Below are positions 1-39,229 of a stretch of DNA of 39,229 bases, piece after piece; the first letter of the stretch is position 1; every line of letters starts with the position of its first letter. The notes under the pieces were generated by a model. The model was not told the origin of the DNA. It ran no database searches and saw only the letters and a program-made list of their open reading frames with translations. The DNA is from Porphyromonadaceae bacterium (GTDB lineage Bacteria; Bacteroidota; Bacteroidia; Bacteroidales; UBA12481): the NCBI GenBank assembly GCA_007280905.1, contig QYQM01000065.1, positions 1 through 39,229 on the forward strand, read 5' to 3'. The translations under genes were made by a program, and so were the position numbers.

Positions 1-84
1 TATGCAGGCCTGTTCAATTTCGACAAGAAACCTTACTTTGAAGCTACCGAAGGTGCAGAAAAAGCTCCGGAAGTAAAATTCTAA
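1..84 (+). CDS. lemA: LemA family protein, C-terminal end (5' cut by window edge)
   Basis: Only the last 27 codons are inside the window, in frame from base 1 to a TAA at 82-84. The tail reads LFNFDKKPYFEA, then a short acidic stretch and KAPEVKF at the stop, which is the typical end of LemA proteins (membrane-anchored coiled-coil proteins of uncertain function). Only 4 nt separate it from the next gene. LemA followed by one or two TPM-domain proteins is a common bacterial gene set, which supports the call. Anything upstream cannot be judged from this window. Confidence 0.85.
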   Translation, partial: YAGLFNFDKKPYFEATEGAEKAPEVKF

Positions 85-88
85 CCGG

Positions 89-526
89 ATGAACGCACGG
101 AAATTCTTCACCGAAAATGGTCAGCTGGCTATTAAGAATGCCATTGTCCAGGCTGAAAAAGGCACTTCCGGGGAAATCCGGGTTCATATTGAGGATGCAT
201 TCACCGGAGATGTTCTGGATCAGGCATCCTACATTTTCAAAAAGCTGAAGATGCATGAAACAGAACAACGCAATGGGGTCTTGTTTTACCTGGCTATCAG
301 GAACAGAAAGTTCGCTATTATCGGAGATGCGGGTATCAACTCCAAAGTACCTAAAGGATTCTGGGATCTCATCAAGGAAACTATGACGGAACACTTCCGG
401 AACAATCGGTTTACCGAAGGTTTGGTGGAAGGAATAAAACTGGCAGGCGAAAAACTCGTCGAGTATTTCCCTTATCTGCAGAATGATACGAATGAGTTGT
501 CGGATGAGATCTCTTTTGGAAAATAA
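89..526 (+). CDS. TPM domain protein, short form without signal peptide
   Basis: 145 residues with no signal peptide. Residues about 8-130 match the TPM fold (TLP18.3/Psb32/MOLO-1 family), with features such as SGEIRVHIED near the start and NGVLFYLAIRNRKFAIIGD in the middle. The family is linked to phosphatase-like or membrane-protein quality-control roles, but the biochemical activity here is unknown. It lies 4 nt after the lemA stop and 11 nt before a second TPM gene, so the three are very probably one transcript. Lacking a leader, it would stay on the cytoplasmic side unless held by partners. The domain call is firm; the function is not. Confidence 0.85.
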   Translation: MNARKFFTENGQLAIKNAIVQAEKGTSGEIRVHIEDAFTGDVLDQASYIFKKLKMHETEQRNGVLFYLAIRNRKFAIIGDAGINSKVPKGFWDLIKETMTEHFRNNRFTEGLVEGIKLAGEKLVEYFPYLQNDTNELSDEISFGK

Positions 527-537
527 TATTACCTGAA

Positions 538-1329
538 ATGAAAAGAATACTGGCTTTTAGCCTGATACTGGTCCTTATGGTTCCAGGTCTCCGCTCACAG
601 GATTTCCCGGAACCCATGCAACCGCCAAGGCTGGTTAATGACTTTGCAAACATGCTTGACCAATCTGATGCAGGAAATCTGGAGCGCAAATTGCTTGATT
701 TTAATAATCAAACTTCTACCCAGATTTATGTGGTTACTGTTCCTGCCCTGAATGGTTTTGAGCCGAATGATTACACTACCCGCCTGGCGGAAAAATGGAA
801 AGTCGGAGTAAAAGGCAAGGATAACGGAGTGATGATTCTGATTAAACCGAAAACCACTGAAGAAAAAGGAAAAGTTTATATTGCGGTTGGATATGGCCTC
901 GAAAGCGTCCTTACCGATGCGCAGGCAAACCAAATCGTTGATATTGAGGTTCTTCCAGAATTCAGGAATAGCAACTATATCGGTGGAATCAATTCAGCCG
1001 TAAATGTTATCATGAAAATTACTTCAGGAGAGTTTACGGCAGATCAATACCTGCAAAAGGGTAAACCAAAAAAAGGTAACTCCCTGGTGGGTCTGATTAT
1101 CATGATTATTATCTTCTCGATCATTTTTGGGGGAAGATCGCGCATGAACCGTCATCAGGGAATTGGTAGCGGCGGCGGCCTGCCTTTGCTGCTCCTGATG
1201 GGACTGTTGGGCGGTCGTGGTAACGGTGGCTCTTTCGGTGGATTCTCCTCGGGCGGAGGATTCGGAGGCGGATTCGGTGGTGGTGGCGGCGGCAGTTTCG
1301 GTGGCGGAGGTGCCGGGGGCAGCTGGTAA
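538..1329 (+). CDS. Secreted/membrane TPM domain protein with Gly-rich tail (YgcG-like)
   Basis: 263 residues. An N-terminal signal peptide (about residues 1-20, cleavage after LRSQ) is followed by a TPM domain (about 30-165; LVNDFANMLDQSDAGNLERK, then DNGVMILIKPK). One transmembrane helix follows (about 183-197, LVGLIIMIIIFSIIFGG), and the last 35 or so residues are a GGSFGGFSSGGG-type glycine tail. This is the YgcG/TPM_phosphatase layout: the TPM domain sits outside the membrane and the tail in the cytoplasm. It closes the lemA-TPM-TPM operon. The Gly-rich end is low complexity and explains the repetitive GGCGG-type DNA at about 1210-1325. Confidence 0.88.
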   Translation: MKRILAFSLILVLMVPGLRSQDFPEPMQPPRLVNDFANMLDQSDAGNLERKLLDFNNQTSTQIYVVTVPALNGFEPNDYTTRLAEKWKVGVKGKDNGVMILIKPKTTEEKGKVYIAVGYGLESVLTDAQANQIVDIEVLPEFRNSNYIGGINSAVNVIMKITSGEFTADQYLQKGKPKKGNSLVGLIIMIIIFSIIFGGRSRMNRHQGIGSGGGLPLLLLMGLLGGRGNGGSFGGFSSGGGFGGGFGGGGGGSFGGGGAGGSW

Positions 1330-1330
1330 T

Positions 1331-2794
1331 TTATCTTCCCAGTTCCCTCAGCGCTGCCTGGGCTTGCCGGTTAATTCCATCGCGATAACCGTATTTGTTC
1401 AGATCCAGACAAACGTTATAATACTTTCGGGCCAGGTCAAACTGGCCCGTTTTTTTATATAGATTTCCCAGTTGCATCGCTGCATTGGGAACAATATAGC
1501 TTCTGATCCTGTCGGCCCGCTCTATTACTCCAAGAAAACCGGTGATTGCCGGTGATATCCTGCCCATTCGCTGCTCGCATCTGGCCTTCCTGTATAGCAA
1601 TTCACCATCCTCCTGATCGTGATATTTACCTGACAGGATCAATCTTTCGCATTTTTCCAGACATTGATCATAATAACCGCCATCAAACAGAAGCCTGACC
1701 CTCAATAAATCCGGATCCGGCATTCTTTCCGTTGCAGCCTCATTTAAGGCCTGTTTGTCATAAATCGTTAACGGCCCAGAAAGATTCTTAATCCGAAGAA
1801 AATACTCACTCGCTTTATCCTGCTGTCCATGAAGCAGATAAAACCAACCCGCCATTAATAGGGCATTATGCCGGTAATTGTCCCCACCGGGGTTTTCAAG
1901 AAATTTTTCCAGATAACCGGCAGCCGTTGGATCATTCTGATAGAGTTTGGTCCGGCCCAATTGGTAAGTCCAATAGGGAAAAAAGGGTTGCACATTTCCG
2001 CTTGACCGGGAATCCAGCAATTTCACAGCCGATTCACAATCTCCGGCTTTGAGAGCCGCCAAAGCACTCTGATATCTGATCAACGGATTATCCAGCATCG
2101 GTTTGCCCTCGGCCCGTACAAAATTCCAGGCCGCGGCCGGATCCTGGCTGAATTCTTTCAAAGCGGTAATCATCAGCAAATATCCCTCCATCCGTTCAAT
2201 TGTGCCTGGTAAAGCAGCACTATAATAGCGTTCCAGGCCATTATACCCGCTCAAACCCGATGACCTGACACCTAGTAACCGGAGATATTTCCCGTACTGA
2301 TCGGGAATCTGTTGAAACAGGACTCCAAGTATTCCCGACAACTTATTGCGATCGGGTGAATTGAAATCACTTCCCGATTTTGCCACAACCTTATAGGAAG
2401 CAACGAGCTCAACTGCAGATGCTTTGTAATTCGAAAATTGTGCAGCCAGAACTGCCCGGTACAGATGAATTTCAGCGATGGCTGCAGGCACGGAATTATT
2501 GGATGCCCGTGACTTTTCTAATATCTGAAGCCATTTGCCGGATTGGCTGAAATAAAAATCAGTATTGATTTTCGACTGGTAAAGAAGACTGTGGAGAAAG
2601 TCCCTGTACCCAATAATCCTGATAAATTCCGGATCATTAGCAGGATAACGCTGCATCAGCAACCTGTTACCCATCAGGGTGTCAAGCTTTAAATAAAGTT
2701 TACGGATCTCGGGATCAAACGAAACCGATTGCCCGGTAAGCGGGTTTCCTGATAAAAACAGAGCTGTCAGCACTATCAGGAAACAATTCCTCAT
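1331..2794 (-). CDS. Secreted TPR-like repeat protein, function unknown
   Basis: 487 residues beginning with a signal peptide (MRNCFLIVLTALFLSGN, cleavage near TGQ at 20-22), so probably periplasmic or outer-membrane facing. The remainder is nearly all helical in character, with several tetratricopeptide-like units: LIRYQSALAALKAGDCESA near 240, NALLMAGWFYLLHGQQDKA near 313, and at the end NAAMQLGNLYKKTGQFDLA near 444-462, the best match to the TPR consensus. No catalytic motif is visible. It is the last gene of the operon starting at 6018 and begins 14 nt after the zinc-ribbon gene. A scaffold or assembly role is a guess from the repeats only. Confidence 0.75.
   Translation of the reverse strand: MRNCFLIVLTALFLSGNPLTGQSVSFDPEIRKLYLKLDTLMGNRLLMQRYPANDPEFIRIIGYRDFLHSLLYQSKINTDFYFSQSGKWLQILEKSRASNNSVPAAIAEIHLYRAVLAAQFSNYKASAVELVASYKVVAKSGSDFNSPDRNKLSGILGVLFQQIPDQYGKYLRLLGVRSSGLSGYNGLERYYSAALPGTIERMEGYLLMITALKEFSQDPAAAWNFVRAEGKPMLDNPLIRYQSALAALKAGDCESAVKLLDSRSSGNVQPFFPYWTYQLGRTKLYQNDPTAAGYLEKFLENPGGDNYRHNALLMAGWFYLLHGQQDKASEYFLRIKNLSGPLTIYDKQALNEAATERMPDPDLLRVRLLFDGGYYDQCLEKCERLILSGKYHDQEDGELLYRKARCEQRMGRISPAITGFLGVIERADRIRSYIVPNAAMQLGNLYKKTGQFDLARKYYNVCLDLNKYGYRDGINRQAQAALRELGR
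1428..1456 (+). terminator. Rho-independent terminator inside the convergent gene
   Basis: A perfect 8-bp G+C-rich stem (CGGGCCAG at 1428-1435 with CTGGCCCG at 1442-1449) has a 6-nt loop and is followed at once by seven T residues at 1450-1456. It points the right way to end the lemA-TPM transcript, whose last gene stops at 1329. It lies wholly within the coding sequence of the opposite-strand gene at 1331-2794, because only 1 nt separates the two stop codons. Confidence 0.8.
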
Positions 2795-2808
2795 CCCGGT
2801 TATAAAGG

Positions 2809-3585
2809 TTATTCCGATGGCGGCACTACGCCTGCAATCTCATCATCAACCAGGATTCTTCCGCAATATTCACAAACAATGATTTTTCTGCGTGACCGGA
2901 TATCCAGCTGCCTCTGCGGGGGAATGCGGTTAAAACATCCGCCGCAGGCATCACGCTGAACCGTTACCACACCAAGTCCGTTGCGGGCATTTTTCCGGAT
3001 CCTGCGATAGGCTGAAAGCAAACGCTCATCGATCCTGGTTCCAATCAATTGTGAACGCATGTAAAGATTCTCTTCTTCAATCTGAGTCTCAGAGATGATC
3101 TCGCCGAGTTCTCTATTTTTAGCTTCCAGATCCCGCTTCCTTTCCTCAAAAATGGTCCTGGAATCTGTGGTTACAGTTTGTTTATCCTGCAAACGAACTG
3201 AAAACTCCTTAATTCTTTTTTCACAAAGCTGAATTTCAAGCGACTGGAATTCGATTTCTTTGGATAAGGAATCGAATTCACGGTTGTTCCTGACGTTGTT
3301 CTGCTGTGTTTCGTATTTCTTGATCAGGCTCTGCGCATCAGATATTTCAACCTTTTTCTTGGCAACGGCATTTTCCAGTTCCTTTATCTCATCTTCAAAA
3401 TTCTTGATCCGGGTTTCTAAGCCAACCAGCTCATCCTCAAGATCCTGTACTTCCAAAGGAAGCTCTCCGCGCAAAGTCTGTATCTTATCAATTTCTGATT
3501 CAACCTGCTGCAATTCAAAAATATCCTTCAGCTTCTCTTCTACATTCGGACCCTGCTCCTTGGTTCCTGTTTTTTGTGCTGTCAT
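2809..3585 (-). CDS. Zinc-ribbon coiled-coil protein (CdsZ / zf-RING_7 family)
   Basis: 258 residues in two parts. Residues about 12-185 are a long charged coiled coil (LQQVESEIDKIQTLRGELP followed by repeated E/K heptads). Residues about 212-245 are a zinc ribbon with two CxxC pairs (CGGC, then CEYC). This matches the former DUF164 family, which in some bacteria acts as a nucleic-acid-binding or regulatory zinc-ribbon protein. It starts 2 nt after the Nif3 stop; Nif3 next to this family is a widespread pairing. The role in this organism is not known. Confidence 0.85.
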   Translation of the reverse strand: MTAQKTGTKEQGPNVEEKLKDIFELQQVESEIDKIQTLRGELPLEVQDLEDELVGLETRIKNFEDEIKELENAVAKKKVEISDAQSLIKKYETQQNNVRNNREFDSLSKEIEFQSLEIQLCEKRIKEFSVRLQDKQTVTTDSRTIFEERKRDLEAKNRELGEIISETQIEEENLYMRSQLIGTRIDERLLSAYRRIRKNARNGLGVVTVQRDACGGCFNRIPPQRQLDIRSRRKIIVCEYCGRILVDDEIAGVVPPSE

Positions 3586-3587
3586 AG

Positions 3588-4688
3588 CTATAACAAATAG
3601 TTTATCGGATTGGTATTTACCTTAGTTAAATAAACCGCAAATTTAGGGAAATTTTCGATAAGAGAATCGGCCAATACGTTAATCGCAAATTGCTCACTTT
3701 CAAAATGTCCAATATCTGCCAAAAGAAGACTGCCCGGAACATCAAACCATGAATGGTATTTTATATCGGCTGTCAGGTAAATATCGGCACCGGAAAAGAT
3801 AGCCTGATTCAGAAATTGTATACCGCTGCCTCCGCACATGGCGACCTTCCGCACCTGCTTATTACGCATCCTGGAATAGCGGATTACGGGTAAGCGGAAC
3901 ACCTCTTTAACCCTTTTCAGAAATTCCGGTTCGGAGCAATCGGGTTCCAATTCCCCGATTATCCCCAATCCCTGGGCCGGGTTTATATTTATCAGGGGAA
4001 AAAGGTCATAGGCCACTTCCTCATAAGGATGGCTGTCGAGCATGGCTTTAACAACCTGGTTTAACCGGTGCTTCGGCAAAATCGTCTCAAACCTCGTTTC
4101 GGGTTCATAGTGAACGGTACCGATACTGCCGGTAAACGGATGCGATCCCTTACCAGCCCTGAAAGTTCCATTACCGCTCACCTGAAACGAACAATTATCA
4201 TACTTTCCGATTGTTCCCGCTCCGGCAGCGAAAATTGCCTTGCTGACGGCTTCCAGGTGCGAAGCCGGAATAAAACAGACCAATTTAATCAGATCATCCT
4301 CCCGCGGAACCAGTATCCTTTGGTTGATCAGGCCCAGCTTATCGGCCATTCGGCCGCTGACCCCGTCGATGACGGAATCGAGATTGGTATGACTGGCGTA
4401 CAAGATGATATCATTCCGGATGGCCCGAATTAGAATTTCCTCCTGAAGCGAATTTCCTGAAAACTGCTTCATAGCGCTGAAAAATGGAGGATGGTGCGAT
4501 AAAATAAAATTGCACCCCAGTTTCGCAGCTTCATCCAATATTTCAGGGATTACATCGAGGCAAACCAGGATGCCGGTAACCTCCTGATCCCTTCGTCCGG
4601 TCAGCAATCCCGAATTATCATACGATTCCTGGAGCCCCGGTGGAGCTTTGAATTCGATAACGGAAATAATATCTTTTACGAGGACCAT
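3588..4688 (-). CDS. Nif3-like dinuclear metal-centre hexameric protein
   Basis: 366 residues, the long form of the NIF3/DUF34 family (like B. subtilis YqfO) with a PII-like insert at about 130-240 between the two halves. Metal-ligand motifs are all visible: ILSHHPPFF (about 62-70), ASHTNLDSV (about 97-105) and, near the C terminus, GHFESEQFA. Members form toroidal hexamers with two metal ions per subunit. They are often annotated as type 2 GTP cyclohydrolase I homologues, but that activity is not established for most of them. The neighbours on both sides are within 8 nt, so it is in the middle of the 6018-to-1331 operon. Confidence 0.92.
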   Translation of the reverse strand: MVLVKDIISVIEFKAPPGLQESYDNSGLLTGRRDQEVTGILVCLDVIPEILDEAAKLGCNFILSHHPPFFSAMKQFSGNSLQEEILIRAIRNDIILYASHTNLDSVIDGVSGRMADKLGLINQRILVPREDDLIKLVCFIPASHLEAVSKAIFAAGAGTIGKYDNCSFQVSGNGTFRAGKGSHPFTGSIGTVHYEPETRFETILPKHRLNQVVKAMLDSHPYEEVAYDLFPLININPAQGLGIIGELEPDCSEPEFLKRVKEVFRLPVIRYSRMRNKQVRKVAMCGGSGIQFLNQAIFSGADIYLTADIKYHSWFDVPGSLLLADIGHFESEQFAINVLADSLIENFPKFAVYLTKVNTNPINYLL

Positions 4689-4696
4689 ACCGGGAA

Positions 4697-5032
4697 TTAA
4701 AGTTCGTCGCGCATACCGGTGAGTAAATCTTTGATTTGCTGAAGTTTTTTCACAATCACGTGATTGCTTTCTGTATCGTTGCGATTATCTTTAAGCTTCT
4801 GCTGTGCTCCGCTCAAGGTCATTCCTTTCTCCTTAACCAGATGATAAACAAGGTGGATCTGTTCGATATCCTTGAGCATATAGTGCCGCTTACCCCCCGG
4901 TGTCTTTTTGGGGTTGATATTTTCAAATTGGCTCTCCCAGTAGCGAATAAGGGAAGGATTAACCTCAAACATCTCTGCTACTTCACCAATTGAATAATAG
5001 ACTTTTTCTATTTTCGGTTCTTTGTATGGCAA
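4697..5032 (-). CDS. MerR-family transcriptional regulator
   Basis: 111 residues. The N-terminal MerR helix-turn-helix is clear: YYSIGEVAEMFEVNPSLIRYW (about 12-32) followed by the wing FENINPKKTPGGKRHY. The rest is a short coiled coil (about 60-110) with no cysteine pair or effector domain, so it is a small DNA-binding dimer rather than a metal sensor. Small MerR proteins of this type are common in Bacteroidota beside M23 peptidase genes. It lies between the M23 peptidase (11 nt away) and Nif3 (8 nt away). Its targets cannot be read from the sequence. Confidence 0.88.
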   Translation of the reverse strand: MPYKEPKIEKVYYSIGEVAEMFEVNPSLIRYWESQFENINPKKTPGGKRHYMLKDIEQIHLVYHLVKEKGMTLSGAQQKLKDNRNDTESNHVIVKKLQQIKDLLTGMRDEL

Positions 5033-5043
5033 TTCTGTTGGAA

Positions 5044-6018
5044 TTAGTCAAGTGATTGTCCGCCTAGTTTCGACATTTCAATCAGTTGCTGATACTCTAG
5101 CGGGGTAATATCCGTAAACAGGTAGTTGATAGGATCTACAGGAATCCCGTGCAGATGAATCTCAAAATGGAGATGCGGGGCAATTGTCAAACCGGTATTT
5201 CCGCTTTCGGCAATAATCTGGCCCCTTTTCACCTGGTCCCCAACATGGACAAGTGCTTTGTTCAGGTGGGCATAAAAGGTTTCATACGAATAGCCGTGAT
5301 TAATGGTTATGGTTATTCCATATCCCGAGAAACCCTTAACTGGGTTCACTTCCACAACAATACCGTCACCTGCAGCCCTGACTTTTGTTCCCACCGGAGC
5401 AGTAAAATCGACCCCATTATGCGGACGATATACTTTTAGGATCGGATGAAGCCGGTGAGCAGAAAAGAAGGAACCAATCCGGGTATAACGTTCCAAGGGA
5501 ATAATACTCGGAATCGCAGTAAGCATTTTCTGCTTGTCTTTACCCAGATTGAAAAGCAAATCATAGGATTTCGATTGTACATAAAGCTTGTTCATGATGT
5601 CGTCAAGCTTCCTGGCTGTCTCTTTCACGATCGTAGAGTTCTGGTAACCTTCAAGGTCGGCATATCGATTTACCCCCCCAAATCCTGCATTTCTGATCGA
5701 TGAAGGAACCGGATCGGCTTCAAAAATCACCCGGTAAATATTATCGTCGCGGTTCTGTAATTCGGTTAATACACTCTGCGCCTGGTCCATCTTTTTAGTG
5801 GTCAGCTCAAATTGTGTCTGTAAAAACGCCAATTCACGCTTCAAAATTCTTTCTTTCGGAAAATCAGTAAACATAGATATAAGCAGAAGCAACCCGCCGC
5901 CAACAACTAAACTGGACATCAAATAAGCTATCACCCTGAACAATTTCTGGCCGATAGTTAATCGGATCCGGTCAAAAGAAAGAGATTCCGGGTTAAAATG
6001 ATATTTGAACTTTGCCAT
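5044..6018 (-). CDS. M23 (LytM) family peptidoglycan endopeptidase
   Basis: 324 residues. A short cytoplasmic tail (1-27) precedes a single transmembrane anchor (about 28-50, VIAYLMSSLVVGGGLLLLIS) and a periplasmic coiled coil (about 55-95). The LytM zinc peptidase domain at about 185-300 has the full metal/catalytic set: H200xxxD204 (RPHNGVDF) and HLH at 282-284 (PHLHFEIH). It should therefore be an active cell-wall DD-endopeptidase rather than a degenerate activator. It is the first gene of the minus-strand operon, 43 nt downstream of a good promoter at 6061-6092. Confidence 0.92.
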   Translation of the reverse strand: MAKFKYHFNPESLSFDRIRLTIGQKLFRVIAYLMSSLVVGGGLLLLISMFTDFPKERILKRELAFLQTQFELTTKKMDQAQSVLTELQNRDDNIYRVIFEADPVPSSIRNAGFGGVNRYADLEGYQNSTIVKETARKLDDIMNKLYVQSKSYDLLFNLGKDKQKMLTAIPSIIPLERYTRIGSFFSAHRLHPILKVYRPHNGVDFTAPVGTKVRAAGDGIVVEVNPVKGFSGYGITITINHGYSYETFYAHLNKALVHVGDQVKRGQIIAESGNTGLTIAPHLHFEIHLHGIPVDPINYLFTDITPLEYQQLIEMSKLGGQSLD

Positions 6019-6060
6019 ACTTTACCACTGAATTCGCTTGTGCCAACTCTGCAAGTGTCG

Positions 6061-6092
6061 CAAAATTATTGAAATTATCTAACTTTGCCAAA
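6061..6092 (-). promoter_or_regulatory. Bacteroidota-type promoter for the M23-merR-nif3 operon
   Basis: On the minus strand a -33 box TTTG (6089-6092) is followed after exactly 20 nt by TAATTTTG (6061-6068), a perfect match to the Bacteroidota -7 consensus TAnnTTTG. Transcription would start near 6054, about 35 nt upstream of the M23 start codon. It overlaps the divergent alaS promoter. Confidence 0.7.
6080..6087 (+). promoter_or_regulatory. Likely -7 box of the alaS promoter
   Basis: TAACTTTG is a perfect TAnnTTTG element on the plus strand, placing the transcript start near 6094 and the alaS start codon about 32 nt downstream. No good TTTG -33 box is found at the usual distance (about 6056-6059 reads TGTC), so the promoter may be weaker or use other contacts. 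The box lies between the two elements of the minus-strand promoter. Confidence 0.55.
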
Positions 6093-6125
6093 CTCTTAAG
6101 ACACGAGTAATATAAGATAACCCGG

Positions 6126-8753
6126 ATGAATTCCAAAATTATACGTCAAAAATTCAAGGATTTTTTCGCAACAAAAGGCCATCTTATTGCCCCATCGGCA
6201 CCTTTGGTAATGAAGGATGACCCCACCCTGATGTTCACAAATGCAGGGATGAATCAGTTCAAAGATTATTTCCTGGGTAACCAAACTCCTAAGGCGGTCA
6301 GAATTGCCAATTCTCAGAAATGCCTGCGGGTTTCTGGTAAACACAATGACCTTGAGCAAGTTGGGTATGACACCTATCATCATACCATGTTCGAGATGCT
6401 CGGGAACTGGTCGTTCGGAGATTATTTCAAACCCGAAGCTATCGACTGGGCCTGGGAATTCCTTACCGGATGGATGGGAATCTCTCCGGAAAGATTATAT
6501 GTGACCATCTTTGAAGGAGATGCACGCGAAGGGATTGAACGGGATACCGAGGCATACGATCTCTGGTTGAAACATACCGGAAAATCGAAAATTCTGGAGG
6601 GCTCCAAAAAGGATAATTTTTGGGAAATGGGCGATACAGGCCCTTGCGGTCCCTGCTCGGAGATACACATAGACATACGGTCCGATGCTGAACGCGCCGT
6701 CATTGACGGGAAAGACCTGGTCAACAAAAATCACCCGCTGGTTATTGAAATATGGAACCTGGTTTTCATACAGTATAACCGGAAGTCTGATGGATCACTC
6801 ATTCAATTGCCTCAGAAACATGTAGATACAGGAATGGGTTTTGAACGCCTTACCATGGCTGTACAAGGAAAGCAATCTAATTACGACACGGATATTTTCC
6901 AGCCGGTAATCCTGAAACTCTCAGAAATCACCGGAATCAAATACGGAGCAGAAAGTCGTTCAGATATCGCCATGCGTGTTATCGCTGACCATATCCGTGC
7001 CATTGCTTTCGCTATTGCCGATGGCCAACTCCCTTCAAATACCGGGGCCGGTTATGTCATCCGGCGAATACTTCGCCGCGCAGTTCGCTATGGATTTAAC
7101 TTTCTGAATCTTAAAGAACCATTTATGGCCGGGCTGGTTCAGGTTCTGGCAAAAAACATGGGTGATGCATTTCCAGAGTTGGTCAACCAGAAACAATTGA
7201 TATCCAGAGTAATTGCTGAAGAGGAAAGCTCCTTCCTGCGCACTCTCGAAACCGGAATCACTCTCCTTGAAAACCTGGTTAATGCCCAGGAATCAAAGGA
7301 GTTGCCATTTAGCGGAAAAGCTGCGTTTGAGCTATATGACACCTATGGTTTTCCGCTCGACCTTACAGAACTGATTCTGAGCGAAAAGGGAATAAAGGTG
7401 AATATCCCGGAATTCCAGCAGGAAATGGAAAAGCAGAAATCAAGGTCGAGGCAGGCTTCAGGACAGGAAACTGCCGACTGGATAATTCTTCGCGAACAGG
7501 ACGAGCAGGAATTTGTGGGATATGACCAATTATCCCTGGATATTAAGATAACCCGGTACAGACAGGTTAAAACTCCGAAAAAAACATTTTACCAGCTGGT
7601 GTTTGATAAAACCCCTTTCTATGCGGAAAGCGGCGGACAGGTTGGCGATACCGGAACACTTAAAGCGGAAAGCGAATTGGTGCAGATTGTTGACACCCGC
7701 AAAGAAAATAACCTCACCGTTCATATTGTCGAACAATTGCCAAAAGATCCCCGGGCAACCTTTCTGGCTGCCGTTGAGGAAAATACCAGGCTCAATACCA
7801 TGCGCAACCACTCGGCAGCTCATCTTTTGCAATTTGCCCTCCGCAAAGTACTGGGCATGCACATCGAACAGAAAGGATCCATGGTTGATCCCGGCCATCT
7901 GAGGTTCGACTTCTCGCATTATCAGAAGATGACCGAAGCAGAGATTGACCAGGTTGAAATGCTGGTTAATAAATTGATCCGACAAAATATATCTCTTCAG
8001 GAATTGCGTGCCGTTCCCATCGCCGAAGCACGTGAAATGGGAGCTATGGCCCTGTTTGGTGAAAAATACGGTGATCATGTAAGGGTCATCCGTTTCGGCG
8101 AATCAGTTGAATTATGCGGAGGAACCCATGTTCATGCTACAGGCCAGATCGGTTTCTTCAGAATAATCTCAGAAAGCAGTATTGCCTCAGGAATCCGGAG
8201 GATAGAAGCACAAACGGGCTCAAAAGCTGAAGAGGAAGTGCGGGAACAGCAAAAAACCATTTGCGAACTCAATCTGCTGTTAAAATCGAATCACGGTTTG
8301 GTTGATTCTGTAAACCAATTGCTTGATGAGAACCAGCAACTACGGAAAAAAATCGAACTGTTTGAAAAAGATCAACTGAAAAACATCAAGGATGATCTTC
8401 GCAAGCGAATACAACCCTTAAACGGTGTTAACCTCATCTGCGAACGGGTAGATCTGCCAGATGCCGCCCTGATAAAAGATCTGGCTTATCAGATCAAGAG
8501 GGAAACTGAGAACCTTTATCTCGTTATCGGATCAATCATACAAGGAAAGCCGGTGCTTACGGTGATGATTTCCGAAAGTCTGATTGCCCGCCTGGGCTTA
8601 CACGCAGGAAATATCATTCGCTACAGCGCACGCGAGATTCAGGGTGGAGGCGGGGGCCAGCCCTTCTTCGCCACCGCAGGCGGCAAAGATGCTTCAGGAC
8701 TCGAGAGGGCTATGACAAAGGCGAGGGAAATTGTTATGGAAAAGATAAGATAG
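6126..8753 (+). CDS. alaS: Alanine--tRNA ligase
   Basis: 875 residues, full length for bacterial AlaRS. The class II catalytic domain occupies about 1-240 (TNAGMNQFKDYFLGN; MFEMLGNWSFGDYF). It is followed by the tRNA-recognition domain, the editing domain with zinc/catalytic motifs HSAAH (562-566) and CGGTH (664-668), and the C-Ala domain ending in a Gly-rich motif (about 840-850). All key residues for charging and for clearing Ser/Gly-mischarged tRNA are present. It is monocistronic: divergent from the M23 operon and convergent with the lipid kinase, with a hairpin repeat between their stop codons. Confidence 0.97.
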   Translation: MNSKIIRQKFKDFFATKGHLIAPSAPLVMKDDPTLMFTNAGMNQFKDYFLGNQTPKAVRIANSQKCLRVSGKHNDLEQVGYDTYHHTMFEMLGNWSFGDYFKPEAIDWAWEFLTGWMGISPERLYVTIFEGDAREGIERDTEAYDLWLKHTGKSKILEGSKKDNFWEMGDTGPCGPCSEIHIDIRSDAERAVIDGKDLVNKNHPLVIEIWNLVFIQYNRKSDGSLIQLPQKHVDTGMGFERLTMAVQGKQSNYDTDIFQPVILKLSEITGIKYGAESRSDIAMRVIADHIRAIAFAIADGQLPSNTGAGYVIRRILRRAVRYGFNFLNLKEPFMAGLVQVLAKNMGDAFPELVNQKQLISRVIAEEESSFLRTLETGITLLENLVNAQESKELPFSGKAAFELYDTYGFPLDLTELILSEKGIKVNIPEFQQEMEKQKSRSRQASGQETADWIILREQDEQEFVGYDQLSLDIKITRYRQVKTPKKTFYQLVFDKTPFYAESGGQVGDTGTLKAESELVQIVDTRKENNLTVHIVEQLPKDPRATFLAAVEENTRLNTMRNHSAAHLLQFALRKVLGMHIEQKGSMVDPGHLRFDFSHYQKMTEAEIDQVEMLVNKLIRQNISLQELRAVPIAEAREMGAMALFGEKYGDHVRVIRFGESVELCGGTHVHATGQIGFFRIISESSIASGIRRIEAQTGSKAEEEVREQQKTICELNLLLKSNHGLVDSVNQLLDENQQLRKKIELFEKDQLKNIKDDLRKRIQPLNGVNLICERVDLPDAALIKDLAYQIKRETENLYLVIGSIIQGKPVLTVMISESLIARLGLHAGNIIRYSAREIQGGGGGQPFFATAGGKDASGLERAMTKAREIVMEKIR

Positions 8754-8761
8754 AGGAGATT

Positions 8762-8787
8762 GTAGAGACGCAATTATGCGTCTCTAC
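8762..8787. repeat. Palindromic interspersed repeat, possible bidirectional terminator
   Basis: A perfect 11-bp stem, GTAGAGACGCA (8762-8772) with TGCGTCTCTAC (8777-8787), closes a 4-nt ATTA loop. It occupies almost all of the 44-nt gap between the convergent alaS and lipid-kinase stops. The GTAGAGACGCA...TGCGTCTCTAC sequence is, from memory, a widely scattered intergenic palindrome in Bacteroidota and some other phyla. There is no T-tract, so a termination role is inferred from position only. A second 5-bp hairpin (ACGGT/ACCGT, 8786-8798) abuts it. Confidence 0.75.
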
Positions 8788-8797
8788 GGTGCCACCG

Positions 8798-9721
8798 TTA
8801 AGGAACCAGGAATTTCAGAGCGCCGGGCAGGCAGGTATAAACAATCGGTGCCTTCCCTTCGATTTCGCCATCAGCTTCCACAATAATAAGATTCCCATCC
8901 GTTTCAACCAACAATTGGTTGGTTCGGTGATAAAACACCTCGGGATGGTCAATTTTCTCAGCCCTGCGGAGTTTTGAATAATTCCGTAAATAATCCATGA
9001 TACTGAGATTGGCAAAAATGACCACTTCAAACATTCCATCATCAAGTTTTGCTTCAGGGGCAATTCCAAGACCGCTTCCAAAGTACTGGCCATTAGCCAC
9101 TACGAGGCTCAATACAGTGCCTTCCCACTTAAATCCTTCCCAGGAAACCGTGATTTTCTTATGTTTATAGGTAAGGAAGGTGATTAAAATAGATAAAAAG
9201 AAGGTAAGCTTCCCTCCCAGGATTTTTTTTCGAAGATGAACTCCGTTAACCCGTACCACCACATCCCCGCCGATTCCCAGGTCGGCAATATTATCAAAAT
9301 AACGGAGGTTTATGGAACCATCCGGAAGCCGGAATTGCATAGATCCTGCATCAAGCATCCTGGGCTGGTTTAGCTCTATCAAATCCCACAGCTGGTCAAT
9401 ATTCCTGTAAATCCCGATCCCGCGGGCAAAATCGTTGCCGGTTCCAAAAGGTAATACCCCGAGCTTGGTTTTGAATTTTTCGGCTCCGCCGGCCTTGAGA
9501 TATCCGTTCACCATCTCGTTTAAGGTACCATCTCCGCCAACTGCGATTAAAAAATCACACCCATCACTCAATGCCAGATCAGTAAGTTTTTCGGCATGCC
9601 GAGGGTATGCTGTTTCATAGAATCTCACCTCATAATCCGCAGAAAATCTTACATTCAGGGATTCTTTAACAGACTTCTTACCCCGAATTTTACCATGAAG
9701 AATAAAACTTATTTTCTCCAT
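8798..9721 (-). CDS. Diacylglycerol kinase family lipid kinase (YegS/BmrU type)
   Basis: 307 residues of the DAGK catalytic family. The nucleotide-binding motif GGDGTLNEMVNG is at 62-73, and GTGNDFARG follows at about 93-101. The C-terminal half is the beta-sandwich domain seen in YegS and DgkB. Such enzymes phosphorylate diacylglycerol or a related lipid at the inner membrane surface; the substrate cannot be decided here. It stands alone: convergent with alaS and divergent from the aldo/keto reductase. The ATG at 9721 fits the family N terminus. Confidence 0.9.
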   Translation of the reverse strand: MEKISFILHGKIRGKKSVKESLNVRFSADYEVRFYETAYPRHAEKLTDLALSDGCDFLIAVGGDGTLNEMVNGYLKAGGAEKFKTKLGVLPFGTGNDFARGIGIYRNIDQLWDLIELNQPRMLDAGSMQFRLPDGSINLRYFDNIADLGIGGDVVVRVNGVHLRKKILGGKLTFFLSILITFLTYKHKKITVSWEGFKWEGTVLSLVVANGQYFGSGLGIAPEAKLDDGMFEVVIFANLSIMDYLRNYSKLRRAEKIDHPEVFYHRTNQLLVETDGNLIIVEADGEIEGKAPIVYTCLPGALKFLVP

Positions 9722-9853
9722 CAGTTGAACGGCACGCCTTTAGGTTTCACGAACCGGGTACAATTTAATAACAATTTCGAAGGATTTAGTGAAGGTGCTT
9801 TTCAATTTGGCAAACTGTGTTATTTTTACATCTTTACATAATTAACTATTTGT

Positions 9854-10852
9854 ATGGAATTCATTGCTAAGGATAACCGATATGACAGAATGCAATATCG
9901 CCGTTGCGGTAACAGCGGTATAAACCTTCCTCTTTTATCTTTCGGATTATGGCATAATTTCGGAGAAGTCGACGATTTTGAGACCGATAGGGAAATGGTC
10001 CGGTTTGCTTTTGACCAGGGAATAACCCATTTCGATCTGGCCAATAATTATGGTCCCCCGCCCGGTTCTGCCGAAACCAATTTTGGTAAAATTCTCAAAA
10101 AGGACCTGAAACCTTATCGTGACGAGCTGATTATCAGCACTAAAGCTGGATATTTAATGTGGCCGGGACCCTATGGTGACAATGGTTCCAGAAAATACCT
10201 GCTGGCCTCCCTGGATCAAAGCCTTGACAGAATGAACCTGGATTATGTGGATATTTTTTACTCCCATCGCTACGATCCTTTAACACCTATGGAAGAAACC
10301 ATGGGTGCCCTGGCACAGGCTGTCAGATCTGGAAAGGCGCTCTATGCCGGCATTTCTAACTACCCACCCGATGAAACCATGGAAGCTGCCCGGATTCTTG
10401 CCGAAATGGGAACACCATGTCTCATTCACCAGGTGAAATTTTCATTGTTCAGGCGTGAAGCTGAAGAGCAGCTGGCAACAGTTCTTAGAAAAAAAATGAT
10501 CGGTTGTATCGCCTTTTCCCCGCTGGCACAAGGACTCTTAACCGACCGGTATCTGGATGGGATACCAGCAGATTCGAGAGCCGGTAAGCCTCATGGTTTC
10601 CTGAAGGTTGACCAGATCACTCCGGAAATACTGGAGATTGTTCAAAAATTGGATCAAACCGCCCGCAGCCTCGGTATGTCACTGGCCGAACTTGCCCTGA
10701 ACTGGGTGAAGAGCCATGACTTTATCACTTCTGTTCTCATTGGCGTCAGCACTAAACAACAACTCGAAATTAACCTCCGTATCCTGAATCTCCCTAACTT
10801 TTCACCGGATCAGATTCAGACTATAAATTCCTGCTTATCAGAATCAACCTAA
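9854..10852 (+). CDS. Aldo/keto reductase (YghZ / Kv-beta-like)
   Basis: 332 residues, a TIM-barrel NADPH-dependent oxidoreductase. The catalytic tetrad is complete: D61, Y66 (FDLANNYG), K97 (STKAGY) and H138 (YSHRYDP). The N terminus (DNRYDRMQYRRCGNSGI) and the PPGSAE segment place it with E. coli YghZ/GpmB-type L-glyceraldehyde-3-phosphate or methylglyoxal reductases, although specificity is uncertain. It lies 12 nt upstream of the acyl-CoA synthetase and probably shares its transcript. The start at 9854 matches the usual YghZ beginning. Confidence 0.9.
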   Translation: MEFIAKDNRYDRMQYRRCGNSGINLPLLSFGLWHNFGEVDDFETDREMVRFAFDQGITHFDLANNYGPPPGSAETNFGKILKKDLKPYRDELIISTKAGYLMWPGPYGDNGSRKYLLASLDQSLDRMNLDYVDIFYSHRYDPLTPMEETMGALAQAVRSGKALYAGISNYPPDETMEAARILAEMGTPCLIHQVKFSLFRREAEEQLATVLRKKMIGCIAFSPLAQGLLTDRYLDGIPADSRAGKPHGFLKVDQITPEILEIVQKLDQTARSLGMSLAELALNWVKSHDFITSVLIGVSTKQQLEINLRILNLPNFSPDQIQTINSCLSEST

Positions 10853-10864
10853 CCTTGAAATATA

Positions 10865-12649
10865 ATGGAAATACGCAGAGCTTTCGATGTACTGGATCAT
10901 GCTATGAAGACATATCCACGTACCGATGCACTGGCCTCAAAAGTTGATGGTCAGTGGGTCACCTGGTCTACCGACGAGTATGTCAGGATCGCGAACCAAA
11001 TCAGCTATGGTTTGCTTTCTATGGGTCTGAAAAAGGGCGATAAAATTGTCAGTGCCTCCAACAACAGGCCGGAATGGAACTTTCTCGACATGGGGATGAT
11101 GCAGATCGGAGTGGTGCATGTTCCGATCTACCCTACGCTTAGTGAAGAAGAAACGGCTTATATCTTTCAGCATTCCGATGCCAGGATGGCCATCACTTCA
11201 GATTCTGCCCTGTTTCGGAAATTTGAAAAAAACAGGACACCGAATATCGAAAAGATTTTCACCTTCGATGAAGTCGAAGGGGCCAGCAACTGGAAAGAAA
11301 TCGCTGAACTCGGCGAGAAGAACCAGAAAGACTGGGCCGACAAGCTACCCGGGATTAAAGCATCTATCCAACCTGAGGACCTGTTTACCATTATCTATAC
11401 TTCAGGTACAACAGGGGTTCCCAAGGGAGTAATGCTGTCTCACGACAATATGATGTCAAACCTCAGGGATGCCCTTCACATATTGGATCTCGACCATACC
11501 GAAAGAGCCCTGAGCTTTCTGCCTCTGTGCCATGTATTGGAGCGTATTGTCCATTATGGTTACCAGCTGCAGGGATATGGCCTGTACTATGCCGAGAATC
11601 TTGGCACCATTGGTCAGGATCTCAAGGAAATCAAAGCCAGTACTTTCGTAACGGTTCCCAGGATACTTGAAGTGATGTACGATAAGATTATTGCCAAAGG
11701 GAAAGCACTCAAAGGAATAAAAAAACAGGTTTTCTTCTGGGCTGTCAACCTTGGCCAAAGATATGAACATGGAGGCGTCAATGGTCCATGGTATGCATTT
11801 CAACTTAAGATCGTCGACAAACTGGTATTCTCCAAATGGAGGGAAGCTCTTGGTGGACATGTAAAAATGGTGTTCTCGGGAGGTGCTGCCTTGCAACCCA
11901 GGCTGGCAAGGGTATTCACTGCTGCCGGTATCCTCATTCAGGAAGGTTACGGACTCACGGAAACTTCCCCTGTTATAACTATTAATGAAAAGCATTACCC
12001 TGATAACATGATCGGTACAGTTGGTCTGGTACTGAAAAGCCTTGAGGTAAAAATTGCCTCCGATGGAGAAATTCTTGTAAAAGGACCGTCTGTAATGATG
12101 GGATACTATAAAAACGAGGATTTAACCCGGGAGGTGATGGATGCTGATGGATGGTTTCGTACCGGAGATATCGGTGAAATGGTTAACGGCCGGTTTCTTA
12201 AAATCACCGACCGTAAAAAAGAGATCTTTAAAAACTCCGGCGGTAAATACATTGCTCCTCAGTCAATTGAGAATAAGATCAAAGAATCGTTTTTCATTGA
12301 GAACAGCATGATTATCGGTGAAAACCAAAAGTTTACATCTGCCATTATCTCACCAAACTTCCGGTTCCTGCACGATTACTGCGCTAAGAAAAGTATCCAC
12401 TATCGTGATAACCAGGAATTGATTTCCAAACCGCAGATTATTGCCCGCTACCAGCAGGAAATCATTGCACTCAATAAGAAGCTGGCTCCGCATGAACAGG
12501 TTAAAAGGTTCCGGCTGGTTGTCGACGAATGGACTTCCGCAACGGGTGAATTATCGCCGACATTGAAATTGAAAAGGAAGTATCTGCACGATAAATACGA
12601 GGCTCTTATCAAAGAAGTCTATTACATGTCTAAGAACGACGACGAATAA
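10865..12649 (+). CDS. Long-chain fatty acid--CoA ligase (AMP-forming)
   Basis: 594 residues of the ANL adenylate-forming superfamily, FadD15/ACSL branch. Visible motifs are the P-loop YTSGTTGVPKGVMLSH (about 178-193), YGLTETSP (about 363-370), the hinge GWFRTGDIG (about 429-437) and ITDRKKEIFKNSGGKYIAP with the catalytic lysine of the swivelling C domain. It activates fatty acids for membrane lipid recycling or degradation. The last 20 nt overlap the 3' end of the convergent symporter gene. Confidence 0.92.
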   Translation: MEIRRAFDVLDHAMKTYPRTDALASKVDGQWVTWSTDEYVRIANQISYGLLSMGLKKGDKIVSASNNRPEWNFLDMGMMQIGVVHVPIYPTLSEEETAYIFQHSDARMAITSDSALFRKFEKNRTPNIEKIFTFDEVEGASNWKEIAELGEKNQKDWADKLPGIKASIQPEDLFTIIYTSGTTGVPKGVMLSHDNMMSNLRDALHILDLDHTERALSFLPLCHVLERIVHYGYQLQGYGLYYAENLGTIGQDLKEIKASTFVTVPRILEVMYDKIIAKGKALKGIKKQVFFWAVNLGQRYEHGGVNGPWYAFQLKIVDKLVFSKWREALGGHVKMVFSGGAALQPRLARVFTAAGILIQEGYGLTETSPVITINEKHYPDNMIGTVGLVLKSLEVKIASDGEILVKGPSVMMGYYKNEDLTREVMDADGWFRTGDIGEMVNGRFLKITDRKKEIFKNSGGKYIAPQSIENKIKESFFIENSMIIGENQKFTSAIISPNFRFLHDYCAKKSIHYRDNQELISKPQIIARYQQEIIALNKKLAPHEQVKRFRLVVDEWTSATGELSPTLKLKRKYLHDKYEALIKEVYYMSKNDDE

Positions 12650-14075
12650 ACCAAAGAAACAGGAAGGTCAGCAACCCGTTTATCAGGAGAAGTTCAAAGC
12701 TAAAGACATAGTTTATGCATTGCTGCGAGAAGTGCTGGATAAGGAAAGTGAGAACCGGTGCCAAAACCACCACCACCGGCACTAAGCGGTCGCGTATGGC
12801 GTATCGGGTAAACATCCCGAATACGTATAGACCAAGCAATGGACCATAGGTATATCCGGCTATTGTAAAAATGGTGTCGATTATGCTCCTGTTGTTGAGC
12901 GCCCTGAATAAAAGAATTACCAGCAGAAAAATCAGCGTAAGTACTATATGCACCCTGTTTCTCACCTTTCGGGTGACTTCCTCGGGGGCATTTCCTTTAT
13001 TTAAAATATCGATGGTAACGGAAGTAGTCAGCGCCGTCAAAGCTGAATCTGAACTTGCGAAGGCTGCGGCAACAAGGCCTACAATAAAGATCACCCCAAC
13101 CACGGGTGCAAGATAGCCACCGGTTGCAATCATCGGGAACAGGCTATCCGAGGCTGCAGGAATTTCGATATTCCTGGCCCGTGCGAAAAGTATCAGTAAG
13201 GCTCCCAGCGTAAGAAAGAGAAGGTTGATCGGAACAAGGGAAAGGCTGAACCAGGCCATGTTTTTTTGGGAATCCTTTAAAGTTTTGCAGCTCAGGTTTT
13301 TTTGCATCAGATCCTGATCGAGTCCGGTCATGGTAATGGTGATAAACATCCCCCCGATAAAATACTTGATGAAATGTTTCCGGTCGCCTCCAAAGTCATC
13401 CCAGAAAAAAATCTTGCCGAGCCCGCTTTCCCGGATCTGCCCGACCATGTCAGTCCATCCGAGGTTGAGATCCTTCATCACCAGAATAACAGTCAGAATC
13501 AAAGCCGTAAGAAACATTAAGGCCAATATGGAATCAGTCCAGATAATGGTTCTGATTCCGCCCTTATAGGTATAAAGCCAAATCAAACCCATGATAATCA
13601 AAACATTAACGGCAAAGGGGATGTGCAGGGCATCGAAAAAAGCAATTTGTAGTACCGCAGAGGCAAGAAACAATCGTGCGGCCGATCCTATCGTTCTCGA
13701 TAACAGGAAATAGGATGCTCCGGATTTATATGACCAGTAGCCAAAACGCTGATTGAGATAACCGTAAATGGAGGTGAGCCTCATTTTATAGTAAAGAGGA
13801 AGCAGAAACCAGATAATAACCTGATATCCCACCAGATACCCGAGAACCATCTGCATATAAGCATATTGACTGGAGATTACCCATCCTGGCACTGAAATAA
13901 AGGTTACTCCTGATATCGAGGCACCTATCATTCCAATGGCAACAATATACCAGGGAGATTTTCTGTTGCCGATGAAAAAGCCTTCATTATCGGCCCCTTT
14001 GCTGGTTAGCCGTGAGATAAGAAGAAGCAGACCGAAATAGCTTAAAAGAATGATTGCAATCCAGACTGGGTTCAT
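12630..14075 (-). CDS. Sodium:solute symporter (SSS family)
   Basis: 481 residues, almost entirely hydrophobic, with about 13 transmembrane segments from residue 4 to 475. Signature segments include SGVTFISVPGWVISSQYAY (about 55-73), which follows the pattern of the unwound TM1 region of LeuT-fold SSS transporters, and FASSDSALTALTTSV (about 340-354), the conserved Na+-site helix. The C-terminal GYTYGPLLGLYVFGMFT also fits. The substrate is unknown. Na+ coupling would agree with the Na+-NQR operon elsewhere in the window. It is divergent from recR and overlaps the acyl-CoA ligase gene tail-to-tail by 20 nt. Confidence 0.92.
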   Translation of the reverse strand: MNPVWIAIILLSYFGLLLLISRLTSKGADNEGFFIGNRKSPWYIVAIGMIGASISGVTFISVPGWVISSQYAYMQMVLGYLVGYQVIIWFLLPLYYKMRLTSIYGYLNQRFGYWSYKSGASYFLLSRTIGSAARLFLASAVLQIAFFDALHIPFAVNVLIIMGLIWLYTYKGGIRTIIWTDSILALMFLTALILTVILVMKDLNLGWTDMVGQIRESGLGKIFFWDDFGGDRKHFIKYFIGGMFITITMTGLDQDLMQKNLSCKTLKDSQKNMAWFSLSLVPINLLFLTLGALLILFARARNIEIPAASDSLFPMIATGGYLAPVVGVIFIVGLVAAAFASSDSALTALTTSVTIDILNKGNAPEEVTRKVRNRVHIVLTLIFLLVILLFRALNNRSIIDTIFTIAGYTYGPLLGLYVFGMFTRYAIRDRLVPVVVVLAPVLTFLIQHFSQQCINYVFSFELLLINGLLTFLFLWFIRRRS

Positions 14076-14111
14076 TGTTTTCAGGTCGATGCGGCAAATA
14101 AAGCTAAAAAA

Positions 14112-14142
14112 TTGCTAATCGATGGTAACGATGTTACTTTTG
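14112..14142 (+). promoter_or_regulatory. Bacteroidota-type promoter of the recR operon
   Basis: TTG at 14112-14114, 20 nt, then TACTTTTG at 14135-14142, a perfect TAnnTTTG -7 element. Expected transcript start is near 14149, giving a leader of about 11 nt before the recR ATG at 14160. Confidence 0.65.
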
Positions 14143-14159
14143 AGCGATAAACGAGAATA

Positions 14160-14789
14160 ATGGACTCTTCAAAATACACATCCAAACTGCTCGAAAAAGC
14201 AGTCAATGAATTTTCGAAATTACCGGGGATTGGCCGAAAAACGGCCCTGCGCCTGGTGCTTCATCTTTTAAGGCAGGATGTATCAGAGTCGGAATCATTG
14301 GCCAGCAGTCTGTTACAGTTAAGGAAAGAAATTCACCACTGCAAGATTTGTCATAACATTTCCGACCAGGAAATCTGCCAGGTGTGTTCAAATCCGGGTA
14401 GAGACCGGTCGCTGATCTGTGTGGTAGAGAATATCCGTGATGTAATGGCTATCGAATCAACCCAGCAGTACACCGGTGTATACCATGTTCTTGGAGGAAT
14501 TTTATCGCCAATGGATGGAATCGGTCCGGCAAATCTTACCGTTGGTTCTTTAGCTGAACGGGTTGCATCCGGGGAAGCCAGGGAGGTTATTCTTGCCCTC
14601 AGCGCAACCATGGAAGGAGATGCAACCAATTTTTTCATTTACCGGAAACTTACCGAATATACTGTAAAAATTACAGCCCTGGCGCGAGGGGTGGCTGTTG
14701 GCGACGAACTGGAGTTTACCGATGAGATTACCCTCGGCCGTTCCCTACTCAACCGTACCCTCTTTGAAGAATCCCTCCGTAAACCTTAA
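14160..14789 (+). CDS. recR: Recombination mediator protein RecR
   Basis: 209 residues, the usual RecR length. In order: the helix-hairpin-helix ([17 protein letters not shown], about 20-36), a C4 zinc finger ([16 protein letters not shown], about 61-76), a TOPRIM domain starting at [14 protein letters not shown], and the C-terminal Walker-B-like part. RecR with RecF/RecO loads RecA on gapped DNA; it forms a ring clamp. It is first in a three-gene operon, with only 6 nt to the glycosyltransferase fusion gene. Confidence 0.96.
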
Positions 14790-14795
14790 CCATCC

Positions 14796-17687
14796 ATGAA
14801 ACCTATCCGGATCTCGGTTATCATTGTCAGTTACAACGTTAAGTTCTTTCTTGAGCAATGCCTTAAGTCGGTCTACCGTGCCGGTAAGGATGTACCGATG
14901 GAGGTATTTGTGGTGGACAACAATTCGGCAGATGGTTCTTGTGTGATGGTCAGAAATCAGTTTCCGGATGTCAAACTGATCGAAAATAATGAAAACACCG
15001 GTTTCTCCAAGGCAAACAATCAAGCCATGAGTATTGCCACCGGTGAGTTTCATCTGATACTGAACCCCGATACGGTTGTTGAAGAATCAACTTTTCTGAA
15101 AATCCTGGACTTTATGGATAATCATCCTGAGGCAGGGGCCCTGGGGGTGAGAATGATCGACGGCAAAGGCACTTTCCTGCCCGAATCCAAGCGGGCACTC
15201 CCTACCCCGTGGGTCTCCTTTTATAAGGTTTTTGGATTGGCTGCCCTATTTCCACGATCGCGCAAATTCGGGCAGTACCATCTTGGCTATCTGCCCCAGG
15301 ATGAAGTAAACCCTGTGGATATTCTTCCAGGAGCCTTTATGCTCATCAGGAAATCCGTTCTCGACCACACAGGCTATTTCGATGAATCGTTTTTTATGTA
15401 TGGCGAGGATATCGACCTTTCATACCGAATACGTCAGGCCGGATACCTGAATTATTATTTCCCTGAAACCACCATTATCCACTACAAGGGAGAAAGCACC
15501 AAAAAGTCAAGTATTAATTATGTCCTGATGTTCTATCAGGCTATGATCATCTTCGCCACTAAACACTTTTCGAAAAGCAATGCCAGATGGTTCTCTTTCT
15601 TTATCCGCTTGTCTATATACTTCCGCGCAGCCATTTCCCTGATACGCCGGGTGGTTAGCCGCGTTTTTCTACCAATGGTGGATGCGGCGATATCTTTTCT
15701 GGGTTTTCTACTGATCAATCCCACATGGGAATCCATTAAATTTCCAGACGGGGGCCATCACCCTCCGGAATTTCTGATCCTGTTTGTTCCGGCATATATA
15801 TTAATCTGGTTATTAGCTATTTATTTTTCAGGCGGTTATGATCTGCCAGTCAAATTGGTTAAAATCTTCAGGGGAATAGTTTACGGAACCGCGGTCATTC
15901 TGGTGGTATATTCACTCCTTCCTGAGGAATATCGTTTTTCTAGGGCTTTGATCTTACTGGGTTCAGGTTGGACCCTGATCGAAATTTTTGGGATCCGGCT
16001 GATTCTTCATTTCTCACAGGTAACCGGTTACCGGCTAGATATCGGCAATCGCAAAAAACTGGTCATCGTAGGCAAACCGGAAGAGTCAGAAAGGGTTAGT
16101 CAATTAATTGCCCAAACAAGTCAACCGGTTGAGGTGTTCGGCTTTGTCACTCCCGACCCATCCATTGCAGAATCCGGGAAATACCTCGGTTCGGTTTTAC
16201 AGCTGAGTGATATCATTCGTATAAACCATATCGATGAGGTGATTTTTTGTGCAAAAGATTTAAGCACCAATGAAATAATCAGACACATGCTTGCATTGAG
16301 CTCCCTGGAAACCGAATATAAGATTGCTCCTGAGGCTGCCGAATCTATCATCGGCAGCAATTCCACAAATACCGCAGGCGATCTCTACATTATTCCGATC
16401 AATTCCGTCGGAGAACCTCATAACCGCCGGCTGAAAAGAGTTTTCGATGTCATACTTTCCCTTGTTCTGTTGGGTTTCTCACCGGTTACTGTCTGGTTTT
16501 TCCTGCCGCGCCCATGGCTAATGCTCTGGAGTTGCCTGCAAGTATTATCCGGGGCCCGCAGCTGGGTGGGTTATGCTCAGGCCGGTATCCACCCTGGCTA
16601 TCATCTGCCCCCGATACGAAAAGGCATACTCCGACCGGAGAATGGCATTCATACCACCAAATATACCTCCCAAACCTGGCTCGATCTCAATCTTCATTAC
16701 GCCCGGGATTACCGATTGTTTAAAGATATACGGATTCTGGCTAAAGGTTACAGGTCTATCGTGCAATGTACCAAGCATGTCCTTCTGATAGCATTCCTTC
16801 TGTCGGCAATGATCCCGCACGCGGAAAGTCAGGATTTCAAGGATCAGATCAACATGATCAGACCCAAGCCCGATTACTGCATGATTTACGGGGTACTCTC
16901 GCTGCAGAATAAAGAACTGTTGCCGGATACACGGATCAGCCTGATTGATCCGAAAAGTCATGAGATCTCTGAAAGCATCATGACCGACCGGAATGCATGG
17001 TACCTTTTTTCGGTTAAGAAAGGATTTCCTTATGGCCTGATTATAGAAAAAGATGGTTACTTTCCTTATTATGCGGAATATACAATTCCGTTTGATCTTC
17101 CGCAAAACAGGATGGAGAGAAATATTGCCCTTCCTGATGATCTTAAAAATGATTTCTCACTGTATTACCCGGCAGCTGATACTGTTTTGGGTGAAAAAAG
17201 CCAGGGTTTGCTGGTTCAATTAACCGCTTTACTAAAGAAACATCCCGGCCTTTCAGCCTGGTTTGATCCGCAGGGTGATTCGCTCGATTTTGCCAGAATC
17301 AACCTGCTCACCTCTGCTTTCATGAAAAATGGCGTGGAAATTTCCCAGCTCAGGACAGGCAGCCGGCTAGATCCCGCTGAAACTTTCATACGGATAGAAA
17401 TCAACACGGGTCCCGAAAATGTCGTCCTGCTGCAGTCATCTTCAGATGCTAAACCGCCGGATGAATTATGGACCATCCAGTTCTCGGCTTCCAAAACATC
17501 CCTGAATAAAAAAGCTTTTAAAAGCCTTGATCCCGTTCATGAATTCAAAGGAAAAGATGGCTTTTACAGATACACATACGGTACGTTCAAAACACGGGAG
17601 GAAGCAAACCGCAAGCTTCTGTTAGTCAAGAAGAAAGGCTTTAATAAAGCATTTACCAAAACAGTCGGTTCAATCAAAAAACTATAA
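14796..17687 (+). CDS. GT2 glycosyltransferase / degenerate sugar-transferase / SPOR fusion protein
   Basis: 963 codons open in one frame. Residues 1-250: GT-A family 2 glycosyltransferase (VIIVSYNVKFFLEQC, DNNSADGS, LNPDT, FFMYGEDIDLS), WbbL-like. About 265-400: four or five membrane helices. About 413-520: Rossmann-like domain (KKLVIVGKPEES). About 543-655: remnant of a polyprenyl-phosphate sugar transferase, with its entry helix (RLKRVFDVILSLVLL) and exit (LNLHYARDYRLFKDIRI) but without the catalytic KFRSM/DE core. About 656-680: a hydrophobic stretch like a signal peptide (LLIAFLLSAMIPHAESQ). About 690-790: carboxypeptidase-like beta domain. About 875-960: SPOR-like domain. Homologues of the first part normally end near 650. 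A GTG at 16761 (codon 656) would start a separate 308-residue secreted protein, so this could be two genes joined by loss of a stop. The parts are firm; translation as one chain is unsure. Confidence 0.8.
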   Translation: MKPIRISVIIVSYNVKFFLEQCLKSVYRAGKDVPMEVFVVDNNSADGSCVMVRNQFPDVKLIENNENTGFSKANNQAMSIATGEFHLILNPDTVVEESTFLKILDFMDNHPEAGALGVRMIDGKGTFLPESKRALPTPWVSFYKVFGLAALFPRSRKFGQYHLGYLPQDEVNPVDILPGAFMLIRKSVLDHTGYFDESFFMYGEDIDLSYRIRQAGYLNYYFPETTIIHYKGESTKKSSINYVLMFYQAMIIFATKHFSKSNARWFSFFIRLSIYFRAAISLIRRVVSRVFLPMVDAAISFLGFLLINPTWESIKFPDGGHHPPEFLILFVPAYILIWLLAIYFSGGYDLPVKLVKIFRGIVYGTAVILVVYSLLPEEYRFSRALILLGSGWTLIEIFGIRLILHFSQVTGYRLDIGNRKKLVIVGKPEESERVSQLIAQTSQPVEVFGFVTPDPSIAESGKYLGSVLQLSDIIRINHIDEVIFCAKDLSTNEIIRHMLALSSLETEYKIAPEAAESIIGSNSTNTAGDLYIIPINSVGEPHNRRLKRVFDVILSLVLLGFSPVTVWFFLPRPWLMLWSCLQVLSGARSWVGYAQAGIHPGYHLPPIRKGILRPENGIHTTKYTSQTWLDLNLHYARDYRLFKDIRILAKGYRSIVQCTKHVLLIAFLLSAMIPHAESQDFKDQINMIRPKPDYCMIYGVLSLQNKELLPDTRISLIDPKSHEISESIMTDRNAWYLFSVKKGFPYGLIIEKDGYFPYYAEYTIPFDLPQNRMERNIALPDDLKNDFSLYYPAADTVLGEKSQGLLVQLTALLKKHPGLSAWFDPQGDSLDFARINLLTSAFMKNGVEISQLRTGSRLDPAETFIRIEINTGPENVVLLQSSSDAKPPDELWTIQFSASKTSLNKKAFKSLDPVHEFKGKDGFYRYTYGTFKTREEANRKLLLVKKKGFNKAFTKTVGSIKKL

Positions 17688-17692
17688 AACAC

Positions 17693-18268
17693 ATGGAACC
17701 GCTGCAAGGAACCCGGATATGCCTCAGGGCAATTGAACCCGGAGATGAGGAAATCTTATTCAAGTGGGAAAACGATCAGAAATTCTGGCAGGTAAGCAAT
17801 ACTCTTACCCCATTTTCACGACATATGCTCCGGCAATATCTTGATCATGCCCATCTCGATATATTCCAGGCCAGACAGCTTCGACTGGTTATTGAGGCTA
17901 AAGATTCGGATAAGCCGGTTGGACTGATCGACCTGTTCGATTTTGACCCCCACAATCAGCGGGCCGGTATCGGTATCCTGATAGGCGAATCAGTTGAATG
18001 GGGTAAAGGATATGCCAAAGATGCGCTCAAAATCCTGCTTAAATATGTATTTACGGTTCTTCTCCTCAATCAAGTGTATTGTTCAATAGATGAATCCAAT
18101 ACAGCCAGTCTGAACCTTTTTAAAAATGCAGGATTCCGCATCACCGGCATCAAAGAAAAATGGAATAGGAGCTTCACGGGCTGGTCCAATGAATGGTTCC
18201 TTCAAATCACTTCCGACGATTGGTCGGCCATCGACCGAAACGAAGGTATTTCCTTGAGAAATGAATAA
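17693..18268 (+). CDS. GNAT family N-acetyltransferase (RimJ/SpeG-like)
   Basis: 191 residues. The acetyl-CoA-binding motif A appears as WGKGYAKDALKILL (about 103-116), preceded by the beta4 strand RAGIGILIGE and followed by NTASLNLFKNAGFR (about 137-150), the usual GNAT motif B. The N terminus LRAIEPGDEEILFKWEND fits the RimJ/RimL/SpeG acetyltransferase_3 group, acting on protein N termini, polyamines or small amines. Substrate is unknown. It starts 5 nt after the fusion gene stop. The final 67 nt overlap the convergent nuclease-like gene. Confidence 0.88.
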   Translation: MEPLQGTRICLRAIEPGDEEILFKWENDQKFWQVSNTLTPFSRHMLRQYLDHAHLDIFQARQLRLVIEAKDSDKPVGLIDLFDFDPHNQRAGIGILIGESVEWGKGYAKDALKILLKYVFTVLLLNQVYCSIDESNTASLNLFKNAGFRITGIKEKWNRSFTGWSNEWFLQITSDDWSAIDRNEGISLRNE

Positions 18269-18675
18269 GTGGCTGTCCGAGGATCCATCTGGATACAAAA
18301 ATGGCTCAACCCATTGGTAACAAGCAGTATATCTACCCCCAGCACCATGTTGTACCGGGCAATCTGATCAAAGGTTTTTTGGTTTAGCACAATGTCCGGA
18401 GCCTTGCATTCCACCAGAATTATGGGTTGGCCCAGCCGGTTATAAACAACGATATCACACCTCCTGGTTAATGTATTATGAGTGATTTTATGTTCGAAAA
18501 GAAGCAGGCTTTCCGGATAGTCCAGTGCTTCGCATAAATAACGTGCAAAGTTCTGGCGAACCCACTCTTCAGGAGTAAGCAAGTACCAATCCCGGCGAAA
18601 AACATCAAAAATCCACTCTCGCTCTCCCCGGAATTTTATATTGAAGGAATAAGTTGGTAAATTTAACGGCTGCAT
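18202..18675 (-). CDS. Stand-alone HsdR N-terminal-type (PD-(D/E)XK) nuclease domain protein
   Basis: 157 residues from the ATG at 18675; an in-frame ATG at 18687 would add 4 residues. It matches the type I restriction enzyme R-subunit N-terminal domain (HSDR_N_2). The PD-(D/E)XK core is intact: D74 (RRCDIVVYN), then E89 and K91 (ILVECKAP), and the helix QIARYN at 104-109 supplies the usual QxxxY. No motor domain, HsdM or HsdS is present, so it is not a working type I system by itself. In Bacteroidota such a gene is commonly next to holA, as here, suggesting a housekeeping DNA-metabolism role, which is inference. The 3' end overlaps the GNAT gene by 67 nt. Confidence 0.85.
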   Translation of the reverse strand: MQPLNLPTYSFNIKFRGEREWIFDVFRRDWYLLTPEEWVRQNFARYLCEALDYPESLLLFEHKITHNTLTRRCDIVVYNRLGQPIILVECKAPDIVLNQKTFDQIARYNMVLGVDILLVTNGLSHFCIQMDPRTATYSFLKEIPSFRSMADQSSEVI

Positions 18676-18724
18676 GTCTATGCACATTCGGCGTAAAGAT
18701 ACTGATGACTGGCAAATTCACTGC

Positions 18725-19492
18725 ATGAAAACCAAACAGGAAATTGTTGAAAACTGGCTTCCCAGATATACCGGACGAAAGTTGGAAGATTTCACTCAAT
18801 ATATTGTACTGACCAATTTTAACCAGTACGTTGAATCTTTCGCACAGATGAACAATGTTGACATGATCCGCGATGTTAATATGCCCAATGCCAGTGCCGG
18901 TGGAATAACCATAATCAATTTCGGGATGGGTTCGGCCAATGCGGCCACCATTATGGATCTTCTAAGTGCCATTCATCCTGAAGCTTGTCTGTTTCTTGGT
19001 AAGTGCGGCGGGCTGAAAAAGAAAAATAATGTAGGTGATCTCATCCTCCCGATTGCCGCAATCCGCAGCGAAGGTACCTCAAATGATTATCTGCCGCCTG
19101 AGGTTCCCGCCCTCCCGGCTTTTATGCTCCAGCGCGCTGTTTCGACGGCTATCAGGGATTACGGGCGCGATTATTATACCGGTACGGTTTATACAACCAA
19201 CAAAAGGGTTTGGGAATATGACGACCGGTTTAAAAAATTCCTGGTCAAAACCCGCTCAATGGCCATCGACATGGAAACCGCAACCATCTTTATCGTTGGT
19301 TTTGATAATGAGATACCTTCAGGGGCACTTCTGCTCGTTTCAGATCAGCCGATGATTTCAACCGGAATCAAAACAGCCGAAAGCGACAGGGAAGTCACTT
19401 TGAAATATGTATCCGATCACCTGAATATCGGTTTACAGGCAATGCATGAGATCATTGGCCAGGGCCGGTCAGTCAAACATCTTAAATTTTAA
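18725..19492 (+). CDS. amn: AMP nucleosidase, short form
   Basis: 255 residues from the ATG at 18725. The start at 18674 was rejected: it adds a non-conserved leader and overlaps the divergent gene. The N terminus MKTKQEIVENWLPRYTG fits the Bacteroidota AMP nucleosidases. The PNP/UDP phosphorylase fold shows FGMGSANAA (about 66-74), LGKCGGL, SMAIDMETATIF (about 194-205) with the ribose-binding Met-Glu pair, and VSDQPM with the purine-contact Ser-Asp. It cleaves AMP to adenine and ribose 5-phosphate. It lacks the extra N-terminal regulatory domain of the 484-residue E. coli Amn. It is first in the amn-holA-rhomboid-aminotransferase run. Confidence 0.9.
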   Translation: MKTKQEIVENWLPRYTGRKLEDFTQYIVLTNFNQYVESFAQMNNVDMIRDVNMPNASAGGITIINFGMGSANAATIMDLLSAIHPEACLFLGKCGGLKKKNNVGDLILPIAAIRSEGTSNDYLPPEVPALPAFMLQRAVSTAIRDYGRDYYTGTVYTTNKRVWEYDDRFKKFLVKTRSMAIDMETATIFIVGFDNEIPSGALLLVSDQPMISTGIKTAESDREVTLKYVSDHLNIGLQAMHEIIGQGRSVKHLKF

Positions 19493-19506
19493 AAACCTCT
19501 TCATTT

Positions 19507-20508
19507 ATGACTTTTGAACAAATTATCTCCGATATTCAGAACCGTAAATTCTATCCGATTTACCTGCTAATGGGTGAGGAACCTTATTTTATCGATCAAA
19601 TCTCGGATCTGATACAAAATACGGTACTTGATGAAGGACAGAAAGCATTCAACCTTAGCATCATCTATGGCAAGGACCTGGAGGGGGCCCAGATCGACAA
19701 TACTGCGCGCCGGTTTCCAATGGGGGCCGAGTTTAACGTAATCATCGTTAAAGAAGCCCAAATGGTCCGGAAAATCGATGACCTTCAATATTTCGCTGCC
19801 AATCCGCTCCAATCAACTATCCTGGTGCTGTGTTACAAGTATGAGGTACTGGACAAGCGGAAAAAACTCTATAAATCGATCGATCAAAATGGTATTGTAT
19901 TAGCAACCAAGAAAATATATGAAGACCAGATGCCCAGGTGGATCGAGTCATACCTGAAACACAAAGGCTACCACATCGAACCGGGCGCTGCAATGATCCT
20001 CACGGAGTATCTGGGGAACGACCTGTCGAGAATTGCCGGTGAGATTGATAAATTGCTGATCCCACTTCCCCGGGGGCAGATGAAAATCACCCCTGAGCAT
20101 ATCGAGGAGAACAGCGGTATAAGCAAGGACTTTAACAGTTTTGAGTTGGTTAAAGCATTATCACGTAAGAACATACAGAAAGCCAACCGGATCATCAACT
20201 ACCTGGGTGAAAACCAGAAAAACAATCACATCTCTGTTACCATATCCACCCTCTTCTATTATTTTGCCAAGTTGCTCGCCTATCATTTCATAGATGATAA
20301 AAGCCCGCGTAATGTCACCGCGTCAATTGGCATCAATTCCTATTTCGTACCGGATTACCAGCAGGGAAGCCTGCATTATCCCAGGAAAAAAGTCATTCAG
20401 ATCATTTCACTCCTGCGCGAATATGATCTGAAATCCAAAGGATTTGGAAATATCTCAACTGATGAGGGTGAACTATTAAAAGAATTAATATTCAAGATAT
20501 TACATTAA
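19507..20508 (+). CDS. holA: DNA polymerase III subunit delta
   Basis: 333 residues, the clamp-loader wrench subunit. Typical features are the N-terminal IYLLMGEEPYFIDQISDLI (about 18-36) in place of a working Walker A, IIVKEAQMVRK (about 79-89), PRWIESYLKHKGYHIEPGAA (about 141-160), YLGNDLSRIAGEIDKL (about 165-180), and the C-terminal collar domain (from about 205). It opens the beta clamp for loading at the replication fork. It starts 14 nt after amn and ends 8 nt before the rhomboid gene. Confidence 0.93.
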   Translation: MTFEQIISDIQNRKFYPIYLLMGEEPYFIDQISDLIQNTVLDEGQKAFNLSIIYGKDLEGAQIDNTARRFPMGAEFNVIIVKEAQMVRKIDDLQYFAANPLQSTILVLCYKYEVLDKRKKLYKSIDQNGIVLATKKIYEDQMPRWIESYLKHKGYHIEPGAAMILTEYLGNDLSRIAGEIDKLLIPLPRGQMKITPEHIEENSGISKDFNSFELVKALSRKNIQKANRIINYLGENQKNNHISVTISTLFYYFAKLLAYHFIDDKSPRNVTASIGINSYFVPDYQQGSLHYPRKKVIQIISLLREYDLKSKGFGNISTDEGELLKELIFKILH

Positions 20509-20516
20509 ATCCAGCT

Positions 20517-21122
20517 ATGACCATTATCATCATATTGATCACTTCGGTTTTTTCTATCATTGCTTTCAGTCACCATAGCCTGATCTATAAATACCAATTC
20601 AATCCTTATCAGATTATCAAACGCCGGCAGTATGCCAGACTGATTCTCCACGCCTTTCTTCATGCCAATTGGACGCACCTGATTGTCAATATGCTGGTGC
20701 TGTATAGTTTCGGAACCGTCCTGGAACGCTCTTTTCAACAATTTTTTGGCATCAATTGGATTCCCTATTACCTTGTTCTCTATTTCGGTGCCATCCTGGT
20801 ATCACCATTATATGCACTGGTTAAGCATCGCAACGATTACTTACACAATGCGGTTGGCGCGTCAGGGGCAGTTTCCGCAGTTGTTTTTGCAGCTATTTTT
20901 TTTGATCCCTGGAACAAAATTTATTTTTTCGGAATGATACCTATGCCAGGGATTGTTTTTGCTGTTTTATACCTCATATATAGCGGGCTGATGAGCCATC
21001 GCAGCAAAGACAACATTGCACATGATACCCACTTCTTCGGGGCCATCTTCGGTTTTCTTTTTCCCATCCTGCTCAATCCTGATTTATTTTCCTTTTTCAT
21101 TCGTCAGCTCACACGCAGTTAA
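20517..21122 (+). CDS. Rhomboid family intramembrane serine protease
   Basis: 201 residues with about six transmembrane helices. The rhomboid signature is complete: HANWTHLIVNM (49-59, N58 in the HLxxN motif), the catalytic Ser at 116 in GASG, and H172 in HFFGAIFG of the last helix. It should cleave helical membrane substrates; none are identifiable here. The TAA stop at 21120-21122 is followed after 4 nt by the TTG start of the aminotransferase gene. Confidence 0.92.
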   Translation: MTIIIILITSVFSIIAFSHHSLIYKYQFNPYQIIKRRQYARLILHAFLHANWTHLIVNMLVLYSFGTVLERSFQQFFGINWIPYYLVLYFGAILVSPLYALVKHRNDYLHNAVGASGAVSAVVFAAIFFDPWNKIYFFGMIPMPGIVFAVLYLIYSGLMSHRSKDNIAHDTHFFGAIFGFLFPILLNPDLFSFFIRQLTRS

Positions 21123-21126
21123 CAGT

Positions 21127-22008
21127 TTGAAAAACAAATACATCCTATATAACCAGTCGGTAATTCCACGGGAATCCATGAATTTAAGCCCGGAAGAATG
21201 GTTTGAGGTTTCAGGGCAATGCATCCGGCAAAGCCTTTTTGCTTCCGGAAATCGTATCCCCTTTCTAAAGCCTTGGCTTGAATTACTTGGACAGCGGTTT
21301 GGTTCCATTGGCTGGCATCTTCCTGATGAATTCCGGTTACCCGAATTCAAAATACTGCTTGAAAAATTACTAAATAGAAATCGTCTGTTCAAAGGCAGCT
21401 GGATCCACCTGCTGATCATCCCGGTTTTCCCGTCAGCCGAACTGGATTGCAGCCCAGCCTTTAAATGCATCGGATTGACTGAAGAGATTGAATTTGACTA
21501 TTTTCCGCTGAATCAGAAAGGATTATCAATTGGTGTATCGGAAAAATACCATAATACCACCGATCCATTCTATAGTTCGATGGTGCGCAGTCTGCTGCGC
21601 AACCTCCTCATCCGTCAGGAAGCGGTTACCAACGGATGGGACGAAATTATCCTGACCGACCAGAGAGGGTTCCTGTCAGAAGCTTCTGAAAGCAATATCT
21701 TTTTAAGATTAAAAGATCAGATCATTACCCCTGCGCCGTCCAACAATTGCTTCCCCCGGATCATTACCGGGATCATAAAGGAACTGATCCCGCATACCGG
21801 CTATTCCGTTACCGTTAGCGAAAAGTTAAAGCCGCAGGATTTGATGAAAGCCGATGAGGTATTTCTAACCGACGACATCAATGGAATACGATGGGTACTT
21901 GGTTACGGGAAGAAAAGATTTTACCGGAAAATCTCCAATAGCCTGCATGAAGAGCTCACCGGCATGATCAGGACAACCGATCAGTTCCAGCCCGGGTTTT
22001 CAGGGTAA
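21127..22008 (+). CDS. Divergent class IV aminotransferase-like protein, TTG start
   Basis: 293 residues if started at the TTG at 21127. The only upstream in-frame ATG (21016) lies inside the rhomboid gene and adds 37 non-homologous residues, whereas MKNKYILYNQSVIPRES from the TTG matches the expected family start (NG..IP at the first strand). The fold type IV pattern is recognisable: FASGNRIPFLKPWLELL (38-54), DEIILTDQRGFLSEASESN (172-190) and PRIITGIIKEL (210-220), as in branched-chain aminotransferase and aminodeoxychorismate lyase. By hand alignment the PLP lysine should fall near 151-153, which reads SMV, with no lysine between 141 and 195. Activity is therefore doubtful. The last 28 nt overlap yqgE. 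Confidence 0.8.
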   Translation: MKNKYILYNQSVIPRESMNLSPEEWFEVSGQCIRQSLFASGNRIPFLKPWLELLGQRFGSIGWHLPDEFRLPEFKILLEKLLNRNRLFKGSWIHLLIIPVFPSAELDCSPAFKCIGLTEEIEFDYFPLNQKGLSIGVSEKYHNTTDPFYSSMVRSLLRNLLIRQEAVTNGWDEIILTDQRGFLSEASESNIFLRLKDQIITPAPSNNCFPRIITGIIKELIPHTGYSVTVSEKLKPQDLMKADEVFLTDDINGIRWVLGYGKKRFYRKISNSLHEELTGMIRTTDQFQPGFSG

Positions 22009-22571
22009 CGGGTCCACATCTGGTACCGCTCGTCCTCATGTTTGAGAATATTCTCCCACAGTTGGATATTAGAACCATGCATAACATCCAATCGGTCGAT
22101 GTTGGTGACCAGCCAGGAATTTTCCTCGATTTCCCTCGCCAGTTGACCCGGATGCCAGCTGGAATAACCCACGAAGAACCGGATTTGATATTCCTTTATC
22201 CAACCCTCGTTTATCCCTGCCTTGATCGCTTCAAGGTTGCCACCCCAGTATACCTGTTCCATGATCTCTTCGCAATCGGGGATCACGTGGCCAAGCGTAT
22301 GAATATAATGAATGGTATCGGTACGGACCGGACCGCCAATGGATATGAGGGAATTGATAGCAGGGAAGTCCTTGATGATTTCATCTACACTGAATTCAAT
22401 GGGATTATTCAAAACAAAACCCAGTGTTCCTTCGTTATTATGTTCAGTGAGCAGTACAACGGAACGCTTGAAATAGGAATCTTGCAAAAAAGGTTCGGCA
22501 ACCAGAACTCGTCCCTTGTTCGGCAAGATGCTATTGTGTTGAATCTTAAAAAAATCCAGATTCTCTTTCAT
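21981..22571 (-). CDS. YqgE/AlgH family protein
   Basis: 196 residues from the ATG at 22571 (MKENLDFFKIQ), which matches the family start better than the ATG at 22598. The DUF179/AlgH motifs are clear: GRVLVAEPFLQDSYFKRSVVL, GTLGFVLNNP, ISIGGPV, and FVGYSSWHPGQLAREIEENSW near 145-165. Despite the old AlgH name (alginate regulation), the molecular role is unknown. It is convergent with the aminotransferase (28-nt overlap) and divergent from the small Cys-rich membrane protein. Confidence 0.92.
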   Translation of the reverse strand: MKENLDFFKIQHNSILPNKGRVLVAEPFLQDSYFKRSVVLLTEHNNEGTLGFVLNNPIEFSVDEIIKDFPAINSLISIGGPVRTDTIHYIHTLGHVIPDCEEIMEQVYWGGNLEAIKAGINEGWIKEYQIRFFVGYSSWHPGQLAREIEENSWLVTNIDRLDVMHGSNIQLWENILKHEDERYQMWTRYPENPGWN

Positions 22572-22595
22572 GAATAACGAACAATGATACTCGAT

Positions 22596-22626
22596 CAAAT
22601 TAACGAAATTTATTACATTCGTCCAA
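22596..22626 (-). promoter_or_regulatory. Possible yqgE promoter
   Basis: On the minus strand TTG (22624-22626), 20 nt, then TTAATTTG (22596-22603), which matches the TAnnTTTG -7 box at 7 of 8 positions. Transcription would begin near 22588, leaving about 17 nt before the ATG at 22571. This also argues against the upstream ATG at 22598, which would sit inside the box. Confidence 0.35.
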
Positions 22627-22643
22627 TATCCAATTTTTATATT

Positions 22644-22910
22644 ATGCTTTTAACAGTCTTTTTAATTACTATAGTCCTTGTGGCTCTGGCATTTGCCGGG
22701 CTCGGGGTTAACATCCTGTTCCGGAAGAACGGAAAATTCCCACAAACCGAAGTGGGCAGTAATAAGAATATTAAAAATCTTGGGATCACCTGTACCAAGC
22801 AGGATGAAATGAAAATGTACCGTCAGGAAAGGAAATCCGGCACTCCGGCCACTCAACCGCCTATGCGGGATTGCGGTATCGGTTGCTCCTGTGTTTCTGA
22901 TGAATTCTGA
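22644..22910 (+). CDS. Small single-helix membrane protein with four cysteines, NqrM-like candidate
   Basis: 88 residues from the ATG at 22644; an upstream in-frame ATG at 22584 is possible but adds a polar leader ahead of the helix and runs into the yqgE promoter region. Residues 2-25 form one membrane helix, followed by FRKNGKFPQTEVGSNK. The cytoplasmic tail carries C50, C77, C81 and C83 (RDCGIGCSC). Layout (one helix plus four Cys) recalls NqrM, the factor that inserts the Fe centre in Na+-NQR, and the gene converges on apbE at the end of the nqr operon with a 58-nt overlap. It is not a clear sequence match to proteobacterial NqrM, so the role is inference. Confidence 0.7.
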   Translation: MLLTVFLITIVLVALAFAGLGVNILFRKNGKFPQTEVGSNKNIKNLGITCTKQDEMKMYRQERKSGTPATQPPMRDCGIGCSCVSDEF

Positions 22911-23896
22911 ATCATAGCCTGAACCCCGGGAGATTGCCAGGTTTTAAGCGAACCATCAGCGTCGCTGTATATAAAATATACTTGTATCCCTGGTATCTGA
23001 GTGTATAGCTGTTTGGCCTTCTCGAGTCCGATCACCATAAAAACAGTGGCATAGGCATCCGCGTAAATGCATTGATCAGTAAAAACTGTTGCCGATAAAA
23101 GGTTACTTCGTGCCGGATAACCGGTTTTCGGATCTATGGTATGTGAATATTTCACCCCATTCTCCTCATAAAATTTCCGGTAATTTCCTGATGTGGCTAC
23201 GGAAATGTGCTCCAGATGAAAAACCTGCTGAATCTCGCGTTCCAACGTATTTTCCAAAGGCTTGTCAACTCCCACGCGCCAGGCATTTCCTTCCCTGTTC
23301 TTGCCCAGACACCTTAATTCGCCCCCGATTTCCACAAGGTAATTTCTAACTCCCACTGAATCAAAATATTCCGATATAACATCAGCAACATAGCCTGGTG
23401 TTATAGCATTGGGGTCTATCATAATTCTCGGATCATCTTTAATCAGACGGTCACCATCGATGCGGATTTTATGATAACCCGTGAACTTCAATATACTGTC
23501 GATCTTGGCCGGAGTTACCTTCTCCCGCGCAGTAAAACCGAAACCCCAGGCATTTACGAGTGGCGCCACGGTCATGTCAAATGCTCCGCCCGACTGATCC
23601 GACACTTCCCGGCCCACCTCAAGAACCCGCTTGAGATCTTCATCGAGCCGGGCAGCAGGATCATTATGGTTGATTCTGGATAATGTCGAATTCGGATCGT
23701 AAGTCGACATCGAGATATTAATACGATCCAGGATCCCGGTTATTTCTTTTTCGAGCGTTACCGACGGTTTGTATTCATAGGTAATATGATAGGTTGATCC
23801 ATACACCGGACCCTCCTGAAAATGGTAGGTCCATTTGGTGGAACAAGCCGGCAGAAGAGCCAGCACTAAGACATAGATTAGGACTTTGCTTTGCAT
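22853..23896 (-). CDS. apbE: FAD:protein FMN transferase (ApbE), lipoprotein
   Basis: 347 residues from the ATG at 23896; the longer frame from 23941 would overlap nqrF by 20 nt and spoil the leader. The N terminus MQSKVLIYVLVLALLPAC is a lipoprotein signal with the modified Cys at 18. The ApbE fold shows YGSTYHITY, ISMSTYDPNSTLSRIN (about 72-87), GGAFDMTVAPLVNAWGFG (about 117-134), and YSHTIDPKTGYPA with the catalytic/metal region. It attaches FMN through a phosphodiester bond to Thr in NqrB and NqrC, both of which are in this operon. It follows nqrF by 25 nt. Confidence 0.95.
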   Translation of the reverse strand: MQSKVLIYVLVLALLPACSTKWTYHFQEGPVYGSTYHITYEYKPSVTLEKEITGILDRINISMSTYDPNSTLSRINHNDPAARLDEDLKRVLEVGREVSDQSGGAFDMTVAPLVNAWGFGFTAREKVTPAKIDSILKFTGYHKIRIDGDRLIKDDPRIMIDPNAITPGYVADVISEYFDSVGVRNYLVEIGGELRCLGKNREGNAWRVGVDKPLENTLEREIQQVFHLEHISVATSGNYRKFYEENGVKYSHTIDPKTGYPARSNLLSATVFTDQCIYADAYATVFMVIGLEKAKQLYTQIPGIQVYFIYSDADGSLKTWQSPGVQAMIQNSSETQEQPIPQSRIGG

Positions 23897-23921
23897 GATG
23901 CGAAGTTGACAACTCCAGTAT

Positions 23922-25190
23922 CTATCCTCCAAAATCATCAAATGCGATCATGTCGTCTGGTACACCCAGGTTGTACAATAATTTCAAAACGGCATCATTC
24001 ATCATCGGTGGTCCGCATAAATAGCATTCGATTTCCTCAGGTTCTTCCAGCTTACTCAGATATTGATCAAAGAGCACCTGGTGTATGAAACCGGTTAAAC
24101 CGGTCCAGTTATCCTCAGGTTTTGGCTCTGAGAGGGCAAGATTAAACGTGAAGTTCGGGAATTCCTTTTCAATTTGACGGAACTCGTCTTCATAAAAAAC
24201 TTCGCGTTTTGACCGTGCACCATACCAGTAGCTGACTTTCCGGTCGGTTTTTTCGGTTTTGAAGAGGTGAAAAATATGTGACCGCAGTGGTGCCATACCT
24301 GCACCCCCGCCTATAAAAATCATTTCGCGTTTGGTATTTTTAATATGGAATTCGCCGTAGGGACCTGACATCATCACCTTGTCGCCGGGTTTAAGCGAGA
24401 AGATATACGATGAACAAATACCGGGATTAACACGTGCAAAGCCGCAACGTGCTGAGTCCCAAGGTGGAGTTGCAATACGGATGTTGAGCATGATAATGTT
24501 GCCTTCTGCCGGGTAATTGGCCATACTATAGGCACGGAACGTCGGCTCCGGGTTTTTCATCTGCAGGTCCCACATTTTGAATTTATCCCATTCATCCCGA
24601 TATTCCTGTTCAATAAGAAAATCCTTGAAATTCACTGATATTTCCGGAACATCAATCTGAATATATCCGCCTGATTGGAACACCAGATTTTCGTCTGCCG
24701 GAAGTTTAACTTTAAACTCCCTGATAAAGGTGGCCACATTTCGGTTTGAAACGACCTCGCATTCCCATTTCTTGATACCCAGAACAGCTTCAGGAATCTT
24801 AATTTTCATGTCGTTACGAACCTTTACCTGGCAACCGAGCCTCCAGAAATGATGCTGTTCCCTTCTCGTAAAGAATCCGACCTCAGTTGACAAGATCTCG
24901 CCTCCTCCTTCCAGAACCTGGCACTTACACAAGCCGCATGTTCCCCCGCCCCCGCAGGCAGATGGCAGAAATACACCGTTGGAAGAAAGTGTGGACAAAA
25001 TATTAGTCCCGGGTTCGATCTCCAAAACCTTTTCCCCACTGTTGATATCGAGATGAACCAAACCTTCAGGGGTCAGCTTTTTCTTGGCATACAGTAAAAC
25101 TGCAACCATCAAAAGCATAATGACCAGAAAAACCGCAATGCTGATGGATACCAGAAAGCCTGTACCCGAGAGTGCTAAAAGCAATATCAT
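23922..25190 (-). CDS. nqrF: Na+-translocating NADH:quinone reductase subunit F
   Basis: 422 residues. An N-terminal membrane helix (about 10-33) precedes a plant-type [2Fe-2S] ferredoxin domain with C79, C85, C88 and C120 (ACGGGGTCGLCKC), an FAD domain (RAYSMANYP, about 214-222) and an NADH domain (IGGGAGMAPLRSHIFHL, about 292-308; ECYLCGPPMMNDA, about 389-401). It takes electrons from NADH into the complex. All redox ligands are present, so it should be functional. It lies 18 nt after nqrE. Confidence 0.97.
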   Translation of the reverse strand: MILLLALSGTGFLVSISIAVFLVIMLLMVAVLLYAKKKLTPEGLVHLDINSGEKVLEIEPGTNILSTLSSNGVFLPSACGGGGTCGLCKCQVLEGGGEILSTEVGFFTRREQHHFWRLGCQVKVRNDMKIKIPEAVLGIKKWECEVVSNRNVATFIREFKVKLPADENLVFQSGGYIQIDVPEISVNFKDFLIEQEYRDEWDKFKMWDLQMKNPEPTFRAYSMANYPAEGNIIMLNIRIATPPWDSARCGFARVNPGICSSYIFSLKPGDKVMMSGPYGEFHIKNTKREMIFIGGGAGMAPLRSHIFHLFKTEKTDRKVSYWYGARSKREVFYEDEFRQIEKEFPNFTFNLALSEPKPEDNWTGLTGFIHQVLFDQYLSKLEEPEEIECYLCGPPMMNDAVLKLLYNLGVPDDMIAFDDFGG

Positions 25191-25208
25191 GATAATCAGT
25201 TTATCAGT

Positions 25209-25826
25209 TTATAATTTGAAGCCCATAAAACCCATGAAAGCCATGGCCATCAGACCGACCAGGATAAAAGTGATCCCAAGTCCCCGCAAAGGAGCCGGGA
25301 TATTGGAGTACCTGATCTTCTCCCGCACCGCAGCCAGACTGATAATTGCGATTGCCCATCCAAGCCCGGAGCCAAAGGAGAAGGTAACGGTTTCCCAAAC
25401 ATTGCTGAATTCCCTCTGCTGCATAAAAAGTGCACCTCCGAGAACAGCACAGTTAACGGCTATCAGTGGCAGGAAGATACCGAGAGCATTATACAGTGAA
25501 GGAGAGAAATGCTCAACGATCATTTCCACCAATTGAACAATCGCAGCAATTACCGCAATGAATATGATAAAACTGAGGAAGCTGAGATCAACTTCGGCAA
25601 GTTTCGGACTAAGCCAGGTAAGGGATCCCTCCTTCAACAAATATTTCTCGAGGAGATAGTTCACCGGAACGGTAATCACCATTACAAAAATAACGGCAAC
25701 ACCCAATCCGACAGAAGTTTTAACAGTCTTTGATACAGCAAGATATGAACACATGCCTAAAAAATAGGCAAAGATCATGTTATGGATAAAGACTGTATCG
25801 ATAAACAGGTTTATGTGATTTTCCAT
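25209..25826 (-). CDS. nqrE: Na+-translocating NADH:quinone reductase subunit E
   Basis: 205 residues, six membrane helices, RnfA/NqrE family. The conserved cysteines that share an iron centre with NqrD appear in [11 protein letters not shown] (about 19-29) and [15 protein letters not shown] (about 105-119). The N-terminal [19 protein letters not shown] is typical. It is paired with nqrD, 11 nt upstream, and together they form the inverted-topology membrane core. Confidence 0.97.
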
Positions 25827-25837
25827 ATCTCCCGATA

Positions 25838-26476
25838 TTATTTCGATTCAATTAGTTTTTTACTTCTGCTTCTTTGTATCCAGATGATAACCCCAACCAG
25901 GATCAATGCCATCGGGGGCATAATCATCACTCCGTTATTGACATACCCGATTGTGTACACCCCCAGTTTTTCCATAATGGGATATCCCCAAACTGTTCCT
26001 GATCCCAGCAGCTCGCGTACGAAGGAAACGCCGATCAATATCCAGCCATAACCCATGCCGTTGCCGATCCCGTCGATAAAGGATTCCCAGGGCTTATTGG
26101 CCATGGCAAATGCTTCAAGGCGGCCCATCAGGATACAGTTGGTTATGATCAATCCAACGAATACCGACAACTGCTTGCTGACGTCATAAACAAAAGCCCT
26201 GAGCAGCTGATCGACAATGATTACCAGGGTAGCGACAACCACCAACTGAACTATAATCCTGATTCTCGCCGGGATACCTTTTCGCAAGGTCGAGATAATG
26301 AGGTTTGAAAATGCGGCAACTATGGTCACCGACAAAGCCATTACAAATGCCGGCTTCATCTTAACTGTTACGGCAAGCGCTGAACAAATCCCGAGCACCT
26401 GAACAGTGATCGGGTTCTCCATATTCAGAGGGTTGGTAAGGAGCTTTAAGTTCTTGGCGGAAAATAACTGGCTCAT
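25838..26476 (-). CDS. nqrD: Na+-translocating NADH:quinone reductase subunit D
   Basis: 212 residues, six membrane helices, RnfE/NqrD family. [19 protein letters not shown] (about 29-47) and [18 protein letters not shown] (about 107-124) hold the conserved Cys and the NC motif that ligate the intramembrane Fe centre with Nqr[17 protein letters not shown] is also characteristic. Only 4 nt separate it from nqrC. Confidence 0.97.
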
Positions 26477-26480
26477 ATAC

Positions 26481-27203
26481 TTATTGTTTATGCTTATTTA
26501 TAAATGGAAGATAATTCTTCATACTGTCGAAAATAGTGGCTTCAAGGCCCTTGCTGGTGATGGTACCTCCGGATATGGCATCTACCGAGTGATCCGGAAT
26601 CTTGGCTTCGTTATTCTTAAGAACCTTGACTGAAATATATGCTCCGGCTTCGTCAAATATCTTCTTGTTCAGAAACTGTTTCTGAAACCAGCGGGTATTG
26701 ATTTCTGCGCCTAGTCCCGGTGTTTCCCCCTGGTGATCAAAGAAAACACCGGTGATTGTATTCATGTCGTCACCGATGGCTACATAGCCCCAGATCGGTC
26801 CCCATAAACCTTTTCCGCGAACCGGGAAAATGAAGTTTTTCGAACCATCGTCTTTGGTACAAAGAAAAACAGGATAGACTCTAACGGTCGAGTCCTTCTT
26901 CATTTCCGATGTTGCATCTACTTCAAAGGCATCCCGGTCAGCAATGGTGTCGCCTGCCGGATTCAGGACAAAGGTTTTTGCAATATATTTATCATACTCG
27001 GATTCGACATATTTATTTTTGTTATCAGCTGAGCCGGCATCCCAACCTTTATCTACGGCATGCAGAATCTCCAGTTTCTTGGCAATCTCGAGGTTTTTCT
27101 GCTGAAAAGGCTTTAGAACTGTCGCAGCCAGTGCAAGTAAAGCTGCAACCAGGACAACCATCACCGTGGAATAAATAAATATATACGTATTACTTTTATT
27201 CAT
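26481..27203 (-). CDS. nqrC: Na+-translocating NADH:quinone reductase subunit C
   Basis: 240 residues. One N-terminal membrane helix (about 8-31) is followed by an FMN-binding domain. The flavin attachment site reads S211-G212-G213-T214 (AISGGTITS), which fits the [SD]GxT rule for ApbE, with glycine where the commonest sequence has alanine. Upstream, ETPGLGAEINTRWF (about 160-173) is the usual FMN-domain motif. ApbE in the same operon would add FMN to T214. Confidence 0.96.
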   Translation of the reverse strand: MNKSNTYIFIYSTVMVVLVAALLALAATVLKPFQQKNLEIAKKLEILHAVDKGWDAGSADNKNKYVESEYDKYIAKTFVLNPAGDTIADRDAFEVDATSEMKKDSTVRVYPVFLCTKDDGSKNFIFPVRGKGLWGPIWGYVAIGDDMNTITGVFFDHQGETPGLGAEINTRWFQKQFLNKKIFDEAGAYISVKVLKNNEAKIPDHSVDAISGGTITSKGLEATIFDSMKNYLPFINKHKQ

Positions 27204-27225
27204 GACAGGTAGTTTTTTTCAGGAT

Positions 27226-28398
27226 TCAAACTTTTACCGGTATTCGTTTCAATCGACGATTTATGTTCGACTGAACCACAAAATAATCAATCAAAGGAGC
27301 GAACACGTTCATCAGTAAAATGGCCAGCATAACACCTTCGGGATACGCAGGGTTCACCACACGTATCAGTATGGACATCAATCCGATAAAGAAACCGTAA
27401 ATCCACTTGCCCTTTTCAGTTTGGGCACCTGTTACCGGATCGGTAGCCATAAAAACGGCACCAAAGGCAAAACCTCCCATAACCAGGTGATAATAAAAAG
27501 GTACATGCATATATGAATTAGCGCCCCAGAGGTTAAGGATTCCTCCCATGAAAAGTCCACCCAATATTACAGAAACCATTATTTTCCAGGATCCTATACC
27601 GGTTGCAACCAGTATAATGGCACCAATCAGTATGGCCAATGTCGATGTTTCACCAATAGATCCCGGGATTGTTCCCAGGAACATATCAATAAACTTCGGC
27701 ATTTTGTCGATATGCCCTGCAGCAGCTTCTCCGAGAGGTGTTGCACCACTGAAACCATCAATCACACCCTGCCCTTTGGTTAATCCGGCAATCCAGATCT
27801 TATCGCCAGTCATAAAGGCAGGATAGGCAAAGAAAAGGAAAACACGCGAAAGCAGTGCCGGGTTAAATACGTTCATTCCGGTGCCTCCAAAAACCTCCTT
27901 GCCAAAGACCACGGCGAATGCTGTAGCCAGAGCAACCATCCACAAAGGAACATCAACCGGCATAATCAGCGGAATAAGCATACCGCTGACCAGAAACCCT
28001 TCATTTACCTCATGACCTTTTACCTGGGCAAAAATAAATTCTATGCCGAGGCCTGTAACATAGGATACCACTATGATTGGAAAAACCTTGAGAAAACCGA
28101 ATCCGAATCCTTGCCATGAAAAGAACGCAACGTCTTTCCCAACAGAAAGGAAATGCTGGAATCCGACATTCAGCATTCCAAAAATCAGTGCCGGAAATAG
28201 GGCCAGAATAACAACTGTCATAGTTCTTTTCAGATCGATACTGTCACGGATATGCGCCCCGTTTTGGGCTACCCTGTCAGGAACAAAAAGGAAAGATTCA
28301 AATGCATCAAAGGTTGAATGCAATTTAGCCAGCTTACCTCCCTTCTGAAATTGAGGCTTCACCCGGTCGATCAATTGCCTGAGTTTTTTTGCTTTCAT
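27226..28398 (-). CDS. nqrB: Na+-translocating NADH:quinone reductase subunit B
   Basis: 390 residues with about ten membrane helices, NqrB/RnfD family. The covalent FMN site is T220 in DGFSGATPLG. Also visible are NEGFLVSGMLIPLIMPVD (about 132-149), which lies in the Na+/quinone region, and FGGTGMNVFNPALLSRVF (about 170-187). This is the main sodium channel subunit and binds riboflavin and FMN. It follows nqrA by 30 nt. Confidence 0.97.
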   Translation of the reverse strand: MKAKKLRQLIDRVKPQFQKGGKLAKLHSTFDAFESFLFVPDRVAQNGAHIRDSIDLKRTMTVVILALFPALIFGMLNVGFQHFLSVGKDVAFFSWQGFGFGFLKVFPIIVVSYVTGLGIEFIFAQVKGHEVNEGFLVSGMLIPLIMPVDVPLWMVALATAFAVVFGKEVFGGTGMNVFNPALLSRVFLFFAYPAFMTGDKIWIAGLTKGQGVIDGFSGATPLGEAAAGHIDKMPKFIDMFLGTIPGSIGETSTLAILIGAIILVATGIGSWKIMVSVILGGLFMGGILNLWGANSYMHVPFYYHLVMGGFAFGAVFMATDPVTGAQTEKGKWIYGFFIGLMSILIRVVNPAYPEGVMLAILLMNVFAPLIDYFVVQSNINRRLKRIPVKV

Positions 28399-28428
28399 TG
28401 TACTCTTCTATTCTTATTTCAGGGACGT

Positions 28429-29790
28429 TTATTGACTCATTTCTTTGCGAATCAGATCTAACCCGGTGCGCAGGATTTCCTGCACATCCGTTTTTGAAGT
28501 GCAGACAAATTCACACAAAGCCATATCTTCTTCGATTACTTCGTATATACCCAGCTGCTCCATCTTATCTACGTCATTGGTTATAACAGCCTTAAGCAGA
28601 TGGACAGGATAGATATCCATCGGAAATACTTTCTCATACTGACCGGTCATAACAAAAGCCCGGTGCCCGCCTTTCAAGTTTGTATCGATATCCCACGATT
28701 TCTTAGGCAGGAATGAACTGAGGAAAGATCTCGACATGCTGAATTTATTAATACCCGGCATGGCCCAACCGAAAAGGTCGAAGTACTTGCCTTCCGGAAT
28801 AACCGTTACCACTGAATCATAATAACCCAGATATCCGTTTTCGCCGATGTTTGTCCCGGTAAGAACATTGCCGCTGATGACTCTCGGCGGAAGCTCCTGT
28901 TCCTGCAATTGTCCGGCTAAAACCGGTGCAATTGCCATTCCCCTTATGCCCTTAATATATCGCGGTTCTTTAATATAACTACCGGCAAGTGCAAAAGTCC
29001 ATGTACTGTCAAGTTGTCCAATAAGGAAGGTTCTTCCGATGAGAGCCACCAATTGCGGGGTGACCGTCCAAACTACCTCTTCTTTATTTACCGGGGCAAC
29101 GTGATGAATCTGAATTCCGGTATTTCCTGCCGGATGCGGTCCGGAGAAGAAGTGATACTCAATACCCTCCAGATTGGCAAAAACCTTAGATGGTTCCTTG
29201 CGGGAGTCCAATCCGATATGGACCTTTCCGGAGGTCAGTTTTCGCAGTGCTTTGATCCCCGTTGAAAAAGTTTTTGCTTCATCCTTCAGAATAAACTCAT
29301 AATCAGCACCTAATGGAGCTGAATCAAACGCTGAAATAAAAATATCCCTTGGCGTATGATTCGGATCCGCCACCACTCCATAAGGGCGTTGAATGATGGA
29401 TGGCCACAAACCTGATTTAAATATTTGCTGACGAATCGCTTCCATGTCCATTGTTGAGGGATCTCCTTTCTGAAGAGGTTCAAACCCCGGTTGCAATCCG
29501 GAGCGCACCATAATATCCAGGAGCTTTCTTCGCTCACCGCGAAGTATTTCTTCGACTGTACCGCTTACCGGTGATACAAAAACGATCTCGGGATGGGTCT
29601 TATCACAGAACAATGGAGTTCCGGCCAAAACCTCCTGACCTTGTTTTACCAGGATTCTCGGGTCAATGCCCTTAAAATCTGTTGGCTTAACTGCAAAAAG
29701 GTCTGTCCGTCCCGCTTGGGAAATCGTCTTGCCGGCGGCTCCCTTTAACCGGATGTCTAACCCTCGCTTGATTTTGATTACCTTTGACAT
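28429..29790 (-). CDS. nqrA: Na+-translocating NADH:quinone reductase subunit A
   Basis: 453 residues from the ATG at 29790 (MSKVIKIKRGLDIRLKG), which is the normal NqrA start; the further-upstream ATG at 29823 would fall inside the promoter. It is the soluble cytoplasmic subunit with a Rnf-barrel-like domain (VSPVSGTVEEILRGERR, about 89-105) and a C-terminal GYLGYYDSVVTVIPEGK region. It contributes to quinone binding on the complex. It is first in nqrABCDEF-apbE. Confidence 0.96.
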   Translation of the reverse strand: MSKVIKIKRGLDIRLKGAAGKTISQAGRTDLFAVKPTDFKGIDPRILVKQGQEVLAGTPLFCDKTHPEIVFVSPVSGTVEEILRGERRKLLDIMVRSGLQPGFEPLQKGDPSTMDMEAIRQQIFKSGLWPSIIQRPYGVVADPNHTPRDIFISAFDSAPLGADYEFILKDEAKTFSTGIKALRKLTSGKVHIGLDSRKEPSKVFANLEGIEYHFFSGPHPAGNTGIQIHHVAPVNKEEVVWTVTPQLVALIGRTFLIGQLDSTWTFALAGSYIKEPRYIKGIRGMAIAPVLAGQLQEQELPPRVISGNVLTGTNIGENGYLGYYDSVVTVIPEGKYFDLFGWAMPGINKFSMSRSFLSSFLPKKSWDIDTNLKGGHRAFVMTGQYEKVFPMDIYPVHLLKAVITNDVDKMEQLGIYEVIEEDMALCEFVCTSKTDVQEILRTGLDLIRKEMSQ

Positions 29791-29820
29791 GTCAATGGCA
29801 TATTTTTTGAAAGTATCGGG

Positions 29821-29828
29821 CAAAAATA
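29821..29828 (-). promoter_or_regulatory. -7 box of the nqr operon promoter
   Basis: On the minus strand TATTTTTG is a perfect TAnnTTTG element; a TTG lies 23 nt upstream, slightly further than usual. The transcript would start near 29814, about 24 nt before the nqrA ATG at 29790. On the plus strand TTTG (29806-29809), 17 nt, TATCTTTT (29827-29834, 7 of 8) could serve the plug gene, so the two -7 boxes overlap by 2 nt. Confidence 0.6.
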
Positions 29829-29855
29829 TCTTTTTTGTGTTTTCATTATAACAAT

Positions 29856-31187
29856 ATGAAAATATTTATTTATCTAAGTATTTCAATTTTTACAATTTTC
29901 AATTGTGAAATCCTTAACGCGGGACCAATAAGTGTAACAATTTTAAGGGAAAATGGTTACCAACTACCTGAAAAAATCGTTTATGAGGATCAAACTTACC
30001 TCGATAATATAAAAACTGTTAAAATGTACCGTTCAGGCTGGAGGCTTTCACCGCCGATGCATAACCTCCGGGATACCTCATCCCTGATTCTCGAGTTTGA
30101 CGATCTTTCAGATGAAACCACTCATTATACCTATACCCTGATACACTGCTCGGCCGGGTGGGAGCCGTCGGACCTGGTTAATACCGAATACCTTTCGGGC
30201 TTACCCGAAAATGAAATCCGTGATTACCGGTATTCAAGAAACGCCCTCCAAAGCTATAAACATTACAGGCTTTCCCTCCCTAATGATGACATCCAGCCCA
30301 AACTTCCCGGCAATTACATTTTATATGTTTATAAAAACTTTGATCAGGAGCAGCCGGTTCTTACCCGGCGGTTTTTCATCATTGATCCGATAGTTCAGAT
30401 CATACCTGATGTGCACCGTACTGACAATGTCAAGTACCTGTCCACCGCCCAGGAAGTGGATTTTACCATAAATTATCAACAATTGCAGCCGGAGGATCCA
30501 AAGCGGAATTTTAAGGTTACCATTTGTCAGAACCTTAACTGGATAACTGCCGTTAGCGACCTGTTACCGAAGTATATACAACCCGGAGAACTGATTTACA
30601 ATTTTGAAGAAGAGAACTTGTTTCAGGGAGGTAGTGAGTTTCTGCATTTCGACACTAAAAGCTTGAAATACAATTCTGACCGGATTCAGGAAATTCGTTT
30701 TGAACGGCCTTTGAAGCATGTTTACCTTCTTCCCGACCGGCCAAAAGCATTCAGTACCTATGAATATCAGGAGGATATAAACGGGAAATATCTGGTTAAA
30801 TGGGATGATGCATTCGATTCTGATACGGAAGCTGATTATGTTAAGGTCCATTTCATGCTTAACACCAGCGATTCTATTGCTGATACTGATGTGTTCCTTT
30901 TTGGAGATCTTACGACATGGAAACTCGCGGCTGATAACAAATGCACCTACAACCCTGTAAATCAATCTTATGAAATTGACCTGCTGTTAAAACAAGGGTA
31001 TTATAATTATGAATATGCTACCCGGCGCCGTTCGGATCAAAAGGTCGATTTAACGGAGATTGACGGCAATCATTTTGAAACTGAAAATGACTATTACATC
31101 TTTGTCTATTATCGTGATATCAGGGAAAGATTTGACCGCCTGGTTGGCCTGCAAATTGCCAATTCGGTTAAACTTCCCAAAAACTGA
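29856..31187 (+). CDS. Type IX secretion system plug protein
   Basis: 443 residues from the ATG at 29856 (MKIFIYLSISIFTIF), which starts a signal peptide of about 23 residues; the ATG at 29835 gives a less standard leader. The first domain matches the former DUF5103, now the T9SS plug family: YLDNIKTVKMYRSGWRLSPP, LEFDDLS, YTLIHCSAGWEPSDL, then GNYILYVYK and PVLTRRFFI, followed by two further beta domains. In Flavobacterium this protein closes the empty SprA translocon on its extracellular side. It is divergent from nqrA and is followed by an outer-membrane-type protein and a T9SS substrate. Confidence 0.88.
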   Translation: MKIFIYLSISIFTIFNCEILNAGPISVTILRENGYQLPEKIVYEDQTYLDNIKTVKMYRSGWRLSPPMHNLRDTSSLILEFDDLSDETTHYTYTLIHCSAGWEPSDLVNTEYLSGLPENEIRDYRYSRNALQSYKHYRLSLPNDDIQPKLPGNYILYVYKNFDQEQPVLTRRFFIIDPIVQIIPDVHRTDNVKYLSTAQEVDFTINYQQLQPEDPKRNFKVTICQNLNWITAVSDLLPKYIQPGELIYNFEEENLFQGGSEFLHFDTKSLKYNSDRIQEIRFERPLKHVYLLPDRPKAFSTYEYQEDINGKYLVKWDDAFDSDTEADYVKVHFMLNTSDSIADTDVFLFGDLTTWKLAADNKCTYNPVNQSYEIDLLLKQGYYNYEYATRRRSDQKVDLTEIDGNHFETENDYYIFVYYRDIRERFDRLVGLQIANSVKLPKN

Positions 31188-31210
31188 TTCTTTTGATGCG
31201 GAATTTTTAC

Positions 31211-31218
31211 TATATTTG
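31211..31218 (+). promoter_or_regulatory. -7 box upstream of the 31229 gene
   Basis: TATATTTG perfectly fits TAnnTTTG. TTTTG at 31191-31195 lies only 15 nt upstream, short for a -33 box. The predicted transcript start, near 31225, excludes the in-frame ATG at 31193 as the start codon. Confidence 0.45.
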
Positions 31219-31228
31219 TAAAAGCAGG

Positions 31229-32014
31229 ATGAGATTTATGCTCAACAGATTACTTCCTTTGTCTTTCTTGGTGTTCTTTGCCATTTATATTGATGGTTAC
31301 TCACAGGGCGAGATCGATAAACAACCCAAAGTGTTTTTCAGGAACGAACGTTCCTGGTCGGGCAGTCTGAATTCTAATGGCTGGGGCGTGAATTACCGTT
31401 ATAGCAAGCGTCTCAATGCTTTCAGCAGTATAATTTTTGATGCCGACCTGGCCAGCATCCGCCATCCTAAGGAAATCAAAAGCCAGAGTCCTTACATAGG
31501 CGGTTGGGGTCGGTCCTATGTGTTCGGGAAAACCAATGAAGCATTTTCCCTCCGTGGCGGTACCGGATACCAAAAGGAACTGTTCAGTAAATTCGACCAG
31601 GGCGGGATATCAGTCCGCTTTTTTTCCGGTGGCGGATTGTCGCTGGCAATCCTTAAACCAATATATTACCTGAAAGTAACAGGTTTCAATCCATCGACCC
31701 TGGATTTGTCCAGGGAGAAATCTCTTTTTGACCCGGATTATATGCAGAGCATATACGACATATACGATCGGGAGTCATTCTTTATGGGGATAAATGAAAC
31801 CACCGTCGTTCCTGGCTTTTATATCCGTACGGGCCTCAGTTTTGAATATAGTTCCGAGGACCGGTTAGTGCATGCCCTGGAAGGGGGGATTCAGCTGGAA
31901 GGGTTTCTTAAAAAAATACCAATTTTGGCAACTGAGGATAATCATCAATTGTTCCTGACCCTGTTCGCGAGCTATCGGTTCGGTAAGGTAATCGATGCCC
32001 GTTTTCAAAAATAG
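31229..32014 (+). CDS. Conserved Bacteroidota outer-membrane-type protein, function unknown
   Basis: 261 residues if started at 31229; an ATG at 31238 is equally possible, and the ATG at 31193 is upstream of the likely promoter. The signal peptide (LLPLSFLVFFAIYIDGYSQ) is followed by alternating beta-strand patterns: NERSWSGSLNSNGWGVNYRYS, HPKEIKSQSPYIGGWGRSYVFGKTNEAF, then GGISVRFFSGGGLSLAILKP and a last strand ending in FASYRFGK. This resembles a small outer-membrane barrel family common in Bacteroidota with no known role. Its place between the T9SS plug and a T9SS cargo gene hints at an envelope job, which is inference only. Confidence 0.75.
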   Translation: MRFMLNRLLPLSFLVFFAIYIDGYSQGEIDKQPKVFFRNERSWSGSLNSNGWGVNYRYSKRLNAFSSIIFDADLASIRHPKEIKSQSPYIGGWGRSYVFGKTNEAFSLRGGTGYQKELFSKFDQGGISVRFFSGGGLSLAILKPIYYLKVTGFNPSTLDLSREKSLFDPDYMQSIYDIYDRESFFMGINETTVVPGFYIRTGLSFEYSSEDRLVHALEGGIQLEGFLKKIPILATEDNHQLFLTLFASYRFGKVIDARFQK

Positions 32015-32023
32015 TCCCCATTT

Positions 32024-32053
32024 TTTGAAATATTCATTTTTTTTGTATTTTTA
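32024..32053 (+). promoter_or_regulatory. Possible promoter of the T9SS cargo gene
   Basis: TTTG (32024-32027), 18 nt, TATTTTTA (32046-32053), which matches the -7 box at 7 of 8 positions. It would give a leader of about 40 nt before the ATG at 32103. Confidence 0.35.
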
Positions 32054-32102
32054 GAGCCTATAGTCGTAGGGGGACTTGCGCTTTTATTGAAATTTTAAGA
32101 TT

Positions 32103-35066
32103 ATGAAAAACAAACATTTACTCTTTGCTCTTGCTCTTGTTTTATCCGTTGGATTCACTGCCTTTGGCCAGGTAGCCAGAGAAGGGAAGGTCCAACTTAC
32201 TGGTGACGGTAACCAAACCGTCAAAGATCTTGACCCCATGAACCCGGCAAACTGGCTCAATGCCCGTCGTGTTAATCAGTACTCCGGTACTATTAATATT
32301 GCTGATATCGTCAGGGCTCAGGAACAAGTTAAGGCCCTCTCCCGTAAAGGCGGTAACTCCCTGAACATGTCGTGGAACGAAATCGGCCCCAATAACATCG
32401 GCGGCCGTACGCGTGCTTTCCTGATTGACAAGGACAACCCTGATGTTTGTTTTGCTGGCAGCGTTAGCGGCGGGTTATGGAAAACCACAACAGGCGGTAC
32501 TTCATGGGAAAAAACCAAGACAGCCTCCGGGGAACTTTTCGAAAATCTGGCTGTGTCCTCCATTTGCCAGGCTTCGAATGGGGATATCTATTTCGGTACT
32601 GGCGAAGGGCCGGCTACAACATTGGGAAATATTCAGGATGCACATCAAGGTATTCTTGGTCAGGGGATCTGGAAATCAACCGACCATGGCGTTACTTTCA
32701 GCAGGTTGGAATCTACCTGGTCAACTACTGAATCAAAAGAAGCATTTGTTCTGGTTTATGCCCTATCAGCCGACCCGACAAATGCCTCAAAGCTTTATGC
32801 CGCAACTACTAAAGGTCTCCGCGTTTCAACCGACGGCGGACAGTCATGGGCGAACCCAATGCCTGATAATACCACAGCAATAGCTTTTGATGTAAAAGTT
32901 GCGTCCGACGGTACCGTTGTTACTTCCGTTGGTAATGTCGCTTACCGTTCAGCCAACGGTGATGCAGGTTCGTTTACGAAAGTTTCAGCCGTTGATGGCC
33001 TGAAAAATAAACTCATCCAGGATAAGGATGTTTCCCGTATGATGTTCGCTTTCTCACCAGGTGATCCTAATTATGTTTATTGTGTTGCAGTAGGTACAAC
33101 CAAGTCGGGTACAACAATTACAGGGTATCCGATGAGCAACATTTACCAGTCGAAAGACAAAGGTTTAACATGGTCTGTTATCGGTCCTGGCGGATCAGGT
33201 TATTTCCAGCCACTCGGAACCGAAGGCAACTATGCATCCGCAATTGATGTTGACCCATCTGATCCGGGCTTTATCATGATCGGTGGAAAAGATATGTATT
33301 CCTGGTCATACAAAACCGGATGGGAAAGAGTTACTCTCGATGAACCGATGGAATTATTGAACCGTGGATTTTATGTTCACCGTGATCAGCATATCATTGC
33401 TTTCAGCAAAACCGATCCCAATACCGTATTTGTCGGAACCAGCGGCGGTGTTACCATAACAAACAACAAAGGAAGAACCTGGAGAACACTGAACCGTAAT
33501 TATAATGTTACACAATTCATGACCATTGCTTTCTCTCCAAAAGGTGAAATTCTTGGTGGTTCAATGGATAATGGAATCCTTGCTATGGATTTTCAGGGCA
33601 ATGACCCGAAATATGCCAGCTGGTGGGGCGGGTCTGTATTCTCCTTTTTCCTGAACTTCCGTCACGGTGGTGATTGTGAGATTTCAACCCTGGATCCAAG
33701 CTACAAATACTATACTACCCCGGGCGGCGTGGTTCATCGTCGTATGATTGTTGAAGGTCAAACCTCCTATCAGGAGTATTATGGCGTAGGTAACGGCGGT
33801 CCATGGCTCACCCCGATGACGATGTGGGAAAGTTTCAATGATGTCAAATCATGGGATACCGTTCGATTTATTGCTGATCGTGATTATGCTGCAGGTGAAA
33901 CAGTTGTTGCTCAGAGCCTCATTAAAAAACTCCCGTTACGCAAAGTTCTGACCCAGCCACTGGCCAACGGTGATACCCTGAAAATTCAGGACACCTACCA
34001 GTCCATGATTGCATTTGGCAAAAACGGCACAGCAGGTATCAGGGTTAACCGTCACCCCCTGAGCGGTCTCGACTCCTATAAAGTGACGTATGCCGTGATC
34101 ATAACCAAACGACTGCAAAGTACTCCTAATGTTGACCAGGTAATTTCTCTGGCCTTTTCACATGACGGCAATTATCTGTATGGCGCTGTTTGGGATGGAT
34201 CCGAAAAAAAATACAAAATCTACCGGATTGCCAACCTCGAGAATGCACGCGACAGAAGGCGCATGGATACTCTTACCGGCTTTGATCCGATAACAGGTCA
34301 GCCTCTCTACGTTGAAACAACCGCAACCATCGGTTCCTTTACACAGGTTGTAACGAGCATTGCAGTTGATCCTGCTGATCCTAACAATGTGTTGGTTTCA
34401 ACCGGTAACTATGGCAACCCGAATTTCATCTACCGTTGTACCAATGCTACCACGGCTCGCGATTCCACTGAAAACTTTACCGCGATTCAAGGTAACCTGC
34501 CGCAGGCCCCGGTTTATTCCATTCTGTATAATGCTCGTAATAACAACGAGGTTATGGTGGGTACTGAATACGGTGTTTATTCAACATCCGATATTTATGC
34601 CGGAACCCCGGAATGGGCCAGCGAAAACAGAAACGGCATGGAAATCGTACCTGTTTTCCAGATCCGTCAGCAGAAGTTTGACAACAATGCCGAATTTGGA
34701 ATCGAGAACCATGGCGTCGTTTATGCTGCTACCTTCGGGCGTGGTATCTTTACCTCGGAAACTTTCGCATCCAAAGGTGGTTCTTCCTCCTCCAAATTAG
34801 CAGGGATAAGCAATATTGATGTTAAAATCACTCCAAACCCGGTCAGCGATGTCGCTATTATCCGGTACAACATGGAGAACAATTCGAATATCGACTTCCA
34901 GATTTATGACCTGCAAGGCAAGCTCGTTAAAACGATTAACCTGTCCAACCAGCCAGCCGGAGCCAATGAATTATCAATCGACGCTTCAGCCTTTGGTGCC
35001 GGAACCTATCTGATCAGGATGACTGCAGGAACTCAGCAGGCATCTTCAAAATTTGTTGTGAAATAA
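32103..35066 (+). CDS. Secreted Asp-box (sortilin/BNR-like) propeller protein with T9SS type A sorting domain
   Basis: 987 residues. A signal peptide (MKNKHLLFALALVLSVGFTAFGQ; 23 residues) is followed by a beta-propeller with repeated Asp-box-like loops: GGLWKTTTGGTSW, GIWKSTDHGVTF, GLRVSTDGGQSW, IYQSKDKGLTW and ITNNKGRTW. The last 80 or so residues (from ITPNPVSDVAIIRY to the C terminus KFVVK) are a type A C-terminal sorting domain with the IYDLQGKLVKTI and GTYLIRM strands. It should cross the outer membrane through the T9SS and be surface-anchored or released. No catalytic residues are recognisable. A strong terminator follows. Confidence 0.92.
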   Translation: MKNKHLLFALALVLSVGFTAFGQVAREGKVQLTGDGNQTVKDLDPMNPANWLNARRVNQYSGTINIADIVRAQEQVKALSRKGGNSLNMSWNEIGPNNIGGRTRAFLIDKDNPDVCFAGSVSGGLWKTTTGGTSWEKTKTASGELFENLAVSSICQASNGDIYFGTGEGPATTLGNIQDAHQGILGQGIWKSTDHGVTFSRLESTWSTTESKEAFVLVYALSADPTNASKLYAATTKGLRVSTDGGQSWANPMPDNTTAIAFDVKVASDGTVVTSVGNVAYRSANGDAGSFTKVSAVDGLKNKLIQDKDVSRMMFAFSPGDPNYVYCVAVGTTKSGTTITGYPMSNIYQSKDKGLTWSVIGPGGSGYFQPLGTEGNYASAIDVDPSDPGFIMIGGKDMYSWSYKTGWERVTLDEPMELLNRGFYVHRDQHIIAFSKTDPNTVFVGTSGGVTITNNKGRTWRTLNRNYNVTQFMTIAFSPKGEILGGSMDNGILAMDFQGNDPKYASWWGGSVFSFFLNFRHGGDCEISTLDPSYKYYTTPGGVVHRRMIVEGQTSYQEYYGVGNGGPWLTPMTMWESFNDVKSWDTVRFIADRDYAAGETVVAQSLIKKLPLRKVLTQPLANGDTLKIQDTYQSMIAFGKNGTAGIRVNRHPLSGLDSYKVTYAVIITKRLQSTPNVDQVISLAFSHDGNYLYGAVWDGSEKKYKIYRIANLENARDRRRMDTLTGFDPITGQPLYVETTATIGSFTQVVTSIAVDPADPNNVLVSTGNYGNPNFIYRCTNATTARDSTENFTAIQGNLPQAPVYSILYNARNNNEVMVGTEYGVYSTSDIYAGTPEWASENRNGMEIVPVFQIRQQKFDNNAEFGIENHGVVYAATFGRGIFTSETFASKGGSSSSKLAGISNIDVKITPNPVSDVAIIRYNMENNSNIDFQIYDLQGKLVKTINLSNQPAGANELSIDASAFGAGTYLIRMTAGTQQASSKFVVK

Positions 35067-35084
35067 TCCCATTCCATATTTTCG

Positions 35085-35119
35085 AAAAACCCCGGATCTT
35101 TTGATTCCGGGGTTTTTTT
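35085..35119 (+). terminator. Rho-independent terminator after the T9SS cargo gene
   Basis: A perfect 12-bp stem (35085-35096 with 35106-35117; core CCCCGGA/TCCGGGG) with a 9-nt loop. The T-tract runs through 35113-35119. It begins 19 nt after the stop at 35066. Confidence 0.93.
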
Positions 35120-35153
35120 ATTCTGTTTTTCTAATAACAAACCAGTTGAGCCA

Positions 35154-35185
35154 TTTGATAAAACGGTGCCTTTATATTACCTTTG
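35154..35185 (+). promoter_or_regulatory. gapA promoter, full Bacteroidota consensus
   Basis: TTTG (35154-35157), exactly 20 nt, then TACCTTTG (35178-35185). Both boxes are perfect matches, making this one of the two best promoters in the window. Start near 35192 gives a leader of about 42 nt to the ATG at 35234. Confidence 0.8.
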
Positions 35186-35209
35186 TGAGCGAAATTTTGA
35201 AGCAATTGA

Positions 35210-36238
<1,029 letters not shown>

Positions 36239-36258
36239 CTAAATCTGCTATATAAAAT

Positions 36259-36290
36259 AAAAAGGCTACCTGGTTGGGTAGCCTTTTTTT
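36259..36290 (+). terminator. Rho-independent terminator after gapA
   Basis: A 12-bp stem (AAAAAGGCTACC at 36259-36270 with its complement at 36277-36288) with a 6-nt loop. The T-run covers 36284-36290. It begins 21 nt after the gapA stop. Confidence 0.93.
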
Positions 36291-36313
36291 ATGGCTATCA
36301 AATAACAATCGAA

Positions 36314-36345
36314 GCACTTGTCATCCCGGCGAAGGCCGGGACCCC
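36314..36345 (+). repeat. 32-nt palindromic (REP-like) repeat, copy 1
   Basis: This 32-nt stretch contains the hairpin CCCGGCGAAGGCCGGG (CCCGGC/GCCGGG). An inverted copy with one mismatch lies at 38993-39024. The TCATCCCGGCGAAGGCCGGGA-type motif is known to me as a common dispersed extragenic repeat in bacteria. It lies in the 243-nt gapA-permease spacer. Confidence 0.85.
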
Positions 36346-36370
36346 GTCACGCTGTATGAATTTCCCCAAG

Positions 36371-36472
36371 TACCCACCCTAACCCCTTCAGAAGGGAGGG
36401 GCTTTGCTCCGAGGGAAAGCAAGTGCTCATTCCCCCTCCCTGTTTCAGGGAGGGGGCCAGGGGGTAAGTACC
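36371..36472. repeat. Cluster of C/G-run hairpins in the gapA-permease spacer
   Basis: Two structures lie in a row. The first is CCCTT/AAGGG around 36384-36396. The second is a perfect 10-bp stem, CCCCCTCCCT (36432-36441) with AGGGAGGGGG (36447-36456), loop GTTTC. The outer parts (TACCCACCCTAACCCC at the left and GGGGGTAAGTA at the right) also pair imperfectly, so the whole stretch can fold. No gene is present. It resembles the extragenic C-rich palindromes often seen in Bacteroidota. Confidence 0.7.
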
Positions 36473-36481
36473 TAAAAACCC

Positions 36482-37711
36482 TTACTCAAATCGCAACGAC
36501 TCGATCGGGTCCAGTCTGGCTGCCTTCATGGCTGGGTATATTCCTGAAATGACCCCAACGATAAAACAGAGCATAAAGCCCAAAAAAATCCATCCCCATG
36601 GGATAACAAATGTACCCCCGGCGATCAGCGGAATGAGGTTCCCAACCACCATTCCGAGTAAAATTCCAACAATACCACCAATCTGCCCGATTAATACGGC
36701 TTCGAACAGAAACTGCTGCTGGATGGTTTTGTTATTCGCACCGATAGCTTTCCGGATTCCGATCTCCTGTGTCCGCTCGGCCACAGCTACAAGCATAATA
36801 TTCATTAATCCGATTGCAGCACCCAATAGCGTAATAATCCCAATCAGTGTCGCAGCTATCGTTATGCTGGATACCGAACTGATCAGGAGCTCGGCAATGC
36901 TGTCACTCCGAACCGTATAAAAATCCGAAGCATCTAACGGATCTAAACCACGAATCACCCTAAAAAGACTCTCGGCTTCTCCCATCGCCTCAACCATGCC
37001 AAACCCTTCATTCGGTAAAATGGTAATATTGAAAGACATATTCGGATAGGAAAAATACTGTCGAACGTTGGTGACAGGCAAACAGCATAACCGATCGCCG
37101 CTTCCAATCATCGATGCCCCTTTTTCCTTCAGTATACCAATCACACGGTATTTTCCATTGGATACTGTAATTATTTTGTCTAACGGATCCTGACCCTGCT
37201 TAAACAAGCTTTTTGCCACTTCGGAGCCAATCAATACCGTGTTTTCACCGCTCCGGATGTCCGCTTCGGAAAAGTTCCTTCCCTTCTCCACCTCATAACC
37301 AGCTGTAGCCAGATAATTTTCATCAACACCCCTTACAGAAACATTTGGGTTGGTTTTTTCAGATCCATACTTAATAGTGGCGTTTCCGGAAGCCCCAATG
37401 GAAACGGAGACTGCAGCCGGCAACTTGAACTCCTTCTTAAAGCGTTCTGCCTCACTGTAAGATATCCTGGAGTAGTTCTTAACCCGGTCACGATGGCTCC
37501 CGATTTGAACATTATACCCCCGGCTGCGGATACTGAAAGAATTGGCACCCATTGCTGAAAATGAAGAATTCACCGACCTCTTTAACGAATCAATGGTAGT
37601 GAGGATCCCGATGAGGGCCATAATCCCGAAGGCAATGATTAAAACCGTCAGAATGGTCCTCAGTAAGTTCGACCGGATCGATAGAAAAGAGATCCGGAAA
37701 TTTTCCCTCAT
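36482..37711 (-). CDS. MacB/FtsX-type ABC transporter permease
   Basis: 409 residues from the ATG at 37711 ([19 protein letters not shown]), the family's usual start; in-frame ATGs at 37795 and 37816 add a non-conserved leader. One N-terminal membrane helix (about 22-42, [15 protein letters not shown]) is followed by a large periplasmic MacB_PCD domain (about 45-280). Three C-terminal FtsX helices follow, including [29 protein letters not shown]. This is the type VII ABC (mechanotransmission) layout used for export of lipids, peptides or lipoproteins. No ATPase gene is adjacent in the window. The ending [12 protein letters not shown] is canonical. Confidence 0.9.
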
Positions 37712-37817
37712 TAAGGCTACTTTTCTAAAATATTTGCTGGTACGGTTCATTCGTAATAAATTTTTCAGTACTTGTAAAAATTGTTTCGTACTCATGCAAC
37801 CCTCCATTATTTTCATA

Positions 37818-37845
37818 CCCTCTTGTGAACCTAAGTTCGTGAGGG
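37818..37845. other. Imperfect inverted repeat between divergent genes
   Basis: CCCTC...GTGAAC (37818-37830) pairs with GTTCGTGAGGG (37835-37845) around a 4-nt loop, with two G-U pairs and a 2-nt bulge. It lies upstream of both the permease and the acyl-CoA reductase and could be an operator or leader structure. No known motif is recognised. Confidence 0.35.
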
Positions 37846-37936
37846 TTTCACGATAATAAAATTCGGCACTGCCAAATTACAGAAACCAAACCATAACAGG
37901 AATTTTCTCGCTATTTTTAGCTTCTTGCTACCCGAT

Positions 37937-38941
37937 ATGGACCTTCGGAAACGAATATCATCCTTTGCAGAACTGGGATCCCTACTTCCCGGCCTGGTCA
38001 AAAGTAACGTTTGGGTACAAGCATTCAACGCCAATAACTGGTTCACCAGTAGCGAAATAGCGCGGGCACTGAATTCCTGGTCATCACTGCTAACCTCTGA
38101 TAACCTGACACGCTGGACGGAACATTACCCGATCCCGGCTGTTCCACCAAACCGAAATATTCTGGTTATTACTGCCGGAAATATCCCATTGGTAGGATTT
38201 CATGATTTTCTTTCCGTTCTGATTTCCGGGCACCGGTTTATCGGAAAATTATCATCCCGCGATGATCAGCTCCTGACACAGTTGGCAAAAGAATTGATCC
38301 GGATTGAACCCCAATTTGTCCATCAGATTCAACTTCAAGACTTTACAATTTCACCGGATGGGGTTATCGCTACCGGCAGCAACAACAGTGCAAGGTATTT
38401 TCAGAGGGAATATGGTCACCTTCCCCATTTAATCAGAAAAAACCGAAGTTCGGCTGCTATTCTTGACGGAACAGAAACCCCGGAAGATCTTAATAACCTC
38501 GCTGCTGATATCCTCGAATATTACGGGCTGGGCTGCCGGAGCATATCACACATTTTCTTACCGGCGGGCTACCCTATCGAAAACCTGGTTCACCCAATCT
38601 CCCGTTTCAGCCAGATTGACCCCTGTGAACCCTTCAACGACAATCTGCGGTACCAAAGAGCCAGGCTTGGAATGTTAAACACACTCTTTATCGACGCCCG
38701 GCAGGCACTTCTGCCAGAAAGTGAAATGCTCCACTCTCCGATTGGTGTCGTGCATTATAGTTTTTACGATGACATGTCTGTACTTTTTGGCCATTTAAAG
38801 GCTCAGGATACTGAAATTCAATGCCTTGTAGGCCATAAATCAGCGAATCCCAACCTAATTCCTTTTGGTTCGGCTCAGAAACCCGAACTTTGGGATTATG
38901 CAGATAATATCGACACATTGAATTTCCTGATCAACATATAA
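37937..38941 (+). CDS. LuxC-like acyl-CoA reductase
   Basis: 334 residues from the ATG at 37937 (MDLRKRISSFAELG); an ATG 12 nt upstream is possible but close to a -7-like TATTTTTA at 37912-37919. It matches the LuxC/acyl-CoA reductase family in the aldehyde dehydrogenase superfamily: ILVITAGNIPLVGFHDF (about 75-91), GKLSSRDDQLL (103-113), VIATGSNNSARYF (143-155), HLIRKNRSS, and the probable nucleophile C200 in YYGLGCRSIS. Such proteins reduce acyl-CoA or acyl esters to aldehydes; in non-luminous Bacteroidota the physiological substrate is unknown. No LuxE or ferredoxin partner is seen here. Confidence 0.85.
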   Translation: MDLRKRISSFAELGSLLPGLVKSNVWVQAFNANNWFTSSEIARALNSWSSLLTSDNLTRWTEHYPIPAVPPNRNILVITAGNIPLVGFHDFLSVLISGHRFIGKLSSRDDQLLTQLAKELIRIEPQFVHQIQLQDFTISPDGVIATGSNNSARYFQREYGHLPHLIRKNRSSAAILDGTETPEDLNNLAADILEYYGLGCRSISHIFLPAGYPIENLVHPISRFSQIDPCEPFNDNLRYQRARLGMLNTLFIDARQALLPESEMLHSPIGVVHYSFYDDMSVLFGHLKAQDTEIQCLVGHKSANPNLIPFGSAQKPELWDYADNIDTLNFLINI

Positions 38942-38960
38942 TATTTTATTTGAACTCGGA

Positions 38961-39047
38961 GCCTATTGCCTACTGCCTTCGTTTAGCGTGAAGGGGTCCC
39001 GGACTTCGCCGGGATGACAAGTGCACCTAATGGCCTACTGCCCACTG
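38961..39047. repeat. Short GCCTACT-type repeats on either side of REP copy 2
   Basis: GCCTATT-GCCTACT-GCC (38961-38977) and GCCTACT-GCCCACT (39033-39046) are near-perfect 7-nt tandem units flanking the palindrome at 38993-39024. The surrounding 147 nt between the two stop codons have no gene. Confidence 0.6.
38993..39024 (-). repeat. 32-nt palindromic (REP-like) repeat, copy 2, inverted
   Basis: The reverse complement matches 36314-36345 at 31 of 32 positions. The two copies flank the permease and acyl-CoA reductase genes in opposite orientation, 2.7 kb apart. Confidence 0.85.
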
Positions 39048-39088
39048 AACGCGATAACGCTACCCTTTTACCTTTAGGTCGCTAAATA

Positions 39089-39229
39089 CTAATCACTATT
39101 CTTAACACATCGCACAGAATAATAGCTTTTCATATCAGAAAAACCCGGATAAAATTTCTTTTCCCCCTTGATCAAAGCTAAATTCCAACTGTTCGGAGCA
39201 TAAGGATTTGACATCTTATTAAAGGACCA
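39089..39229 (-). CDS. FISUMP-domain protein, C-terminal end (5' cut by window edge)
   Basis: The minus strand is open from the window edge to a TAG at 39089-39091, giving 46 residues. The tail SNPYAPNSWNLALIKGE... ending YYSVRCVKN is the typical end of the Fibrobacter succinogenes major paralogous domain (FISUMP), whose members close with a VRCVK/R-type motif. These are secreted or surface lipoproteins, common in Bacteroidota. The start and any other domains lie outside the window. Confidence 0.75.
   Translation of the reverse strand, partial: WSFNKMSNPYAPNSWNLALIKGEKKFYPGFSDMKSYYSVRCVKNSD

Follow-up and report, generated by a model that had tools for sequence, protein, structure and literature searches.

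The locus studied here raises the question whether a single reading frame in an uncultured bacterium truly joins a membrane-bound, sugar-transferring enzyme to a secreted cell-wall protein, and if so, what happens to the product. The window, i.e. the whole stretch of 39,229 nucleotides that was analysed, comes from a genus of uncultured lake-dwelling Bacteroidota of the UBA12481 lineage, as given in its source line. The initial annotation had described a frame at 14796-17687 on the forward strand, open over 963 codons, and direct reading of this frame, which contains no stop, bore this out. The interpretation that we favour, with a probability of roughly 0.62, is that of an in-frame fusion of former operon neighbours which would work as a polyprotein and be cut by signal peptidase I.

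A fused gene within one genus

An in-frame fusion of the GT and SPOR genes was found in six of the eight sampled genomes of the window's genus. The complete copies (G000, which is the window genome, G001, G004, G005 and G006) encode 961-963 amino acids, and the other four are 76-79% identical to the G000 protein over the full length. The copy in G003 is partial, running from residue 286 to the end, as its contig begins there. Four of the six fused genomes are named MAGs from three sample sets, namely Loclat (2), Kiruna3 (1) and AM-2014 (1). Codon-position patterns in both halves of the gene are those of purifying selection. Moreover, the C-terminal half is encoded in 11 of 12 family genomes and can be aligned end to end, so that a chance extension of the frame does not account for it.

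As the genomes are fragmented drafts, and those that carry a title are MAGs, a lost stop, a sequencing or assembly error or a decaying gene had to be considered. The same open frame in six concordant genomes rules out an assembly error or lost stop, and together with the purifying patterns it leaves an artefact of any kind hardly credible. The earlier proposal of a stop codon lost in this genome is likewise contradicted by its congeners. The fusion is, with near certainty, genuine.

In the remaining two congeners and in three genomes of two sister genera (together G002, G007, G008, G009 and G011) there are two adjacent genes instead. In the case of G007 these lie in different frames with a 4-nt ATGA overlap, in G002 they share a frame with one stop between them, and in G009 two stops intervene; G008 and G011 also have them separate. 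Open-frame lengths of 1014 (G002) and 997 (G009) do not represent fusions, since direct translation has stops. In these relatives the GT stops near residue 655, and a signal peptide of 19-26 residues opens the secreted protein. The fused copies have no linker at the join and have lost just the GT stop and the start of the second gene. The description of the frame as two independent proteins joined together thus agrees with the unfused relatives, which keep both as separate genes. Such separate genes were put forward initially as an argument against the fusion; they occur outside the fused clade and not in it, and this places the fusion within the genus and speaks against an artefact.

Wherever contigs could be read, gene order is constant, with recR upstream and GNAT, AMP nucleosidase and holA downstream. 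All fused copies fall on one branch in a tree of both halves (support 100/99), as they do in a tree of the SPOR half alone (91/93). Most simply, then, the fusion arose once, in place, inside the genus. An ATGA overlap of the G007 type could have been turned into the fused frame by one small indel.

Orthologs of the GT part are widespread: of the 393 genomes sampled from the order, 241 have one at E ≤1e-120. They align with residues 1-655 nearly over the full length, mostly measure about 650-700 amino acids from stop to stop and normally end at the GT boundary of the fusion. Among the GT matches listed for these 393 genomes, none outside the genus has a frame near 963 amino acids; the longest outlier listed, a frame of 760 amino acids in G104, carries an N-terminal extension and is not a fusion. 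Because distant GT orthologs precede other genes, the GT-SPOR pairing looks special to this family. Across the order (L015-L034), the 3' neighbour is often an exonuclease-like gene or one that we take from its sequence to be 2-oxoacid dehydrogenase E2-like, not a SPOR gene. A near-fusion layout was seen in G018 (L018:3451-4959), where a secreted protein with a signal peptide ending in FAQ follows in the same frame shortly past the GT stop.

Domains of the two halves

The GT part, residues 1-655 (14796-16760, forward strand), was delimited by domain scans, a structure model and the orthologs ending here. It comprises a GT2 domain (about 1-240), four transmembrane helices (about 290-404), a Rossmann-like CoA_binding_3 domain (about 410-520) and a degenerate phosphoglycosyl transferase (PGT) tail. 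The GT2 domain, of GT-A fold, matches PF00535 over residues 7-238 with 80.6 bits against a cut-off of 23.3, in agreement with Foldseek matches to GT2 structures; the Pfam match to CoA_binding_3 is weak (residues 366-485). Residues 541-568 (16416-16499, forward strand) form a re-entrant-type helix broken near residue 561 in the AlphaFold secondary structure. The architecture of large monotopic phosphoglycosyl transferases is known from WbaP (PMC10942596). A profile of the orthologs matches the four-helix bundle, the PF13727 domain and the re-entrant-type helix of WbaP (PDB 8t53), ending at WbaP residue 355.

Unlike WbaP, the protein has an additional N-terminal GT2 domain and does not have the region of the catalytic Asp-Glu dyad. 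The full protein gave no match to the catalytic core PF02397 at E ≤1, and in GT orthologs only some 30 residues separate the helix break from the motif SWVGY. As read from the alignment and the general features of the family, the dyad helix has probably been lost in this gap. The tail motifs RxxKR...D, SWVGY, LP and YAxDY are kept order-wide, hence the tail is probably a conserved, non-catalytic domain for membrane docking. A phmmer search with the membrane part of the GT alone against solved structures returned no match. The protein resembles the Bacteroidota GT2/large-PGT-like enzymes, with their GT2 domain, four transmembrane helices, CoA_binding_3 domain and truncated PGT tail, and differs from them in that a signal peptide and a SPOR protein continue in frame.

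The predicted mature periplasmic protein spans residues 679-963 (285 amino acids; 16830-17684, forward strand), as judged from the ortholog alignment and AlphaFold, in which residues 681-963 reach a mean pLDDT of 86 and form a beta-sandwich, an alpha/beta domain and SPOR. The whole-chain model has a moderate pLDDT of 74, which falls below 50 at residues 657-692, so that the model is silent on cleavage. The CarboxypepD_reg-like beta-sandwich (about residues 694-791; 16875-17168, forward strand) matches PF13620 in 6 of 11 orthologs, and Foldseek aligns some 85 of its residues with carboxypeptidase D/N structures. It is followed by a segment (about 786-871; 17151-17408, forward strand) that was not in the initial domain list. 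Its weak profile matches to 6top and 5wtp (E 0.2-0.4) are not significant alone, and larger OmpA-type envelope proteins of the order align at this place; the segment is probably a divergent OmpA-like one. A secreted protein in G087 (L088:1428-2675) combines CarboxypepD_reg-like and OmpA-like domains and is related to the middle of the SPOR protein, which suggests how the latter may have been assembled.

The SPOR domain itself (PF05036; about residues 892-963; 17469-17684, forward strand) remains below threshold in the full-length Pfam scan (residues 915-953). When the C-terminal half is scanned alone it scores 22.1-22.3 bits against a cut-off of 21, and all 11 orthologs match at E ≤0.1, upholding the original SPOR call. 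Weak profile matches were also obtained to the sporulation amidase 1x60 and to DamX (2lfv). A C-terminal SPOR domain, here with putative glycan binding, is shared with the peptidoglycan-binding proteins DamX, CwlC and FtsN; in our protein it is preceded by the CarboxypepD_reg-like sandwich and the OmpA-like segment.

A signal peptide without its start codon

The retained signal peptide covers residues 656-678 (16761-16829, forward strand) and has a basic n-region, a hydrophobic core of 12 residues and the c-region AES. The putative cleavage site follows A676-E677-S678, with Gln679 (16830-16832, forward strand) as the predicted +1 residue. Under the so-called Q-rule of Bacteroidota, a Gln at +1 is the mark of a signal peptidase I site (PMC5837995). 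The six fused leaders all show a basic approach, an uncharged hydrophobic core of 10-17 residues, Ser or Gly at -1 and Gln at +1, and the five unfused orthologs show a like pattern with Ala, Gly or Thr at -1 and again Gln at +1. All 11 sequences thus have the features of a Q-rule substrate, i.e. n-region, short h-region, small -1 residue and Gln at +1. In G004 and G008 the residue at -3 is Ile.

No part of the fused protein changes faster than the leader, which has a mean pairwise identity of 26%, compared to 59% just before it, 94% just after it and 64-94% downstream. In a neutral simulation all leader features were kept in about 4-20% of single lineages, depending on divergence, and in less than 1% for three independent lineages, a crude estimate that takes the history to be star-like and the sites to be independent, counts three lineages and ignores the true tree. 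The positive charges precede the hydrophobic core, which fits an N-in/C-out orientation. Three of the six fused copies reach a best 19-residue hydropathy of 0.97-1.27, which ill suits a permanent anchor.

The genome has signal peptidase I genes, and a small residue followed by Gln after a signal-peptide-like leader also occurs in four proteins of the window (forward ORFs from 538, 31196 and 32103, and a protein of 487 amino acids on the reverse strand at 1331-2794). On contig C12 of G000 (L089:380-4063) there are three tandem signal peptidase I-like genes of 347, 447 and 372 amino acids, the last containing three in-frame copies of the short sequence RNYTEEG.

The six fused copies share no start codon at the join. 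Column 655 reads ATC, ATC, ATG, ATT, ATC and ATC, and is likely the position of the old ATG start, as matched by the length of the signal peptide. The GTG at 16761, codon 656, had been proposed as an internal start. The two codons available in G005, a TTG within the hydrophobic core and an ATG further on in the mature protein, are not plausible as starts. From this comparison of codons we regard the GTG as incidental.

Fate of the fused product and its meaning

How, then, is the SPOR protein released, if at all? One answer would be that most of it is made from an internal start, the fused product being minor. The GTG in the window and the ATG at codon 655 in G001 indeed lie where the signal peptide should begin, and G006 has an ATG 8 codons upstream. 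G003 and G004 however have no start codon near the beginning of the leader, the ancestral ATG was apparently lost in five of six copies, and the lack of conservation rules out the GTG as a general solution; we consider such dual expression quite improbable. Another answer is that of the initial annotation, in which the leader stays uncut as an extra membrane helix linking a glycan enzyme to the periplasmic SPOR domain; the enzyme, active in the cytoplasm, would then be recruited to division sites. The fusion on which this builds is real, conserved and of single origin, the predicted topology is compatible, and SPOR domains bind denuded peptidoglycan glycans at septa (PMC6895207). The permanent helix is the doubtful part. 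The leader keeps its small -1 residue and Gln at +1 despite the low identity, in several copies the core lacks the length or strength of a good permanent anchor, and the whole former signal peptide including its cleavage site was retained with no linker added. A tether is therefore possible but rather doubtful; that the chain stays uncut or is cut conditionally, with the SPOR-tethered enzyme making surface glycans at the division site, we deem unlikely.

Cleavage by signal peptidase after S678 is the likely fate. The -1/+1 pattern kept in a fast-changing leader, the Q-rule and the presence of signal peptidase genes favour it, and an anchor could be selected for hydrophobicity with no need of such a pattern. 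As counterpoints, the Gln could persist simply because it belongs to the conserved mature N-terminus QDF[KR]DQIN, the -3 residue of G004 is Ile, and internal signals can escape signal peptidase I.

In the polyprotein interpretation, the ribosome would make one chain of about 109 kDa. The part with GT2, four transmembrane helices and degenerate PGT would insert so that its catalytic domains face the cytoplasm, and the retained signal peptide, as an internal N-in/C-out signal, would re-engage Sec. Signal peptidase I would then free the 285-residue periplasmic SPOR protein, whose N-terminal Gln would likely become pyroglutamate (the search of this genome for a glutaminyl cyclase covered the plant type, PF05096, as distinct from the animal type, M28, and gave no match). 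The GT would stay behind in the inner membrane, its C-terminal tail being the spent leader. We infer as outcome a 1:1 synthesis of two proteins that sister lineages make from two genes.

This class of architecture has a precedent and is, by this analogy, not categorically new. The fbcH gene of Bradyrhizobium japonicum encodes a cytochrome b/cytochrome c1 precursor that is cut by signal peptidase, as shown experimentally. Both cases have a membrane and a periplasmic protein in one frame, separate elsewhere, and in both an internal signal peptide marks the place of cutting, but the proteins and the phylum differ and our cleavage is predicted from sequence. No useful paper came from a literature search on fbcH and on fused polyproteins cut by signal peptidase.

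Altogether, the genus offers a view of what is probably a bacterial polyprotein in the making, as congeners have the two genes either overlapping, in one frame but separate, or fused. It also shows a signal peptide that stayed under constraint once its start codon was lost. Through the fusion, a GT2 enzyme that is found order-wide but is uncharacterised becomes functionally paired with a SPOR cell-wall protein, and this gives a hint at the role of the enzyme. If the tether were true, a polysaccharide-building membrane enzyme would be held directly at septal peptidoglycan via SPOR.
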